Of a DNA stretch of 64,000 nucleotides, positions 1 to 64,000 are shown piece after piece. This DNA comes from Bradyrhizobium sp. WSM471 (GTDB lineage Bacteria > Pseudomonadota > Alphaproteobacteria > Rhizobiales > Xanthobacteraceae): assembly GCF_000244915.1 (NCBI RefSeq), contig NZ_CM001442.1:3906001-3970000 (forward strand), given 5' to 3'. Under the pieces are notes generated by a model. That model made no database searches and was not told the DNA's origin. It saw only the letters and a list, made by a program, of their open reading frames with translations. A program made the position numbers and the translations under genes. Each line of letters starts with the position of its first letter. Within the stretch, counting starts at the first letter, position 1.

Positions 1-1
1 G

Positions 2-1906
2 GTGCGCTTTACCCGCGATGTCGCCAACATCACGATGGATATCGACAGCGTCGAGCAGATCGAATTCGATGCGCGCGGCGGCTCCGACAACATCACCGTC
101 GGCGACCTCACCGGGACCGGCGTCAAGCAGGTGCTGGTCGATCTCGGAGCCGTTCCGGGAGGGACGCAAGGCGACGGCGCAGCTGACACGGTGACCGTCA
201 ACGGCAGCAACGGTAATCAGCACATCGAGGTCACAGCCACGGGCACAACGGTCACGGTCACGGGGCTGCCGGAGCTCGTGACGATCGCAAATGCAGAGGC
301 GGGCAACGACCGGCTGGTCGTGCAGGCGCTCGGCGGCAACGACGTGATCGATGCATCTACGCTCGGCGCGGTGATCGGGCTGACCATCGACGGCGGTGCG
401 GGCAACGACACCATCACCGGCAGCCAGGGAGCCGACACCCTGATCGGCGGCGACGGCAACGACAAGGTCATCGGCGGCCGCGGCAATGACGTCGCGCTTC
501 TCGGCGCGGGCGACGACATCTTCACGTGGAATCCCGGTGACGGCAGCGACGTTGTCGAAGGCGGCACGGGAACCGATACGCTGGTGTTCAACGGCGCCAA
601 TGTGGCCGAGAACATGTCGATCTCGGCGAACGGAACCCGTGCGCTTCTCACCCGTGACGTCGGCGCTATCGTCATGGACCTCGACGGCATCGAGCACGTG
701 CAGATCGCGGCAGCAGGCGGCGCCGACAACATCACCGTCAACGATCTGACCGGGACAGGAATCACGCAGGTTGCCATCGACCTCAGTGCCGGCCCCGGCA
801 GCCAGAGCGGCGATGGCGCGGCGGACCGCGTGACCGTGAACGGCACGACCGGTGACGACAACATATCGGTGTTGACCTCCGGCGGATCGATCGTGGTCAA
901 CGGCCTCGCTGCGCAGGTGACGATTGCACACGCGGACGCCGGTGATGTACTCGGCATCAACGGCGGACAAGGCAATGACGTCATCAATGCGTCTTCCATA
1001 AAGGCGGGACAGTCGTTCAGCCTCAACATCAATGGCGGCGACGGCAACGACACCATCACAGGCAGTGCCGGCAATGACATCGTGAACGGCGGACGCGGCA
1101 ACGATTTCGCCAATCTCGGTGCGGGCGACGACACCTTCGTCTGGAATCCCGGCGACGGCAGCGATACCGTCGAAGGCGGGAAGGGCACCGACACGCTGGC
1201 ATTCAACGGCGCCAATATCAGCGAGACCATCAACATCTCGGCCAATGGCGGCCGGGTGCTGTTCACGCGAGATGTTGCCGCCATTGCGATGGACCTGAAC
1301 GGGGTCGAACATGTCGACTTCAATGCTCTCGGCGGTGCCGACAACATTACCGTCGGTGACCTCTCCGGCACCGGCGTCAGCCAGGTCGACCTCGATCTCG
1401 GCGCCAATGACGGCGCCGCGGATACCGTGACCATCAACGCAACCGGCGGCAACGACGTCATCACGGTGACCGAGCACGACGGCATCATCACGGTGTCGGG
1501 GCTTGGCCAGGACATCAACATCACCGATGCCGGCGCTGGCGACCGGATCGTCATCAACGGCCTCGATGGCGACGACGTCATCACGGCTTCCGGCTTGCAG
1601 GGCGGCATCCAGCTCGTCGCCAACGGCGGCAACGGCGACGACGTGCTGATCGGCGGCCCCGGCAACGACACGCTGGCGGGTGGTGCCGGTGATGACGTGC
1701 TGATCGGCGGCGGCGGTCTCGACATCCTGGACGGCGGCACCGGCAACAACGTCGTCATCCAGGGCGGAGCGTTTGCGGCCGCGATGCTGCTCAACCAGGC
1801 CATGGCGGCCAGCTTCGTTCCCGCAGGTGACGGGAACGGCGAGATGCCGCTGCCCGATCCGCACGCGACGCAGAGCCAGGTGCTCGCACCGCCGCAGCAC
1901 GCCTGA
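2..1906 (+). CDS. RTX-type repetitive calcium-binding protein, 3' part (5' end outside window)
   Basis: The reading frame is open from the window edge, so this is the C-terminal 634 residues of a larger protein. It holds three long repeats of about 213 and 205 residues, each opening with TRDV at residues 4, 217 and 422 and each running through DNITV, a DGAAD loop and a short block of RTX nonapeptides of the GGxGNDxxx kind (about residues 131-167, 345-369 and 541-582). RTX nonapeptides bind calcium and fold into parallel beta rolls outside the cell. The HlyB/HlyD-like pair directly downstream fits export by type I secretion. The last 45 residues are Ala/Pro/Gln-rich and presumably contain the uncleaved secretion signal. 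The GTG at position 2 aligns with an internal repeat residue and is not the true start. Substrate or adhesive function cannot be told from this fragment. Confidence 0.85.
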   Translation: MRFTRDVANITMDIDSVEQIEFDARGGSDNITVGDLTGTGVKQVLVDLGAVPGGTQGDGAADTVTVNGSNGNQHIEVTATGTTVTVTGLPELVTIANAEAGNDRLVVQALGGNDVIDASTLGAVIGLTIDGGAGNDTITGSQGADTLIGGDGNDKVIGGRGNDVALLGAGDDIFTWNPGDGSDVVEGGTGTDTLVFNGANVAENMSISANGTRALLTRDVGAIVMDLDGIEHVQIAAAGGADNITVNDLTGTGITQVAIDLSAGPGSQSGDGAADRVTVNGTTGDDNISVLTSGGSIVVNGLAAQVTIAHADAGDVLGINGGQGNDVINASSIKAGQSFSLNINGGDGNDTITGSAGNDIVNGGRGNDFANLGAGDDTFVWNPGDGSDTVEGGKGTDTLAFNGANISETINISANGGRVLFTRDVAAIAMDLNGVEHVDFNALGGADNITVGDLSGTGVSQVDLDLGANDGAADTVTINATGGNDVITVTEHDGIITVSGLGQDINITDAGAGDRIVINGLDGDDVITASGLQGGIQLVANGGNGDDVLIGGPGNDTLAGGAGDDVLIGGGGLDILDGGTGNNVVIQGGAFAAAMLLNQAMAASFVPAGDGNGEMPLPDPHATQSQVLAPPQHA

Positions 1907-1953
1907 CAGTAAGGCCTGATGGGATGAGCCTCACTAGCGCTCCGACGGAGGTG

Positions 1954-2106
1954 CGTTCCCTCCCCCCTTGTGGGGGAGGGTTAGGGAGAGGGGTAGCCCA
2001 GGAAAAGGTGCCGATGGTTGAAGATGCGGTGTTAGCGACCGAACGACGGAAAGAATCCCCGTGGGGCACCCCCCTACCTGTCCCTCCCCCACAAGGGGGG
2101 AGGGAA
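1954..2106. repeat. Intergenic inverted repeat pair
   Basis: Two nearly identical 26-base GC-rich segments (1954-1980 and 2080-2106) lie in opposite orientation about 100 bases apart. Each one is itself an imperfect palindrome centred on TTGT/ACAA. The flanks also match (AGCGCTCC near 1938 and GGAGCGCT near 2112), so the whole segment could fold into one long hairpin. It resembles short interspersed palindromic repeats common in intergenic DNA of Bradyrhizobium. It lies between the RTX gene and the exporter genes and could weaken read-through. Confidence 0.7.
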
Positions 2107-2186
2107 CGGATGGAGCGCTGCTGCTGGCCAAGCTTGATTCGACTTCACGCCGTGGCGTTCTCGCTGCATCGGCCCGGAGAACGCTG

Positions 2187-4319
2187 ATGACGACGAATGC
2201 GGTCTCCACCGACACGGGGCTCGATGCGTTGCTGACGCTGCTGCATCTGCAAGGTGTTGCGGCCGATCGCGAGCAGCTAAGGCACCGGCTGGGCGCGGCA
2301 AGCTTCGGCGCAGCGGATATCGTCCGCTGCGCGAGGTCTCTCGGGCTTAAAGCCCGAATCTATCGAACGCGGTGGAGCCGTCTGTCGGACACCCCGCTGC
2401 CTGCGATCGCAATGCTGCGGGACGGCGGCTTCATGGTCATCGCAAAGGCCTCCGCCGACAAGGTGCTGGTGCAGTCCCCGGAGGCGCAGCGGCCGGTGCT
2501 GATGGATCGCGACGAGCTGAGCGCGATCTGGGACGGCGGCTTGATCCTGATGGTCCGGCGCGCCGGCCTGTCCGACCTCGGGCGGCACTTCGATATCACC
2601 TGGTTCATCGGCGCGATCGGCAAATACCGGCGGCTGCTGAGCGAAGTGCTGGCGGCTTCGTTCTTCCTCCAGCTTTTTGCGCTGGTCTCGCCGCTGTTCT
2701 TCCAGGTCGTCATCGACAAGGTGCTGGTGCACCGCTCGCTGTCCACGCTCGACGTCCTCGTCATCGGCCTCGTCGTCGTCTCCCTGTTCGACACCGTGCT
2801 CGGGATCCTGCGCAATTACCTGTTTGCGCACACGACCAACCGCATCGATGTCGAGCTCGGGGCACGTCTGTTTCACCATCTGCTGGCACTGCCGATGGCC
2901 TGGTTTCAGGCCAGGCGCGTCGGAGATTCCGTGGCCCGGGTCCGTGAGCTCGAGAACATCCGCAATTTCATCACCAGCTCGTCACTGACGCTTCTCATCG
3001 ACCTGGTCTTCACCTCGGTGTTTCTGGCGGTGATGTTCGCCTATTCGGCGCAGATGAGCTTCATCGTGCTGGCATCATTCCCGTTCTACATCGCGATCTC
3101 GGCCGTGGCGACGCCGCTGTTTCGCCGCAGGCTGGACGAGAAATTCCGCCGTGGCGCCGAGAACCAGGCCTTCCTGGTCGAGAGCGTCAGCGGCATCGAA
3201 ACGCTGAAGGCAATGGCGGTCGAGCCGCAGATGCAGCGTCGCTGGGAAGAGCAGCTCGCCGGCTATGTTTCCGCAAGCTTCGGTGTCACCAGCCTCGGCA
3301 ACACGGCAAGCCAGCTCGTGCAGCTCGTCAGCAAGGTCGTCACCGCCGCCATTCTCTATGTCGGCGCCAGACTCGTGATCGGTGACGCCTTGACCGTCGG
3401 CGAGCTCGTGGCCTTCAACATCTTCGCGGGGCGGGTGTCGGCCCCGGTGCTGCGGCTCGCGCAGGTCTGGCAGGATTTTCATCAGGCGCGACTGTCGATC
3501 GCGCGGCTCGGCGACATCCTCAACAGCGCCGCGGAGCCGGCTTACTCCGCCGCCCGTGCGGGGCTGCCGCCGATCCGGGGCAACATCCGCTTCGAGCACG
3601 TGTCTTTCCGCTACCGGCCCGATGGGGCGGAGATCCTGCACGATGTCTCATTCGATATTCCAGCCGGACAAACCGTCGGCATCGTCGGATCGTCCGGCTC
3701 GGGCAAAAGCACCTTCGCCAAGCTGGTGCAGCGGCTCTACGTTCCGCAAAGCGGCCGCGTGCTGGTCGACGGAATGGATCTGATGACGACCGACCCGGCC
3801 GGGCTCCGTCGGCAGATCGGAATCGTGCTCCAGGACAACATGCTGTTCAACCGTTCGGTACGCGACAACATCGCGCTGGCCGATCCAAGCCTGCCGATGG
3901 CCCGCATCATCGACGCGGCAAAGCTGGCGGGCGCGCATGATTTCATTCTGGAGCTCCCCGAGGGCTACGATACGGTGGTCGGCGAGCGCGGCTCGACGCT
4001 CTCGGGCGGGCAGCGCCAGCGCATCGCGATTGCCCGCGCGCTGGTAGGCGATCCCCGGATCCTGATCTTCGACGAAGCCACCAGCGCGCTCGACTACGAA
4101 AGCGAGCGGATCATCCATGACAACATGAAGGAGATCGCGAAGGGCCGCACTGTCCTGATCATCGCGCACCGTCTCTCCACCGTCCGCGGCGCCGATCGCA
4201 TCTTCACCCTGGAACGCGGCCGTCTGGTCGAGGACGGCACGCATGATGCGCTGATCAAGACCGGCGGCCGCTATGCCGCCCTGCATCGTCTCCAGGGAGG
4301 CATTTATGAGGTCGGCTAG
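2187..4319 (+). CDS. Type I secretion ABC transporter, HlyB-like (permease-ATPase)
   Basis: A 710-residue protein, the usual size for HlyB. It drives ATP-dependent export of unfolded RTX substrates across both membranes together with an HlyD adaptor and an outer membrane channel. Residues 10-125 form a C39-like domain without the catalytic Cys of true C39 peptidases, as in HlyB. About five or six membrane segments follow (residues 150-430). The ATPase has Walker A GSSGSGKST near residue 500, signature LSGGQRQR near 604, Walker B ILIFDEATSALD near 626 and the switch His in IIAHRLS. I chose ATG 2187 because homologous sequence begins just after it; a longer in-frame ORF from 2061 runs through the repeat DNA. 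It overlaps the next gene by 14 bases. No TolC-type gene is in the window. Confidence 0.93.
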   Translation: MTTNAVSTDTGLDALLTLLHLQGVAADREQLRHRLGAASFGAADIVRCARSLGLKARIYRTRWSRLSDTPLPAIAMLRDGGFMVIAKASADKVLVQSPEAQRPVLMDRDELSAIWDGGLILMVRRAGLSDLGRHFDITWFIGAIGKYRRLLSEVLAASFFLQLFALVSPLFFQVVIDKVLVHRSLSTLDVLVIGLVVVSLFDTVLGILRNYLFAHTTNRIDVELGARLFHHLLALPMAWFQARRVGDSVARVRELENIRNFITSSSLTLLIDLVFTSVFLAVMFAYSAQMSFIVLASFPFYIAISAVATPLFRRRLDEKFRRGAENQAFLVESVSGIETLKAMAVEPQMQRRWEEQLAGYVSASFGVTSLGNTASQLVQLVSKVVTAAILYVGARLVIGDALTVGELVAFNIFAGRVSAPVLRLAQVWQDFHQARLSIARLGDILNSAAEPAYSAARAGLPPIRGNIRFEHVSFRYRPDGAEILHDVSFDIPAGQTVGIVGSSGSGKSTFAKLVQRLYVPQSGRVLVDGMDLMTTDPAGLRRQIGIVLQDNMLFNRSVRDNIALADPSLPMARIIDAAKLAGAHDFILELPEGYDTVVGERGSTLSGGQRQRIAIARALVGDPRILIFDEATSALDYESERIIHDNMKEIAKGRTVLIIAHRLSTVRGADRIFTLERGRLVEDGTHDALIKTGGRYAALHRLQGGIYEVG

Positions 4320-5760
4320 CACTGTGCCGGCCGCTCGGCCGGAGCAGACCGTGATCCCGTTCCGGAATGGAAAGGGCCGCCGCGCCGATGAAGTCGCCTT
4401 CCTGCCGGCGGCGCTGGAAATCACGGAAACACCGCCATCGCCGATCGGCCGCGCCATCGCCCTGGCGCTGATGCTGCTTGTCTGCGCGGCGCTGGCCTGG
4501 TCGGCCTGGGGCACGATCGACATCGTGGCCTCCGCAACCGGCAAGGTCGTGTCGAGCGGGCGAAGCAAGGTGGTCCAGCCGTTCGAGACCGGGGTGGTGC
4601 GCGCCATTCACGTGCAGGACGGGCAACCGGTCAAATCTGGCGACCTGCTGATCGAGCTTGATCCGACCGTGAACGCCGCAGAGCGCGATCGTCTGCACGA
4701 CGATCTCATGGCCGAGCGGCTCAACGTTGCGCGCCTCCGCGCCGCATTGACGGGCGGCGAAGAGATGTCCGTCGATCTCGTCGTACCAGAGGACGCCGAT
4801 CCCATGCTGGTCGCGACGCAACGGCAGCTCCTCGCCAATCAGCTCAGCGAGAACAGGGCCAAGCTCGCGGCGCTGGCACGTCAGGAAGCGCAGAAAGAGG
4901 CCGAACATCAGACCATTGCGGCGACGATTCACAAGCTTGATGCGTTGCTGCCGGTCACCCAGCAGCGTGTCGAGATCCGCAAGACGCTGATGGAGAAGGA
5001 GATCGGCTCGAAGCTGACCTACTATGAGACCCTCCAGCTCCAGATCGAGCAGCAGGAGGAGCTTCGCGTCCAGAGCAGCCGCTTGAAGGAGGCCGAGGCG
5101 GCCGTCGCAGCGATCCGGGAGACCCGCATCCAGGCCCTGGCCGAGTACAGGAAAAGTCTCTCCGACGAGCTTGCCAAAAGCGAACAGAAGGCCAATGGCG
5201 TCGCACGCGATCTGATCAAGGCGCAGCAGAGGACGAGGCTTCAGCAACTGACGTCCCCGGTCGACGGCGTCGTGCAGCAGCTCGCGGTCCACACCGTAGG
5301 CGGCGTGGTCACGCCCGCACAGTCGCTGCTGGTGATCGTGCCGACCGATACGCGGCTCGAGATCGAGGCGATGATCTCCAATCGTGACATCGGATTTGTC
5401 GAGGCCGGGCAGGGCGCCGCCATCAAGATCGATACCTTCAATTTCACCCGTTACGGGCTTCTCGCAGGCCGGGTCGTGAGCGTCTCGCAGGACGCCATCG
5501 TCCGCGATCGGCCCCAGGAGCGCGGGAGCGACCGTGCGCCCGGGACGCAACGCGACAGCAGCGAGCCCAGCGGGCAGGAGTTGAGCTACAGCGCCCGCAT
5601 CTCGCTCGATCGCAGCCAAATGCAGGTGGACGACCGCCTCGTCAATCTCTCCCCGGGGATGGCGGTGACCGTCGAGATCAGGACCGGTTCGCGTACCATC
5701 CTGAGCTATCTGCTATCGCCGCTGCAGCGCTACCGGCACGAGATCATGCGGGAGCGCTAG
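4306..5760 (+). CDS. Type I secretion membrane fusion protein, HlyD family
   Basis: A 484-residue periplasmic adaptor that should link the HlyB-like ATPase to an outer membrane channel. It has a cytosolic N-terminus, one membrane helix at about residues 49-69, a biotinyl-lipoyl half-motif (ATGKVV ... GDLLIELD), a long alpha-hairpin rich in Glu, Gln, Arg and Lys (about 130-310), and a C-terminal beta domain (TSPVDGVVQQL, then a conserved MISNRDIGFV stretch). ATG 4306 is preceded at the right distance by AGGGAGG, lies inside the end of the ATPase gene and implies translational coupling. A start 33 bases upstream is possible but has no better ribosome site. A polar insertion of about 30 residues (RPQERGSDRAP region) interrupts the late beta domain. 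Confidence 0.92.
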   Translation: MRSASTVPAARPEQTVIPFRNGKGRRADEVAFLPAALEITETPPSPIGRAIALALMLLVCAALAWSAWGTIDIVASATGKVVSSGRSKVVQPFETGVVRAIHVQDGQPVKSGDLLIELDPTVNAAERDRLHDDLMAERLNVARLRAALTGGEEMSVDLVVPEDADPMLVATQRQLLANQLSENRAKLAALARQEAQKEAEHQTIAATIHKLDALLPVTQQRVEIRKTLMEKEIGSKLTYYETLQLQIEQQEELRVQSSRLKEAEAAVAAIRETRIQALAEYRKSLSDELAKSEQKANGVARDLIKAQQRTRLQQLTSPVDGVVQQLAVHTVGGVVTPAQSLLVIVPTDTRLEIEAMISNRDIGFVEAGQGAAIKIDTFNFTRYGLLAGRVVSVSQDAIVRDRPQERGSDRAPGTQRDSSEPSGQELSYSARISLDRSQMQVDDRLVNLSPGMAVTVEIRTGSRTILSYLLSPLQRYRHEIMRER

Positions 5761-5914
5761 TTCCCGCATAATGCCGACGAAGCTTCGCCAGGCGGGCTGG
5801 CTCAGTCGGTGCGGCAAACAACAGGTTGTTCAATGACTAATTACCGGGTAGCAAAATACCGGTACTGTGCATGGGGTTGTTTTTCGGATTTTAATGTCGG
5901 CCCTTGTAGGGGCG

Positions 5915-7777
5915 TCAACCCGCCGCCTCGTCGAATTGCGTGCTTGCCTCGAGCCACTGCTCCTCGGCGCGCGCCAGCGCGTCGGCCGCATTGGCGCGGG
6001 CTTTCGATAGTTGCGCGGCCTGCTTGGGATCGCGGGTGAAGATGTCGGGCAGGGCGAGCGCAGTGTCGATCTTGGTGATGATCTCGCTGACGCGGGCGAT
6101 CTCGGTTTCGGCTTCCGCGATGCGTTTTTTCAGCGAGCCGCGATTGTCCGATCTCGGACGCTGCGGCTTCTCGCTCGCCGCGCTGCGCTCGCGCGGGGCG
6201 GGCTCGCCATTGCGCGCGGACAGCACCAGGCGGCGATATTCGTCGAGATCGCCGTCGTAATTGGTCACGGTGCGGTCGGCGACGATCCAGAGTTGATCGG
6301 CGCAGGACTCGATCAGATAGCGATCATGCGAAACCATGATGACGGCGCCGGGGAATTCGTTGATGGCTTCCGCAAGCGCGGCGCGGCTGTCGATGTCGAG
6401 ATGGTTGGTCGGCTCGTCCAGGATGATCATGTTGGGGCCGAAGAAAGTCGCCAGTCCCAGCAGGAGCCGCGCCTTCTCGCCGCCGGACAATTTTCCGACC
6501 TTGGTGTCGGCCGCCTTGCCGGAAAAGCCGATGGCGCCGGCGCGGGCGCGTACTTTCGCTTCGGGCGCCTCGCCCATCAGCTTGCGGACGTGGTCGTAGG
6601 TCGAGGCATCCTCGTTCAGTTCGTCGAGCTGGTGCTGCGCGAAATAGGCAATCGAGAGCTTGTCGGCGCGGGTCACCTTGCCCGAGAACGGCGCGAGGCG
6701 GCCGGCGAGCAGTTTCACAAGGGTCGACTTGCCGTTGCCGTTGGAACCAAGCAGCGCGATGCGGTCGTCATTGTCGACGCGCAAGGTGACGCGGTTCAGC
6801 ACGGGCGCGTTCGGATCGTAGCCGACCACGACGTTGTCGGCGGCGATGATCGGCGGCGACAGGATCTTCTCGGGCGCGGGAAAGCTGATCTCGCGCACAT
6901 CCTGGGTGACCAGCGCCGTGATCGGCTTCAGCCGCTCCAGCATTTTCACACGGGACTGCGCCTGGCGGGCTTTCGAGGCCTTGGCCTTAAAGCGGTCGAC
7001 GAAGGCCTGCAGGCGGGCGCGTTCGGCTTCCTGGCGCTTGACCGCTTTGGCATCGAGCATCTCGCGCATGGCGCGCTGCTCCTCGAAGGAGGAGTAGCTG
7101 CCCTTGTAAAGCGTGAGCTTGCCGCGCTCCAGATGCAGGATCTGGTCGACGGAGCTTTCCAGCAGGTCGCGGTCATGGCTGATCACGATCACGGTGCGCG
7201 GATAATGCGCGAGGTGATCCTCCAGCCACAGCGTGCCTTCGAGGTCGAGATAGTTGGTGGGCTCGTCGAGCAGCAACAGGTCGGGAGCGGCGAACAGCGT
7301 CGCGGCGAGCGCGACACGCATGCGCCAGCCGCCGGAGAATTCGGCGCAGGGGCGGAGCTGGTCGGTGGCCGAGAAGCCGAGGCCGGAGAGGATCGCGGCG
7401 GCGCGGCTCGGCGCCGAATGGGCGTCGATGTCGACCAGCCGGGTCTGGATCTCGGCGATCCGGTGTGGATCGGTCGCGCTCCCGGCCTCGGTGAGCAGCG
7501 CGTCGCGTTCGAGGTCGGCCTTGAGCACGACCGAGATCAGGCTCTCGGGGCCGTTCGGCGCTTCCTGCGCGAGGCTGCCGACGCGCCAACGGGGCGGCAG
7601 GGTCACCGTGCCGTGCTCGGCCGCGAGCTCGCCGCGGATCACCTTGAACAGGGTCGATTTGCCGGTGCCATTGCGACCGACCATGCCCACGCGGGATCCG
7701 GGCGTGATCTGCACGGAACTCTGGTCAATCAGAAGGCGTCCGGCGAGGCGGATGGAGAGGTCGCTGATGGAGAGCAT
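5915..7777 (-). CDS. ABC-F family ATPase (ribosome-associated, YheS/Uup-like)
   Basis: A 620-residue soluble protein with two ABC domains and no membrane segments, the hallmark of the ABC-F class that acts on the ribosome. Domain 1 has Walker A GRNGTGKST (residues 35-43) and signature FSGGWRMRVALA; domain 2 has GSNGNGKST and LSGGEKARLLLG. Both have Walker B LLDEPTNYLD or ILDEPTNHLD. Between them is a charged linker (the P-site tRNA interaction motif region, with KAVKRQEAERARLQAF). The C-terminal 100 residues are Arg/Glu/Ala-rich and likely form a coiled coil, as in Uup and YheS. It is transcribed alone on the minus strand. Whether it rescues stalled ribosomes or gives antibiotic protection cannot be judged from sequence. 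Confidence 0.92.
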   Translation of the reverse strand: MLSISDLSIRLAGRLLIDQSSVQITPGSRVGMVGRNGTGKSTLFKVIRGELAAEHGTVTLPPRWRVGSLAQEAPNGPESLISVVLKADLERDALLTEAGSATDPHRIAEIQTRLVDIDAHSAPSRAAAILSGLGFSATDQLRPCAEFSGGWRMRVALAATLFAAPDLLLLDEPTNYLDLEGTLWLEDHLAHYPRTVIVISHDRDLLESSVDQILHLERGKLTLYKGSYSSFEEQRAMREMLDAKAVKRQEAERARLQAFVDRFKAKASKARQAQSRVKMLERLKPITALVTQDVREISFPAPEKILSPPIIAADNVVVGYDPNAPVLNRVTLRVDNDDRIALLGSNGNGKSTLVKLLAGRLAPFSGKVTRADKLSIAYFAQHQLDELNEDASTYDHVRKLMGEAPEAKVRARAGAIGFSGKAADTKVGKLSGGEKARLLLGLATFFGPNMIILDEPTNHLDIDSRAALAEAINEFPGAVIMVSHDRYLIESCADQLWIVADRTVTNYDGDLDEYRRLVLSARNGEPAPRERSAASEKPQRPRSDNRGSLKKRIAEAETEIARVSEIITKIDTALALPDIFTRDPKQAAQLSKARANAADALARAEEQWLEASTQFDEAAG

Positions 7778-7848
7778 GCGGCCTTGTCACCGCACCGGCG
7801 ATCAAACGCAACCCGTTTTTCCGTGTCTGCAAGCCGGTGCTCGTCAAC

Positions 7849-8022
7849 TCAGTGCGAATCGCGCTCGCGCTGCTTCAGCTCATTGAGGAGTTGCTCGAGG
7901 TGCGTCGGCAGCCTGGCTTCGGGCCGCAGGCTCTGCTGGAGCCGTTCGCCCACCGCATCGCGGATCGAGCGGCTGGTGCGCCGGTCGATTTGCTCGCTGT
8001 CATCGGCGAAAAGACTAACCAT
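7849..8022 (-). CDS. Small NepR-like protein (57 residues)
   Basis: A short ORF upstream of the ABC-F gene on the same strand, ending 71 bases before its start. Residues 17-53 contain IRDAVGERLQQSL followed by a loop and LPTHLEQLLNEL. This pattern, a VG..L helix then a Pro-started LL..L helix, resembles NepR anti-sigma factors of the alphaproteobacterial general stress response, although the loop is about two residues shorter than usual. No PhyR or EcfG gene is nearby, so the resemblance may be only structural. I used the internal ATG at 8022, weakly preceded by GGAA; the frame stays open to 8157 without recognisable protein character. Confidence 0.5.
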   Translation of the reverse strand: MVSLFADDSEQIDRRTSRSIRDAVGERLQQSLRPEARLPTHLEQLLNELKQRERDSH

Positions 8023-8156
8023 CGCAGGGTTCCGTGTTCTCAAAGAAGCGACACGGTACCAAGTCCTTGGTCCCCAAATGGTTTCGCCACTCGCGGCGAT
8101 TGCGAGGCATTCTAGCAAAAATTGTGTGAAGCCACGCAATATCCCCTGCGAATACA

Positions 8157-8185
8157 AAGCCCCGGCGCTGGGGACGCCGGGGCTT
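8157..8185 (-). terminator. Rho-independent-type hairpin
   Basis: A perfect 11-base-pair stem (AAGCCCCGGCG with CGCCGGGGCTT) around a 7-base loop. On the minus strand it is followed by TGTATTC, a modest T-tract. It lies downstream of the small secreted protein gene ending at 8272 and probably terminates it. Confidence 0.6.
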
Positions 8186-8193
8186 CGCTTGGA

Positions 8194-8259
8194 AGGTACC
8201 TTGGGGGGCTCAGGTACCCTTGGGGTCAGGTATCCTTGGGGTCAGGTATCCTTGGAAAG
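8194..8259. repeat. Tandem repeat, about four copies of a 16-mer
   Basis: Units at 8194-8211 (18 bases, two extra), 8212-8227, 8228-8243 and 8244-8259 follow the consensus AGGTAYCCTTGGGGTC. They sit between the stop codon of the 8272-8517 gene and its terminator hairpin, so they are probably in the 3' untranslated region. There is no spacer diversity, so this is not a CRISPR array. Confidence 0.85.
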
Positions 8260-8271
8260 GTGCTGTCGGGC

Positions 8272-8517
8272 TCAGTAGCAGCGGTTGATCATCCGCCAGC
8301 GGGGTCCCCAGGGGGTCGGGACCAGCCGGCGCACATAGCAGCCGCCGTAGCCGTAGGAGACGGGGGCATAGAAGCGCGGGCCACCCCAGCCATGATGCCA
8401 GCCACCGCCGCCGCCATGACCCCAGCCGCCATGCCAATGAGCGGACGCGGAGGTCGGTGCCAGCGCGGCACCAAGCGCAACCGCGGCGATGGCGGCGAGC
8501 GAAAGTTTCCTCAACAT
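8272..8517 (-). CDS. Small secreted Gly/His/Trp-rich protein
   Basis: An 81-residue protein with a clear Sec signal peptide: a basic start, a hydrophobic stretch of Ala, Val and Leu, and likely cleavage after SASA near residue 26. The mature part is rich in Gly, His and Trp (HWHGGWGHGG and similar), then has two Cys (GGCYVRR and the C-terminal NRCY) and the motif PWGPRW. Such proteins are common and uncharacterised in Bradyrhizobium and relatives. The His/Gly-rich stretch could bind metal, but that is only inferred from composition. It is a single gene with GGAGAT upstream of the ATG, and a hairpin terminator follows. Confidence 0.8.
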   Translation of the reverse strand: MLRKLSLAAIAAVALGAALAPTSASAHWHGGWGHGGGGGWHHGWGGPRFYAPVSYGYGGCYVRRLVPTPWGPRWRMINRCY

Positions 8518-8827
8518 GGTGATCTCCTCAAATCTGTCGGCGCGGGGCTATCGCGTCGATGGAAAGGCCGCCGAAACGGTCCGCCTCGGGCAGAGGCTTT
8601 GGTTTCGATGGACCTGAGGTTATCCGAACGAGGCTGAACCAAACCCTGACGAGGCCTTCAGATTGGGTTCATTTGGGTGAAATCGTTGTAATCCATCTTG
8701 GAATTCCGGCCCCTGGGCTGCGGCGAAGCGTCCCCGAGTCGGTTTTGGCGGTCGCTTGCCGTATTGCGAAGGCGCCGATATAAGCCCGGCAACTCCGAAC
8801 CACCGTTTTCTCTTCAAGGACAACATC
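8518..8827. other. Intergenic region between divergent genes
   Basis: About 310 bases separate the minus-strand secreted protein gene and ndk. It must hold both promoters. I see no convincing ORF, RNA gene or repeat; the ORFs crossing it lack protein-like composition. An AAGGA ribosome site for ndk lies at 8816-8820. Confidence 0.5.
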
Positions 8828-9250
8828 ATGGCCATCGAACGCACCTTCTCGATCATCAAGCCCGACGCCACCGCGCGTAACCTCACCGGTGCGGTTAACG
8901 CCGTGATCGAGAAGGCGGGCCTGCGTATCGTCGCGCAGAAGCGCATCCGCATGACCAAGGAACAGGCCGAGACCTTCTATGCGGTCCACAAGGCGCGCCC
9001 CTTCTTCGGTGAGCTCGTGGACTTCATGACGTCCGGCCCCGTGGTGGTCCAGGTGCTAGAAGGCGAGGGTGCCGTCTCCAAGTATCGCGACGTGATGGGC
9101 GCGACCGATCCGTCCAAGGCGGCTGACGGGACCATCCGCAAGCTCTACGCAAAGTCGATCGGCGAGAACTCCGCGCACGGTTCGGATGCGCCGGAAACCG
9201 CTGCGATCGAGATCGCGCAGTTCTTCTCGGGTAACGAGATCGTCGGCTGA
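8828..9250 (+). CDS. ndk: Nucleoside diphosphate kinase
   Basis: A 140-residue enzyme, the normal length, that transfers the gamma-phosphate from ATP to other (d)NDPs through a phospho-histidine. The start [14 protein letters not shown] carries the conserved Lys of the KPD motif, and the active-site His lies in NSAHGSD near residue 117, followed by [18 protein letters not shown] 8828 is seven bases after AAGGA. It is probably monocistronic; the next gene starts 44 bases downstream on the same strand and may be co-transcribed. Confidence 0.97.
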
Positions 9251-9294
9251 TCCGTCAGCCGATCAGGTAACGAGACGCGGCGAAAGGACGTAGT

Positions 9295-10155
9295 GTGAAC
9301 TGGCTCTGGCAGATCTTCGATCCCGCTACGATCGGGGCATTCTTCACCCAGTTCCGCGTTGAGATGGCCGAACCGACTTTCTGGGTCGCGGTCGGCAAGA
9401 TCATCTGGATCAACATCCTCTTGTCCGGCGACAATGCGCTGGTGATTGCGCTCGCCTGCCGCGGCCTCAAGCCGCGGCATCGGCTGTGGGGCATGATCCT
9501 GGGTGCCGGCGCCGCGGTGCTGCTGCGGATCATCTTCACGGGCATCGTCGCGAGCCTGATGGAGCTGCCGTACCTCAAGCTGGTCGGCGGTCTTGCGCTG
9601 ATCGTGATTGCGGCAAAGCTGCTGGTGCCGGAACAGGAGGACGAGGACGGCGTCGAGTCGGCCTCGCATCTGTGGCAGGCCGTGCAGATCGTCGTCGTCG
9701 CCGACATCGTCATGAGCCTGGACAACGTCATTGCGGTGGCCGCGGCCGCCAATGGCAGCGCGCCCTTGCTGGTGCTCGGTCTTGCCATCAGCGTGCCCTT
9801 GATCGTCGCCGGCGCGGCGCTGATCATGGCGCTGCTCGCAAGGCTGCCGGTGCTGGTGTGGGCCGGCGCGGCGCTGCTCGGCTGGATCGCGGGCGAAGTG
9901 ATCGCGACCGATCCCGGCATCGCGCCGAGGCTGCACACGCTGTTCGACGGTCCGTTCGGCGCCTCGCTGGACAACATGCTCGGCGCCTTGCGCATCCCAC
10001 CGCAATTCGCGCATGGCGGCGGAGGCGGCGAATATCTCTGCGCAGCTCTCGGCGTCGTCGTCGTGCTGGCCGTCGGCTACATCTGGCGCCGGCGGAGCAT
10101 GAGCGCGGCCGCGCTGGAGTCGTCCGAACGCCACGCCAAGGCCTCGGCGGAATAG
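9295..10155 (+). CDS. TerC/YjbE-family integral membrane protein
   Basis: A 286-residue polytopic membrane protein with about seven hydrophobic segments. The family signature acidic pairs are present twice in a repeat arrangement: SGDNALVIALA near residue 43 and SLDNVIAVAA near residue 141. TerC-family members such as Alx and MeeF export Mn2+ or protect secreted proteins from metal stress, and the paired Asp-Asn motifs are thought to bind the ion. Here, length and motifs fit the YjbE/YkoY subgroup rather than true tellurite resistance TerC. It begins with GTG, with AAAGGA ten bases upstream. The RND efflux genes beyond it are on the other strand and convergent. Confidence 0.85.
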   Translation: MNWLWQIFDPATIGAFFTQFRVEMAEPTFWVAVGKIIWINILLSGDNALVIALACRGLKPRHRLWGMILGAGAAVLLRIIFTGIVASLMELPYLKLVGGLALIVIAAKLLVPEQEDEDGVESASHLWQAVQIVVVADIVMSLDNVIAVAAAANGSAPLLVLGLAISVPLIVAGAALIMALLARLPVLVWAGAALLGWIAGEVIATDPGIAPRLHTLFDGPFGASLDNMLGALRIPPQFAHGGGGGEYLCAALGVVVVLAVGYIWRRRSMSAAALESSERHAKASAE

Positions 10156-10161
10156 GCTGCT

Positions 10162-10473
10162 TCAGTCGATCGCGCCGAACTCCGTCACGGGCGTCGTCCA
10201 GTAGACGATCTTGGCTCCGGCGAACGGAACTCGCAGTCGGTCGAGCAAGCGGCCAGCATCGCTCCTCGCCATGATGATCTGCACGATGGCCTGATCGGCG
10301 TTGCCCTTCACGCGTTCGGCCGCCGTGTGCAATCGGACTTCGGCGCCGTGACCAGCCCCGTGCAATGCGGTGAACCCCGAAACAAGATCGGTCTGCTCGG
10401 TAAGATAGTCGAACACCTCGTCGCAGAGTTGGCGAGACAAGACCAGCGTGAGGCAGACCGGTTGGTCGATCAT
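10162..10473 (-). CDS. DUF3240-family protein linked to RND efflux
   Basis: A 103-residue protein whose start codon overlaps the stop codon of the upstream efflux pump gene (TGATG), so the two are translationally coupled. It begins MIDQPVCLTLVLS and resembles the DUF3240 family, ferredoxin-like-fold proteins often found beside CzcA/CusA-type pumps. Their role is unknown; a PII-like regulatory fold has been suggested for such partners. No membrane segment or signal peptide is seen, so it should act in the cytosol. It is the last gene of the efflux operon. Confidence 0.7.
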   Translation of the reverse strand: MIDQPVCLTLVLSRQLCDEVFDYLTEQTDLVSGFTALHGAGHGAEVRLHTAAERVKGNADQAIVQIIMARSDAGRLLDRLRVPFAGAKIVYWTTPVTEFGAID

Positions 10474-13400
10474 CAGGTCACCTTCGGCGTCCCGCCATAG
10501 CGGCGATACAGGATCGGCAAGAGAATCAGAGTGAGCAGGGTGGACGACAGGAGCCCTCCGATCACGACAACGGCGAGCGGTCGCTGGACTTCGGATCCTG
10601 GACCGGAGGCAAACAGCAGCGGGATCAAGCCGAACGCCGTAATGCTCGCGGTCATCAGCACTGGCCGAAGCCTGCGCATGGCGCCTTCGACGACGATACG
10701 ATCCTCGCTCAGGCCGCGGGCCCGCAGCTGATTGAAATGAGAGACCAAGACAACGCCATTAAGAACGGCGATGCCGAGCAGCGCGATGAAGCCGACGGAG
10801 GCTGGCACTGAAAGATATTCGCCCGTCAGAACCAGTGCGAAGACGCCCCCGATCAGGGCAAAGGGAATGTTGACGAGGACCAGCAAGGCCTGTCGTATGG
10901 CGCCGAATGTGGTGAAGAGCAGCAGGAAGATCAGACCGATCGCAACCGGCACCACGACGGACAGACGTGCGGCGGCACGTTGCTGGTTCTCGAATTGCCC
11001 GCCCCAGGTCAGCCGGTAGCCTTCCGGGAGCGGGAGTTCGGCGGCTTTCTGGCGCGCCGCTTCGACGAAGCCCACCATGTCGCGGCCCCGGACGTTGGCG
11101 CGGACCACGCTCATCCGCGAGCCGTCTTCGCGGTCGATTTTCACGGGGCCGTCCACTCGTTGGATTCGGGCGACCTGCGACAGCGCCACATGCTGTCCGG
11201 AAGCGAGCGTCATTGGCAGGCTCGCCAACAGCGTCGGCGTCTCCCTGGTCGACTTGCTCCCGCGGATGAGGATCGGCGTGCGGCGTCCCCCCTCAAGCGC
11301 GGTCCCGATCGTTCGGCCCTCGATTTGCGTGCGGAGTGAGTTCGCTATGGAGTCCACCGTCAGGCCGAGGCGACCGGTCTCCATTCGATTGACGGCCACC
11401 GTGTAATATTCAGCGCCTTCGTTGAGCGTGGTGTAGACGTCCTCGGCACCGTCTATGCCGGACAGGATGCCCGACAGCTTTGCCGCGATTTCGTTCAGTC
11501 TGCCGATGTCGGGGCCGAAGATCTTCACTGCGACGTCGCCGCGCACGCCGCTGATCATCTCCTGCACGCGCATGTCGATCGGTTGGGTGAAGCTGAGCGA
11601 GATACCGGGAAAGCCGTTCAGAACCTCACGAAGCTTCTGCAGCAGGGTCTCGCGACTGTCGGTCTGTCTCTCGGCGGCCGGCTTGAGCACGAGGAACGTG
11701 TCGGTCTGGTTGGGGCCCATGGGATCGAGGCCGAGCTCGTCCGACCCGGTCCGTGCGACGATACCGGCAATATCCGGTACGGCCAGAAGTGCGGTCTGGA
11801 GCCTTGCATTTATAGCCAATGACTCGTCGAGGTTGACGGAAGGAAGCGTCTCTACACTGACGATGATGTCGCCTTCGTCCATCGTCGGCATGAAGGTCTT
11901 GCCGAGCTTTGAATAACCGAAGCCCGCAGCGAGCAGGCCGATCAGCGCTGCAGCAATCACCTTGCGCTCGTTGTCCAAGGCCCAGTCCAGCGCCGGTGCG
12001 TAGATCCGCTGTGCCGCACGAATCAGCAGGGGATCGCGATGTGACGCGGACTTCAGCAGATAGGAGGTTGCGACCGGGATCACGGTCAGCGCCAGCAGCA
12101 ATGAGCTGGCGAGCGCGAAAATGATTGCCAGTGCGACTGGGATGAATAGCTTCCCTTCCAATCCCTGCAGGGTCAGCAGTGGTACGAACACGATCATGAT
12201 GATGAGGACGCCCGAGGCGACGGGTTCCAGGACTTCGCAAACCGACCGGTACACCAGGTGGATCAGCGGAGTCGCCTTGCTCGGTTCGTGCTTGCCGAGG
12301 TTGCCGACGATGTTCTCGACAACGACAACCAGCGCGTCGATCAACATGCCGATCGCGATCGCAAGTCCACCCAGGCTCATCAGGTTGGCCGACATTCCCA
12401 CGACGCGCATGACGATGAGCGCCATGAGAATGGCCAGCGGCAGGCTGAGAGCGATCACCAGCGAGGCGCGCCAGTTGCCGAGGAAAAGCAGCAGAAGAAC
12501 GATGACGAGGACGGTGGCCTCGCCGAGCGCCCGAATCACCGTGCCCACCGCGCGGTTGACCAAGCGGCTGCGGTCATAAAACACGTTGATCGAAACGCTC
12601 TTCGGCAGCGAGGGCTGCAGCTCGGCAAGTCGGGCACGTACGTCTCGGACGAGCTGCCCCGCATTGGCGCCGCGCAAGCCGAGGACCAGCCCCTCGACGG
12701 TTTCGCCGTGCCCGTCCGACGTAACTGCGCCATAGCGGGTCAGCGTCCCGACCCGGACGTTCGCGACGTCCTTGACCAGGATCGGCACTCCCTCGCGCGC
12801 GTCAACGACTATGGCCTTGATATCCTCTGTCGACCGGATGCTGCCTTCAACCCGAACCAAGGTGCTGTCCTCGCCCTGGTTCACCCGTCCGGCGCCATCG
12901 TTGCGACTGTTGGCTTCGATCGCCCGACGGAACAGGTCATACGATATGCCGCGGGCGGCAAGTGCATCGCTGCGCGGCACGATCTCGAAGGCGCGCACAT
13001 AACCGCCGAGCGCATTGACGTCGGCAACACCGGCGACAGTACGCAGGGCGGGACGGATCACCCAATCGAGCAGGCCCCGGCGTTCGGCGAGCGAGAGTTC
13101 GGGACTATCGATCGTGAACATGAACATTTCGCCCAGGGGACTCGTGATCGGCGCAAGACCGCCGCTCACCCCGTCAGGGAAATCACGCGAGATGCTCGAT
13201 AGTCGTTCCGACACCTGGTTGCGCGCCCAGTAGATGTCAGTGCCGTCTTCGAAATCGACGGTGATATCAGCCAATGCATACTTTGTGGTTGAACGAAGGA
13301 CTCTCTTCTTAGGCAATCCAAGCAGTTCAAGCTCGATAGGGACCGTGATGCGCTGCTCGACCTCTTCGGGGGTGAGGCCCGCCGCCTTCATGATGATCTT

Positions 13401-13541
13401 CACCTGGACCGGGGAGACGTCGGGAAACGCGTCGATCGGCAGGCCGGGCAGGAGGACGACGCCGGCGGCGACCAACAGCACCACCCCCAGCATAACGAAC
13501 AATCGCTGGGAAAGCGCGAACGCGATCAGTCGCCGGAGCAT
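10473..13541 (-). CDS. Heavy-metal efflux RND transporter, CzcA/CusA family
   Basis: A 1022-residue inner membrane RND pump, the usual length, with N-terminal membrane helix (LFVMLGVVLLVAAGVVLLPGLPIDAFPDVSPVQV), two large periplasmic loops and a second half repeating the first. The proton-relay segment in helix 4 reads AIAIGMLIDALVVVVEN, with the acidic residues expected of metal RND pumps. This sequence lies between the classical CzcA (DFG...DGAVV) and CusA types, so the metal could be Co/Zn/Cd, Ni or Cu/Ag. Its start immediately follows the adaptor gene's stop (TAGATG) with no gap. No outer membrane CzcC-type gene is seen in the operon, so it must use a channel encoded elsewhere. Confidence 0.9.
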   Translation of the reverse strand: MLRRLIAFALSQRLFVMLGVVLLVAAGVVLLPGLPIDAFPDVSPVQVKIIMKAAGLTPEEVEQRITVPIELELLGLPKKRVLRSTTKYALADITVDFEDGTDIYWARNQVSERLSSISRDFPDGVSGGLAPITSPLGEMFMFTIDSPELSLAERRGLLDWVIRPALRTVAGVADVNALGGYVRAFEIVPRSDALAARGISYDLFRRAIEANSRNDGAGRVNQGEDSTLVRVEGSIRSTEDIKAIVVDAREGVPILVKDVANVRVGTLTRYGAVTSDGHGETVEGLVLGLRGANAGQLVRDVRARLAELQPSLPKSVSINVFYDRSRLVNRAVGTVIRALGEATVLVIVLLLLFLGNWRASLVIALSLPLAILMALIVMRVVGMSANLMSLGGLAIAIGMLIDALVVVVENIVGNLGKHEPSKATPLIHLVYRSVCEVLEPVASGVLIIMIVFVPLLTLQGLEGKLFIPVALAIIFALASSLLLALTVIPVATSYLLKSASHRDPLLIRAAQRIYAPALDWALDNERKVIAAALIGLLAAGFGYSKLGKTFMPTMDEGDIIVSVETLPSVNLDESLAINARLQTALLAVPDIAGIVARTGSDELGLDPMGPNQTDTFLVLKPAAERQTDSRETLLQKLREVLNGFPGISLSFTQPIDMRVQEMISGVRGDVAVKIFGPDIGRLNEIAAKLSGILSGIDGAEDVYTTLNEGAEYYTVAVNRMETGRLGLTVDSIANSLRTQIEGRTIGTALEGGRRTPILIRGSKSTRETPTLLASLPMTLASGQHVALSQVARIQRVDGPVKIDREDGSRMSVVRANVRGRDMVGFVEAARQKAAELPLPEGYRLTWGGQFENQQRAAARLSVVVPVAIGLIFLLLFTTFGAIRQALLVLVNIPFALIGGVFALVLTGEYLSVPASVGFIALLGIAVLNGVVLVSHFNQLRARGLSEDRIVVEGAMRRLRPVLMTASITAFGLIPLLFASGPGSEVQRPLAVVVIGGLLSSTLLTLILLPILYRRYGGTPKVT

Positions 13542-14675
13542 CTACTGTCCCAGTCCCGAGAGAATGCCGCGAAGCGCCGAGATGCCCCCGATTGCGATCT
13601 CGTCCTGCTCTGTCACGGGGCCCGACACGACGACATGGTCCTGATCTTCCGCAACCAGCTTGACCGAGACCAGCCGAAAACCGCCGTCGAACGCGACAAA
13701 GACCGACGTTTGTTCGCCCCGCCGCACCAGCCCGCTATAGGGAATCTCCCAGGCGCTTTCACCGGCGGAGAGAAAGCCGATGCGGGCTGCGGTCGTCTGA
13801 CCAGGATGCAGCTCTCCGTCGTTGGGCACTTCCGCGCGAACCAGAATGGTTTGGGTGCCAGGGTCGATGGTCTCGGAGACCAGTATGACCTTGCCGGGCG
13901 TTGAATAATTCTCAAACTCGACACTTGCACCGGTGCGGATCGCTCGGATATTAGCGGCAGGAACCGCGATTTCGGCCCATAGCGGCGAGAGCCGCGCGAG
14001 CTTGATGAGCGGCGTGGATTGTTCGACCCGTTGTCCTGGCGATACCATGACATCGACCACCGATGCAGGCTGCGGCGCATTGACCGTGAGCGTCCCGCTG
14101 ATAGCCGCTTCCTGGGCCAGCCGCGAAATTACCTCATCGGACATCCCGCTCAGATGCAGCATCTGCCGCCGCTCGGCGACGACGAGAGTAGCCTGACGCG
14201 CCTCGGCCTGGCTGGTTTCCAACACGCGTTGCGGGACAGCCTTGCCTTCGAACAGATCGACGTTACGCTTGAGCTGCTGGGCGGCGAGAAGCTCCTGTGC
14301 GATCGCGTGCAGGTAGTCGCGCTGTTGAGAGACGAAACTTGGACTTTCCAGGGTGACCAGCGGCTGGCCGGCCGAGATGCGGTCGCCGCGCCCGGCCCGG
14401 AGATTGGCGACCATGCCGGACACCGGTGCGCTGACCACCCACAATTGCGGCGTCGGGATCACGATTTGGACAGGATAGGGCAGCGTCAGGTCGGTCCGGC
14501 TCGCGATCGGATGGGTCACGCGCACACCTAGATTCCGCGCCTGCGCATCGCTCAGCTTCACATCGTCCCGCGCCATCGACACGGAAGGTAACAAGCTCAG
14601 TGCAACCGCGAAGAGCGTACGAACGAATGCGCCCCCAGAAGAGGTGAGAAGCAGAGTTCCGCGTCTGACTCGCAT
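13542..14675 (-). CDS. RND efflux periplasmic adaptor (CzcB-like)
   Basis: A 377-residue membrane fusion protein with an N-terminal signal or anchor (LFAVALSLLPSVSMA) followed by the barrel-sandwich parts: PVSGMVANLRAGRGDRISAG and a later NAPQPASVVDVMVSPG, with an alpha-hairpin between them, then a beta-barrel and C-terminal membrane-proximal domain (SGPVTEQDEIAIGG). It should bridge the RND pump to an outer membrane channel. I set the start at ATG 14675, which places the signal peptide near the N-terminus; the frame remains open to 14900 but that part is not protein-like. A perfect 16-base palindrome lies 62 bases upstream of this start. Confidence 0.87.
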   Translation of the reverse strand: MRVRRGTLLLTSSGGAFVRTLFAVALSLLPSVSMARDDVKLSDAQARNLGVRVTHPIASRTDLTLPYPVQIVIPTPQLWVVSAPVSGMVANLRAGRGDRISAGQPLVTLESPSFVSQQRDYLHAIAQELLAAQQLKRNVDLFEGKAVPQRVLETSQAEARQATLVVAERRQMLHLSGMSDEVISRLAQEAAISGTLTVNAPQPASVVDVMVSPGQRVEQSTPLIKLARLSPLWAEIAVPAANIRAIRTGASVEFENYSTPGKVILVSETIDPGTQTILVRAEVPNDGELHPGQTTAARIGFLSAGESAWEIPYSGLVRRGEQTSVFVAFDGGFRLVSVKLVAEDQDHVVVSGPVTEQDEIAIGGISALRGILSGLGQ

Positions 14676-14736
14676 GAGGAAGATCCCACACCCACGGGCG
14701 AGAGAAGCGCCAATCGGCTGCAGGTCTCGATTACTC

Positions 14737-14752
14737 CACCAGCGCGCTGGTG
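14737..14752. promoter_or_regulatory. Perfect 16-bp palindrome upstream of the efflux operon
   Basis: CACCAGCGCGCTGGTG is its own reverse complement and lies about 60 bases before the adaptor gene start, inside the 231-base gap after the cytochrome b gene. It is a plausible operator for a dimeric metal- or redox-responsive repressor; the regulator is not identified. Confidence 0.45.
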
Positions 14753-14906
14753 AGTTGATTTGCCTCAAGCGCGCCAGCCATTGTGGGAGGCTGCTCGCTC
14801 TTGGTGGAGCGTTTCGGCCGACCTCAGTCAATTCGGTCGTCGCCAATGGAAGCCAAGCTGCCGTCCCACCTCTCGGAGAGGCGGCAGTAAGGCGAACCAA
14901 TCTCGC

Positions 14907-15470
14907 TCATGCTGGACGCTTCCTCCCGGTGATCATCGCTTTCACCAGGCTCTCGCGGTGCTCGAAGCTCGCCAGCAGGACGCCAAACACGTGGACGACG
15001 ACGAGACCGATCGTGAGGTTGGCGAACGCCTCATGCACCTCCTCCACCCATTTTGCTCCCCAAAAGCTGCCGGTCGTCATCATGTAACCGGTGAGGCAGG
15101 TGCCGAGCAGCGTGACGATCAGCGCCACCACCATCGTGCCACCGGCGGGATTGTGGCCGAGATAGCGTGGCGCCCTCAGCAGCGCCACGTCGCGCATGTA
15201 GGCGAGCACTGCACGCGGGGAACGCACGAAGTCGCGAAAGCGCGCATGGCGCGGCCCCACGAAGCCCCACACGATCCGTAGCGCGAGCAACCCGGCAATA
15301 ATATAGCCGGCGGCGATATGGACATTTTCGATCTCGTCACCGGTCGCATAAGCGAGCAGAAACAGCCCGGCCAGCGACCAATGGAAAATGCGCACGAAGG
15401 GGTCCCAGACCTTGACCTTGGCCGGCGGCTTCTCGCCGCCGGCCTGGGTCGCGTTGTGAATGGCGCTCAT
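14907..15470 (-). CDS. Cytochrome b561-type membrane protein
   Basis: A 187-residue protein with four hydrophobic helices, related to the b-type cytochrome subunits of Ni-Fe hydrogenases and cytochrome b561. It begins with a soluble stretch and then KVWDPFVRIFHWSLAG, which has the haem-ligand His typical of the family. Further His residues fall in helices 2 and 4 (NVHIAAGY, LVVVHVFGVLLASFEHRE), consistent with two b haems. Such proteins pass electrons from the quinone pool to periplasmic acceptors. It is 11 bases downstream of a PepSY gene on the same strand, and beside a two-component system; cytochrome b/PepSY pairs are a recurrent arrangement. Confidence 0.83.
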   Translation of the reverse strand: MSAIHNATQAGGEKPPAKVKVWDPFVRIFHWSLAGLFLLAYATGDEIENVHIAAGYIIAGLLALRIVWGFVGPRHARFRDFVRSPRAVLAYMRDVALLRAPRYLGHNPAGGTMVVALIVTLLGTCLTGYMMTTGSFWGAKWVEEVHEAFANLTIGLVVVHVFGVLLASFEHRESLVKAMITGRKRPA

Positions 15471-15481
15471 GGTGCTGACCC

Positions 15482-15757
15482 TTACAGCTGACCGACGATC
15501 TGGCCGCTGGTCGGATCGACAAACAACTCGACCCGGCTGCCGGACTTGTCGATGGTGTAGAGTTCACCACAGGCATTCTTGAGCTTGGCCTTCTGAACTT
15601 TGTAACCTTGGGCTTCGACCTTGGCCTGCAACTGTTCGAGCGACAGCCAGCTTGTCTGTGGCGCTGCAGTGCAGGGACGCCCGAGGCTGCCGGCGTGAGC
15701 GGTCGCGGCGGCTGCGAGCAAGGCGGCGATGGCGGTGAACATGGTGATCTTGCGCAT
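15482..15757 (-). CDS. Secreted PepSY-domain protein
   Basis: A 91-residue exported protein. The signal peptide MRKITMFTAIAALLAAAATAHA is cut after AHA near residue 22. The remainder has the PepSY pattern, LSLEQLQAKVEAQGYKV, then GELYTIDKSG and VDPTSGQIVGQL at the C-terminus, plus two Cys (RPCTAA, KNACGE) that may form a disulfide. PepSY domains occur as peptidase inhibitors and as partners of membrane reductases. It probably forms an operon with the cytochrome b gene. ATG 15757 has GGAGAGAA just upstream; the longer frame to a TTG at 15871 has no signal peptide and is disfavoured. Confidence 0.85.
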   Translation of the reverse strand: MRKITMFTAIAALLAAAATAHAGSLGRPCTAAPQTSWLSLEQLQAKVEAQGYKVQKAKLKNACGELYTIDKSGSRVELFVDPTSGQIVGQL

Positions 15758-15851
15758 GGTTCTCTCCGGCTTGTGGCGCCCGGCCGCGTCATGCGGCGAG
15801 GCGTCGAGCGGAAATTGGCAGAGGAGCCCTGACGGCCACCTGTTGGGTGGT

Positions 15852-15867
15852 GTCAGTGAATTGTCAG
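15852..15867. promoter_or_regulatory. Candidate response regulator box, direct repeat GTCAG-N6-GTCAG
   Basis: Two GTCAG half-sites 11 bases apart, the spacing bound by OmpR/PhoP-type dimers. It lies about 95 bases upstream of the minus-strand PepSY gene. The same repeat occurs at 15955-15970. Confidence 0.5.
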
Positions 15868-15954
15868 CCAAGCGACCAATGAGCGGGAACGCTCCAGGCC
15901 CGGAAGCCGGCGGTAACCGGGGTCCGCTGCCCGGCCGGACCCCTATTGATCCAC

Positions 15955-15970
15955 GTCAGCGTTTCGTCAG
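15955..15970 (+). promoter_or_regulatory. Candidate response regulator box, direct repeat GTCAG-N6-GTCAG
   Basis: A second GTCAG pair with the same 11-base period and orientation, 24 bases upstream of the plus-strand PepSY start (42 upstream if the second ATG is used). Two identical-pattern sites in one divergent promoter region, beside an OmpR-family regulator gene, suggest autoregulation. Confidence 0.5.
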
Positions 15971-15993
15971 GTCGATTGGGGCATTCTTTGTCC

Positions 15994-16320
15994 ATGCAAT
16001 CAGCTGGTCTTATGCGATTCCTCGCAGTGCCAATGCTGGCGGGCGTCGTGCTCGCGTCAGGGCCCGCGGCTGCAGGCGACCACGATAATGGCGCGCCCGA
16101 CGCGGTTCGCCGTGCAGTCGAGGCGGGCGAGATCAAGTCACTCGCCGATATCCTCGCATCCGTCCGAGGCAAGCTGCCGGGCGAGGTCGCCGGCGTCGAA
16201 ATAGAGCGTCAGCGCGGCCGCTGGATCTATGAGCTCCGCATCGTCGGCGACAAGGGCCACCTCTACGAAGCGTATGTGGACGCGCGCAGCGGCGAGATTG
16301 AACGCATCAAGGAGAAGTGA
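15994..16320 (+). CDS. Exported PepSY-domain protein, first gene of two-component operon
   Basis: A 108-residue protein with a signal peptide (MRFLAVPMLAGVVLASGPAAAG) and a PepSY domain: an acidic helix (AVEAGEIKSLADILASV), then VAGVEIERQRGRWIYEL and the strand YEAYVDARSGEIERIKEK. PepSY proteins of this kind often sit next to PhoPQ-like systems and may tune the sensor from the periplasm. The stop overlaps the regulator start (TGATG). Start choice between ATG 15994 and ATG 16012 is open since neither has a strong ribosome site; the second gives a more typical signal peptide. Confidence 0.82.
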   Translation: MQSAGLMRFLAVPMLAGVVLASGPAAAGDHDNGAPDAVRRAVEAGEIKSLADILASVRGKLPGEVAGVEIERQRGRWIYELRIVGDKGHLYEAYVDARSGEIERIKEK

Positions 16321-16985
16321 TGCGCCTGCTGCTCGTGGAGGATGACCGACGGATCGCGGCCGATGTGGAGACGGCCTTGCGCGCGGGCGGCTATGTGGTC
16401 GAAACCGTCCGCAACGGCGAGGAAGCCTGGTTTCGCGGTGACACCGAGGACTACGGCGCCGTCGTCCTCGATCTCGGCTTGCCCGGCATGGACGGCCTCG
16501 CCGTCCTCAAGCGGTGGCGCGCGAACGGACGGTCCATGCCGGTGCTGATCCTGACGGCGCGTGGCAGCTGGGCCGAGCGCGTCGACGGTATCGACGCAGG
16601 CGCCGACGACTACCTGCCCAAGCCGTTCCGCATGGAGGAATTGCTGGCGCGGCTGCGCTCGATCGTGCGGCGCACGGCCGGGCATGCCTCGCCAAAGATT
16701 GTCGCCGGCGAGGTCGAACTCGACGAGCGCCAGATGAAGGTGACGCTGCGCGGCGTGCCCGTCGCGTTGTCGCCGTTGGAATACCGCCTGATCGCCTTTC
16801 TCTTGCACCACCGAGGCCGCGTGGTATCGCAGCATGAGCTCGACGAAAACGTCTATGGCCACGGCGAAGACCATGAGTCGAACGCGCTCGAGGTGCTGGT
16901 CGGCCGCGTGCGCAAGAAGCTCGGTGCCGATCTGATCGAGACCAGGCGCGGCTTCGGCTATCTGGTACCGGAGAGGACGCCGTGA
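16320..16985 (+). CDS. OmpR/PhoP-family response regulator
   Basis: A 221-residue transcription factor. The receiver domain (residues 1-115) has the acidic pair EDD, phospho-acceptor Asp51 in VVLDLGLPG, Thr79 in ILTA and Lys101 in LPKPF. The winged-helix DNA-binding domain follows, with SPLEYRLIAFLLHHRGRVVS and the terminal RRGFGYLV. ATG 16320 overlaps the PepSY stop by one base and has AAGGAG five bases upstream. Its stop overlaps the kinase start (GTGA), so PepSY, regulator and kinase are one translationally coupled operon. The direct repeats upstream of the operon fit its expected DNA target. Confidence 0.95.
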   Translation: MRLLLVEDDRRIAADVETALRAGGYVVETVRNGEEAWFRGDTEDYGAVVLDLGLPGMDGLAVLKRWRANGRSMPVLILTARGSWAERVDGIDAGADDYLPKPFRMEELLARLRSIVRRTAGHASPKIVAGEVELDERQMKVTLRGVPVALSPLEYRLIAFLLHHRGRVVSQHELDENVYGHGEDHESNALEVLVGRVRKKLGADLIETRRGFGYLVPERTP

Positions 16986-18418
16986 GCCGGGGCTCGCTGC
17001 GGCTGCGACTGATCGCTGGCGGATTCGTAGCTATCCTGATCGCGCTGACGATTGCCGGCGCCGGGCTGACACTGTTGTTCGAGCGCCACGTCACGCGCAC
17101 CATCGGCGACGACCTCGACGTCTATCTCAAGCAACTCCTCGCAGGTATCGACGTCGATGCGCAGGGCAAGCTGATGGTGGGCCGCCCGCCGGCCGACCCG
17201 CGGTTTGCAGACCCGCTTTCGGGTTTGTACTGGCAGGTATCAGACGACGACGGCCAGGTGCTGCGTTCACGTTCGCTGTGGGACACGGCGCTGGACTTGC
17301 CGCAGGATGAGCCGTCGCCTGGCGAATTGCACCGTCACGTCATCCTTGGCCCCGCGAACGCGCGGCTCCTGGTCAGTGAACGCCGCGTGCTGCTTACCGT
17401 GAGCGACCGCCGTGCGCCGGTGCGCGTCGCGGTGGCCGGCGATCTCGCCCGCGCGTCGGCCGCCGCCGCGCAATTCGCCAGGGATCTGGTGCTGGCGCTC
17501 GGCCTGCTGAGCCTGGTGCTGGCGGTGGCCACCTCGATCCAAGTCGGACTAGGCTTACGCCCGCTCGACGCGCTTCGCCGCGGTGTCGCGGACGTCCGCT
17601 CCGGCCAGCGCAAGCATCTCCCCGTCGACGTCCCTGCCGAAGTGAAGCCTCTGGTGGAAGAGGTCAACAGCCTGATCGATGCCCAGGAGCGCGAGATCGA
17701 GCGTTCGCGCAGCCGCGCCGCTGACCTGGCGCACGGATTGAAGACGCCGCTTGCCGCACTCGCGGCCGATGTCGCGCTTTTGCGTCGGCGAGGTGAGCAG
17801 GACGTCGCCCAGGCAATCGAATCCGTCGGCGACGCGATGAGCCGTCACGTCGACCGCGAGCTGGCGCGTGCCCGGGCGCGGGGGACGGCACGACAGCGCG
17901 GCCATGTTTCCACGCCACTCAGACCGCTTGTCGAGTCCCTGATGCTGACGCTGGCGCGCACGCCCACTGCGCAGCGGCTTGAATTCAGGACCTGCATAAC
18001 GGGCGAGCCGAGCGTGCCGCTCGATCGCACTGATCTGGCCGAGGTGCTGGGCAATCTCCTGGAGAATGCCGCCCGTCACGCCAAGAGCCAAGTGCGCATC
18101 GGCGCGGATGCCACCGCGAATCCGGCGATCACGGTCGAGGACGACGGCCCGGGCATCGCGTCCGCCGAACGCGGCCGCGTGCTCGAACGCGGTGCAAGGC
18201 TGGACGAGCGCGGCGAGGGTACCGGCCTTGGCCTCGCCATCGTTCAGGACGTGCTCAGTGCCTATCGTTGGCAGCTTGTTCTCACCGACTCCGAGCTCGG
18301 CGGACTGAAAGCCATCGTCACGCCGGAGGGCAGCCGCGATCGAATGGCTGCTCCTGGTCAAAAACCCGGATCGCCCGCACAGGAGGGGCGCTGTGGCTGG
18401 GAACAGCCGCTCCGATAG
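16982..18418 (+). CDS. Sensor histidine kinase (EnvZ/PhoQ-type)
   Basis: A 478-residue membrane kinase with membrane helices at about residues 10-32 and 169-191 flanking a periplasmic sensing domain of about 135 residues. A HAMP-like linker follows, then a dimerisation box with His251 in AADLAHGLKTPLAAL and the catalytic domain with N box LGNLLENAARHA, G1 DDGPGI and G2 GEGTGLGLAI. It should phosphorylate the regulator encoded just upstream. It starts at GTG 16982, overlapping the regulator stop by four bases. The C-terminal 30 residues after the ATPase domain are low-complexity and not part of the family core. The signal is unknown; the PepSY and cytochrome context hints at redox, metal or cationic stress. 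Confidence 0.93.
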   Translation: MSRGSLRLRLIAGGFVAILIALTIAGAGLTLLFERHVTRTIGDDLDVYLKQLLAGIDVDAQGKLMVGRPPADPRFADPLSGLYWQVSDDDGQVLRSRSLWDTALDLPQDEPSPGELHRHVILGPANARLLVSERRVLLTVSDRRAPVRVAVAGDLARASAAAAQFARDLVLALGLLSLVLAVATSIQVGLGLRPLDALRRGVADVRSGQRKHLPVDVPAEVKPLVEEVNSLIDAQEREIERSRSRAADLAHGLKTPLAALAADVALLRRRGEQDVAQAIESVGDAMSRHVDRELARARARGTARQRGHVSTPLRPLVESLMLTLARTPTAQRLEFRTCITGEPSVPLDRTDLAEVLGNLLENAARHAKSQVRIGADATANPAITVEDDGPGIASAERGRVLERGARLDERGEGTGLGLAIVQDVLSAYRWQLVLTDSELGGLKAIVTPEGSRDRMAAPGQKPGSPAQEGRCGWEQPLR

Positions 18419-18503
18419 AATGTTCCGCTTCGTGGCTTTACCAGCCTGTTCATTGAGCGCCCGTTGGCAAAGGCAGCGTTGCCTTGCGCGCCGCTTCTGT
18501 TTG

Positions 18504-20006
18504 TCACCGCCGCACGATCGAGCCGGCGCGGTTGATCAGGCGGGCGAGTGCGCGGAAGCGGCTGCCGACGCGATCCGCGACGAGATCGCCGAGGCGGTGC
18601 TCGAACACCAGCAACAGCTTGCGGCCCACGCTGCGGAAGTGCGTCGCGGGCAAGACGCCCGGACGAGCCGCCGAGATCAGATGCGCGACGCGGAAGGCCG
18701 CGCCCAGCAGGCGGGCGCGTTCGAGCTGCGCCGGCGTCAGCAGCTCCTGCATGGCGACCGGCGGCTGGTTCTCCTCGCTGAGCCCCGCATAGCGATAGAA
18801 CACGGACAGGCCGACGAAGGCGCGCTCGGTGTGGGTGATCGCGCCGAAATTGCCGTTGACGACGAGGCTCAGCGTCTGCTCGCCGCGATGGTCGGGATGC
18901 ACGCGCCAGCCGATGTCGGACAGCAGGCACGCGGCATGGCGAAGGCGGCGGTCCTCCTCGGTCTCGCGCAGCTTCACCACGCGCGCGAGGCGGTCGGTCC
19001 AGGCGATCAGCTCGCGCGCGTGCCTTGCCGAACGCGACAGCAGCTGGTTTAGCTCCTCGGCCGCGCAGATCAGTCCGTCCTTGTTGCGTTCGGAGTCCGG
19101 CAGCTTCTCGTGCAACAGGCCCTCGCGCACGCCGAAGGTCGAGAACACGATGGTCTTCGGCTTCGCCACCCGGATGATGTGCTCGAGCACCAGCGCCGCA
19201 TAGGTGAGGAGCGGACGCCGGGCATCGGCGACGATCTCGATGTCGGCGAGCATGCCGGCGGCCGCAAGCCGGCGGAGACGACGTGAGAAATCGAGTGCCT
19301 CGGCAGCCGAAATCGAATAGCCGTGCATCACCTGGAGCGGATAGCCGCTCTGGATGATGTGGATGCGCGCAAGCGCGCGCCAGGTGCCGCCGACAGCGTA
19401 GAAGCTGCGGCCGCTCCCTGCCTTGAGCTGCGGCACCCCGTCGAGCGCTTCGCGCACAATGCGGTCGGCGCGTTTCAGGGATTTATGCGCGAGGTCCTGC
19501 AGCGCGAGCCCGCCGAGCGGCAGCGTCACGCCGCTACGCACAGTGTTTTTGCGCACGTCGATCAGTTCGAGCGAGCCGCCGCCGAGGTCACCGACGATGC
19601 CGTCGGGATGATGGATGCCGGAGATCACGCCAAGCGCCGACAGCCGCGCCTCGCGCGGGCCCGACAGGATCTCGATCTTCACCGCGCAGATGCGCTCGGC
19701 TTTGGCGATGAAGTCGGGGCCGTTGGAGGCGTCGCGGCAGGCCGCGGTCGCAATCGCAAACACCCGTCCGACCTGCATCACCCGGCACAACGCACGGAAG
19801 CGCTTGAGCGAGGTCAGCGCCTTGTCGACGGCGTCCGGCGCAAGCAGTCCCGTGCTCTGCACCTCGCGCCCGAGGCCGCACAGCGTCTTCTCGTTGAAGA
19901 TCGGAATCAGGCTCCGCGTCAGTCCCTCGTAGACGACGAGCCGGACCGAGTTGGAGCCGATGTCGATGACCGCGACGCTCGAGCCGCGCTTGCGCGGCCG
20001 CTTCAC
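18504..20006 (-). CDS. ppx: Exopolyphosphatase, Ppx/GppA family
   Basis: A 500-residue member of the sugar kinase/Hsp70/actin superfamily. The N-terminal ASKHA core has the phosphate-1 motif VAVIDIGSNSVRLVVY (residues 11-26), the acidic GDLGGGSLEL phosphate-2 motif and the AVGGTWRAL adenosine region. The C-terminal half is an HD-like helical domain (LRHAACLLSDIGWR, ITHTERAFVGL). It hydrolyses terminal phosphate from polyphosphate, and possibly pppGpp. It lies 15 bases downstream of ppk on the same strand, so polyphosphate synthesis and breakdown are co-transcribed. The start is GTG 20006. Confidence 0.93.
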   Translation of the reverse strand: MKRPRKRGSSVAVIDIGSNSVRLVVYEGLTRSLIPIFNEKTLCGLGREVQSTGLLAPDAVDKALTSLKRFRALCRVMQVGRVFAIATAACRDASNGPDFIAKAERICAVKIEILSGPREARLSALGVISGIHHPDGIVGDLGGGSLELIDVRKNTVRSGVTLPLGGLALQDLAHKSLKRADRIVREALDGVPQLKAGSGRSFYAVGGTWRALARIHIIQSGYPLQVMHGYSISAAEALDFSRRLRRLAAAGMLADIEIVADARRPLLTYAALVLEHIIRVAKPKTIVFSTFGVREGLLHEKLPDSERNKDGLICAAEELNQLLSRSARHARELIAWTDRLARVVKLRETEEDRRLRHAACLLSDIGWRVHPDHRGEQTLSLVVNGNFGAITHTERAFVGLSVFYRYAGLSEENQPPVAMQELLTPAQLERARLLGAAFRVAHLISAARPGVLPATHFRSVGRKLLLVFEHRLGDLVADRVGSRFRALARLINRAGSIVRR

Positions 20007-20021
20007 GTCGACGATCCCGGA

Positions 20022-22229
20022 TCAGGATTGATGACGTTCATTACGGCGCGTGAGGCGGCGCGGCGAGGATTCCTTGAGCGACTTACCACGGCCAGACAGA
20101 CTCGGATTTGTCATGAAGTAGTTGTGGACGTTGAAAGGCTCCTCGCCCTTCGCGGTCTTCATACGCGTTGAAGACCCGTCCGGCAACAATTGCCAGCTCT
20201 GTTCATTGTCCTTGAGATTCGCGACCATGATCTGTTCGAGAACCTGCTGATGCACCGTGGGATTTTGCAGCGGACACAGCACCTCGACGCGGCGGTCGAG
20301 GTTGCGCGGCATCATGTCGGCCGAGGAGATATACACAGCCGCTTTCGCGCTCGGCAGGCCCTGACCCATGCCGAAGCAGTAGATTCGGCCGTGCTCCAGG
20401 AAGCGTCCGATGATCGACTTGACGCGAATGTTCTCCGACAGCCCGGGAATGCCGGGCCGCAGGCAGCAGATACCGCGCACCACGAGTTCGACCTGCACGC
20501 CGGCCTGTGAGGCCTCGTAGAGCGCGTCGATGATGTCGGGGTCGACCAGCGCGTTCATCTTCATCCAGACCGCACCGGGCCGGCCGTGCCGCGCATGCGC
20601 GGTCTCGCCCTGGATGTGCTCGATGATGCGCTTGCGCAAGGTCAGCGGCGAGACCGCCATCTTTTCCAGATCGCTCGGCGCGGCATAGCCGGTGATGAAG
20701 TTGAACACGCGGGCAGCGTCGCGGCCGATGGTCGGGTCCGAGGTGAAGTAGGAGAGGTCGGTGTAGATGCGCGCTGTCACCGGATGATAATTGCCGGTGC
20801 CGGTGTGGACGTAGGTCGTGAGGCTGCCGCCTTCACGGCGCACCACCATCGACAATTTCGCGTGGGTCTTCAGTTCAAGGAAGCCATAGACGACCTGCAC
20901 GCCGGCGCGCTCGAGGTCGCGCGCCCAGCGAATGTTGGCCTCTTCGTCGAAGCGCGCCTTCAGCTCGATCAGCGCGGTGACGGATTTGCCGGCTTCGGCG
21001 GCTTCCACGAGCGCGCGCACGATCGGCGAGTTGCTCGAGGTGCGGTAGAGCGTCTGCTTGATGGCGACGACGTCGGGGTCGCGCGTCGCCTGCTGGAGAA
21101 ACTGCACCACGACGTCGAAGGATTCGTAGGGGTGATGAACGACGAGATCCTTCTGCCGGATCGCAGCGAAGATGTCGCCGCCTTGCTCGCGCACGCGCTC
21201 GGGATGGCGGGGCACGTAAGGGGTGAATTCAAGGTCGGGCCGGTCGAGGCGGGTGAGCTGCGAGAGCTCGTTCATGGCGAGCACGCCATCGACCAGGAAC
21301 ACCTCGTCGTCGGCGGTCGATAGCGCGTGCTGCACGAAGCTGCGCAGCTGCTCCGGCATCTTGGCATCGATCTCGAGCCGGATCACCGAGCCGCGGCGGC
21401 GGCGCTTCAGCGCGGTCTCGAACAAGCGGACGAGATCCTCGGCCTCTTCCTCGATTTCGAGTTCGGAGTCGCGGATGACACGGAAGGCGCCCTGGCCATG
21501 CAGATTGTAGCCGGGGAACAGGCGGTTGATGAACAGCGCGGTGGCCTGCTCCAGCGAGATCAGCCGGACCACCTTGCCGTCAGCCGGCAGGCGGATGAAG
21601 CGGTCGATCTTGCCGGGCATGCGGATCAGCGCGTTCATCTGCTTGCCGTCGGCGGCGCGCGTGAGCTGGAGCGCGATGGTGAAGCCGAGGCTCGGAATGA
21701 ACGGGAAGGGGTGGGCCGGGTCGATCGCGAGCGGCGTCAGCAGCGGGAACACGTTGCTGAGGAAGTAGTCCTCGACCCAGGTTCGTTCCGCCTTGGTGAC
21801 CTCCTTGCCCTCGACCAGCACAATGCCCTCGTCGGCGAGCGTGCCGCGCAGGTCGCGCCAGATCGCCTGCTGGTCGGAGGCAAGCTGCGAGACGGTCCGG
21901 TTGATGAGCGCGAGCTGCTCGGATGGTGTCAGACCGTCGGGGCTGCGCTCGGCAATGCCCTCGCGCACCTGGGCTTTGATGCCTGCGACGCGGACCATGA
22001 AGAACTCGTCGAGGTTATTCGCTGAAATCGACAGGAATCGTACCCGCTCCAGCATGGGGTGGCTGGGATTGACCGATTCCTCCAGGACGCGGCGGTTGAA
22101 GTGCAGCCAGGAGAGCTCGCGATTGATGAACCGCTCGGGGTTCGACGCGATCGCCGGCGGGCCTTCGGCTTCCGGGGCTTTCTCTTTAACTTCAACAGCT
22201 TGCGCAGAGTCCATCAGAAGTCGATCCAT
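20022..22229 (-). CDS. ppk: Polyphosphate kinase 1
   Basis: A 735-residue enzyme that polymerises the ATP gamma-phosphate into polyphosphate. It shows the PPK1 domains in order: an N-terminal domain ([19 protein letters not shown]), a head domain, and two phospholipase-D-like C-terminal domains with the autophosphorylated His in [13 protein letters not shown] and the second conserved His in [26 protein letters not shown] near the C-terminus is also a family signature. The start could be ATG 22229 or 22214. It heads the ppk-ppx operon. The N-terminal 30 residues (Glu, Lys, Pro, Ala) are a variable extension. Confidence 0.96.
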
Positions 22230-22342
22230 CCAGTTCGCCCCAATTTGCGACTTAGCCGCAAAACCCGCGGGAGCATGTGTTAGAGCGATGACGTTTCGAT
22301 GACATTGATGTTCCGCCGCCCGGCCGCGTCAAGCCGCCTTAG

Positions 22343-23020
22343 TCAGACATCCCGGAGCAGCTCGGCCGCCAGGGCCCGGGTGACGGGGCGGCCGAGGCGC
22401 AGGGCCTCGCTGTCCAGCAGGTCCACAGCCCGTCGTGCGGCGGCCGAGGACCGCTCCAGGCGAGTGGCGAGGTAGCTGACCACGCTCTCGTCCACCGCGA
22501 GCTGGCGGTCGGCGCAGAACTTGACGATCAGGCCGCGGAAGAGCTGGTCGTCAGGCGGCAGCAGCGAGACAACGGGGACGGCGCGGAGCCGCGAGCGCAG
22601 GTCGGCGAGTTCGATCTCGAGAGAAGCGGGCGCCTCGCGTCCGGTGAAGAGGACGTAGGCGCCGTCCTCGCGGGCCAGATTCATCAGATGGAACAGGGCG
22701 CGCTCGTCGAATTCCCCGGCCTTGGGATCCTCGACCACCAGCGCGCCGGTGACGAGCGCAGCCGGGACGGCTTCGGCGGTCAGCCCATTGGCCGTGGTCG
22801 AGCGGGCGCCTGAAGCCTCTGCCCAGATCGCGGCGAGATGGCTCTTGCCGCTTCCTTCCGGGCCGGCCAGCCACATGATCCGGTTCGGCCATTCCGGCCA
22901 GGCGTCGATGAGGGCAAGACCGGCGGCGTTGACGGGGCCTTCGAGGAAATTGTCCCGGCTCAGGCTCTCCGCATGCGGAAGCGAAAACGCCAATTGTCGG
23001 GGATGAACGCGGCCTGGCAC
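22343..23020 (-). CDS. hdaA: DnaA-related AAA+ protein, HdaA-like
   Basis: A 225-residue protein matching the size of HdaA, the alphaproteobacterial DnaA homologue that drives regulatory inactivation of DnaA with the sliding clamp. The N-terminus carries a clamp-binding-like QLAFSLPH (residues 9-16). A P-loop GPEGSGKSH follows at about 53-61, then a Walker B equivalent ALVVEDP, a sensor 1 region and an Arg-rich lid (LRSRLRAVPVVSLLPPDDQ). The DNA-binding domain IV of DnaA is absent. It begins with GTG 23020. Gene order ppx-ppk-hdaA is typical of Rhizobiales. Confidence 0.87.
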   Translation of the reverse strand: MPGRVHPRQLAFSLPHAESLSRDNFLEGPVNAAGLALIDAWPEWPNRIMWLAGPEGSGKSHLAAIWAEASGARSTTANGLTAEAVPAALVTGALVVEDPKAGEFDERALFHLMNLAREDGAYVLFTGREAPASLEIELADLRSRLRAVPVVSLLPPDDQLFRGLIVKFCADRQLAVDESVVSYLATRLERSSAAARRAVDLLDSEALRLGRPVTRALAAELLRDV

Positions 23021-23113
23021 GCTTGCTTTGCTCCGTGCCGGCGTGCCGGCTTCGTTTGACGAGATGCGACTTAATCGAGCGGGAGTTGGCCTTTTACGGG
23101 GCCTCTTCCCAAC

Positions 23114-23656
23114 TCACTTGGCCTCGATCGTGCTCATGTGCCGCAACCATTCGACAAGATAGAGCGACACGGAGGAGAGCGTGAAGACCGTGACGAGGCC
23201 CATCAGGATTATATCATACGGACCGGGTTTGAAGCCGAAGGCGAGGGCGGCCAGCACCAGCGCCGCGAACGCCACCTGGGCCACGGTGTTGAGCTTGGAT
23301 ACCTTCGAGGGCTTCATCTCCACAGGCCGATCGAACAGCCACGATATGATCACGGCAGCGACGATCATGATGTCGCGCGAGACCACCAGGATGACGATCC
23401 AGCGCGGAATCGCGCCCCAGATGCCCAGCGCCATGTAGATCGAGACCAGCAGCGCCTTGTCGGCGAGCGGGTCGAGCAAGGCGCCGAGCTCGCTCGTCAT
23501 GTTGAAGCGCTTGGCAAGGAAGCCGTCGACCGCGTCGCTGATACCGGCGATCAGGAAGACGGCGAACGCCACCTCCATTTGGCTCGACACGATGGCCCAG
23601 ACGATGATCGGGACCAGCATGATGCGGCCCAAAGTAATGATGTTCGGTATACTCAC
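23114..23656 (-). CDS. CDP-alcohol phosphatidyltransferase, PgsA-like
   Basis: An approximately 180-residue membrane enzyme of phospholipid synthesis. The family signature D(x2)DG(x2)A(x8)G(x3)D(x3)D is present as SDAVDGFLAKRFNMTSELG then ALLDPLADK, which binds CDP-diacylglycerol and Mg2+. About five hydrophobic helices follow. It opens with SIPNIITLGRIMLVP, typical of phosphatidylglycerophosphate synthases. I chose GTG 23656, eight bases after GGGAAG; an ATG at 23758 would add 34 Arg-rich residues and run close to purM. The acceptor alcohol is most likely glycerol-3-phosphate but is not certain. Confidence 0.87.
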   Translation of the reverse strand: MSIPNIITLGRIMLVPIIVWAIVSSQMEVAFAVFLIAGISDAVDGFLAKRFNMTSELGALLDPLADKALLVSIYMALGIWGAIPRWIVILVVSRDIMIVAAVIISWLFDRPVEMKPSKVSKLNTVAQVAFAALVLAALAFGFKPGPYDIILMGLVTVFTLSSVSLYLVEWLRHMSTIEAK

Positions 23657-23811
23657 ACGGCGCTTCCCGGCACCCGGCCTGACCTCGAATTCGGCCCTTT
23701 GGAGGCTGAACCGGTTGATATCTCTACATAGTATACGGCGGCGCGCCATGCGAGCCATTGCGCGTCCCCGGAATTCGACGTAACCAGCCGGAAACCCACT
23801 GGAAATCGGGC

Positions 23812-24885
23812 ATGACCGACCGCAAAAACGGCCTCACTTACGCCGATTCAGGCGTCGATATCGATGCGGGCAACCGCTTGGTCGACCTGATCAAGCCGAT
23901 GGTGCGCGCCACCGCACGTCCCGGCGCCGACGCCGAAATCGGCGGATTCGGCGGCCTGTTCGATCTCAAGGCGGCCGGTTTCAAGGATCCCATCCTGGTG
24001 GCCGCGACCGATGGCGTCGGCACCAAGGTCAAGATCGCGATCGAGACCGGCCTGCATGGCGGGATCGGCATCGACCTCGTCGCCATGAGCGTCAACGACC
24101 TCGTGGTGCAGGGCGCCGAGCCGCTGTTCTTCCTCGACTATTTTGCCTGCGGCAAGCTCGATCCGGAGGCGACCGCGTCGATCGTGGCCGGTGTCGCCGA
24201 AGGCTGCCGCGAATCCGGCTGCGCCCTGATCGGTGGCGAGACGGCCGAGATGCCCGGCCTCTACAAGGACGGCGACTACGACCTCGGCGGCTTTGCCGTC
24301 GGCGCCGCGGAGCGGGGCACGCTCTTGCCGCGCAAGGACATTGCTGCCGGCGATGCCGTGATCGGGCTCGCCTCGTCGGGTGTGCACTCCAACGGTTTCT
24401 CGCTGGTGCGCAAGATCGTGGAACAATCCGGCCTCGGCTTCGGGGCGCAGGCGCCGTTTGCGCCCGTCATGACGCTCGGCGGCGCGTTGCTGACGCCGAC
24501 GCGTCTCTACGTCAAATCCTGCCTGCGCGCGATCCGCGAGACCGGCGCGGTGAAGGGGCTTGCCCACATCACCGGAGGCGGCTTCACCGACAACATTCCG
24601 CGCGTGCTGCCGAAGCATCTCGGCGTCGGTATCGATCTGGCGCGCCTGCCAGTGCTGCCGGTATTCAAATGGCTGGCCGCGCAGGCGGGCATCGCCGAGC
24701 TCGAAATGCTGCGGACCTTCAATTGCGGGATCGGCATGATCGCGATCGTCGAGCCGGACAAGGTCGAAGAGGTCGTCGAGGTCTTCGCCGCTGCCGGCGA
24801 GACCGTGGCACAGCTCGGCACCGTGATCCCGGCCGAGGGCGAGCACCGCGTCGTCTATAACGGCCATCTCGATATGGCGCTGTAG
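23812..24885 (+). CDS. purM: Phosphoribosylformylglycinamidine cyclo-ligase (AIR synthetase)
   Basis: A 357-residue enzyme of de novo purine synthesis that closes the imidazole ring using ATP. It begins [19 protein letters not shown] and contains the PurM signatures [29 protein letters not shown], the GGETAEMPG loop and [15 protein letters not shown]. Length is normal. ATG 23812 was chosen over the longer frame from 23758 because homology begins there. purN follows at once on the same strand, so the two purine genes form an operon. Confidence 0.97.
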
Positions 24886-24899
24886 TGACCGGCGCTGTG

Positions 24900-25553
24900 A
24901 TGAAACGCCGCGTCGCCATCCTGATTTCCGGCCGTGGCTCCAACATGGCTGCGCTGATCAAGGGCGCGGCCGCGCCGGATTTTCCGGCGGAGATTTCGCT
25001 CGTCATCTCGAACAAGGCCGATGCGCTTGGGCTGGAAAGGGCCAAAGCGAGTGGCGTGAAGACGCTGGTGATCGAAAGCAAGCCGTTCGGCAAGGACCGC
25101 GCCGGCTTCGAGAAGGTGCTGCAAGCAGCGCTCGATCGGCACGGCATCGAGCTGATTTGCCTCGGCGGCTTCATGCGCCTGTTCACGGCCGAATTCACCA
25201 AGGCCTGGTACGGGCGGATGCTCAACATCCATCCCTCGCTGCTGCCGTCCTTCCCCGGTCTCGACCCGCACGGCCAGGCTTTGCGCGCCGGCGTCAAGCT
25301 GTCCGGCGCGACGGTGCACTTCGTGATCCCCGAGACCGATGCCGGCCCTATCGTGATGCAGGGCGCGGTTCCCGTCAGCGACCACGACACGGCGGACACG
25401 CTGTCGGAGCGTATCCTCGAAGTCGAGCACCGCATCTATCCCGCAGCACTGAGCCTGCTCGCGACCGGCAAGGTCCGGATCAAGGGCGATGTGTGCAAAA
25501 CCGCGGGCAGCGAGCCGTCGGAGAATTTTCTGGTTGCGCCGTTGGTGCGGTGA
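24900..25553 (+). CDS. purN: Phosphoribosylglycinamide formyltransferase 1
   Basis: A 217-residue enzyme that transfers the formyl group from 10-formyltetrahydrofolate to GAR, step three of purine synthesis. Motifs seen are the phosphate loop RVAILISGRGSNM at the N-terminus and the active-site run MLNIHPSLLPSFPG then a conserved His and the Asp of VIPETDAGPI. I chose ATG 24900, 14 bases past the purM stop, because homologues start MKRRVAILISGRG. A GTG at 24885 that overlaps the purM stop is the alternative and would give 222 residues. Confidence 0.96.
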   Translation: MKRRVAILISGRGSNMAALIKGAAAPDFPAEISLVISNKADALGLERAKASGVKTLVIESKPFGKDRAGFEKVLQAALDRHGIELICLGGFMRLFTAEFTKAWYGRMLNIHPSLLPSFPGLDPHGQALRAGVKLSGATVHFVIPETDAGPIVMQGAVPVSDHDTADTLSERILEVEHRIYPAALSLLATGKVRIKGDVCKTAGSEPSENFLVAPLVR

Positions 25554-25585
25554 AGCGCCGTCGCACTCGGAATACTTCTCATCCC

Positions 25586-25613
25586 AAACAAAAACCCCCG
25601 GCATAGCCGGGGG
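25586..25613 (-). terminator. Rho-independent terminator of cspA
   Basis: An 8-base-pair stem (CCCCCGGC/GCCGGGGG) with a 3-base loop, followed on the minus strand by TTTTTGTTT. It lies 37 bases beyond the cspA stop codon. It also sits at the 3' end of purN but has no T-tract in that direction. Confidence 0.88.
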
Positions 25614-25649
25614 CAACGTCATGATCTCTTGCGCAGACCGCGAGAGAAA

Positions 25650-25856
25650 TCAGGAAACCTTGAGGTTCTCCGCGGATGCCTTGCCGCGGTTCTCCACGAG
25701 GTCGTATTCAACCACCTGATTTTCATTGAGGGTCGAGAGTCCGGCGCGCTCGACGGCGGAGATGTGGACGAAGACGTCCTTGTCACTGCCGTTCGGCTTG
25801 ATGAACCCATAGCCCTTGGTCGGGTTGAACCATTTGACGGTGCCCTTTTGCGGCAT
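25650..25856 (-). CDS. Cold-shock domain protein, CspA family
   Basis: A 68-residue single-domain nucleic acid chaperone. The RNA-binding motifs RNP1 (KGYGFI) and RNP2 (VFVHI) are intact, and the N-terminal MPQKGTVKWFNPTKG is canonical. It should melt RNA secondary structure in the cytosol. The 3' terminator is clear. The region upstream is long and gene-free, which would allow the extended leader that often regulates csp genes, but I did not identify a specific leader structure. AGGAG precedes the ATG. Confidence 0.96.
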   Translation of the reverse strand: MPQKGTVKWFNPTKGYGFIKPNGSDKDVFVHISAVERAGLSTLNENQVVEYDLVENRGKASAENLKVS

Positions 25857-26234
25857 CCTCAGTCTCCTCCGCTAGATACAAAAACGACGCGGCCGCTTTT
25901 CGCGTGCCACGCCACAAACGGGCTTCCGGTAGTCTGTTCGAGTCTTGAGTCTCAATGTCGCGAAACGCACAGTCGAGCGGCCAATTCCGATTGTGTCGGA
26001 TATTGCAACATGAAAATCGCCCGTTAGCAAGCCGCGCGCGAATTTCAAGAGCCCGACCGGAGTACCCGACCGCAATTTGCGACCTGTGGCCGCGGAACCA
26101 CAATCGGAAGCAATGCCTTTGCCTGGACGCGCCAGCCGGTTGACCCTCAGTAACAGTTCGGCACAAATCGCGGCACGCGTGCGCCGCTCCTGTTGCATTT
26201 TTGGGCGCCGCCCTTTGCTTCGGGATTTGTCGCC
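25857..26234. other. Gene-free stretch between cspA and the outer membrane protein gene
   Basis: About 378 bases hold the divergent promoters and probably the cspA leader. The short ORFs here lack protein-like composition. I see no repeat or RNA gene. Confidence 0.4.
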
Positions 26235-27383
26235 ATGTGCTGCATTTCGCAGCCCTCAGAGACACGGCAGGCGATCAGGCTGAACCGCGTCCGTTGGATC
26301 GCGGCTGCCGTGGCGTTTGCGCTCATTGTGGTACTCTCGACGACATCAGGCTTTGCGCAAAGTCCGACGCCCACGCCGACCCCGACTCCCACGCCGTCAC
26401 CGACGCCGATTCCGATGCCGACAGCGACCAATTACGACCAGTCGGCCGGCAACAGCGCGCTCAATCTCGGCTCGAATTTCCTGGAGCGGCTCGGCAACCA
26501 GGCATCTGGCGGCATCAACCGGGCGTTTCGGACCAATCCCGGCGGCGGCGGCGCATCGGCGGGCGCAGAAGATCCGCGCTACCGCACCTGGTTCGAGGGC
26601 TACGGCATCTCGGTCCGGACAGATGCGCAAGGAGACTTTGTCGGCGACAAGCGCAAGACGTTTGGCGGTGTCGCAGGCTTCGGCGCGCGGCTCGCGCCGG
26701 GTGTCAATCTCGGCTTCTCCGTCGACCAGAGCCACACCGACATCGACGTGCCGCTCGCACTTCAGTCTGCGACGCTGGACCTGACGCAACTCGGCTTCAG
26801 CGGCTCCGTCGACAAGGGCCCATGGACCTGGGCTTTCGCCCTGGTGCACGGCTTCGGCAAGGTCCGCTCGAGCCGGGATACGGGTCTGGGACTTGCGACC
26901 GCGGGTTATCGCGCCGCAGTCGACGGCGCCCTGACCGAGATCAGTTATTACTGGACCAAGGACCAAATGCGCGTCGTACCGAAGGGCGCACTGGAATATG
27001 TCCGCGCCACCAGCGTCGCGTTCCAGGAGGTTGGCGGCCTCGATCCACTCAATGTCGGCTCGACGGCGCTCTCGCGCGGGCGGGTCATGATCGGAGCCGA
27101 GATCGGGCGCTACTTCATCTTCGACCAGAAGATCCTGGACCTGTCCGCCTATGGCAAGTTCGTCGACAATTTCCATCAGAACCTGGGATCGGTGCAGGTC
27201 AGCCTCGGGACCCAGAGCATCGTCGTGCCCGGCATCGGCGAGAGCCGCTACGGCATGGATGCCGGCGCCTCGGCCTCGCTCAGCCTGACCAACACGGCGC
27301 GGCTCTACGTCAATTACGACGGCAAGTTCCGCAACGAGCTGACGTCGCACCAGGGCACGGTCGGCTTCGAACATCGGTGGTGA
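26235..27383 (+). CDS. Autotransporter-type outer membrane beta-barrel protein without passenger
   Basis: A 382-residue protein with an N-terminal signal peptide (hydrophobic IAAAVAFALIVVLSTTSGFAQ) and a low-complexity Pro-Thr spacer (PTPTPTPTPSPTPIPMPT) at about residues 45-65. The rest, about 300 residues, alternates in short beta strands. It includes YRTWFEGYGISV, a start common in autotransporter barrels, and ends VGFEHRW with a terminal aromatic residue, the BAM recognition pattern. There is no large passenger domain, so it may act as a simple porin-like barrel or expose only its spacer. The start is taken at ATG 26235; an ATG at 26193 is possible. Specific function is unknown. Confidence 0.75.
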   Translation: MCCISQPSETRQAIRLNRVRWIAAAVAFALIVVLSTTSGFAQSPTPTPTPTPTPSPTPIPMPTATNYDQSAGNSALNLGSNFLERLGNQASGGINRAFRTNPGGGGASAGAEDPRYRTWFEGYGISVRTDAQGDFVGDKRKTFGGVAGFGARLAPGVNLGFSVDQSHTDIDVPLALQSATLDLTQLGFSGSVDKGPWTWAFALVHGFGKVRSSRDTGLGLATAGYRAAVDGALTEISYYWTKDQMRVVPKGALEYVRATSVAFQEVGGLDPLNVGSTALSRGRVMIGAEIGRYFIFDQKILDLSAYGKFVDNFHQNLGSVQVSLGTQSIVVPGIGESRYGMDAGASASLSLTNTARLYVNYDGKFRNELTSHQGTVGFEHRW

Positions 27384-27462
27384 GGCGAAGCCTGCCCGCG
27401 TCGGCCCAGAGGAGGATCCGGAGAACTGCGACGCGGTTTTACGAAATGATCATGCTCGAGCT

Positions 27463-28443
27463 TTAAGTCGGCATTGCCGCGACATATCCCGTCAATCCAA
27501 AACCCTCGCGCGCGGCCGTCATCATCGGCGCCAGCGCGTTCGGGTGGATGAATTCGTCGCGGAAACAGGGATGGATCTTGGGGTCGAAGATTTTCTTCAG
27601 CCAATCGACCACGATCTTGTGGCGCTCGGAGGCGCGGAATTCCTTGTGATAGGTGAGCCAGAGATCGGCGTGGTGGCTGACGCCGAGATCGACGGCAACA
27701 AGCGGGGCGCCGAGCGCGATCGAAACCGTCGGCAGGAATCCGATGCCGGCGCCGCGCTCCACCGCATAGAGCACGCCGACCGAGGAATTGGTCTTGATCC
27801 CGACGATGCCCTCGAGCGACTCAAGTCCGAGCACGCGGGCATAAGCGCCGTCGTCGACCTGCGGGGCGCTCTGCTTGATGATGCGGTGGTTCTTCAGCTC
27901 GGCCAGGCTCGCCGGCACGCCGTAGAGGTTTTCGTACTCCTTGGACACGAAGGGATAGATGTGCAGCCGGCCGAGCTTGGCGACGATCAGATCGGGATTG
28001 GTCGGCGGCTCGAGCTGGATCGCGATATCGGATTCGAGCCGCGCGACGTCGGCCTGTTCCATCGCGCAGCGCAGGTCGACGGTGATCTTGCGATAGGTCT
28101 TCTGGAAGTCGATCAGTCGCGGCAGGATCCAGAAATTGCCGGGGCCTTCCGTCACCGCGACGCGCACGGTGCCTGACATATCGTTCGACGATCGCGAAGC
28201 ACGCCGGAACACGTTGAAGGCATGACGCTCCATGTGCGCGACGTCGGCGATCATCGCGCTGCCTTCGTCGCTGAGCGTGAGCCCGCTCTGGTCGCGCAGG
28301 AACAGCTTGCAGTCGATGCTCTCTTCGAGCCGGTCGATCCTGCGCATCAGGGTGGTGGAGGTGAGCCCGAGCTCCTCGGCGGCGTTGCGGAAACTTTTAT
28401 ATTTTGCGCAAGCTAAAAACAGTTTCAAATCGTCCCAGGACAT
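27463..28443 (-). CDS. LysR-family transcriptional regulator
   Basis: A protein of about 326 residues. It starts MSWDDLKLFLACAKYKSFRNAAEELGLTSTTLMRRIDRLEE (helix-turn-helix, residues 1-60), followed by the LysR effector-binding domain with a two-lobed periplasmic-binding fold. It is divergent from the GNAT/isochorismatase cluster and is the natural candidate to regulate it. I favour ATG 28443 (GAAGAAG upstream). ATG 28470 would add nine residues but sits within the loop of a perfect 8-bp hairpin. An inverted repeat that could be its operator lies at 28487-28502. Confidence 0.88.
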   Translation of the reverse strand: MSWDDLKLFLACAKYKSFRNAAEELGLTSTTLMRRIDRLEESIDCKLFLRDQSGLTLSDEGSAMIADVAHMERHAFNVFRRASRSSNDMSGTVRVAVTEGPGNFWILPRLIDFQKTYRKITVDLRCAMEQADVARLESDIAIQLEPPTNPDLIVAKLGRLHIYPFVSKEYENLYGVPASLAELKNHRIIKQSAPQVDDGAYARVLGLESLEGIVGIKTNSSVGVLYAVERGAGIGFLPTVSIALGAPLVAVDLGVSHHADLWLTYHKEFRASERHKIVVDWLKKIFDPKIHPCFRDEFIHPNALAPMMTAAREGFGLTGYVAAMPT

Positions 28444-28460
28444 ATCCAGGGCTTCTTCAC

Positions 28461-28482
28461 GGTGCTGCATCACCGCAGCACC
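28461..28482 (-). promoter_or_regulatory. Hairpin in the LysR gene leader
   Basis: GGTGCTGC and GCAGCACC are perfectly complementary over 8 bases around a 6-base loop. The alternative LysR start codon (28468-28470) lies at the stem/loop junction, and the favoured start is 18 bases downstream of the stem. It could control translation. Confidence 0.5.
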
Positions 28483-28486
28483 CCGG

Positions 28487-28502
28487 TGCAATAACTGTTG
28501 CA
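28487..28502. promoter_or_regulatory. Inverted repeat in the divergent LysR/GNAT promoter region
   Basis: TGCAA-TAACTG-TTGCA is a perfect 5-6-5 dyad located between the divergent LysR and GNAT-like genes, where LysR regulators normally bind. Binding is inferred from position and symmetry only. Confidence 0.5.
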
Positions 28503-28574
28503 TACGCCTGATCCCCAGCCGCTAAGCTCTTGGTCATAGCGGGGCACGAAAGCCGCAAACGATAGAGGGGTGAC

Positions 28575-29192
28575 ATGGGTATGGAAAGGGGCTCGTTTGC
28601 CGCAAGGCATGATTTCGACGCGCTGCCGCTCAGTCCGGATGTCGACGTACGTCGCGCCCAATTTTCCGAAATCGCCGCGCTTTCGCAGCTGGCGCACCGG
28701 CTGGTGCCGGGCGTTCGGATCGGGGCGACTGAGCTTGCAAAATATTTCGCCTACGATCCCGAGAGCATCCTGACTTTCAGCCGGAAGGGCAACCTCGTCG
28801 GGGGCATGGCTTTCCTGTTTCTCAACGATCGCGGGCATGATGCGCTGCTGCTCGACGAGATCTGCCTCACCGCGCCGGAGACGCGCCATCTCGCGTCCGC
28901 GAAGGAGGACGTTTCCGCCATCTACATCTGGGCGATCGCTGCGACGGGGCGCGGCGTCGCCGGTCTCGGCAAGGCCGCGGCTCATCTGAGACAGCTAAGG
29001 TTTCGCAACGCGGATTGCTATGCGCAGCCGTCAACCGTGGCCGGCCGCGACATCATGAAGGCGACAGGCTTCGAGCCTGTTCCAAGCTTCCAACCCGACC
29101 TGTGGTGCTACGAGCGGCCCTGGCATCGGCAGCCGATGCGCATGCCGGGCGCGATCATTCAAGCAAGGAGTTTTGCAGATGCACGGTACTAG
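28575..29192 (+). CDS. GNAT-like acyltransferase, unknown substrate
   Basis: A 205-residue protein I could not assign to a named family. The central part fits the GNAT fold: SILTFSRKGNLVGGMAFLFLN then DALLLDEICLTAP, followed by GRGVAGLGKAAAHLRQLRF as a possible acyl-CoA pyrophosphate-binding loop and MKATGFEPVP as the typical end of GNAT motif B. The N-terminus (VRRAQFSEIAALSQLAHRL) also starts like a GNAT. It is the first gene of the cluster divergent from the LysR regulator, has GAGGGG six bases before ATG 28575, and overlaps the next GNAT gene by 14 bases. The substrate is unknown. Confidence 0.65.
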   Translation: MGMERGSFAARHDFDALPLSPDVDVRRAQFSEIAALSQLAHRLVPGVRIGATELAKYFAYDPESILTFSRKGNLVGGMAFLFLNDRGHDALLLDEICLTAPETRHLASAKEDVSAIYIWAIAATGRGVAGLGKAAAHLRQLRFRNADCYAQPSTVAGRDIMKATGFEPVPSFQPDLWCYERPWHRQPMRMPGAIIQARSFADARY

Positions 29193-29799
29193 GATTCCGC
29201 TCGCGAAGCCCGATTCCCGCGCCATCACCATTCGCCTCGCGCGCGATCTCAGCGATCTCATGCTGGTCACCTCGATCCGCTCAGCCGTCTATCTCGCCGA
29301 GCAGGATTGCCCGTTCGATGAGGAGTTCGACGGCAACGACATGGTCGCCGCGCATTTCATCGGCTATGTCGGCAACGAGCCTGCGGGCTGTCTGCGGGTG
29401 CGGTTCTTCGGCGATTTCGCCAAGGTGGAACGGCTTGCGGTGCGGCACCAATATCGGCGCTCGCGTGTCTCGTTCAAGCTGGTACAAGCGAGCGTCGACT
29501 ATGTGAAGCGCAAGGGCTTTCGCAAGATTTACGGCCAGGCGCAGGACCGCCTGGTCGATTTCTGGGCCCATTTCGGCGCCAAGCCGCTTGGTCACAATCG
29601 CAAGATCACCTTTTCCGACTTCTCCTACACGGAAATGCTGCTGGAGATCGAACCGGGCCCGGATGCCATTACGCTGGACAGCGATCCGTACGTGATCATC
29701 CGCCCCGAGGGCGATTGGGACCGGCCGGGCGTGCTCGACGCCTCGGCAGGACGGGCCGTGACGTCGCCGCTGCGGGACGTCGCGCTCGCTGGCCGTTGA
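29179..29799 (+). CDS. GNAT-family acyltransferase with altered CoA loop
   Basis: A 206-residue protein of the GNAT fold. It has the early segment ITIRLARDLSDLMLVTSIRSAVYLAEQ, then strands NEPAGCLRVRFF and AKVERLAVRHQYRRS, a helix with LVQASVDYVKRKG, and GQAQDRLVDFWAHFGAKPL. The usual (Q/R)xxGx(G/A) acetyl-CoA loop reads QYRRSRVS without Gly. An acidic PFDEEFDGND stretch recalls the acyl-homoserine-lactone synthase/FeeM branch of the superfamily. ATG 29179 has AAGGAG nine bases upstream and overlaps the preceding gene by 14 bases. It is the second gene of the LysR-linked cluster. Function unknown. Confidence 0.75.
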   Translation: MHGTRIPLAKPDSRAITIRLARDLSDLMLVTSIRSAVYLAEQDCPFDEEFDGNDMVAAHFIGYVGNEPAGCLRVRFFGDFAKVERLAVRHQYRRSRVSFKLVQASVDYVKRKGFRKIYGQAQDRLVDFWAHFGAKPLGHNRKITFSDFSYTEMLLEIEPGPDAITLDSDPYVIIRPEGDWDRPGVLDASAGRAVTSPLRDVALAGR

Positions 29800-29824
29800 A
29801 ACTGGTGCAGCTGCGCGCAAAACC

Positions 29825-30388
29825 ATGCTGGTTTCCATCACCGACGATCCGCCGATCCTGGTCTGCGCGGATCTCCAGGTCGAATACCTGACCCCCGGAC
29901 GTCGCCACGTCATCCTCGACGGCGATGCCGCGACCGCGCGCTGCGTGGAACTGCTGACGTTCTGGCGCGACAATCTCTGGCCGGTGATGCATCTGAAGCG
30001 CATCGCGCAGGCGGCCTGGTTCAATCCGGCATCCAAGCTGACCGATTGGATCGCGGAGGCGAAGCCGCGGCCGGGAGAGATGACGTTCGAGCACCCGCTG
30101 CCGTCGGCCTATAGTTCGGCGCGTTTTGTGGACTACATGTCCAATATCCGCAATGTCCGTTGCGTGCTCGCGGGCTTTTCCCTGGACGAAACTGTCCTGG
30201 CCACCGCTATCGACGGGTTTCACCGCAGTCATCGCTACCAGGTGGTGGCCGACGCCGTCGCCTGCCGGCAGCCGGGAACTGGCGATGCCGCCGCCTACAA
30301 GCATGCGGTAGTGAATGTGATCGGGAATTTTGCTACAATCCAGTCCAGCGCCGAACTGATCAGAACCAGCGGCGCCGTTGCGGTGTAG
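29825..30388 (+). CDS. Isochorismatase-fold protein lacking the catalytic Lys and Cys
   Basis: A 187-residue protein with the cysteine-hydrolase (isochorismatase-like) alpha/beta core. Asp16 lies in LVCADLQVEYL, the usual first catalytic residue. The catalytic Lys expected four residues before the SAY/SAF motif is His90, and the nucleophilic Cys position in VLAGFSLDETVLATAI is Thr123. The hydrolase triad Asp/Lys/Cys is therefore Asp/His/Thr and the protein is probably not a normal hydrolase. It could have become a binding or regulatory protein. It starts 25 bases after the GNAT gene on the same strand and is likely co-transcribed with it. Confidence 0.75.
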   Translation: MLVSITDDPPILVCADLQVEYLTPGRRHVILDGDAATARCVELLTFWRDNLWPVMHLKRIAQAAWFNPASKLTDWIAEAKPRPGEMTFEHPLPSAYSSARFVDYMSNIRNVRCVLAGFSLDETVLATAIDGFHRSHRYQVVADAVACRQPGTGDAAAYKHAVVNVIGNFATIQSSAELIRTSGAVAV

Positions 30389-30418
30389 GCGGCCGCAATC
30401 GACGGATGGAGTGGGACA

Positions 30419-30589
30419 TTGTCACGGGGAGATCAGCTCGAGGAGCTGGCAAGCGACCTGTCGCGTGCCGCCGAGGCGGCGCGCCGTCTTGGTCTGCCCA
30501 CGACGGTGTATCTGCTCTCGATGGCGCTGGTGGAGGTGCGGGAAGCCGCCGCCGCCGACAGCGACGGGAATGACGACGGCGCGGCGTGA
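30419..30589 (+). CDS. Small hypothetical protein, TTG start
   Basis: A 56-residue ORF starting at TTG, with GGAG seven bases upstream, directly after the isochorismatase-like gene. The sequence is protein-like, with a helical amphipathic middle (DQLEELASDLSRAAEAARRLGL) and an acidic tail rich in Ala, Asp and Gly. No family is recognised. It is probably the last gene of the LysR-linked cluster. Other frames here are Arg/Gly-rich and less convincing. Confidence 0.55.
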   Translation: MSRGDQLEELASDLSRAAEAARRLGLPTTVYLLSMALVEVREAAAADSDGNDDGAA

Positions 30590-30747
30590 CAGCTGCCCGA
30601 TGTGCGGCTTTGTGCAACGCTGCTGAGCGCTTGCTGCCGACGAATTGACGTTGCAAGTTTTGCGCGGTGGCAATAGCCAAGGAGCTGGATCATCGAGTGA
30701 TGACGCTGGCCGCGCCGGCGACGTGACGCTTTCAAGGATGCCTGCAA

Positions 30748-32130
30748 ATGTCCATGCTGCCCAATTCGCAAGAGGCCCGGGATGTGGCCTACCAGCTCCA
30801 TCCTTACACCAACGCGCGCGCCCATCAGCAGGCCGGTCCCCTGGTGATCGAACGCGGCGAGGGCCCTTACGTGTTCGACGCCTCGGGCAAGCGCTATTTC
30901 GAGGCGATGGCAGGCCTGTGGAGCGTCGGGCTCGGCTTCAACGAGAAGCGGCTGGTCGAGGCTGCGCACAAGCAGATGCAGGCGCTGCCGTTCTATCACA
31001 CGTTCTCCGCCAAATCGCACGGGCCCTCGATCGATCTTGCCGAGAAGCTGGTCGCGCTCGCGCCTGTTACGATGAGCAAGGTGTTCTTCACCAATTCCGG
31101 CTCGGAGGCCAACGACACCGTTCTGAAGTTGATTGCCTATCGCTCCAACGCGCTCGGCCAGCCACAGCGCAAGAAGGTGATCAGCCGGATGCGCGCCTAT
31201 CACGGCGTCACCATCGCGTCCGCCAGCCTCACCGGCCTGCCGAACAACCACCGCTCTTTCGACTTGCCGCTCCCGAACATCCTGCACACGGGCTCACCGC
31301 ATTTCTACAAGGACGGCGCGCCCGGGGAGAGCGAGGAAGCCTTCGCAACGCGGCGAGCCGAGGAGCTCGATGCGCTGATCCAGAAGGAAGGCCCGGACAC
31401 GATCGCGGCGTTCTTCGGTGAGCCGGTGATGGGCGCAGGCGGCGTCATCGTGCCGCCGGCGACCTATTGGGACAAGATCCAGAAGGTTTTGAACAAGTAC
31501 GACATCCTGTTGGTCGCCGACGAGGTCATCTGCGGCTTCGGCCGCACCGGCAAGATGTTCGGCTGCGAAACCTACGGCATCAAGCCCGACGCGATCGTGG
31601 TCTCAAAGCAGATCACCTCGAGCTATTTTCCGCTGTCGGCCATCATGATGAACGCTCGCATGTTCGAGCCGATCGCCGATGAGAGCAACAAGATCGGCGT
31701 GCTCGGCCACGGCTTCACCGCGGGTGGCCATCCGGTCGGATCGGCGATTGCGCTGGAGAATCTGAAAATCATCGAGGAGCGGGGCCTGGTTGCGCACGCC
31801 GCCGAGCTCGGTGGCTACATGCAAGGCAAGCTGCGTGAACTCACCAGCCATCCGCTGGTCGGCGAGGTCCGCGGTGTCGGCATGATCGCTGCGATCGAAC
31901 TTGTGCTGGACAAGGCGCGCAAAACCGCGGCGGCAACGCCGGGCGCCGTCGGCGGCATGGCCAGCCGCATGCTGCAGGAACGCGGCGTGATCTCGCGCAA
32001 CATGCTCGACGCCATCGCCATCTGCCCGCCGCTGATCGTCACCAAGGCCCAGATCGACGAACTGGTCGCGGCGATTTCAGGTGTGTTGGACGACATGAAG
32101 CCGGAAGTGGCGAAGCTGACGCCGGCGTAG
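30748..32130 (+). CDS. Class III PLP-dependent aminotransferase
   Basis: A 460-residue enzyme of the omega-amino acid/putrescine:pyruvate aminotransferase group. It carries the subclass pattern FTNSGSEANDTVLKLI for PLP phosphate binding, VADEVICGFGRTGKMFG with the Asp that contacts the PLP pyridine N, and the Schiff-base Lys in VVSKQITSSYFPLSA. Near the N-terminus are YVFDASGKRYFEAMAGLW and a conserved active-site region YHTFSAKSHGP. It should transfer amino groups from a terminal amine (GABA, beta-alanine, putrescine or taurine type) to pyruvate or a keto acid; the substrate cannot be fixed here. ATG 30748 has AAGGA nine bases upstream. It may or may not belong to the preceding cluster (158-base gap). 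Confidence 0.9.
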   Translation: MSMLPNSQEARDVAYQLHPYTNARAHQQAGPLVIERGEGPYVFDASGKRYFEAMAGLWSVGLGFNEKRLVEAAHKQMQALPFYHTFSAKSHGPSIDLAEKLVALAPVTMSKVFFTNSGSEANDTVLKLIAYRSNALGQPQRKKVISRMRAYHGVTIASASLTGLPNNHRSFDLPLPNILHTGSPHFYKDGAPGESEEAFATRRAEELDALIQKEGPDTIAAFFGEPVMGAGGVIVPPATYWDKIQKVLNKYDILLVADEVICGFGRTGKMFGCETYGIKPDAIVVSKQITSSYFPLSAIMMNARMFEPIADESNKIGVLGHGFTAGGHPVGSAIALENLKIIEERGLVAHAAELGGYMQGKLRELTSHPLVGEVRGVGMIAAIELVLDKARKTAAATPGAVGGMASRMLQERGVISRNMLDAIAICPPLIVTKAQIDELVAAISGVLDDMKPEVAKLTPA

Positions 32131-32152
32131 GGGGAAGCTTTCAGCTTTCACC

Positions 32153-32240
32153 TCGTCATTGCGAGGAGCGAAGCGACGAAGCAATCCAGACTGACTCCGA
32201 GGAAAGATTCTGGATTGCTTCGCTGCGCTCGCAACGACGA
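32153..32240. repeat. Palindromic intergenic repeat (REP-like, copy 1)
   Basis: It begins CGTCATTGCGAG, includes GAAGCAATCCAGA and ends with the reverse complement TCTGGATTGCTTCGCTGCGCTCGCAACGACG in parts of at most 20 bases, forming a long hairpin. Two related copies lie at 57067-57184 and 60221-60300. It sits between the aminotransferase and rnd genes, which are convergent. Confidence 0.85.
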
Positions 32241-32264
32241 TGTGGCGAGAGCCAGGCATCGGGC

Positions 32265-33416
32265 CTATTCCGCCCGCTGAACCCCGATCACGCGGCCTTT
32301 CTCGACCGCCAGCGCCAGCTCGCCGCGCTTCAGTTTCAGGGCGGCCTCGCCGAACAGCTCGCGGCGCCAGCCGCGTAGCGCCGGCACGTCGGCCTCGTCG
32401 TCGGCCGCGATCTCCTCGAGATCGTCGACGGTCGCAATCACCTTGCTGGCGACCGCATGGCGCTCCGCGGTCATGCGCAGCAGCACCTTCAACAGCTCGA
32501 CGATCGCGGCGCCATTGTTGTTGTTGCGCGGCTTTTCCAGCTTCGGCAGCGTGGCGTGATCGCGCGCCAGCCCGCGCTCGACGGCGGCGACGATGTCGGC
32601 GCCCCATTTGGATTTCTCAAAACCCTTCGGCACCGAGCGCAGGTTTGCGAGCTTCTCGATCGTATTCGGCGCGTGGGTTGCGATGTCGCTGACGGCCTCG
32701 TCGCGCAGCACGCGGCCGCGCGGCACATCGCGGCTCTGCGCCTCCTGCTCGCGCCAGGCGGCGACCTCCATCAGGACCGCGAGGTCCTTGGGCTTGCGCA
32801 CCCGCGTCTTGAGCCGTTCCCAGGCGCGCTCGGGGTGGAAGTCGTAGGTCTTGGGCGAGGTCAGGACCTCCATCTCGATCGAGACCCATTCGCTGCGCCG
32901 GCGCTTCTTGAGGTCGGCATCGAGCGCTGCGAACACGTCGCGCAGATGCGTGACGTCGGACACGGCGTAATGCATCTGCTCCTTGGTCAGCGGCCGGCGC
33001 GACCAATCGGTGAAGCGGTGGGTTTTGTCCGGGCGGTGTCCGGTGACCTTCTCGACCAGCGCGTCGTAGGCGATGCTGTCGCCGTAGCCGAGCACCATGG
33101 CCGCGACCTGGGTGTCGAACACCGGGTGCGGAATGATGTTGGCCTGGTGCCAGATGATCTCGATGTCCTGGCGGGCGGCGTGGAAGACCTTCAGTACAGC
33201 CTCATTGGCCATCAGCTCGAAGAACGGCTTGAGGTCGATGCCCGCGGCCAGGGTGTCGATGACGATCGCTTCCTCGGCGCTGGCCATCTGCACCACGCAC
33301 AGCAGCGGGTAATAGGTGGTCTCGCGCAGGAACTCGGTATCGACGGTAATGACGGGGTGCTTGGCCAACCGGCTGCAGGCAGCCGCAAGGTCAGCGGTGG
33401 TGGTAATCAAATCCAT
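32265..33416 (-). CDS. rnd: Ribonuclease D
   Basis: A 383-residue 3'-5' exoribonuclease that trims tRNA and other RNA precursors. DEDDy motifs are seen: the Asp and Glu of VITVDTEFL, the third Asp in [12 protein letters not shown], and Tyr and Asp of [10 protein letters not shown]. An HRDC-type helical domain follows, with [20 protein letters not shown] as its recognisable core. The C-terminus is Lys-rich. ATG 33416 gives the normal N-terminus [10 protein letters not shown]. It follows a small membrane protein gene on the same strand. Confidence 0.93.
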
Positions 33417-33531
33417 GAACGGCCCATGACAAGTCCATCAGCCGTTCTGCCGAAAGCGCTGTGATGTCAAGGGGCTCGAAGCGAATTCGAGCCTTGCATT
33501 TGGGCCGGAATCGCATTTTCCGACGAAAATC

Positions 33532-33642
33532 CTATTCGTAGCGGACCCGCCGGGAGGGTTTGCGCGCGCAAGGCAGTGCCACCACGACCACGCACATGGC
33601 GACCAGCGCCAGCCCCAGGAACTCGAAAACCAATAGATCCAC
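33532..33642 (-). CDS. Very small membrane protein (36 residues)
   Basis: A GTG-started ORF with an excellent ribosome site (GAGGGG, spacing 7). It encodes one hydrophobic helix (about residues 3-24, LLVFEFLGLALVAMCVVVV) and a basic tail ending KPSRRVRYE, the positive-inside pattern of a single-pass protein. It lies 115 bases upstream of rnd on the same strand. It is too short for most gene finders; the overlapping longer minus-strand frame is not protein-like. Function unknown. Confidence 0.55.
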   Translation of the reverse strand: MDLLVFEFLGLALVAMCVVVVALPCARKPSRRVRYE

Positions 33643-33765
33643 GGCAAAACCCCTCAGAAACATTGCTAAACTTGTCTGGGGCGAATTGAGGGTCTGTTAA
33701 TTCTCGTGGTTACCGGCGGCGGGCCGGGCCGGATGGTGGACGCGGGGTTAACGGGGGCGACCGTC

Positions 33766-33802
33766 CAAAACGAAATCGGCGCCCCGCAGGACGGGGCGCC
33801 GA
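33766..33802 (-). terminator. Rho-independent terminator of the ugp-like operon
   Basis: A perfect 11-bp stem (TCGGCGCCCCG/CGGGGCGCCGA) with a 5-base loop, followed on the minus strand by TTTCGTTTT. It lies 25 bases beyond the stop of the binding protein gene. Confidence 0.85.
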
Positions 33803-33827
33803 CGTTCGTTTGACGTTGCAGCAGGCC

Positions 33828-35159
33828 TTACGGCAGCTTCAGCGACGTCTCCGCGTTGTACGGCTTGAGCGTCTCGTCGGCGGCCTTCTGGGCGGCGACG
33901 AGGGCTTCCTTCGGCTGCTTCTTGCCGTTGAGAACCAGCATCACCTCGTCCTCCAGCGTCTTGCGCACCGGCACGGTCTTGTAGGTCGCGAACCAGGGCT
34001 TGGCGACGTCGAGCTGCTCGACGGCGGTCTTGGCGTCCGGGTTCTTGTTCAGGAATTCGACCATGTCAGGCGTCTTGTAGGCGGCCATGTTGGGCGCGAA
34101 ATAGCCGGTGGCGCGGCTCCACCAGCCGCTCTTCTCGGGCGAGGTCATCCACTTGATCAGGGTCCAGGCGGCCTTCTGCTTGTCGGCTTCCTGTCCCGCG
34201 GGAACGATCAGCGAGGCGCCGCCGATCGGCACGGCGTTGCGGACGTTGCGCGGGATGAAGGCGACCTTGTAGGCGAACTTGGCGTTGTCACGCACATAGG
34301 TCAGCGAGCCCGTCGAGAGCATCATCATTGCGGCGTTGCCGGAGATGAAGGAGGTGCTGACGGCAGGGCCGGGCGTCGCGCCGGGCGGGTGAACCTTGTG
34401 CTTGGTGACGAGGTCGTTCCACCAGGTCAGCGCGCCCAGCATCGAGGGCGTGTCGTAATAGACCTCGCCGCCGAACTCCTCGTTGTAGTAGCGCCCGCCA
34501 TTGGTCATGGTGAGGGTTTCCATCATCCAGCCGCAATAGTCGTAGGCGCAGGGGATCGCGATACCCCATTGGGTCACCTTGTCACCCTCGCGCTTGGTGA
34601 GCTTCTTGGCCCAGTCGGTCAATTCGGCCCAGGTCTGCGGCGGCTTGCTCGGATCGAGGCCCGCTTCCTTCGCCTTGTCGGCATTGATGTAGAGCAGCGG
34701 CGTCGAATTATGGAATGGCACGCCATAGACCGAGCGGTTGATCACCGCGTTGCCCTGCAGCGCCGGAAAGAACTGGCCCAGAAACTGCTCCTTGGTGGTG
34801 CCGTCGGCGGCGATCAGGGGATCGAGGTTTGTGAGCTCGTTCTCGATCTGCATATCGAGCAGAAAGTTCGCCGACATGATCACCGCAGCCGGCGGCTTGC
34901 CGGCCTTGATCGAGGCGCGCGTCTTGATCAGCGTGTCGTCATAGGAACCGGTGTAGACGGCGGTCGCCTTGATGTTCGGATGTCCCTCGTTGAATTCCTT
35001 GATCAGGGTGCCCATGTCGCGGGCGAGCTTGCCGTCGACGGGGACGGGGAAGAACAGGTCGATCTCGGTCGGGCCTTCGGCCAGCGCCGGGAAGGTGAGG
35101 GCGCTTGCCAAAGTGCCTGCAATGGCAAAACCAAGCATGAGCCTGCGGGAAAACAGCAT
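33828..35159 (-). CDS. ABC sugar-phosphate-type solute-binding protein, UgpB-like
   Basis: A 443-residue exported binding protein. The signal peptide (MLGFAIAGTLASALTFPALA) ends before EGPTEIDLFFPV, which begins the mature lobe. The typical family 1 extracellular solute-binding pattern is visible: LIKEFNEGHPNIKATAVYTGSYDDTL, PVSRNN-like segments and PIGGASLIVPAGQ near the hinge. UgpB proteins bind glycerol-3-phosphate or glycerophosphodiesters. AGGAGA precedes ATG 35159. It follows the two permease genes and a phosphodiesterase gene on the same strand; a larger in-frame ORF reaching 35921 is an artefact overlapping the permease gene. Confidence 0.9.
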   Translation of the reverse strand: MLFSRRLMLGFAIAGTLASALTFPALAEGPTEIDLFFPVPVDGKLARDMGTLIKEFNEGHPNIKATAVYTGSYDDTLIKTRASIKAGKPPAAVIMSANFLLDMQIENELTNLDPLIAADGTTKEQFLGQFFPALQGNAVINRSVYGVPFHNSTPLLYINADKAKEAGLDPSKPPQTWAELTDWAKKLTKREGDKVTQWGIAIPCAYDYCGWMMETLTMTNGGRYYNEEFGGEVYYDTPSMLGALTWWNDLVTKHKVHPPGATPGPAVSTSFISGNAAMMMLSTGSLTYVRDNAKFAYKVAFIPRNVRNAVPIGGASLIVPAGQEADKQKAAWTLIKWMTSPEKSGWWSRATGYFAPNMAAYKTPDMVEFLNKNPDAKTAVEQLDVAKPWFATYKTVPVRKTLEDEVMLVLNGKKQPKEALVAAQKAADETLKPYNAETSLKLP

Positions 35160-35170
35160 CGAGAAATCTC

Positions 35171-36040
35171 CTATTTGATGCCTGAGGTGACGAAAGAGCT
35201 GATGAAGCGTTTCTGGAAGATCAGGAAGGTGACGAGCAGCGGCGCGATCACCATCAGCGTGCCCGCGGCAATGGTGCCCCAGGCCTGCGTGCCTTCCGCG
35301 GTCGCGGTGAACACGGAGAGCCCGACCGTGAGCGGCCGCTTGTCCGGCGAATTGATCACCATCAGCGGCCACAGGAAGTCGTTCCAATGGCTGGTCACGG
35401 AGATGATGGCAAAGGCCGAGAAGCTCGGCATCGACAGCGGCACGTAGATGTGGCGGATGCGCTGGAGCAGGCTGGCGCCGTCGATCAGGGCAGCGTCTTC
35501 CAGCTCGGTCGGTATCGCCTCGAACGCTTGCCGCATCAGGAAGGTGCCGAAGGCGGAAGCGAAGAACGGCATCATCACGCCGGTGAGCGTGTCGTAGAGG
35601 CCGAGCTGCGCCACCAGGCTCAAATTTGGCACGATCAGCAGCACCGGCACCAGCATCAGCTGCATCAGGAACAGATAGAAGATCAGCGATTTTCCGGCGA
35701 AGTCGAGCCGCGCAAAGGCAAAGCCCGCCAGTGTGATCGTGAAGACCTGCACCAGGAGAATGCCGGTGCAGATGATGATGGTGTTGAGGGTGTAGCGCGG
35801 GAAATCGCCGATGTCCCAGGCGTCCCTGACGTTGTCGAGCGTCGGCTTCAGGCTCGGCATCAGCTCGGCCATGAGGTTGATGCCGTCGGATGCCGGGCGC
35901 AGCGTCGCCACACCCATCCACAGGAACGGGATCAGCCAGACCACCGCGAGCAGCACGGTCAGCGCAAAGCCGAGCTTTGGCGTGATCTCCCGGCGGGTGG
36001 CGAGCGGGGCGTCCCTGAACAGACGGTCGAACAGCCTCAT
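35171..36040 (-). CDS. ABC transporter permease, UgpE-like
   Basis: A 289-residue inner membrane permease with six hydrophobic segments. The cytosolic EAA loop, which docks to the ATPase, reads EAIPTELEDAALIDGASLLQ with the conserved Gly. The first helix (LTVLLAVVWLIPFLWMGVATL) and the SFGTFLMRQAF region match the MalG/UgpE branch. Its start overlaps the upstream permease stop by four bases. It should form the translocation pore with the UgpA-like protein. No ATPase gene follows. Confidence 0.92.
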   Translation of the reverse strand: MRLFDRLFRDAPLATRREITPKLGFALTVLLAVVWLIPFLWMGVATLRPASDGINLMAELMPSLKPTLDNVRDAWDIGDFPRYTLNTIIICTGILLVQVFTITLAGFAFARLDFAGKSLIFYLFLMQLMLVPVLLIVPNLSLVAQLGLYDTLTGVMMPFFASAFGTFLMRQAFEAIPTELEDAALIDGASLLQRIRHIYVPLSMPSFSAFAIISVTSHWNDFLWPLMVINSPDKRPLTVGLSVFTATAEGTQAWGTIAAGTLMVIAPLLVTFLIFQKRFISSFVTSGIK

Positions 36041-36987
36041 GACCCGCCCTCGCGGTTTGCCATCGTCCGGAAGGAGAGCGCGGTGAGGCCCATCAGCGCC
36101 GCAAGCGTCAGCAGTGTCGCTGCCGAAGCCTTGCCGATGTCGTAGTGCTCGACCGCCTGTTGGTAGATGTAGAACAGCACGAGATTGGTCGCGTTGGATG
36201 GGCCGCCCTTGGTCATGACGAAGACGTGGTCGACCTGCGTGACCGCGTTGAGTGTGGCGATGACCGTGACGAACAGGAAGGTGGGCTTGAGCTCCGGCAA
36301 GATGATGTGGCGCAGCCGCTGGTACGGCCCGGCGCCGTCGAGATGGGCGGCTTCCATGACATCTTCCGGCACCGCCTGGAGGCCGGCCAGGAAGAACAGC
36401 ATGTAGTAGCCGGCGTTCTTCCAGATCGTGATGACCATGATCGCGTAAAGCGCGATGTCGGAATCGCCGAGCCAGTTCGGCAGCACCGGAAGCAGGCTGC
36501 CGATGTAATAGTCGAGCAGCCCGACATTGGGCAGGAAGATGAACAGGAATAGCGCGGAGGCCGCGACCATCGGAATCAGCACCGGCAAAAACAGCGCGGC
36601 GCGCAGCGCACTGGTGACGGCGTTGGTGCGCGCCAGCGCCAGCGCGAACAGCAATGCGAGGGCGATGCTCGGGACCGCGGTGCCGACGGCATAGACGAGA
36701 TTGTTGACGACCGCGCCGGTGAAGGCGGGATCCGCAAGCACCGCTGCGATGTTGTCGAGACCGACGAAACGGACCGGCGCCCTGGGCGTGGCGCGCTGGT
36801 ACAGCGCGTCGACGAGCACGCGGCCCATCGCACCATAGGTGAACAGCGCGAGGAAGACGAGCGAGGGCAGCAGCAGGAGATAGGCCGGCAGCGAGGTCTT
36901 GAAGCGGTGAGAGAACCGCTTCAGGACACGCAGGCGCGGCGCCGCCGAGGCCGCGACCGGGAGAGCCGCGGGTTCTGCGAAGCTCAT
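36037..36987 (-). CDS. ABC transporter permease, UgpA-like
   Basis: A 316-residue inner membrane permease of the MalF/UgpA branch with six helices and the EAA loop AVPEDVMEAAHLDGAGPYQRLRH. The N-terminal 40 residues are a cytosolic Ala/Pro/Arg-rich extension. It starts one base after the phosphodiesterase stop if ATG 36987 is used; an in-frame start at 37014 would overlap that gene by 26 bases. It is co-transcribed with the phosphodiesterase, the UgpE-like permease and the binding protein. Confidence 0.9.
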   Translation of the reverse strand: MSFAEPAALPVAASAAPRLRVLKRFSHRFKTSLPAYLLLLPSLVFLALFTYGAMGRVLVDALYQRATPRAPVRFVGLDNIAAVLADPAFTGAVVNNLVYAVGTAVPSIALALLFALALARTNAVTSALRAALFLPVLIPMVAASALFLFIFLPNVGLLDYYIGSLLPVLPNWLGDSDIALYAIMVITIWKNAGYYMLFFLAGLQAVPEDVMEAAHLDGAGPYQRLRHIILPELKPTFLFVTVIATLNAVTQVDHVFVMTKGGPSNATNLVLFYIYQQAVEHYDIGKASAATLLTLAALMGLTALSFRTMANREGGS

Positions 36988-36988
36988 C

Positions 36989-37840
36989 TCATCGCGCCGG
37001 GAAATTGAGCGCATAGTCGCGGCCGTCCACTCCCGCCGGTGGTTCGAAGGGAAAGCGCAGACTGCTGTCGAGGAAGTCGTGGCTGTGCACGACCAGGTTC
37101 TCGCCGTCGATCAGCACCACGCCGTAGGCCGGCGGCTCATGGCTGGCGAGATGCTCGGCTGCGGCAGCGTCGAGCTCGAACCAGACCTGGTGGTTGGTGC
37201 CGCGAAGCGTCGAGAACGGGATCTTGCCGTAGCTGCCGAAGATCGGCCGGTGCACGTGGCCGAAGAAGAGGTGGCGGATGCGCGAGCGGTAGGGCGCGAT
37301 CACTTCGGCGAACTCGGCGCTCTGCGCCAGCGCGATCTCGTCCATCGCGTGCACGCCGACCGGGAACGGCGGATGGTGCATGAAAACGACGAACGGCATG
37401 TCGGCTGGCGCAGCGGCCAGCGTGCTCACGAGCCAATCGAGACGCTTGGCACACATCTCTCCGGCGTGGCTGGTTTCGTCCAGCGTGTCCAGAAACACGA
37501 ACAGACCGTGCTCGGTGGTGCGCGTGCCCTGCACGAAACCGTTCGGATCGCGCGGGGCGGACCTCAAGCCGTCCAGACAGGCGACACGGCGGTCGTGATT
37601 GCCGACCATGGCGATGTAGGGGATTTTCAACGCCGCCATTGCGTCGGCGAAATTGGCGTAAGATTCAGCCTCGCCCCAATGGGTGAGGTCGCCGGTCACG
37701 ACCGCGAAGGCCGCATCTACGTGATGCTTGTTGATGTCGGCAATCGCAGCGTCCAGTCGGGCGCGCGGGTCGAGGCCATACAGCTTCAGCCCGGGGTTCG
37801 CGAGATGCGTGTCGGTGATGTGGATGAATTTGAAGGGCAT
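36989..37840 (-). CDS. GpdQ-like metallophosphodiesterase
   Basis: A 283-residue calcineurin-type enzyme with all metal ligands: FIHITDTHL, GDLTHWGE, a conserved GNHD, HHPPFPVG and the final GHVHRP. This pattern is typical of class III cyclic nucleotide phosphodiesterases and of GpdQ glycerophosphodiesterase. Being first in an operon with an ugp-like importer, a role in cleaving imported glycerophosphodiesters to glycerol-3-phosphate and an alcohol is the best inference. ATG 37840 begins MPFKFIHITDTHL; the frame upstream is not protein-like. It has no signal peptide, so it acts in the cytosol. Confidence 0.87.
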   Translation of the reverse strand: MPFKFIHITDTHLANPGLKLYGLDPRARLDAAIADINKHHVDAAFAVVTGDLTHWGEAESYANFADAMAALKIPYIAMVGNHDRRVACLDGLRSAPRDPNGFVQGTRTTEHGLFVFLDTLDETSHAGEMCAKRLDWLVSTLAAAPADMPFVVFMHHPPFPVGVHAMDEIALAQSAEFAEVIAPYRSRIRHLFFGHVHRPIFGSYGKIPFSTLRGTNHQVWFELDAAAAEHLASHEPPAYGVVLIDGENLVVHSHDFLDSSLRFPFEPPAGVDGRDYALNFPAR

Positions 37841-37969
37841 GGCGCGCTTGTCAGGACCGTTGGAGGATGGGCGCCTCCGGCAAGACAGCCCTGACAGGCC
37901 GTTAGAGCGCGAGTGTTTCAGTTTGATGACAGCGGTTCCCGAGGCGCGAGGCGTCCACAAGCTCGGCTC

Positions 37970-38201
37970 GGTAGGGTCGATTAGCCGAAGGCGTAATCCA
38001 CAACTGTGAGCCAACTTCAAGTTGTGCTATTGCTGCTCTAACGAGTGGCAATCTCAACATGACAGGCGAGTTCGGTGAGCGGGCTTGATGATCGCGGCCG
38101 CGTCAGTCGTAGGGTGGATTAGCGAAGCGTAATCCACCTCTTCACTTTCCGCTTGTTGAGAGAGAGGGGGTGGATTACGCCTTCGGCTAATCCACCCTAC
38201 G
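37970..38201. repeat. Palindromic repeats of the GTAGGGTGGATTA type
   Basis: Three related elements: a partial copy at 37970-38001, and a pair at 38108-38138 and 38169-38201 in opposite orientation. Each has GGTGGATTA(GC/CG)...TAATCCACC as a stem around a short CGAAG or CTTCGG core. The pair could fold as one structure. It occupies the gap between the phosphodiesterase operon and selO. The 375-base gap has no other recognisable gene. Confidence 0.8.
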
Positions 38202-38215
38202 CACCAAGTTCGTAG

Positions 38216-39691
38216 CTACGTCCCGCAGAACGTCTGCAGCACTCGCTGCTCTGGCAGCGGGGGATCGGCGTAGGCGGCGTAATCCGGCTGGTTCTCGAAC
38301 GGCTTTGCCAGCACCTTCACCAGCTCCTCGAACGGCGCGTAGTCGTCATCGTTGACCGCCGCCTGGATCACGGCCTCGACGCGGTGGTTGCGCGGGATGA
38401 ACATCGGGTTGACGGCGTGCATGGTGGCTTGCCGTTCGGCTGCGGTTTGCGGCTCAAGCGCCGTGCGCTCGCGCCAGCGCCTGGCCCATTCATCGATCCC
38501 CCCGGGGTCCATGAACTGGGAGCGTGCATCGTCGGCAGCCGGATCACCAGCGGCGTCACCAAGCTTGCGGAAGGTGAGGGTGAAGTCGGCCTGGTTCTTG
38601 GCCATGGCGTCGAGCAGGTCCTGGATCAGCGCATCGTCGCCATCGCGTTCCGTGAACAGGCCGACCTTCTTGCGCAGGCCCGCCTGATAGGCGTCGCTGA
38701 ACGTCTCGGAGAAGGCGCCGAGAATGTCCTGGGCTTCCGCGACCGCCTTTTCCTGATCGTCGGAGAACAGCGGCAGCAGGCATTCGGCCAGCCGCGTCAG
38801 ATTCCACAGCGCGATGCGCGGCTGGTTGGCATAGGCGTAGCGGCCCATCTCGTCGATCGAGGAAAACACCTGCGCCGGATTATAGGAATCCATGAACGCG
38901 CACGGACCGTAATCGATGGTCTCGCCTGATATCGATGAGTTGTCTGTGTTCATCACGCCGTGGATGAAGCCGACCAGCAGCCAGCGTGCGACGAGATCGG
39001 CCTGGCGCGCGACGACGCCGGACAGCAGCGCGTGATAGGGCCGCTCGGCGCCGAGCAGCTCCGGATAGTGGCGGGCGATCACATGGTCGGCGAGCCTCCG
39101 GATCGCATCGGTGTCGCGGCGGACCGCGAAGAACTGGAAGGTGCCGACGCGGATGTGGCTCGAGGCGACGCGGGTCAGCACCGCGCCGGGCAGCGCGGTT
39201 TCGCGGATGACGTGCTCGCCGGTGACGACGGCAGCGAGTGAGCGCGTCGTCGGGATGCCCAGCGCGAACATCGCCTCGCTCACGATATATTCACGCAGCA
39301 CCGGCCCGAGCGCGGCACGGCCGTCGCCGCGGCGGGAGAACGGCGTGGGTCCCGAGCCCTTGAGCTGAATGTCGCGGCGGATGCCGTCCTTGTCGATGAC
39401 TTCGCCGAGTAGCACCGCCCGTCCGTCGCCCAGCTGGGGCACGAACTGTCCGAACTGATGGCCGGCGTAGGCCATGGCGATGGGATCGGCGCCGGCGGGA
39501 ACCGTTTTGCCGGCCAGAATTTCGGCCCCCTCAGGGGTCTCCAGCACGTCAGGATCGAGCCCGAGCTGGACCGCCAGCGGCCGGTTCAGCTTGATCAGCC
39601 GGGGCGCCGCCACCGGCGTCGGTGCGACCCGGGCGAAAAAGCTGTCCGGCAGCGCCGAATAGGAGTTCTGGAACGGGAAATGGACTGTCAT
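38216..39691 (-). CDS. selO: SelO/YdiU-family protein adenylyltransferase
   Basis: A 491-residue pseudokinase-fold enzyme that transfers AMP, not phosphate, to protein Ser, Thr or Tyr residues, mainly in oxidative stress. Family motifs are clear: [72 protein letters not shown] (the inverted catalytic loop and DFG-like Asp). The C-terminal Cys in QTFCGT is where many homologues carry Sec or Cys. ATG 39691 ([12 protein letters not shown]) fits homologues better than the longer frame from 39748. Confidence 0.93.
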
Positions 39692-39886
39692 GGCCTCAAG
39701 ATAGGCGTGGAACGCCTGATGGCAAAGGCTTGAGCCCGGATTGGGCAAAAATGGGCACTTCCAGCCGAAAACGGGCCGTTCCCTTGGTTGCCGCCCTCCG
39801 CCTCGTCGGGTAAACCCTGCCGCAACTTTCGCATAGGGCCATTCGCCCTATCGATTCGATCCTCCGACATTGAATTTGGGACGACC

Positions 39887-41659
39887 ATGCATCGCTACCG
39901 GTCACATACATGCGGCGCGCTCCGCGAGAGCAACATCGGCGAGACGGTCCGCCTTTCAGGCTGGGTCCATCGCGTTCGCGACCATGGCGGCGTGCTGTTC
40001 ATCGACCTGCGCGACCATTACGGCCTGACCCAGTGCGTGGTCGATCCGGACTCGCCGGCGTTCTCGCAGGCCGAGAAGCTGCGTTCGGAATTCGTGGTCA
40101 AGATGGACGGCAAGGTCCGCCGCCGCCCCGAAGGCACCGACAATGACGATTTGCCGACCGGCAAGATCGAGATCTATGTCAGCGACATCGAAGTGCTGGG
40201 CCCGGCCGGTGATTTGCCACTGCCGGTGTTCGGCGACCAGGAATATCCCGAGGACATCCGCCTGAAGTACCGCTTCCTCGACCTGCGCCGCGAGAAGCTG
40301 CACCAGAACATCATGACGCGCGTCGAAATCATCAAGTCGATGCGCCGGCGCATGGAGGGGCAGGGCTTCTTCGAGTTCAACACGCCGATCCTGACCGCGT
40401 CCTCGCCGGAGGGCGCGCGCGACTTCCTGGTGCCGTCGCGCATCCATCCCGGCAAGTTCTACGCGCTGCCGCAGGCGCCGCAGCAGTACAAGCAGCTCTT
40501 GATGATGTCGGGCTTCGATCGCTACTTCCAGATCGCGCCCTGCTTCCGCGACGAGGACCCGCGCGCGGATCGTCTGCCGGGCGAATTCTACCAGCTCGAC
40601 GTCGAAATGAGTTTTGTGACTCAAGAGGACGTCTTCTCGGCTATGGAGCCTGTCATCACCGGCGTGTTCGAGGAGTTCGCCAAGGGCAAGCCGGTGACCA
40701 AGGGCTGGCGCCGGATTCCGTTCGCGGAAGCCTTGCGCAAGTACGGCTCCGACAAGCCGGACCTGCGCAATCCGATCGAGATGCAGGACGTCTCCGAACA
40801 CTTCCGCGGCTCCGGCTTCAAGGTGTTCGCGCGCATGTTGGAGGACCCCAAGAACCAGGTGTGGGCGATCCCGGCGCCGGGCGGCGGTTCTCGCGCCTTC
40901 TGCGACCGCATGAATTCCTGGGCGCAGGGCGAGGGACAGCCGGGCCTTGGCTACATCATGTGGCGCGAGGGCGGCGAAGGTGCCGGTCCGCTCGCCAACA
41001 ACATCGGTGCTGAGCGCACCGCCGCGATCCGCGCGCAGATCGGCGTGAAGGAAGGCGATGCCGCCTTCTTCGTCGCCGGCGATCCCGACAAGTTCTGGAA
41101 GTTCTCAGGCTTGGCCCGCAACAAGGTCGGCGAGGAGTTGAACCTCACCGACAAGGAGCGGTTTGAGCTGGCCTGGATCGTCGACTTCCCGATGTACGAG
41201 TACAACGAAGAGGACAAGAAGGTCGACTTCTCGCACAACCCGTTCTCGATGCCGCAGGGTGGCCTCGATGCCTTGAAGGGCCAGGACCCGCTGACCATCA
41301 AGGCGTTCCAGTACGACATCACCTGCAACGGCTACGAGATCGCCTCGGGCGGCATCCGCAACCACGTGCCGGAAGCGATGGTGAAGGCGTTCGAGATCGC
41401 CGGCTATGGCGAGCAGGAAGTCGTCGATCGCTTCGGCGGCATGTACCGCGCCTTCCAGTACGGCGCGCCGCCGCATGGCGGCATGGCCGCCGGCGTTGAC
41501 CGCATCGTCATGCTGTTGTGCGGCACCAACAATCTGCGCGAGATCTCGCTGTTCCCGATGAACCAGCAGGCCATGGACCTCCTGATGGGCGCGCCGTCGG
41601 ACGCCACCCCCAAGCAGCTCCGCGAGCTGCATGTGAAGGTGAATTTGCCGCAGAAGTGA
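39887..41659 (+). CDS. aspS: Aspartyl-tRNA synthetase
   Basis: A 590-residue class II synthetase that charges tRNA-Asp and, in this group, often tRNA-Asn as well. It has an OB-fold anticodon domain ([15 protein letters not shown]), motif 2 ([21 protein letters not shown]), a GAD insertion (about residues 290-420) and motif 3 ([16 protein letters not shown]). The start [15 protein letters not shown] matches homologues; an ORF extending upstream to 39788 lacks homology. It is divergent from selO, leaving about 195 bases for both promoters. Confidence 0.97.
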
Positions 41660-41795
41660 GCGGGTGCCCCGGACGCAGCGCAGCACGTAGTGATGCGCTG
41701 CTGAGCCGGGGCCCAGTCTCAGCGATCAGCAAGCTTCTGGATCCCGGCTCTGCGTCGCGTCATTGCATGCCGCGACGCGTCCGGGACACGAGATC
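41660..41795. repeat. Intergenic repeat downstream of aspS
   Basis: A GC-rich segment with complementary parts (CCGGGGCCC..., and CCCGGACGCAGCGCAGCACG with matching GCGACGCGTCCGGG near its end) that can form a long imperfect hairpin. It lies between convergent aspS and a minus-strand frameshifted gene and looks like another family of Bradyrhizobium-type intergenic repeats. Confidence 0.6.
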
Positions 41796-41798
41796 AAA

Positions 41799-43762
41799 CT
41801 ACAGCCCCGTCGACGCCTCGATCCTGAACTGCGCAAGCGCGCTCTGTGGGTCGGTTTGCAAGAGCTGCATCAATTGCATCAGTGGTGCCTTGGCGCGTGG
41901 GGACAGCTTAATGGAAAGCGTCTGGCCCGGCGTCTCGACGAAGCGGGCGATCGCGTCCACGGCCGCGTTCGCATCCGGATTGACGGAAGCAACTTGCTCC
42001 CGTTTAGCCTTGATGCTCTCGACGATCGCCTGGCGTGCGGTATCGCGGCTGACATTCTGCATGCGCGCGAACTGCGCCGCGACGAGATCGACGACGCCGC
42101 TATCGCGCAATGAGAATTCGAGCGTGCCCGCCTCGATCCGGGCCGCTTGGCCAATGAGCTGGGCTGGATCGGCCGAAAACACCTCGCGTGATACGTTGCC
42201 GAGCGCGATACGCAGTTGCGCTCTTGCGATCCCTCCGATGTCGAGGGTCGCAGGCGTCAGAGCGAAGCTGTTGGACTGTTCGGTCCAGGCAGCGCCGAGA
42301 TCGAGGTCGATCGCGAGCTTGTCGATCCCGCTGGCAATCAATGGAATCTGTTTTGGGTCGGATGGATCGACCGGCGTCACAAATTTGGCAACCACATGCG
42401 CCTTGCTCGGGATCGAGCCGACCATCTGTCCCCAGTCCAGGCTCAGTGTGTGGATCATGACCAGCTTCTTGGTGGTCTTGAACGGCGCCGTCACGCCCTT
42501 GATCTCCGCGCCTGCGAGCACGCCGAACAGCCCGAGCATCTGATCCGGCGAGGGCGCCCGCCCGGGAGTGGTGAGGCTTGCTGCCCAGCGCATCAAATTC
42601 GCCGTGCTGAAGGATTTCAGCGCGAAGCGCTCCATCTTGAACTGTCCCTGCGGAGACGGCGTGTCGACACCTTCGACCGCGAACTCGCCGTCGCGATATC
42701 GGATGGCATTAACCGTGGCCGTTCCTTGCGGCGTGCCGACCGACATCTTGCCGATTTCGGCCTTACCGATGCGAAGACCCTCATAGACTCCGGCGAGCTT
42801 CTCCAGCAGCTCGCGTGCCTCTGCCGGCGTCGGCGGGGCCGATTGATCCCGTGGCAGCGCAGCAAATATCTCGGCCAGCCGGAATTTCGAGGGCTGGACG
42901 GCGATGTCTTCCATGGTGAAGCCGTCGATATCCACTCGCAGTCCCTGTGCCGATTTGAGCGCATAGGGGCCTGTCGAGACCTGCCGGTAGACCCGGCGGT
43001 AGCTGTCGTCGTTGGCCGTCTGCGGATCGAGCGCGGCGAGGATCGCGCTCGCGTCGAAATCGTTGACGATGATGTTCGACAATTCGCCAGTCAGCTTGTC
43101 CGGTTTGCCGGGCTGCTTCACGTCGACCGAGATCACGGCGCGGTCCGACTTCATCGCGTCGATCTTGCCGTGCTTCAGGTTCTGGATCGCCAGTCCGGAA
43201 TAGGTGACCTCGCCGCTGCCGGCGGTGCCGGAATCGAAGCTGATCGTGAGGGTCGGGGCCGTGAGCGACGATGCAGCGACACTCGCATATTGGCCGAGCA
43301 CGTAGCGGTACACGTCGACCAGCGAGCCGTCCGCCGGCACCTGACCCGCGTGAACAGGACCGGCATAGTCGCGCATGACCAGTTGCGGGATCTTGTACGC
43401 GACCTTCAGCTTGGCAGCGCCGATCTGGTCCAGCGCAACCTCGAGCCCGGTGATATCGATTCGTCGGCCGAAAACCTCGTCTCGTCGATCCGGCGAACGC
43501 CCGTGCCCTTGATCGCGGCGATCCTGATCTGCGCCTGCGGCTCCTTGCCGGGCGTAACCGCGATGTCCTCGATCGTGAGGGTGCGCGTGGGCAGATCGAA
43601 GGCGATCTTGCCGTAACTAGCCTTGCCGCCTTGCTTGCGGATTTGCTCGAACGCGGCCTCCACCTCGGAGGTGGTGCGATGCTGGACGTAGAGATTGAAG
43701 CCGAACCATCCGCCGGCGGCCACCGCGGCCACCACGATCAGGCCGATCAGGATTCTCTTCAT
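41799..43762 (-). pseudogene. Frameshifted gene for a membrane-anchored periplasmic protein of about 654 residues
   Basis: Two minus-strand frames together make one protein. The first part (start ATG 43762, GGAG upstream) gives an N-terminal membrane anchor RILIGLIVVAAVAAGGWFGF and then DLPTRTLTIEDIAVTPGK ... ETRFSADE. The second part, in another frame, continues IDITGLEVALDQIGAAKLKVAYKIPQLVMRDYAG and runs about 550 residues to 41799. The break is at 43460/43461, in GAATCG; one added A (GAAATCG) restores FSADEIDITGLEV. This is a real mutation, an assembly error or, less likely, programmed shifting. The long body is beta-rich, with repeated TVNAIRYRDGEFAVEG-like strands, similar in style to DUF945 or AsmA-type envelope proteins. 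No function is assigned. Confidence 0.8.
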
Positions 43763-44007
43763 TCCCGGCTCCAGTTGCTCGCGTTGCAGCACGCAACCTG
43801 CCATATTCGCAAAGCAATGCGCGGTCCAGGGAAAGTGAACGCTATCAGATATTTGACGGCGCGCCCTGTTGATGGGGCCGCAATCGGATGTTGCCACCGG
43901 GGCGCCCGGCGTGCTTCATCCCGTTTCCATGACCCGGAAATACCACCGGAAGGCGGGCCGGTCAGGACAACGTAGTTTGAGGCCGGTAACGCGAGGCGAG
44001 ACACCGC

Positions 44008-46317
44008 ATGTCGTCTTATTCCGATGATCTCCACCAGGCGGCGCTCGCCTATCACCGTCTGCCGCGCCCCGGAAAGCTCGAGATTCAGGCGAGCAAGCCG
44101 CTCGCCAACCAGCGTGACCTCGCGCTGGCCTATTCTCCCGGCGTCGCCGCCGCCTGCATGGAGATCGCCAAGAATCCGGCGGAAGCGGCGACGCTGACGA
44201 TCCGCTCCAATCTGGTCGCCGTGGTTTCGAACGGCACCGCCGTGCTCGGCCTCGGCAATATCGGTCCGCTGGCCTCGAAGCCGGTGATGGAGGGCAAGGC
44301 GGTCCTGTTCAAGAAATTTGCCGGTATCGACGTGTTCGACATCGAGATCGCGGCCGATACCATCGAGCGCGTGGTCGAGACGGTGGCCGCGCTCGAGCCG
44401 ACCTTCGGCGGCATCAATCTCGAGGACATCCGCGGACCGGAATGCTTTGAGATCGAGGCGCAGCTCAAGGAGCGCATGAAGATCCCGGTCTTCCATGACG
44501 ACCAGCATGGCACCGCGATCATCGTCGCCGCCGCGATCACCAATGGCCTGCGCCTGAACGGCAAGAACCTGTCGGACGTCAAGATCGTGGCATCGGGAGC
44601 AGGGGCCGCAGCGCTCGCGACACTGAACCTGCTGGTGTCGATGGGCGCGCAGCGCAAGAACATCTGGGTCTGCGACATCGACGGCCTCGTTCACGAAGGT
44701 CGCAACACCACGATGGACCGTTGGAAGGCGGTCTATGCGCAGAAGACCGACAAGCGCACCCTCGCCGACGTCATCGGCGGCGCCGACATCTTCATCGGCC
44801 TCTCCGCACCGGGCGTGCTCAAGCCCGAGATGGCCAAGGCGATGGGCGACAAGCCGCTCATCATGGCGCTCGCGAATCCGACGCCGGAGATCATGCCGGA
44901 GGAGGCGCGCAAGGTGCGTCCCGACGCCATGATCTGCACCGGCCGCTCCGATTTTCCGAACCAGGTCAACAACGTCCTGTGCTTTCCCTTCATCTTCCGC
45001 GGCGCGCTCGATGTCGGCGCCAGCGCCATCAACGAGGAGATGAAGCACGCCGCCGTCGAGGCCATCGCGCAGCTCGCGCGCGAGGCGCCGTCCGATGCGG
45101 TCGCGCAAGGCTTCGATACCGGCGAGACGCAAGGGTTTGGCCCGGGCTCGCTGATCCCGAGTCCTTTTGATCCGAGGTTGATCCTGCGCATCGCGCCGGC
45201 GGTGGCGAAGGCCGCGATGGAATCGGGCGTTGCGACCCGGCCCATCACCAATTTCGACGAGTACACCGCGCTGCTCGAGCGCTTCGCGTTCCGCTCCGGC
45301 CTCGTCATGAAGCCGATGTTCGCGAAGGCCAAGACCCAGCCGGTGCGGGTGATTTACGCCGAAGGCGAGGACGAGCGCGTGCTGCGCGCGACCCAGGTGG
45401 TGCTGGAAGAAAAGCTGGCGACGCCGATCCTGGTCGGACGTCCGTCGGTGGTCGAGGCGCGCATCAAGCGCTTCGGCCTGTCGATCAAGGCCGGCAAGGA
45501 CTTCGACCTCGTCAATCCCGAGGACGATCCGCGCTACCGCTCCTACGTGCAATCCTATGTCGAGGTCGCCGGCCGCCGCGGCGTCACGCCGGACGCGGCG
45601 CGCACGGTGGTGCGCACCAACAACACCGTCATCGCGGCGCTCGCGGTGGTGCGCGGCGAGGCGGACGCCATGCTCTGCGGCGTCGAGGGCCGCTACATGA
45701 GCCATCTGCGCCATGTCCGCGAGATCGTCGGCTTCACGCCGGGGATCAGCGACTATGCGGCGCTGGCGCTGCTGATCACGAGCAAGGGCGCCTTCTTCAT
45801 CGCCGACACCCAGGTGCGGCCCAATCCGAGCGCCGAAGAGCTCGCCGAGATCGCCTCGCTCGCGGCGGTCCACGTCCAACGCTTCAACATCAAGCCGAAG
45901 ATCGCCTTCGTCTCGCATTCGGATTTCGGCAGCTACGACACGGAATCCTCGCGCAAGATGCGCCGGGCGACCCAGCTCCTGAAGGAGAAGCATCCGGAGC
46001 TCGAGGCCGACGGCGAGATGCAGGGCGACACCGCGCTCTCGGCCGCTGCGCGCAAAATGGTGCTGCCGCACTCCAACCTCGAGGGCGAGGCCAACATCAT
46101 GATCATGCCAAGCCTCGACACCGCCAACGTCGCCTACCAGATGATCAAGTCGCTGGCGGACGCGCTGCCCGTCGGTCCGATCCTGATCGGCCCGGCGCGC
46201 CCGGCCCACATCCTCACCCCGTCGGTGACGGCGCGAGGCATCCTCAACATGACCGCGGTCGCTGTGGTGGAAGCGCAGGAGCGCGCGTCGCGGCAGCAGC
46301 CGACGCTGTTTACGTAG
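44008..46317 (+). CDS. maeB: NADP-dependent malic enzyme with phosphotransacetylase-like domain
   Basis: A 769-residue two-domain enzyme. The N-terminal domain decarboxylates malate to pyruvate: [13 protein letters not shown], the NAD(P) site [14 protein letters not shown] [15 protein letters not shown], and metal-binding residues in [10 protein letters not shown]. The C-terminal domain from about residue 430 ([19 protein letters not shown]) resembles phosphotransacetylase and usually serves as a regulatory, acetyl-CoA-sensing part in rhizobial MaeB. Length is as expected. It supplies NADPH and pyruvate in gluconeogenic growth. It is divergent from the frameshifted gene. Confidence 0.95.
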
Positions 46318-46341
46318 GGGCGGCCGCGCGAGAGGTGCAAT

Positions 46342-46492
46342 CCCTTCTCCCCTTGCGGGAGAAGGTGGCGCGAAGCGCCGGATGAGGGGTTCTCTCCGCG
46401 CGACGAATCTCGAGAGTTGTCCCTGCCGATAGAAACCCCTCACCCGTCTCGCCGCTTCGCGGCGAGCCACCCTCTCCCGCAAGGGGAGAGGG
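46342..46492. repeat. Inverted repeat element downstream of maeB
   Basis: CCCTTCTCCCCTTGCGGGAG at the left and the matching CTCTCCCGCAAGGGGAGAGG at the right, with inner arms GATGAGGGGTT and AACCCCTCACC. The whole 150-base unit is an inverted repeat, the kind of mobile intergenic palindrome common in rhizobia. The 312-base gap from 46318 to 46629 has no gene. Confidence 0.85.
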
Positions 46493-46629
46493 GAAGAGGC
46501 TCCTGGTGCTAGTTTTGAATTACTTTCACTTCGCGATTTCCCCGTTTGTAAATCGGCGAACGACTCTCCATAATCCCTGAGTGCTTTCGCAAAATCCGGT
46601 TTCAAAAAGCCTGAGCAAAGAGGCCGATC

Positions 46630-47082
46630 ATGCCAGCGTTCGTGACTTTCGGGCGGATCCTGTTCGCCGTGCTGTTCATCTACACGGGTGCGGCAAGACT
46701 GTTTGCCATGCAGGCGACCGTTGATTTCATCGCCGCCAAGGTCGTGGTGCCCGACATGATCGCGCCTTACGCCAAGCAGATCGAGACGGCGACGGCCATG
46801 ACCACGCCGCAACTGCTGGCGATCGCGGTCGGCGGGCTCGAGATCATCGCGGGGGTGATGATCGCTCTAAATTTCGGCGCGCGCTTCTTCGCGATGCTGA
46901 TGATCATCTATCTCGCGGTCGCGACCTTCCTGTTCTACGACTTCTGGAATCAGGTGCCGCCCGACAACGGCAAGATGCTGGTCGACGCGCTCAAGAACCT
47001 GTCGATCATCGGCGCGCTGTTCATGATCATGGGCTATGGCCGCGCCACGCGTCCGGCCGAGGCGGCCTACGGGGACGTGTAA
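46630..47082 (+). CDS. DoxX-family membrane protein
   Basis: A 150-residue inner membrane protein with four hydrophobic helices and the DoxX-like start FGRILFAVLFIYTGAARL. GGLEIIAGVMIALNFGARFFAMLM in the middle and NLSIIGALFMIMGYG at the end fit the DoxX/SURF4 group. DoxX proteins have been linked to quinol or thiosulfate oxidation and to redox stress, but the role here is unknown. AGAGG is nine bases upstream of the ATG. It ends four bases before the convergent reductase-like gene's stop. Confidence 0.83.
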   Translation: MPAFVTFGRILFAVLFIYTGAARLFAMQATVDFIAAKVVVPDMIAPYAKQIETATAMTTPQLLAIAVGGLEIIAGVMIALNFGARFFAMLMIIYLAVATFLFYDFWNQVPPDNGKMLVDALKNLSIIGALFMIMGYGRATRPAEAAYGDV

Positions 47083-47086
47083 GGGT

Positions 47087-47647
47087 TTAAACCACCTGCG
47101 TCCTGCGCCACGGCGTCACCGTCACGTCATGCGCGGCGTCGAGCAGATACGGCGCGCCGGGCTTCATTCCGTGTGAGGCCAGCACCTCCTGAGGCGTGCG
47201 CTCCGGTACTTCGACAAAACAGCCTTCGCCGCCGGGCAGCCGCAGGTGCGGGGCTTCCGACAGCCAGAACGTGTCGTAGCGGTGCATGAACATGTCGAAC
47301 ACGACGGGCCCGCCGATGATTGCGACGGTGCCGGAGGCGACATCGGCGAACGCGCAGGCGTCCTCGAAGCTGGCGTGAGCCGGATTCCACAAGGTCGCGT
47401 TCGGCATTTCGGGATCGACGGTCAGAGCCTTGATCTTGCGGGTCAGGACCAGGCGCTTGCGCTTGGGTGAATTCGGCTGCTGCTCGTGCGAGTGACGGCC
47501 GTGCACGATCAGCGCGGCGCGATCGAGCGCCTGCTCGAAAAACAGCTTGTCGCCTTCGAACTTTAGGCTGTCAGGCATGACATGATCGGCGTCGGCGAGC
47601 ATGCCGTCGGCAGAAACGATGACGTAGCCTTCGATCCGAAAGGACAA
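47087..47647 (-). CDS. Dihydrofolate-reductase-like protein (RibD C-terminal type)
   Basis: A 186-residue reductase-fold protein. It starts with FRIEGYVIVSADGMLADADHV, the DHFR/RibD-C opening strand and loop, and later has VAIIGGPVVFDMFMHRYDTFWLSEAP, the typical nucleotide-binding Gly pair. It lacks the other classical FolA residues, so the substrate may not be dihydrofolate. The best start is TTG 47647, just after the upstream deacetylase stop at 47656; no ATG is available before the conserved region except one that would truncate the first strand. A much longer frame extending to 48256 is an artefact overlapping the deacetylase gene. Confidence 0.75.
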   Translation of the reverse strand: MSFRIEGYVIVSADGMLADADHVMPDSLKFEGDKLFFEQALDRAALIVHGRHSHEQQPNSPKRKRLVLTRKIKALTVDPEMPNATLWNPAHASFEDACAFADVASGTVAIIGGPVVFDMFMHRYDTFWLSEAPHLRLPGGEGCFVEVPERTPQEVLASHGMKPGAPYLLDAAHDVTVTPWRRTQVV

Positions 47648-47655
47648 TGGCGCGG

Positions 47656-48681
47656 CTATTCGGAAACCGTCGTCACGACGCTGTTGACCGGCCGGTTGCT
47701 CACCGTCGGCAGCTTGACGTCCTTGAGCAGCTCCTGGTCGTATTCCGGCAGCGTCGAGGCCGGGAACTTGGCGCGCATCGCCACCACCTTGTAACCGCCG
47801 GCCTTCAGGCGCTTGAGCAATTCGGGCAGGGCTTCCGCAGTGTGCTTCTGGAAGTCGTGCATCAGGATGATGCCCTTGCCCTTGCTCTCGAGCTTCTTCA
47901 TGACGGTCTCGATCACCTTCTCGGGCTTCGAAGCCTTGAAGTCGAAGGAGTCGATGTCGCAGGAGAAGATCGCCGTGTTGCGGTTGCCGAGATAGGTGAC
48001 CATCTCCGGCGGATGCTGGAGCGCCGGGAAGCGGAAGAAAGGCGAGGGCGAAATGCCGCCGAGCGCCCATTTCACCGCGGAGAGGCCCTTCTCGATCTCC
48101 TCCTTGCGCTGCGCTTCCGTGAGCTTCTTGTTGTTGAGGTTGGCGTGCGACCAGGTGTGGGTGCCCACGGTATGGCCGGCCGCGTAGACCTGCTTGAGGA
48201 TCTCCGGCTCGTAGGTCGCGTGCTTGCCGATGGAGAAGAAGATGCCGGTGGTGCACTCGTCGGCGAGCGCCTTCAGCACCGCGGGCGTGTTCTTGGGCCA
48301 GGGGCCGTCGTCGAAAGTCAGCACCACCTCCTTGTCGCGCAGGAAGTCGAGCTCCTTGAAATGCTCGAAGCCGAAGCCGGGACCACCCGTGGTGTCGATC
48401 TCGACCGTGCGGGCGACGCCGAGTGCGCCGGGGGTATTGCAGGCCGCGCGGGCGGGCTGCGGCGCCTGTTTAGGCGGGGGAGGATTGACGAAGCCCGCCG
48501 GCGCGGCGGCTGCTGCAGGAGCGGGTGCCGGAGCCGCAGCGGGCGCAGCCGCAGCCGGTGTTGCCGTCGGTGCGGCCTGCGTCGCAACAGCGGGCTTTGC
48601 AGCCGGGGTCTGCGACCATGCCGCGCCCGTCATCGCCAGAGACATCGCGCTTGCTAAAATCAGTCCTGCCGCCACACGCAT
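47656..48681 (-). CDS. Exported polysaccharide deacetylase (NodB-homology)
   Basis: A 341-residue secreted enzyme: signal peptide (ILASAMSLAMTGAAWS), an Ala/Pro linker of about 45 residues (low complexity), and a NodB domain. The metal-binding TFDDGP, the HTWSHANL His pair and IILMHDFQKHT near the end are all present, with FFRFPAL as the substrate-binding motif. It should remove acetyl groups from N-acetylated cell-envelope glycans or peptidoglycan. It is on the minus strand upstream of the reductase-like gene, possibly one transcript. Confidence 0.92.
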   Translation of the reverse strand: MRVAAGLILASAMSLAMTGAAWSQTPAAKPAVATQAAPTATPAAAAPAAAPAPAPAAAAAPAGFVNPPPPKQAPQPARAACNTPGALGVARTVEIDTTGGPGFGFEHFKELDFLRDKEVVLTFDDGPWPKNTPAVLKALADECTTGIFFSIGKHATYEPEILKQVYAAGHTVGTHTWSHANLNNKKLTEAQRKEEIEKGLSAVKWALGGISPSPFFRFPALQHPPEMVTYLGNRNTAIFSCDIDSFDFKASKPEKVIETVMKKLESKGKGIILMHDFQKHTAEALPELLKRLKAGGYKVVAMRAKFPASTLPEYDQELLKDVKLPTVSNRPVNSVVTTVSE

Positions 48682-48846
48682 GGTGTTGTCCTCGAGATTG
48701 ATCCCGTTGTTCCGCCGCGGCTTTTCGCCTCCGGCAAAACCATCCTGCCCCTAACGATCCTAGCCTAGATGGTGGGCCCTCGCCATTGCAACGGCTGTTT
48801 GGCGCCCCAGCCCAATTGTGCCCAACCGGGTTGGGAACGCGTGGCG

Positions 48847-49416
48847 TCAAGTGTCGGCCAGCGCCTTGGCGATCGCCGTCTTGATCCGCGTATCGGCAGG
48901 CTCGACCGTGGAGGCAAAGACATCGGCGATATAGCCGTCTCGGCCGATCAGATATTTGTGGAAGTTCCAGCGCGGAACTTCTCGCGGACGCGCCTCTGCC
49001 GCCCATTTGTAGAACGGATGCGCCTTCGCACCGACCACGACGGCCTTGGCCGCCATCGGGAAGGTAACGCCGTATTGGTGGTGGGCGGTTTCCGAGATCT
49101 CGCTGGTGCCGCCGGGCTCCTGTCCGCCGAAGTCGTTGGAGGGCACGCCAATGACAGTGAGGCCGCGTTCGCGAAACTCGCTCCAGATGTCTTGCAGGCC
49201 GGCATATTGCGGCGTGTAACCGCACAGCGAAGCGGTGTTGACCACCAGCAGCGGTTTGCCGGTGAAGGCCGCAAGGCGGATGTCGTCGCCTGACAAGGCC
49301 GGGAAAGAGAAGGCAAAGGCAGAGATTCGGCTGATGCCGCCATCCGCCCGTGCACGCGTCGCCGGCGCCAGCGTGCCTGCAAAGGCGGCGATGAGCATGG
49401 TTCTGCGGTTCATCAT
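48847..49416 (-). CDS. Exported glutathione peroxidase (Cys type)
   Basis: A 189-residue thiol peroxidase with an N-terminal export signal that begins MMNRRTMLIAAFAG (twin Arg) and ends ARADGG. The peroxidatic Cys lies in VVNTASLCGYTPQYAGLQ, with the partner Gln in PSNDFGGQEPG and Trp/Asn in VPRWNFHKYLIG. It should reduce hydroperoxides in the periplasm, more likely with thioredoxin-type donors than with glutathione. It is monocistronic. Confidence 0.92.
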   Translation of the reverse strand: MMNRRTMLIAAFAGTLAPATRARADGGISRISAFAFSFPALSGDDIRLAAFTGKPLLVVNTASLCGYTPQYAGLQDIWSEFRERGLTVIGVPSNDFGGQEPGGTSEISETAHHQYGVTFPMAAKAVVVGAKAHPFYKWAAEARPREVPRWNFHKYLIGRDGYIADVFASTVEPADTRIKTAIAKALADT

Positions 49417-49508
49417 GACGGCGTCCCCCGAAATGATCTGGGAGGCATCTTACTCCGCCGGTGCGAGCGGCCTCGTCAACACCGCGTTATCTGCCGCGAT
49501 GAAGCGCG

Positions 49509-51164
49509 TTAGTACAGGCGGACGATGAAATCGGTGCCTTCGCCAGTCTCGCCCTGGTTGATGCCCTGGTCAGAGACGATGATCGAGCCGCCTGATGTCA
49601 GCATTTCGTTGATCTTCGCGATCGTGTCGGCCGCGATCGAGACGCGGTCGAGGGCCTCGGCCGGGCTGTCCGGCGTGACCACAGGCTTGGCAGCGACGGG
49701 AATCACGGCCGCGCCACGCCGGCGGCTTGTCATGCGGCCGTTATCTTCGCGCGCGGCAGAGCGGACGGATACTGGCAAGGACACAACAGACCAATGCAGC
49801 GCATTGGAATCGGCCTTGTCGATCTCGGCGGTGAAGACATGCGTACCGAGCGGCCGATCGCTCGCGGCGATCGTGACAGGCACCTCGAACAGCGGCGCAA
49901 AGTTCTGCCGCACGTAGAGCTTGGAATCCTTGCGGCTGATGAAGACCGCGATCTGGCCCGCCCGCTTGGGCGCTTCAGGTTTTGCCACGGGTGCCGGATC
50001 GGCAACGCGGGTCTCGTCCTTCTTCACGTCGGGCGTGGCCGCCTGCGCTGGTGCCATGACCGGCGCATCGGACGTCTTCGCGGGTTCGGACTTCGCGGTT
50101 TCGGACTTGGCCGTTTCAGACTTGGCCGTTTCAGGCTTGGCAGTTTCCGACTTCGGCGTCTCCGCGGCCTCGACAGGCTTCGCTTCAGTGTCCGCGGGCT
50201 GGACGGCGTCTCCGGCCTGGGGCTTGGCCGCGTCCGTCGCCTCGGCGGTCTTGGTCTCCGGCTTTGCCGTTGTCTCGGTCTGGTCGGCCGATGCTGCGGC
50301 GTCCTCGCGGGCCGGAGCGTATCCGGTGGTCACGTCCGACATCACGGTGTGGCCGACCGACGAGCGCAGCTCGAACACGCCGTCGGCGCTGGCGGTTTTC
50401 GTTTCAACCGGCTTTGCTTCGGTGGCCGCGGTATTGGCCGTGCCCTTGTCAGCCTTGTCGCCGGCATTGGTCTGCGGCTCGAGGCTGGCCGCGGGTTGCG
50501 GCGGAACGCGCACCGAGGCAAGCAGCGGATGTGAGAAGTTCTGCGGCGACATCTGACCGGGCGAAACGATCACGCGCGCGCCCATCCTGGTCCAGTTCCA
50601 CATCTTCACCGCGAACGCCATCGGCATGCGGATGCAGCCGTGCGAGGCCGGATAGCCCGGCAGCACGCCCGCATGCATGGCGACGCCCGACCACGTGATC
50701 CGCTGCATGTACGGCATCGGCGCGCCGCTATAGATGTTGGAGTGGTGGAATTTGTGCTTCTGGATGACGCTGAACACACCCATCGGCGTCGAATGGCCCT
50801 TCATGCCCGTCGACACCGGGGATTCCGCGAACACGCCGTTGGTGTCGTAGACCGTGACCTTCTGCCGGTCGATCGAGACGACGATGACGAGAGGACCTTG
50901 CGGTTTCGTGCCGGCTTCTTTTTCGGCGACAAGGTCTTTCTTACCGGCCGTGGCGCGCTTCTGCGGCTTCTGGCGCGGGACGTCGGGGTGGCGCTCCTGG
51001 CGCCCGTAGGACCCGTCCGAATAATCCGTCCAGTAATAAAATGCTGCGTCCGCCTGGCTAGCCGTGCCGATCGCACCCGCCGCCGTCAAAATGGCGACCT
51101 GCCAAAATCGCGCCGGCTTGGCAGAAAAACCAGACCCGTTCACGCTGTTCATCATCGAATCCAT
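49509..51164 (-). CDS. Large exported L,D-transpeptidase (YkuD) with second degenerate domain
   Basis: A 551-residue exported protein. After a signal peptide (VAILTAAGAIGTASQADAA) comes a YkuD domain: IVVSIDRQKVTVYDTNGVF, HSTPMGVFSVIQK and the catalytic HAGVLPGYPASHGCIRMP with His and Cys. This forms 3-3 peptidoglycan crosslinks or anchors proteins. A Lys/Ala/Thr/Glu-rich linker with near-perfect five-residue repeats (SETAK, PETAK, SEPAK) follows. The C-terminal domain (IAVFISRKDSKLYVRQNFAPLFEVPVTI, RPLGTHVFTAE) looks like a second YkuD beginning but has no HxxxxxGCxR motif, so it is probably non-catalytic. The start could be 51164, 51155 or 51152. Confidence 0.88.
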   Translation of the reverse strand: MDSMMNSVNGSGFSAKPARFWQVAILTAAGAIGTASQADAAFYYWTDYSDGSYGRQERHPDVPRQKPQKRATAGKKDLVAEKEAGTKPQGPLVIVVSIDRQKVTVYDTNGVFAESPVSTGMKGHSTPMGVFSVIQKHKFHHSNIYSGAPMPYMQRITWSGVAMHAGVLPGYPASHGCIRMPMAFAVKMWNWTRMGARVIVSPGQMSPQNFSHPLLASVRVPPQPAASLEPQTNAGDKADKGTANTAATEAKPVETKTASADGVFELRSSVGHTVMSDVTTGYAPAREDAAASADQTETTAKPETKTAEATDAAKPQAGDAVQPADTEAKPVEAAETPKSETAKPETAKSETAKSETAKSEPAKTSDAPVMAPAQAATPDVKKDETRVADPAPVAKPEAPKRAGQIAVFISRKDSKLYVRQNFAPLFEVPVTIAASDRPLGTHVFTAEIDKADSNALHWSVVSLPVSVRSAAREDNGRMTSRRRGAAVIPVAAKPVVTPDSPAEALDRVSIAADTIAKINEMLTSGGSIIVSDQGINQGETGEGTDFIVRLY

Positions 51165-51360
51165 AATCCAAATCAAATGTTAGTCTCTCAGAGGGGATAC
51201 GCGTTCACCAGCACGGCGGTTCTGCGATCAGCTACTTTTGTCCAAACCGTAGCAAAAAAGCCTCACGGAGCGGTAAACGGCGGCCGTGTCGGCTCGCCGG
51301 TCGTCTTCCTGATCGGTCACCCGATGCCTACATTGCCTGGACTTGTTACCGGAGAACTTC

Positions 51361-51909
51361 ATGTCATCTCGTTTCCCCAGTCTTTCCAGCATCCGCTTGA
51401 AAGGCCTCGCTTTATTCCTCCTGGCGCTGACCGTGCCGGCAGCGTCCGCCTTCGCCGCGGACGAGCCGGATCTGATCTTCCGCCGCTCGACCGTGTTCAA
51501 ATGGATGAGCCCAAACGACAAGCTTGCGACCTACGGCCTCGACGATCCTGAAGTCGAGGGCGTGGCCTGTCATTTCACGGTGCCGGAGAAGGGCGGCTTC
51601 AAGGGCTGGCTGGGCCTTGCCGAGGAGGTCTCGGACATTTCGCTCGCCTGCCGTCAGGTCGGCCCGATCAAATTCAAGAACAAGATGGAGCAGGGCGACG
51701 ACATGTTCCGCCAGCGCCGCTCGCTGTTCTTCAAGAAGATGCAGATCGTGCGCGGCTGTGACGCCAAGCGCAACGTGCTGGTTTACATGGTCTATTCGGA
51801 CAGGCTGATCGAGGGTTCGCCGAAGAACTCGACCTCGACCGTGCCGGTCATGCCGTGGGGACCGGCGGACGCGAACGTCCAGAAGTGCGGAGAGTTCTTC
51901 ACCCAGTGA
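51361..51909 (+). CDS. CreA-family exported protein
   Basis: A 182-residue protein with a signal peptide (FLLALTVPAASAFA) and the CreA family core: RSTVFKWMSPNDKLATYGLDDPEVEGVACHF, GGFKGWLGLAEEVSDISLACRQVGPI, and SLFFKKMQIVRGCDAKRNVLVYMVYSDRLIEGSPKNS. It ends VPVMPWGPADANVQKCGEFF. CreA is widespread in proteobacteria; its biochemical role is not known. ATG 51361 with GGAGA upstream places the signal peptide correctly. Its stop codon lies in a 22-base tandem duplication. Confidence 0.88.
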   Translation: MSSRFPSLSSIRLKGLALFLLALTVPAASAFAADEPDLIFRRSTVFKWMSPNDKLATYGLDDPEVEGVACHFTVPEKGGFKGWLGLAEEVSDISLACRQVGPIKFKNKMEQGDDMFRQRRSLFFKKMQIVRGCDAKRNVLVYMVYSDRLIEGSPKNSTSTVPVMPWGPADANVQKCGEFFTQ

Positions 51910-51947
51910 CGCTCTTGCGTTCACTCAGTGACGCGCTTGCGTTCACT
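51904..51947. repeat. 22-bp tandem duplication over the creA stop codon
   Basis: Units 51904-51925 and 51926-51947 read CAGTGACGC(T/G)CTTGCGTTCACT, differing at one base, and a third partial copy follows. The TGA stop of the CreA-family gene is in the first unit, and the second repeats the same stop context. Confidence 0.85.
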
Positions 51948-51952
51948 CGGTG

Positions 51953-52570
51953 ATGTCAGCGCGGTTGGCGCGCGGTTTTGCAAGATGCGAGCCGGTCAGC
52001 CGCACGAATGACTGCGGCGTGGCCTCAAACCCACGGCTCGATTGCAGCGCCATTTCGCCAGGCGAATTGGCGCTGCTGCGAACAGGCTGTTGCTCCCGGC
52101 GGTCCGTTCGTCGGTCCGCATCGCGCGTCGTTGCGCGAACTTGCGCCGTCATGGTGGCCGTTCCTCACATGAACGCGCTCGGCGATCCCCGGGCGTCCTC
52201 GGTCTCGATAGCTTGGGTCGCAGTCGAAGCGCCCCCGGTTCGACAGGACCCAGCCTTCGTTCGGCTTCTCTTCAGCAGAAAAACGTAAAACGCATGTGAA
52301 GGGTGTGAGGCGGGATCATGGCGACGCCAGCGTTCCGGCGCGCATCCGAGCTCGTCCGGAGCCTGTCAGGCCACATTGGGCTGCCGCACGACCCATCTGA
52401 AAAGATTGAGATTTTCCGTCGAATGTGTCGTCGCCGCGAGCGGGACGAAACAATTCTCACGGAGATGAAACCATTTTCCGGCTTTGGCGCATCACGCGCG
52501 AAACCGCCCATGGTTATCAACATCACAACGACGACGGCGCACGCCGGCCACCGAATTCGGAGAGAAGTCC
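51953..52570. other. Stretch without a convincing gene
   Basis: About 620 bases where several frames are open but none reads like a known protein. A minus-strand ORF (51943-52152, 69 residues, GAGGAA before its ATG) and a plus-strand ORF from 52318 (about 119 residues, which overlaps the next small gene) are the best candidates, but I do not support either. No RNA gene or mobile element was recognised. Confidence 0.4.
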
Positions 52571-52735
52571 ATGCGCACGCTCAGCCTCATCCTTGCTTTC
52601 GGTTTCGTGCTTGCCGGCTCCTCGTTCGGAGGCTCGCCAGACGGCAATGTCCCGGGCATCGGCACTTTCCAGTATAGCGGCTCGCCGATCATGGCCCCGG
52701 CGCAGCAGCCGATCGTGGTTGCCGCGCGCTTCTGA
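52571..52735 (+). CDS. Small secreted protein (54 residues)
   Basis: The ORF begins MRTLSLILAFGFVLAGSSFG, a clear signal peptide, and continues GSPDGNVPGIGTFQYSGSPIMAPAQQPIVV, a short Gly/Pro-rich tail. GGAGAGAAG is seven bases before the ATG. The PGIGTFQY motif recurs, to my memory, in small secreted proteins of Bradyrhizobium, but no function is known. The next small secreted protein gene follows 35 bases later. Confidence 0.6.
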   Translation: MRTLSLILAFGFVLAGSSFGGSPDGNVPGIGTFQYSGSPIMAPAQQPIVVAARF

Positions 52736-52770
52736 TCGCCAACAAGAAAAATCAGCCCATAAAGGCCATC

Positions 52771-53133
52771 ATGATTGTTCGTACTTTTGCTGCGGCGTTC
52801 ATATCCCTTCTGACGATCAGTGCCGTTCAGGCGCAGGTGCGCTCTCCCTCCAGATTACCCGATCCCCGTACCGAGTTCGTGAGGCAATGCGCGCCGCGCA
52901 TGCTCGGACGGTGGGAGCATCCGGAAGAGGTCTGCGGCTGCCTGCACGATCATGCCGCCGCCGTCGTCGAGGATCGCGATCTCCGCGAGGCCCTGCTGCG
53001 CGGCATCAGCGAGACCGGGGTGCCGACGATCGAGACTGACTGGGTGCCGGCCGCAAAGCAGACCGAAATCGGCCCCACCTTCACCAAGATCGCCAAGCCG
53101 ACCCTGCAATGCATGTTCGATCCGGCGAAGTAG
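52771..53133 (+). CDS. Exported hypothetical protein with conserved Cys
   Basis: A 120-residue protein with a signal peptide (FAAAFISLLTISAVQA) and a mature domain with four Cys: RQCAPRML, EVCGCLHDH and LQCMFDPAK. The paired spacing suggests disulfides in the periplasm. I do not recognise the family. AAAGG is nine bases before the ATG. It is probably not translationally coupled to the previous gene. Confidence 0.7.
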   Translation: MIVRTFAAAFISLLTISAVQAQVRSPSRLPDPRTEFVRQCAPRMLGRWEHPEEVCGCLHDHAAAVVEDRDLREALLRGISETGVPTIETDWVPAAKQTEIGPTFTKIAKPTLQCMFDPAK

Positions 53134-53136
53134 CGC

Positions 53137-53385
53137 TCATCGCTTTGATTTCGGACCAAACCGCGAAACGCAGGTGCTGGTCCGTGCGATGCCCTTGTCG
53201 GTCATCTTGGCGCCGCGCACTTCCTTGACCTGTCCGGCGGGACAGGTTCCGTCGTCCACTTGCACGCGCTGGCCGAGCTTGAGATCGACGATATCCTGCT
53301 CGCGCCCAACCGTGCCTGCGCGCGCCGTCGCGGCGAGTGCGATGAAGATCAGGAGCGAGAGGCAAGTCGCGCGGCGTAGCAGCAT
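53137..53385 (-). CDS. Small exported protein, DUF6719-like
   Basis: An 82-residue protein with a signal peptide (LSLLIFIALAATARA) and a mature part TVGREQDIVDLKLGQRVQVDDGTCPAGQVKEVRGAKM... with Cys residues in TCPAG and STCVSRF. It closely resembles in pattern the DUF6719 proteins common in Bradyrhizobium, whose function is unknown. GGGAG precedes ATG 53385. It is convergent with the preceding plus-strand gene, with a three-base gap. Confidence 0.7.
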   Translation of the reverse strand: MLLRRATCLSLLIFIALAATARAGTVGREQDIVDLKLGQRVQVDDGTCPAGQVKEVRGAKMTDKGIARTSTCVSRFGPKSKR

Positions 53386-53436
53386 GGTGTGAGCTCCCGG
53401 CATCGATGCCGCAATGTAGGGAGCGGTAGCCGATTC

Positions 53437-54924
53437 TCATAGTGAACGTTCGTCATGCCCGCCGGGCCGCTTGCGCCTCGCTCGCAAGGCCGCTCGCGAT
53501 TCCCGCGCGAGCCGCTCGGCGGATGCCACGAGCTTCGGAACCGCGTGGCCGGAAAATCCCAGCACGAAGCCGGGCAGTGGACGTGAGCGTGAATAGGTGT
53601 CGGCCAACAGCCAGCCTTCGGCGCGGGCGGCCTGCTTGGCTTCTGCCGCCACGAGCGGATCGACCGAGGGATCGAACCGGGCGACAAGATGCAGACCCTG
53701 CGATGGGACCGGCACCGACAGCACGCCGTCGGATGCGGCTTCGAGCGTCCCGGCCAGCGCGTCGCGCGCCTCGCGGTAAAGCTTGCGCACGCGCTTCAGG
53801 TTCGCCGCGAAGGCGCCGGAATTGAGCATGTCGGCCACCGCGCCCTCCATCAGCGTGCCGGGAAAGCGGTCGAGCGCGGCCCGCGCCGCGGTGACATCCG
53901 CAATCAAGCGCTCGGGCAGGGCGCAATAGCCGATGCGCAGACCCGGAAACAACGTCTTGGCGAACGTGCCCATGTAGATCACGCGCTGGAGGTGATCGAT
54001 GCCGGCCAGCGACATCAGCGGCGCGCCGTCATAACGGAATTCGCTGTCGTAATCGTCTTCCAGCACGAAGGCGCCGGCCTGCCTGGCCCAGTCCAGCAGC
54101 TCGAGCCGCCGCGGCATCGACATCTGCACGCCCAGCGGAAACTGGTGCGATGGCGTCACATAGGCTGCGCGCGCGGACGGCGCCGCCGCGCGGCCTCTGG
54201 CGATCCGCATGCCGTACGCGTCGACGGGCACGGACACGGCACGATAGCCGCAATGCGCGATAGTCTTGCGCGCGGCGGGATAACCTGGGTCCTCGCACCA
54301 GACCTGGTCGTTGGGCTTCAGGATCGCGCTCAGCACGATGCGCAGCGCGTGCAGCGTGCCCGACGTCAGCATGATCTGATCGGGATCGCAGCGCAGGCCC
54401 CGCGCCGACAACAGATGATCGGCGATCGCCGCGCGCAGCTCGCGGCTGCCGCGGGGGTCGCCATAGTGCAGATGCTCCGCGCCGAAGGCGCGCATGCGGC
54501 GGCCGACAAAGGCCCGGAAACGCTGCACGGCGCGCGCGTCGATATGGGTGCAGCCGAGCGAAAACGCGCCTTGCCCCGGCGTTTCGACGCTGATCTTCGG
54601 CCGCTTCAGCTCGGCCGCGCGTGCGGGAATGCGCGCGGCGACAAACGTGCCGGAGCCGACGGTGGCGTCGGCAAAGCCGTCGGCGATCAGCCGCTCATAG
54701 GCGGTGACGACGGCATTGCGCCGAAAGCCGGTTTGTTTGGCCAGCGTGCGCGACGGCGGCAGCGGCTCGCCGGGTTTCACCAGACCGCCGACGATCATCT
54801 CGCATAGTGCCTGATACAGCCGATGCGCCGACGAGGCGCCAGCCGTGATGTGCGGGCCTGCGAGATCGAGCGGCAGCTCGGCCTTGGCGGGCGAGGGGGT
54901 GGAATTGGTCGGAATTTTTCGCAT
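53437..54924 (-). CDS. MocR/PdxR-type regulator (GntR-aminotransferase fusion)
   Basis: A regulator of about 495 residues. The N-terminal GntR winged helix (LYQALCEMIVGGLVKPGEPLPPSRTLAKQTGFRRNAVVTAYERL, about residues 35-80) is fused to an aminotransferase class I domain with PLP-binding Lys in MGTFAKTLFPGLRIGY. MocR proteins bind PLP or amino acids and regulate adjacent genes. It is divergent from the flavin split-barrel gene, separated by 73 bases, so it probably regulates that gene and itself. I chose ATG 54924; the longer frame from 54981 overlaps the divergent promoter. Confidence 0.9.
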   Translation of the reverse strand: MRKIPTNSTPSPAKAELPLDLAGPHITAGASSAHRLYQALCEMIVGGLVKPGEPLPPSRTLAKQTGFRRNAVVTAYERLIADGFADATVGSGTFVAARIPARAAELKRPKISVETPGQGAFSLGCTHIDARAVQRFRAFVGRRMRAFGAEHLHYGDPRGSRELRAAIADHLLSARGLRCDPDQIMLTSGTLHALRIVLSAILKPNDQVWCEDPGYPAARKTIAHCGYRAVSVPVDAYGMRIARGRAAAPSARAAYVTPSHQFPLGVQMSMPRRLELLDWARQAGAFVLEDDYDSEFRYDGAPLMSLAGIDHLQRVIYMGTFAKTLFPGLRIGYCALPERLIADVTAARAALDRFPGTLMEGAVADMLNSGAFAANLKRVRKLYREARDALAGTLEAASDGVLSVPVPSQGLHLVARFDPSVDPLVAAEAKQAARAEGWLLADTYSRSRPLPGFVLGFSGHAVPKLVASAERLARESRAALRARRKRPGGHDERSL

Positions 54925-54969
54925 GGAATTGGCACTATCGCAGACCAAATCCGCGGCTACAACTGCTCT

Positions 54970-54984
54970 GGATTGTTGCAATCC
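54970..54984. promoter_or_regulatory. Inverted repeat in the MocR/PNPOx divergent promoter
   Basis: GGATTG-TTG-CAATCC is a perfect 6-3-6 dyad located just before the split-barrel gene's ribosome site and 46 bases from the MocR start. It is a candidate operator. Confidence 0.5.
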
Positions 54985-54997
54985 GACAGGAGCGGCC

Positions 54998-55723
54998 GTG
55001 AGCCAGACCGAGAACCCAAATTCCTATCCGACATCCGCGCGCAACCAGGTGAAGCGCCGTCACGACCGCGGCTTCTACGATCACGACACCGTTCATCGCA
55101 TCCTGGATTCCTCGATGCTCTGCCACGTCTCCTACGCGATCGACGGCCAGCCCTATTGCACGCCGACCTTTTTCTGGCGCGAAGGGACCAAGCTGTATTG
55201 GCACGGCTCGAGCGCCAGCCGCATGCTGCGCAACCAGACCCGGGGCGAGCGTGTGTGCCTGACAGTCGCCCATCTCGACAGTCTGGTGCTGGCGCGCTGT
55301 GGATTCAATCACTCGGCCGACTACCGCGCCGTGATGGCATTCGGCACCGCCTATCTCGTCACCGATCCCGAGGAGAAAGAGCGCGCGGTCATCGCGATGG
55401 TCGACCGCTTCTTCCCCGATCGCACCGCAAGCCTGCGGGCGAGCAACACGCAGGAGATCAAGGCCACCTCCTTTATCGCGATGGAGATCGAGGAGGCCTC
55501 CGCGAAAATCCGCGCCAAGGGCGTCGCCGACGACGACGAGGACTATGCGCTGCCGATCTATGCCGAGCGCATCCCGGTACGCACCGTGCTCGGCGCGCCG
55601 GAGCCTTGCCCGCGGCTGCTCGACGGCGTGCGCCGGCCGGCGACACTGAATGGCTATTCGGAAGGCCGGCTGCTCGAAGATGCATTGCGGGATGCTTATT
55701 TTGCAGAGTACCCGAACGGCTGA
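54998..55723 (+). CDS. Pyridoxamine 5'-phosphate oxidase-family flavin protein
   Basis: A 241-residue FMN split-barrel protein. It has DTVHRILDSSMLCHVSYAIDGQPYCTPTFFWREG, then YWHGSSASRMLRN, VCLTVAHLDSLVLARC and YRAVMAFGTAYLV, resembling the NimA/heme-utilisation HutZ-like side of the family rather than true PdxH. Being divergent from a PLP-binding MocR regulator suggests a role in vitamin B6 metabolism, but nitroreductase or F420-type use is possible. GTG 54998 has AGGAG six bases upstream. Confidence 0.85.
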   Translation: MSQTENPNSYPTSARNQVKRRHDRGFYDHDTVHRILDSSMLCHVSYAIDGQPYCTPTFFWREGTKLYWHGSSASRMLRNQTRGERVCLTVAHLDSLVLARCGFNHSADYRAVMAFGTAYLVTDPEEKERAVIAMVDRFFPDRTASLRASNTQEIKATSFIAMEIEEASAKIRAKGVADDDEDYALPIYAERIPVRTVLGAPEPCPRLLDGVRRPATLNGYSEGRLLEDALRDAYFAEYPNG

Positions 55724-55777
55724 AATCGGTTAGCTTGCGCTCCATCGATGATCTCAATGCCCGATTGGAGTTGCCTG

Positions 55778-57055
55778 ATGAATGCCGAAACGCAGCAGAG
55801 GATTCTTGACGCCGTCGATGCCGGCTTCGAAACCCAGCTCGCGACCACCCGCGATTTCGTCGCGATCCCCTCGACCCGCGGTGCGGAGGGGCCATGCCAG
55901 GACATGATCGGCGACCTCCTGCGCGCGCGCGGCTACGAGGTCGACGACTGGCACATCAATGTCGACGACCTCAAGGATCTGCGCGGCTTCGGACCCATCG
56001 AGCACGATTTTTCGAAGGCGCGCACTGTGGTCGGCACGTACCGGCCCAAAACTGAGGCGGGCAAATCGCTGATCCTGCAGGGCCATTGCGACGTGGTGCC
56101 CGCAGGGCCGCTCGAACTGTGGGACACGCCACCATTCTCGCCCGTCATCAAGGACGGCAAGATGTTCGGTCGCGGTGCCTGCGACATGAAGTCGGGCACC
56201 ATCGCAGCGCTCTCCGCGCTCGATGCGATCAAGGCCGCGGGCCTCAAGCCGACGGCGCGGATCCACTTCCAGTCGGTGATCGAGGAGGAGAGCACCGGCG
56301 TCGGCGCACTCTCGACGCTTCAACGCGGCTATCGTGCCGATGCCTGCTTCATCCCCGAGCCGACCGGCGGCAAGATGGTGCGCTCGCAGGTGGGCGTGAT
56401 CTGGTTCCGCCTACGCGTGAAGGGCCATCCGACCCATGTCGCCTTCGCCGGCTCCGGCGCGAACGCAATCATGGCGGCCTATCATTTGATCCAGGCGCTG
56501 CAAAAACTCGAGATCGAGTGGAACGAGCGCGCGAAAGCCGATCGTCACTTCAAGACGCTGAACCATCCCATCAACTTCAACCCCGGCATCATCAAGGGCG
56601 GCGACTGGGCCTCCAGCGTGCCGGCCTGGTGCGACGTCGATTGCCGGATTGCCGTGTTGCCGGGCTGGTCGATCGCCGATCACCAGAAGGAGATCATGGC
56701 CTGCGTTGCGGCTGCCGCGCGCAACCACCGCTTCCTCGCCAATAATCCCCCGGAGGTCGAATGGTCGGGCTTTTTGTCGGAAGGCTATGAGCTGACCGAC
56801 GCCGCCGCGCCTGAGGCGGCGTTCGGCAAGGCCTTCAACACCGTCTATGGCGGCGCAGTCGAAGATCTCGTCTTCACCGCGCTCACCGACACCCGCTTTT
56901 ACGGCCTCAATCACGGCATCCCGAGCCTGTGTTTCGGCGCGAGTGGCGGCGAGATGCACGGCTTCAATGAATATGTCGATCTGCAATCGCTGAAGAAGAC
57001 GACCAAGGCGATGGCGCTGTTCATCGCGGATTGGTGCGGGGTGGAGAAGGGGTAG
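55778..57055 (+). CDS. M20 family deacylase (ArgE/DapE-like)
   Basis: A 425-residue metallopeptidase-fold enzyme. The zinc site is seen as ILQGHCDVVPAGPLELWDTPPFSP (His and Asp ligands), GRGACDMKSG (bridging Asp) and SVIEEESTGVGA (general base Glu). PTGGKMVRSQVG and GHPTHVAFAG mark the dimerisation part. It may deacylate acetylornithine or another N-acyl amino acid; the exact substrate is not determined. ATG 55778 has GGAG seven bases upstream; an ATG at 55748 is in frame but lacks a good ribosome site. It follows the split-barrel gene by about 54 bases. Confidence 0.9.
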   Translation: MNAETQQRILDAVDAGFETQLATTRDFVAIPSTRGAEGPCQDMIGDLLRARGYEVDDWHINVDDLKDLRGFGPIEHDFSKARTVVGTYRPKTEAGKSLILQGHCDVVPAGPLELWDTPPFSPVIKDGKMFGRGACDMKSGTIAALSALDAIKAAGLKPTARIHFQSVIEEESTGVGALSTLQRGYRADACFIPEPTGGKMVRSQVGVIWFRLRVKGHPTHVAFAGSGANAIMAAYHLIQALQKLEIEWNERAKADRHFKTLNHPINFNPGIIKGGDWASSVPAWCDVDCRIAVLPGWSIADHQKEIMACVAAAARNHRFLANNPPEVEWSGFLSEGYELTDAAAPEAAFGKAFNTVYGGAVEDLVFTALTDTRFYGLNHGIPSLCFGASGGEMHGFNEYVDLQSLKKTTKAMALFIADWCGVEKG

Positions 57056-57066
57056 GGGCCTTCCGC

Positions 57067-57184
57067 CGTCATTGCGAGGAGCCCTTGCGACGAAGCAATC
57101 CAGACTGCCACCGCGGAGGCAGACTGGATTGCTTCCGCCTTCGCTGAAGCTTCGGCGGACAAGTCGCTGCGCTCGCAATGACGG
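57067..57184. repeat. Palindromic intergenic repeat (REP-like, copy 2)
   Basis: Starts CGTCATTGCGAGGAGC, includes AAGCAATCCAGACTG and its partner AGACTGGATTGCTT, and ends GCTCGCAATGACGG. It contains an inserted small hairpin (CCGCCTTCGCTGAAGCTTCGGCGG) absent from copies 1 and 3. Confidence 0.85.
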
Positions 57185-57216
57185 GGGCTGCCCAATCCAC
57201 CGGCGTTCCAAAATCC

Positions 57217-57228
57217 TTTAAGCTTAAA
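57217..57228. promoter_or_regulatory. Palindrome TTTAAGCTTAAA upstream of kynurenine operon
   Basis: A perfect 12-bp palindrome, extended by flanking CC and CTAAAG, lies about 80 bases before the first kynurenine gene. It is a likely operator for a dimeric regulator such as a MarR or Lrp type, not found in the window. Confidence 0.5.
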
Positions 57229-57307
57229 CTAAAGACTAGGATGCCGCCCGCGCTGGTGGCAGACTGGCGCCAGGTCCAGAAGGCCTTGAGTCCGTCGAGG
57301 AAGCAGG

Positions 57308-58117
57308 ATGCGCGATTGGGATGACGCTTACGCCAATTCGGCCCATATCCCGGGCTCGGACAAGATACCGGCGCTGTGGGCGGAGCGGGCGGCGGCTTAT
57401 CGCGCCGTGCTGAAGGAGTTTCGCGCTGACATCGCCTATGGCACCGGCGAGCGCCAGCGCCTCGACCTCGTCCTGCCCGACGGCGACAGCAAGGGCCTCG
57501 TCGTGTTCGTCCACGGCGGCTATTGGATGCGCTTCGACAAATCGGCATGGACCGATCTCGCCGAAGGCGCGCGTCATCATGGCTGGACCGTGGCACTGCC
57601 AAGCTACACGCTGACGCCGGCCGCGCGCATCTCCGACATTACGGCGGAAATCACCACAGCGACCGCCAAGGCGGCCTCGCTCGTCGCGGGTCCGATCCGG
57701 CTCGCCGGCCATTCCGCGGGCGGTCATCTCGTCACGCGCATGCTGTGCGACGACAGCCGGCTGGAGCCCGCCGTCTACAACCGCGTCGCCGGCACGCTTT
57801 CGATCAGCGGCCTGCATGATCTGCGTCCACTGCTCAAGACCAGGATGAACGACACCCTGCGCATGACGATGGAGGAGGCGACGCTGGAAAGCGCGGCGCT
57901 GCATCTGCCGCGCGGGGCTTCGCCGGTGACCGCCTGGGTCGGGGGCAACGAGCGGCCCGAATTCATCCGCCAGTCCGATCTGATGGCCAATGTCTGGACT
58001 GGATTCGACGTGCCGACGCGTCTTGTCGTCGATCCCGGGCTGAACCATTTTACCGTGATCGACGCCCTCAAGGACCCTTCGTCGCCAATTACCGCGCGCC
58101 TGATCGGCCTCGACTGA
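57308..58117 (+). CDS. Alpha/beta hydrolase, probable kynurenine formamidase
   Basis: A 269-residue alpha/beta hydrolase with the oxyanion-hole motif [14 protein letters not shown], nucleophile Ser in [11 protein letters not shown], and a likely catalytic His in [12 protein letters not shown]. Its position directly upstream of kynA and kynU suggests it hydrolyses N-formylkynurenine, replacing the unrelated bacterial metal-dependent KynB. Eukaryotic-type arylformamidases share this fold and the HGGYW motif. ATG 57308 is preceded by GGAAG. The gap to kynA is 32 bases. Confidence 0.85.
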
Positions 58118-58149
58118 CGAGGCCTCAAAATCGATCGAAAGGGCCTGCC

Positions 58150-58989
58150 ATGACGTCCAGCCAATACGATCCCGCAAGCGAAGGCGCCGAGACCGATTTC
58201 GCCCGGCGGATGTCCTATGGCAACTATCTGGCGCTGGACGCGATCCTCGGCGCGCAGCATCCGCTGTCGGAAGCGCATGACGAGATGCTGTTCATCATCC
58301 AGCATCAGACCACCGAGCTGTGGATGCGGCTCGCCATCCACGAGCTCAGCGCCGCACGCCGTTCGATCGCAAAGGATGAGGTGCAGCCTGCGATGAAGAT
58401 GTTGGCACGGATGTCGCGCATCTTCGAGCAGCTCAACGGCGCCTGGGACGTGCTGCGCACCATGACGCCCAGCGAGTATACGCGCTTCCGCTCGCAGCTT
58501 GGCCAGTCCTCGGGCTTCCAGTCGCGGCAATACCGGCTCATCGAATTCCTGCTCGGCAATCGCAACCATGCCATGCTCAAACCGCACGCGCACGATCTGG
58601 AAACCACGCAGCTGCTCGAAGCCGAGCTCGCAACGCCGAGCCTCTATGACGAGGTGTTGCGGCTCGCCGACCGCAACGGGCTCAAGATGCCTGCGGCCGT
58701 GCTGGCGCGCGATGTTCGCGAGACTCATAGCTTCAGTGAAGGTGTGCTGCAGGCTTGGCGTATCGTCTACGAAGCGCCGGAAACGCACTGGATGCTCTAT
58801 GAGCTCGCCGAGAAGCTGGTCGATTTCGAGGATTATTTCCGGCGCTGGCGCTTCAACCATGTGACGACGGTCGAGCGCGTCATCGGCTTCAAGCGCGGCA
58901 CCGGCGGCACCGGCGGCGTCAGCTACCTCAAGCGCATGCTGGAGGTCGAGCTGTTTCCTGAACTCTGGCGCGTGCGCACGATCCTGTAG
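58150..58989 (+). CDS. kynA: Tryptophan 2,3-dioxygenase
   Basis: A 279-residue haem enzyme, the typical length, that opens the indole ring of tryptophan to N-formylkynurenine. Motifs: [35 protein letters not shown] (distal side and substrate binding), [17 protein letters not shown] and the proximal haem His in [22 protein letters not shown]. Second gene of the kynurenine operon; kynU follows eight bases later. Confidence 0.96.
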
Positions 58990-58997
58990 AGAATTTC

Positions 58998-60200
58998 ATG
59001 ACCAAGCTTCGCGTCTACGACGACACCAAAGCGCTATTCCATATGCCGGACGGCGTGATCTATCTCGACGGCAATTCGCTCGGCGCGTTGCCGCTTGGCG
59101 TTGCCGAGCGCGTCAGCCGCGTCATCACCGCGGAGTGGGGCGATGAATTGATCCGCGCCTGGAATACGGCGGGTTGGTATGCCCAGCCGCGCCATGTCGG
59201 CGATCGCATCGCGCGACTGATCGGTGCGGAAGCCGGCTCCGTCATGGTCGGAGATACGCTGTCGCTCAAGGTCTATCAGGCGCTCGCCGCCGCGCTCGAC
59301 ATGAACGCATCGCGCAAGATCGTCCTGTCGGACACCGGCAACTTTCCGACCGATCTCTACATGGCCGAAGGCCTGATCGCGACCCTTGGCCGTGGGCATC
59401 AATTGCGCCTGGTGGTGCCGGAGGAGATCGAGGCTTCGTTGTCGGAGGAGATCGCGGTGCTCTACATCACCGAGGTCGATTACCGCACCGGACGACGCCA
59501 CGACATGGCGAAGCTGACGGCAAGAGCGCATGCGCTCGGCATCGTCACGGTCTGGGACCTCGCGCATTCGGCCGGCGCGCTGCCGGTTGACCTTGCAGGC
59601 ACCGGCGCTGATTTCGCGGCCGGATGCACCTACAAATACATCAACGCCGGCCCCGGCGCGCCGGCCTTTCTCTACGTCGCGCCACGCCACGCCGACAGCG
59701 TGCGCGCCGCTTTGTCGGGGTGGATGGGGCACGCAAAGCCGTTCGCGTTCGAGCTTGCCTATGCGGCCGCCGGGGGCGTCGAGCGCATGCGCGTCGGAAC
59801 ACCGCCGGTGTTGGCAATGGCGGCGCTGGAGGCCTCGCTGGACATCTGGGACCACGTCGATATCGCCGAGGTCCGAGCCCGCTCGCTGGCGCTTGGCGAT
59901 CTCCTGATTGCCGAGGTCGAACGCCGCTGTCCGTCCTTGAAGCTCGTCACCCCGCGCACGCATGAGCGCCGCGGCTCTCAGGTCTCCTTCGCCTTCGGCG
60001 GCGGCTACGCCGCAATGCAGGCCCTCATCGCCCGTGGCGTCGTCGGGGATTTCCGCGCGCCTGACATCATGAGGTTTGGCATCACGCCGCTGTATATCGG
60101 CGAGGCCGAGGTGATGCGGGCGGCCGAGATCATCGAAGAGGTGATCGCGGGCGAGATTTGGCGGCGGCCGGAGTATCAGGTGGTGAATGCGGTGACGTGA
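58998..60200 (+). CDS. kynU: Kynureninase
   Basis: A 400-residue PLP enzyme of the class V aminotransferase fold that cleaves kynurenine to anthranilate and alanine. Motifs: YLDGNSLGALP, the PLP Lys in GCTYKYINAGPGAP, VWDLAHSAGALPVDL with the Asp that binds the PLP pyridine, and GWMGHAKPF. Last gene of the operon. AGAG lies nine bases before the ATG. Confidence 0.96.
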   Translation: MTKLRVYDDTKALFHMPDGVIYLDGNSLGALPLGVAERVSRVITAEWGDELIRAWNTAGWYAQPRHVGDRIARLIGAEAGSVMVGDTLSLKVYQALAAALDMNASRKIVLSDTGNFPTDLYMAEGLIATLGRGHQLRLVVPEEIEASLSEEIAVLYITEVDYRTGRRHDMAKLTARAHALGIVTVWDLAHSAGALPVDLAGTGADFAAGCTYKYINAGPGAPAFLYVAPRHADSVRAALSGWMGHAKPFAFELAYAAAGGVERMRVGTPPVLAMAALEASLDIWDHVDIAEVRARSLALGDLLIAEVERRCPSLKLVTPRTHERRGSQVSFAFGGGYAAMQALIARGVVGDFRAPDIMRFGITPLYIGEAEVMRAAEIIEEVIAGEIWRRPEYQVVNAVT

Positions 60201-60220
60201 GATACGAAGGCTGTCTCCCC

Positions 60221-60300
60221 GTCATTGCGAGCGCAGCGAAGCAATCCAGAAATGTATCCGCGGAGAGATTCTGGATTGCTTCGCTGCGCTTGCAATGACG
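60221..60300. repeat. Palindromic intergenic repeat (REP-like, copy 3)
   Basis: Starts GTCATTGCGAGCGCAGCGAA, has GCAATCCAGA and its partner TCTGGATTGC, and ends GCTTGCAATGACG. It lies between kynU and the thioesterase gene. Confidence 0.85.
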
Positions 60301-60371
60301 ACCTCGGACGTCATTGCTTTGCCGCGCGGAGCAATTCACCCTGTGAGCAGAATGATTTGGGAGGAGATCCG

Positions 60372-60773
60372 ATGACGCCGCTCGAGAAACTTAAAGCCAT
60401 GAAGATGCCGTTTGCCGAACTCAAGGGCGTCGAGTTCGTCGAAGCCGGGAAGGATCGCGTGGTGGCGCGGATGATGGTCAGGCCCGATCTCTGCACGCTT
60501 CATCACACGATTCACGGAGGCGCGGTGATGGCGCTGGCCGATTCCGTCGGCGCGGCGGCCACCGTGATCAATCTGCCGGAGGACGCCAAGGGCACGACCA
60601 CGCTCGAGAGCAAGACCAACTTCATCGGCGGGGCCAAGGAGGGAACCACGGTGATCGCGACCGCTACCCCAATCCACAGAGGCCGGCGCACCCAGGTCTG
60701 GACCACCCGGCTGGAGACCGAGGACGGCAAGCTGATCGCCGTGGTGACGCAAACCCAGCTGGTCCTCGTATGA
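60372..60773 (+). CDS. PaaI-type hotdog thioesterase
   Basis: A 133-residue hotdog-fold protein. It starts MTPLEKLKAMKMPFAELKGVEFVEAG and carries HHTIHGGAVMALADSVGAAATV, the PaaI-like His-Gly-Gly motif and catalytic Asp, then LESKTNFIGGAKEGT and GRRTQVWTTRLETEDGKLIAVVTQTQLV. It should hydrolyse aryl- or acyl-CoA thioesters in the cytosol. ATG 60372 has GGGAGGAGAT upstream, and earlier frame sequence comes from the REP-like repeat. Confidence 0.9.
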   Translation: MTPLEKLKAMKMPFAELKGVEFVEAGKDRVVARMMVRPDLCTLHHTIHGGAVMALADSVGAAATVINLPEDAKGTTTLESKTNFIGGAKEGTTVIATATPIHRGRRTQVWTTRLETEDGKLIAVVTQTQLVLV

Positions 60774-60841
60774 ATACGGGGGCTTGATTTTATTAACGAA
60801 TTAGTCGCCTCCAATGCCCGAAACTTGGGCAGGTTCCCGTC

Positions 60842-60896
60842 TTGAAAAGTTTGTTGCGATGCACAATATTGGAGGCCTAGGGATTCGAACGCCTCC
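60842..60896 (+). promoter_or_regulatory. Candidate promoter and leader hairpin upstream of GNAT gene
   Basis: TTGAAA (60842-60847), a 17-base spacer and AATATT (60865-60870) resemble a sigma-70 promoter. Immediately after is a hairpin with stem GGAGGC/GCCTCC and a 14-base loop (60871-60896). The loop strand contains GGATTCGAAC, which is the reverse complement of the usual tRNA T-loop run GTTCGAATCC. Confidence 0.45.
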
Positions 60897-60923
60897 TCGA
60901 GGGATACCAAGAGGAGTTTTGAC

Positions 60924-61553
60924 TTGTCACTCGCAGCAGATTTTGGACTTGAAGTAACCAGCCGCCCGAAGTCCGTTCAGGGCTACGTGCGCACCTTGAG
61001 CCAGCAGGAAGAATTGCCGCTCTTGCGCGATCATCTGCTGAGGCTCGATGCCGAAAGCCGGCACGACCGCTTCAACGGTTTTCTCGACGACAGTTTTATC
61101 GAGCGTTACGCCGCCCGCTGTGCCGAGGACGGCACCGTGATCGTCGCCTATATCGTCGACGGCGTGGTCCGCGGTGCGGCCGAGCTGCATCCGCCCGAGG
61201 GCGATTCGCTGCCCGAGGTCGCCTTCAGCGTGGAAGCCTCGGCGCGGCGCCAGAACGTCGGCACCGTGCTGTTCAGCCGCCTGATCGCGGAAGCGCGCTG
61301 GAAAGGCTACAAGCGCCTGCGCATTACCACCGGCGCCGAGAATCACGCGATGCGGGCGCTCGCCAGGAAGTTCGGGGCGCATCTGCAATTCCGTCATGGC
61401 GAATCGACCGGTACGATCGATCTCGCCAAGGCACCTGAGGACGAGCTCGCTGATCTCGCGGCCTCGCCATTCGCGGCCGGCCGCGCTCTGATCAGCTTCA
61501 ACTCGACCTGCTGGAAGATCATCTCCAGCATCTATGGCAATCGTGCCGCCTGA
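60924..61553 (+). CDS. GNAT-family N-acetyltransferase
   Basis: A 209-residue GNAT with the N-terminal part LSQQEELPLLRDHLLRLDAESRHDRFNG, a strand VAFSVEASARRQNVGTVLFSRLIAEARW that contains the acetyl-CoA loop RRQNVGTV, and TTGAENHAMRALARKFGAHL (motif B). Substrate unknown. It starts at TTG 60924 with AGAGGAG eight bases upstream, behind the candidate promoter and hairpin. A bidirectional terminator lies just after its stop. Confidence 0.88.
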   Translation: MSLAADFGLEVTSRPKSVQGYVRTLSQQEELPLLRDHLLRLDAESRHDRFNGFLDDSFIERYAARCAEDGTVIVAYIVDGVVRGAAELHPPEGDSLPEVAFSVEASARRQNVGTVLFSRLIAEARWKGYKRLRITTGAENHAMRALARKFGAHLQFRHGESTGTIDLAKAPEDELADLAASPFAAGRALISFNSTCWKIISSIYGNRAA

Positions 61554-61576
61554 CCTGAAAAAGTCGTCTGGAATCA

Positions 61577-61607
61577 AAAAGCGGACCGGCAGAACCGGTC
61601 CGCTTTT
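61577..61607. terminator. Bidirectional Rho-independent terminator
   Basis: A perfect 13-bp stem (AAAAGCGGACCGG/CCGGTCCGCTTTT) with a 5-base loop; both strands end in four T. It lies 24 bases after the GNAT stop and 26 bases from the stop of the convergent minus-strand gene, serving both. Confidence 0.92.
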
Positions 61608-61632
61608 GTATTGGATGTAGGGAACTAGGCTG

Positions 61633-61938
61633 TCAGGTGCCGGTCCGCTTGTCGTTGCCGAAGCGGCGCACGACGCGGCGTTCGACCACCACCGAGCGCT
61701 GCGCGCCCTGTTCGCCGGCGATCACGCGGGTCGAGGTGATGCGGCTGTTGGTGCGAACCTGTTTCTTGACCTCGGCCTGGACGACATCGAGCGGCATGCC
61801 CATCAGGGCTGCGGCGATCTCGGCCTGCTGCTCCTGATCATCGGTGATGCCGACGGCGGCGAAGATCGCCTCGTCCAGGGTCGGCGGATCGTGGCGCACG
61901 CGCCGCGTGCCATATTTGGTATTCCAGTCTGCGTTCAT
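61633..61938 (-). CDS. Small hypothetical protein
   Basis: A 101-residue cytosolic protein with no recognised family. Two parts can be seen: an acidic, Ala-rich helical stretch (PTLDEAIFAAVGITDDQEQQAEIAAALMGMPLDVVQAEVKKQV) and a basic tail (RSVVVERRVVRRFGNDK). GAGG precedes the ATG. The composition and the terminator downstream support a real gene. Confidence 0.7.
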   Translation of the reverse strand: MNADWNTKYGTRRVRHDPPTLDEAIFAAVGITDDQEQQAEIAAALMGMPLDVVQAEVKKQVRTNSRITSTRVIAGEQGAQRSVVVERRVVRRFGNDKRTGT

Positions 61939-62033
61939 AACGGCCTCGTTTCGATGCCGGGATACCTAGTGCCGTCTATGTTGCATTGCAATATGAAAAA
62001 GATGTGGCATCTCAGCTATGCACCGGTTGGGTG

Positions 62034-62720
62034 TCAGGGTGGTGACGCGACACCGGCAACGTCCGCAATCCGCTGTTGTGGCCAGCGTTTCAGCGCCGCG
62101 TGGCCCGCTTCCGTCAGCCCGTAGATTCCCCGCTCGGTGCGTTCGAACCAGCCATACACATTGTTAAGCATGATCTTGCCGGCATCGGGACAGCGTTGGC
62201 GCAATTCGCTCACCTTCCGCGGGCCTGCTGCAAGCTCCGAGGCGCAGGCCAGCGCCTGCTGCCGATAGGCCGTCATGATCGGCGCGCGCGTGCTGCCGCC
62301 CAGCACCGGATCGCCCTGGCGGCGCTGATGCTCTGCGACGAGGCGCGAACGGACCTTCGGCTCGCGGCGTGGCGCTGCCGTCGGCGGCTTCACCAGTACT
62401 TCGACCTGACCGCGGTCGGTCACCCCGAGCATGCCGAAGCCGAGGCGGCGACAGAGATTGCGATAGCGCGCGTCGGTCTCACGACCCTTGCCGCGCACTG
62501 ACATCTTTGCGGCAATCCAGACCTCGTCGCCGGCCGGTGCACGATCGACCGCCTGAAGGATCAGCTCGAGATTGAAGGTCAGCTTGAGCTCGCCGATCAC
62601 GACTACCGGCGGATCTCCGGCGCTGAGGCCCACGAGATCGCAGCCGCCGATCTCGCCCTTGACCGTGAAGCCGAGCTCTTCGAGGAAGCGTTTGACAGGC
62701 AGGTAGAGCGTGGTTTCCAA
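62034..62720 (-). CDS. DUF2161 protein, putative PD-(D/E)XK nuclease-fold
   Basis: A 228-residue protein with an N-terminal nuclease-fold core: LEELGFTVKGEIGGCDLVGLSAG and VVVIGELKLTFNLELILQAVDRA, where Asp of CDLVG and GELK (E-x-K) would be the metal-binding residues. The C-terminal half is a winged-helix-like region (GKIMLNNVYGWFERTERGIYGLTEAGHAALKRW). The family is annotated elsewhere as DUF2161 with a putative phosphodiesterase activity; function is unknown. The start is TTG 62720. It is a lone minus-strand gene. Confidence 0.8.
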   Translation of the reverse strand: METTLYLPVKRFLEELGFTVKGEIGGCDLVGLSAGDPPVVVIGELKLTFNLELILQAVDRAPAGDEVWIAAKMSVRGKGRETDARYRNLCRRLGFGMLGVTDRGQVEVLVKPPTAAPRREPKVRSRLVAEHQRRQGDPVLGGSTRAPIMTAYRQQALACASELAAGPRKVSELRQRCPDAGKIMLNNVYGWFERTERGIYGLTEAGHAALKRWPQQRIADVAGVASPP

Positions 62721-62856
62721 AGGAAGCTTTCGAGTCGCGTCCGAGAATCAGTCTGCGGCAGTTTAGCCCCGGAATGGACTTAGAGCTCTGCGCCATTTGA
62801 TCGGGAACAGATGATCCGGCTATCCTGAGGGTGGGATAATCGGGCGGTTCACGAAG

Positions 62857-63204
62857 ATGACCATCAGGAATGGGCTCTATCATATCCGCATCGAAATGTT
62901 GGATGCCGTCCAGGGCGGCAACCAGGGTGTCATGGTGATGCGCGACGGCAGCATGCGGGGAGGGGATTCGTTCTTCTTCGCCTACGGCAGCTACACCTCG
63001 GCCGACGGCAAGTGGAAGGGCGAGCTGACCAACGAGGAACATTCCCCTTCGTTCGACGAGCGCCCGGTGTGGGGCCGCAAGGTCGTGACCATCGGCTTCA
63101 GCGGTACCTATAATGACGAGACCGCGTACGGCGAGGGCATCGCGCTCGCCGGCAAACGGAGCATCCGTTTCAAAGGCAATCTCCGGCTCCTGGTGCCGGA
63201 TTGA
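62857..63204 (+). CDS. GrlR-family small regulatory-type protein
   Basis: A 115-residue beta-rich protein: GLYHIRIEMLDA, VMVMRDGSMRGGDSFFFAYGSYTS and VTIGFSGTYND with GIALAGKRSIRFKGNLRLL at the end. This resembles GrlR, the type III secretion regulator of enteropathogens, whose fold is lipocalin-like and binds GrlA. No type III secretion genes are in this window, so it is probably a general homologue of unknown role. Its stop and the convergent SDR stop are directly adjacent (TGA|TTA). Confidence 0.75.
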   Translation: MTIRNGLYHIRIEMLDAVQGGNQGVMVMRDGSMRGGDSFFFAYGSYTSADGKWKGELTNEEHSPSFDERPVWGRKVVTIGFSGTYNDETAYGEGIALAGKRSIRFKGNLRLLVPD

Positions 63205-63885
63205 TTACACTCGCCCGCCGACCGGGATCAGCGCGCCGGTGACGCCGCTCGCGGCATCGCTGGCGAGGAACAGGATGACTTCGGCGAGCTCCTGCGGTGT
63301 CACCCATTTGGCAAAGTCGGCTTTTGGCATGTCGGCGCGGTTGGCCCTGGTGTCGATGATCGAGGGCAGCACCGCGTTCACGGTCACCTTGCCTTTCCAC
63401 TCGCTTGCCAACGCCTCGGTGAGGCGATGGACGCCGGCTTTCGACGCCGCATAGGGGCCCATGCCGGAGCCGGCCTGAAGCGCGCCCATGGCGCCGATAT
63501 TGACGATGCGGCCGGCCTTGGACGCGGCCAGATGCGGAAGCGCCGCGTGCGAGGCGTTGAGCGCCGTCAGCAGGTTGAGCGCATGCATGCGCTGCCATGT
63601 CTTGATGTCGCCGTCGCCCACGGTCTCGAAGGCGAAGCCGCCGGCGATGTTGATCAGCGCATCGAGCTTGCCAAAGTGTCTTGCCGCCGCCTCGACCGCC
63701 GTCTTTGCTTGTGCTGCGTCGGACAAATCGACGCCGCCGATCTCGATGCGCTCAGGCGTCGCGGAGATTTGCGATGGCGCATGGTCGATGCCGGCCATGC
63801 GCGCGCCGCGCGACTGCGCGACCTCGGCGACGACTTTTCCAAGTGCGCCGAGTGCGCCGGTCACCACAATGACTTTTCCCTGCAC
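63205..63885 (-). CDS. SDR oxidoreductase, dihydropteridine-reductase-like
   Basis: A 226-residue Rossmann-fold SDR with NAD(P) loop VVTGALGALG (residues 7-16), INIAGG, and the catalytic Tyr145 and Lys149 in YAASK. The catalytic Ser position, 13 residues before Tyr, is Ala132. The late segment LPSIIDTRANRADMPKADFAKW strikingly resembles that of quinonoid dihydropteridine reductase, another SDR lacking Ser. It is therefore probably a QDPR-like enzyme rather than a typical alcohol dehydrogenase SDR. GGAGAG precedes the ATG. After it, about 115 bases of promoter-like DNA end the window, with GGAGGAGG near 63990 that may serve a plus-strand gene starting beyond it. Confidence 0.85.
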   Translation of the reverse strand: MQGKVIVVTGALGALGKVVAEVAQSRGARMAGIDHAPSQISATPERIEIGGVDLSDAAQAKTAVEAAARHFGKLDALINIAGGFAFETVGDGDIKTWQRMHALNLLTALNASHAALPHLAASKAGRIVNIGAMGALQAGSGMGPYAASKAGVHRLTEALASEWKGKVTVNAVLPSIIDTRANRADMPKADFAKWVTPQELAEVILFLASDAASGVTGALIPVGGRV

Positions 63886-64000
63886 GAGACTCTCCGTCCA
63901 TCAATGGGCCGGACTATTGCGCGGCCCGCATTGGACTTGCAATGGCGGCCGGTTCCAAATTGGGCTATAGATGCAACTTCAGATAGTGGAGGAGGCTGTT

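Follow-up and report, generated by a model that had tools for sequence, protein, structure and literature searches.

A LysR-linked operon in Bradyrhizobium encoding a probable split tandem GNAT, an isochorismatase-fold protein without the catalytic cysteine, and a 56-residue protein

FeeM and the AHL synthases have the GNAT fold, and GNAT toxins are also known. Among the GNATs related to one of the proteins described here, SACOL1063 and AbHpa2 acetylate amino acids (PMC10267138). Within the isochorismatase fold, two papers describe proteins that have replaced the Cys of the canonical Asp-Lys-Cys triad: CrcA (PA1677) binds Crc and has Ser in place of Cys with the Lys kept (PMC10213629), and EntB and YecD have Gly at that position (PMC12553813). 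We describe a locus in which a pair of GNAT-like genes, an isochorismatase-fold gene and a very small gene lie next to a LysR-type regulator.

The window, the whole 64,000-nucleotide stretch of the Bradyrhizobium sp. WSM471 genome analyzed here, carries a minus-strand gene for a LysR-type regulator (27463..28443; N terminus MSWDDLKLF) that is divergent from four plus-strand genes. These are GNAT1 (28575..29192; 205 aa), GNAT2 (29179..29799; 206 aa), ISO, which encodes an isochorismatase-fold protein (29825..30388), and a small gene (30419..30589) whose 56-aa product starts from TTG, ends in an acidic tail and looks helical by eye. The sequence confirms the layout given in the first-pass annotation, including the 14-nt overlap of GNAT1 with GNAT2, the following gaps of 25 and 30 bases, and the tiny acidic-tailed fourth protein. 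The regulator passes the cut-offs for HTH_1 (60.8 versus 26.6 bits; E 1.2e-16) and LysR_substrate (88.6 versus 28 bits; E 4.7e-25), and ISO passes that of the Isochorismatase domain PF00857 (62.8 versus 27 bits; E 5.6e-17). Neither GNAT1 nor the 56-aa protein has any match in Pfam or NCBIfam, and there was no match in Rfam at gathering score or in the PADLOC defence library. The LysR gene adjoins a gene for an outer-membrane-like protein (the OMP gene, 26193-27383), which marks the border of the island; its product has a Thr-Pro repeat close to the N terminus and weakly resembles an autotransporter model, scoring far under the cut-off.

The LysR, GNAT1, GNAT2, ISO and small genes form a conserved unit. 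Our set of 80 named loci, the best 80 of 248 confirmed, consists of mutually close relatives, nearly all titled Bradyrhizobium. In every one of them LysR, GNAT1, GNAT2, ISO and the upstream OMP gene are present in identical order and on identical strands, LysR is divergent from GNAT1, and the 14-nt overlap is kept; the small gene is found in 79, so the proposed cluster does stay together among relatives. ISO is broken in one of the 80 (L143), where LysR and both GNATs are retained. Four named Bradyrhizobium loci, headed by B. canariense BTA-1, have a GNAT2 protein 100% identical to that of the window. One further locus, L135 (JAUEPE010000062.1), is titled Frankia sp. RB7 and holds a Bradyrhizobium-type copy with a 96% identical GNAT2, so the record looks misnamed or contaminated.

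Presence of the unit varies within the genus. GNAT1 has a match in 26 of 60 genomes: the window genome, 23 of 35 from the same genus and 2 of 24 belonging to other families. Among the 23 same-genus carriers, GNAT1 sits at this locus in 22; in the remaining one, G012, it lies elsewhere, as part of a fused protein. We checked 16 same-genus genomes without the cluster, G012 among them, with the upstream OMP gene as site marker; only G012 gives a GNAT2 match. The marker was found in 12 of the 16, the site not being judgeable in the four that lack it (G003, G004, G010 and G035). At all 12 judgeable sites, no LysR, GNAT1, GNAT2, ISO, small gene or aminotransferase of this kind was found in the surrounding 10.5-12 kb, even at E 1e-3. 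The OMP gene there adjoins a homologue of window gene 32265-33416 at 10 sites, and other genes lie between the two at the remaining 2 (L240 and L243). Joint presence in the named loci and joint absence from 12 of 12 empty sites indicate that the five genes are gained or lost together at this site.

Downstream of the small gene lies a class-III aminotransferase gene (30748..32130, plus strand; NF004767, E 6e-240), which is probably outside the module. It is present in 77 of the 80 named loci (best 80 of 248), and the gap from the small gene is below 250 nt in 70 of the 76 loci where it was measured; in the other 6 (range L097-L176) about 4.1 kb separates the two. We considered the aminotransferase as a core part and rejected it, because it was not found within 16-18 kb around the module in L079-L082.

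The divergent promoter is 127-137 bases long in the 80 named loci (best 80 of 248) and the window, and it is highly conserved. It contains an inverted repeat, GGTGCTGC-N6-GCAGCACC (28461..28482, strand unassigned), that resembles an operator and is a putative LysR site. The motif TGCTGC-N6-GCAGCA was picked after inspection of the promoters, in which L075 and L095 already displayed it; it is exact in 75 of the 80 named loci (best 80 of 248), with one mismatch in 5, and also exact in L075 and L095, with one mismatch in L070. A weaker form, with 2-3 mismatches, occurs in L059, L065, L073 and L085; in most other-genus loci the repeat is weaker or not evident, and in most fused and other-order loci it is not evident. 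The 20-bp form GTGCTGC-N6-GCAGCAC occurs once in the 7.78-Mb single-contig genome and 0 times in a backwards-read control. Because a repeat of equal strength appears in 25 of 2000 shuffled promoters, the evidence lies in its conservation rather than in the repeat by itself. At window position 62936 lies another site of the TGCTGC-N6-GCAGCA type, differing from it by no more than one mismatch.

Both proteins called GNAT-like by the first-pass annotation hold up as such, in different ways. GNAT2 passes Pfam Acetyltransf_1 (37.1 bits against a cut-off of 20.7) and has significant matches in sequence and fold to solved YjcF/ElaA/SACOL1063 GNATs, the fold match having been obtained with the corresponding domain of a fused homologue. 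It scores 30.5 bits on the NCBIfam ElaA equivalog NF007644, whose cut-off is 171, and we therefore call it ElaA-like rather than ElaA. Its CoA loop is indeed unusual: the R/Q-x-x-G-x-G/A motif is absent, the window protein having YRRSRVSF instead, and 58 of 62 aligned GNAT2 rows, that of the window among them, deviate from the R form, so use of acetyl-CoA by GNAT2 is not assured. A C-terminal tail around IIRPEG is conserved. Judged by sequence, GNAT2 is a GNAT-fold protein whose activity as an acetyl-CoA enzyme is unproven; by analogy with SACOL1063 and AbHpa2 (PMC10267138), its substrate may be amino-acid-like. GNAT1 has a predicted GNAT fold without a sequence family: its best match to PDB sequences is no better than E 0.6, and significant matches of the profile to PDB sequences are confined to the GNAT2 part. 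Sources mostly label its homologues "hypothetical protein" and some "N-acetyltransferase domain-containing," and its dN/dS is not below that of the OMP neighbor.

In 14 of 40 picked loci, GNAT1 and GNAT2 are a single protein, which suggests that the two probably act together. GNAT1 and GNAT2 are counterparts of the two halves of one tandem-GNAT protein of other Alphaproteobacteria. The model predicted for the fused protein reaches a pTM of only 0.68, which leaves the packing of its halves unsure. GNAT2 occurs without a detectable GNAT1 in 3 of the 40, and LysR is divergent from the GNATs in 38, being convergent in L067 and L068. The fused protein is matched at E 1e-20 by 21 of 385 genomes of the class, including the window genome and G021; G469 matches over residues 25-390 of 393, and the other matching class genomes over the GNAT2 part. 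Overall, double GNATs accompanied by a dedicated LysR gene occur in different families of the order to which the window belongs; elsewhere in the class, in further families, it is mainly GNAT2 alone that is present. Carriers include many soil bacteria.

In 7 of 20 class-wide stretches (L203, L204, L208, L210, L211, L212 and L221), a gene of cluster c14 precedes GNAT2; a LysR gene in divergent orientation was called in six of these, L203 being the exception, and ISO follows GNAT2 in L203, L204 and L208. The three c14 members tested (L210, L204 and L208) show a low-score resemblance to NadD-type nucleotidyltransferases, with a hydrophobic N-terminal part by eye, so that a NadD-like protein appears to take the place of GNAT1 before these GNAT2 relatives. 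Neighbor lists are rough, since the ORF caller misses or mis-starts some genes and called no core in L064, L087, L090 or L206. Some neighbors encode ABC transporters of the peptide or branched-chain type or a relative of ornithine cyclodeaminase; others among the annotated minority (MlaD, FMN dehydrogenase, KaiC, BenE) show no amino-acid theme. A KaiC-type ATPase gene (L066, 8795-10486) and small ORFs adjoin the LysR gene of the fused module in one family; the same cluster is seen in L092 and L094, with the ATPase assignment coming from L066 only.

How might these parts work together? Tentatively, and with confidence a little short of an even balance, we read the locus as a LysR-controlled accessory metabolic module in which a split tandem GNAT, partnered by ISO, acylates a small amine. 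LysR would bind the inverted repeat of the divergent promoter and switch the operon together with a small effector. GNAT1 and GNAT2 would pair, as the gene fusions suggest; GNAT2, to go by its relatives, would be the catalytic half, which acylates, and most likely acetylates, the amino group of a small molecule such as an amino acid or a comparable amine, and GNAT1 may shape or regulate the active site. ISO would be a dispensable, Cys-less partner that binds a protein or has an altered hydrolase activity, and the 56-aa protein could be a further small partner. A bolder version, which we consider improbable, is a heteromeric acyltransferase that has given up the normal CoA loop, whose N-acyl amino product is the LysR effector and whose protein-level regulators are ISO and the small protein; this would be a closed, self-tuning circuit of an undescribed kind.

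In ISO the canonical Asp-Lys-Cys triad is absent, with Asp, His and Thr in its place, as the first-pass annotation had noted. Residues D16, H90, E122 and T123 do not vary in any of the 80 full-length close copies (that of the window and 79 from the named loci, the best 80 of 248), so close homologues do not keep the Cys, and the gene is under purifying selection. In the same genus, L081 has Asn in place of the Asp. When 25 further loci were aligned with the window ISO, none had the full canonical triad: the Cys column is N, A, S or T in most distant loci, and in 12 of the 25 a Cys lies one residue after it. We asked whether distant copies retain the catalytic Cys and rejected the idea, as the Cys is shifted by one residue and stands at the canonical column only in L204 and L208, where the Asp position is E or G. 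The nearest solved chains are CrcA (8cib, E 2.3e-8) and 4h17 (E 4.5e-8).

A retained, rebuilt site would also suit a pathway for catabolism or salvage, with ISO as an active hydrolase whose product the GNATs merely detoxify or store. The purifying selection and the invariant D/H/T residues fit this reading, as do the occurrence of ISO in 23 of the 40 picked loci (one copy broken, one degenerate) and the fact that EntB, without the Cys, is an isochorismatase (PMC12553813). However, the broken ISO in L143 with LysR and both GNATs retained, the degenerate copy in L073, where all three triad positions are lost, and the missing Asp in L081 speak against it. In addition, a search with the window ISO as query, which may miss divergent copies, found no ISO next to 12 of the 14 fused GNATs. 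We regard such a pathway as unlikely.

The kinship of GNAT2 to AHL synthases and FeeM, raised in the first-pass annotation on the strength of its acidic stretch, is marginal. If it held, the GNAT pair would make an N-acyl signal, perhaps from acyl-ACP, with LysR as the receptor. The non-canonical CoA loop and the acidic stretch are compatible with this, and there are hints among matches: GNAT2 to FeeM PF21926 (E 0.02), an exosortase acyltransferase match to a fused relative (E 0.004), and a precomputed FeeM domain in P0104, 1 among the 120 fused relatives listed. However, the FeeM score is 15.1 bits against a cut-off of 27, no AHL-synthase model is among the Pfam and NCBIfam matches of GNAT2, and ElaA/YjcF-type proteins score better in both sequence and fold. 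We rejected this kinship as the main reading, and a signal synthase of this type seems quite improbable.

The small protein suggests another possibility, a protein-modifying or toxin-antitoxin-like system in which the GNATs acetylate a protein or tRNA, with the small protein as target or antidote. It is 54-59 aa long across 79 named loci, with length differences of whole codons; the start is TTG in 77 and GTG in 2 (79 of the best 80 of 248), and dN/dS is 0.22. There is no second copy in the genome, the next match (E 0.4) containing stops. A relative directly follows the fused GNAT in L061 (E 5e-4, profile of close copies) and is the only one outside the genus below E 0.01 with that profile. 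Iteration alone adds L071 (E 0.22) and two ORFs near L072 (E 0.83 and 5.3), where the best reversed-sequence control has E 2.1. Many distant loci have a small ORF of some sort after the operon, for the rest of which we claim no kinship to that of the window; Pfam matches of ten such ORFs were all below the cut-off. A conserved small protein within the operon, its relative beside a fused GNAT and the precedent of GNAT toxins favor this possibility. However, LysR regulators are unusual for toxin-antitoxin-like pairs, the defence library gave no match, and few of the loci with retained GNATs yielded a relative of the small protein. We consider it quite improbable that the locus works this way. 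Least probable of all is that GNAT1 prepares the acyl donor for GNAT2 as a CurA/SxtA/GphF-type decarboxylase, given that serotonin acetyltransferase (13.8) is tied with these within one Z unit.

The gene fusion, the all-or-none gene island and the conserved promoter repeat make partner, regulator and substrate directly testable, and ISO exemplifies an isochorismatase fold in which a replacement of the active-site triad has itself been retained. The interpretation given in the first-pass annotation is partly supported. The first-pass annotation knew of no described system of this composition, and a literature word search covering titles and the starts of abstracts, with most subscription journals outside its scope, likewise found nothing on the combination of GNAT, LysR and ISO. 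Set against known systems, GNAT2 resembles YjcF, ElaA and SACOL1063 (NF007644; PDB 1q2y, 5z6n, 5jph) in sequence and fold, but the solved chains have 140-153 aa, whereas GNAT2 has 206 aa, the IIRPEG tail, an altered CoA loop and a second GNAT as partner. FeeM and the AHL synthases have an acidic stretch and a poor CoA loop in common with GNAT2, but the FeeM sequence match is marginal and under the cut-off. The GNAT-like decarboxylases SxtA, CurA and GphF have 12-15% identity to GNAT1, tied with acetyltransferases; GNAT1, in contrast, is a separate 205-aa protein. CrcA and 4h17, the nearest solved sequences to ISO, likewise lack Cys at the position of the nucleophile; in CrcA the Lys is retained and Ser replaces the Cys (PMC10213629), whereas ISO has His and Thr there and its gene belongs to an operon with GNATs. 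As far as we have seen, then, the parts belong to known families and folds, and the split or fused double GNAT with LysR and ISO is an undescribed variant.
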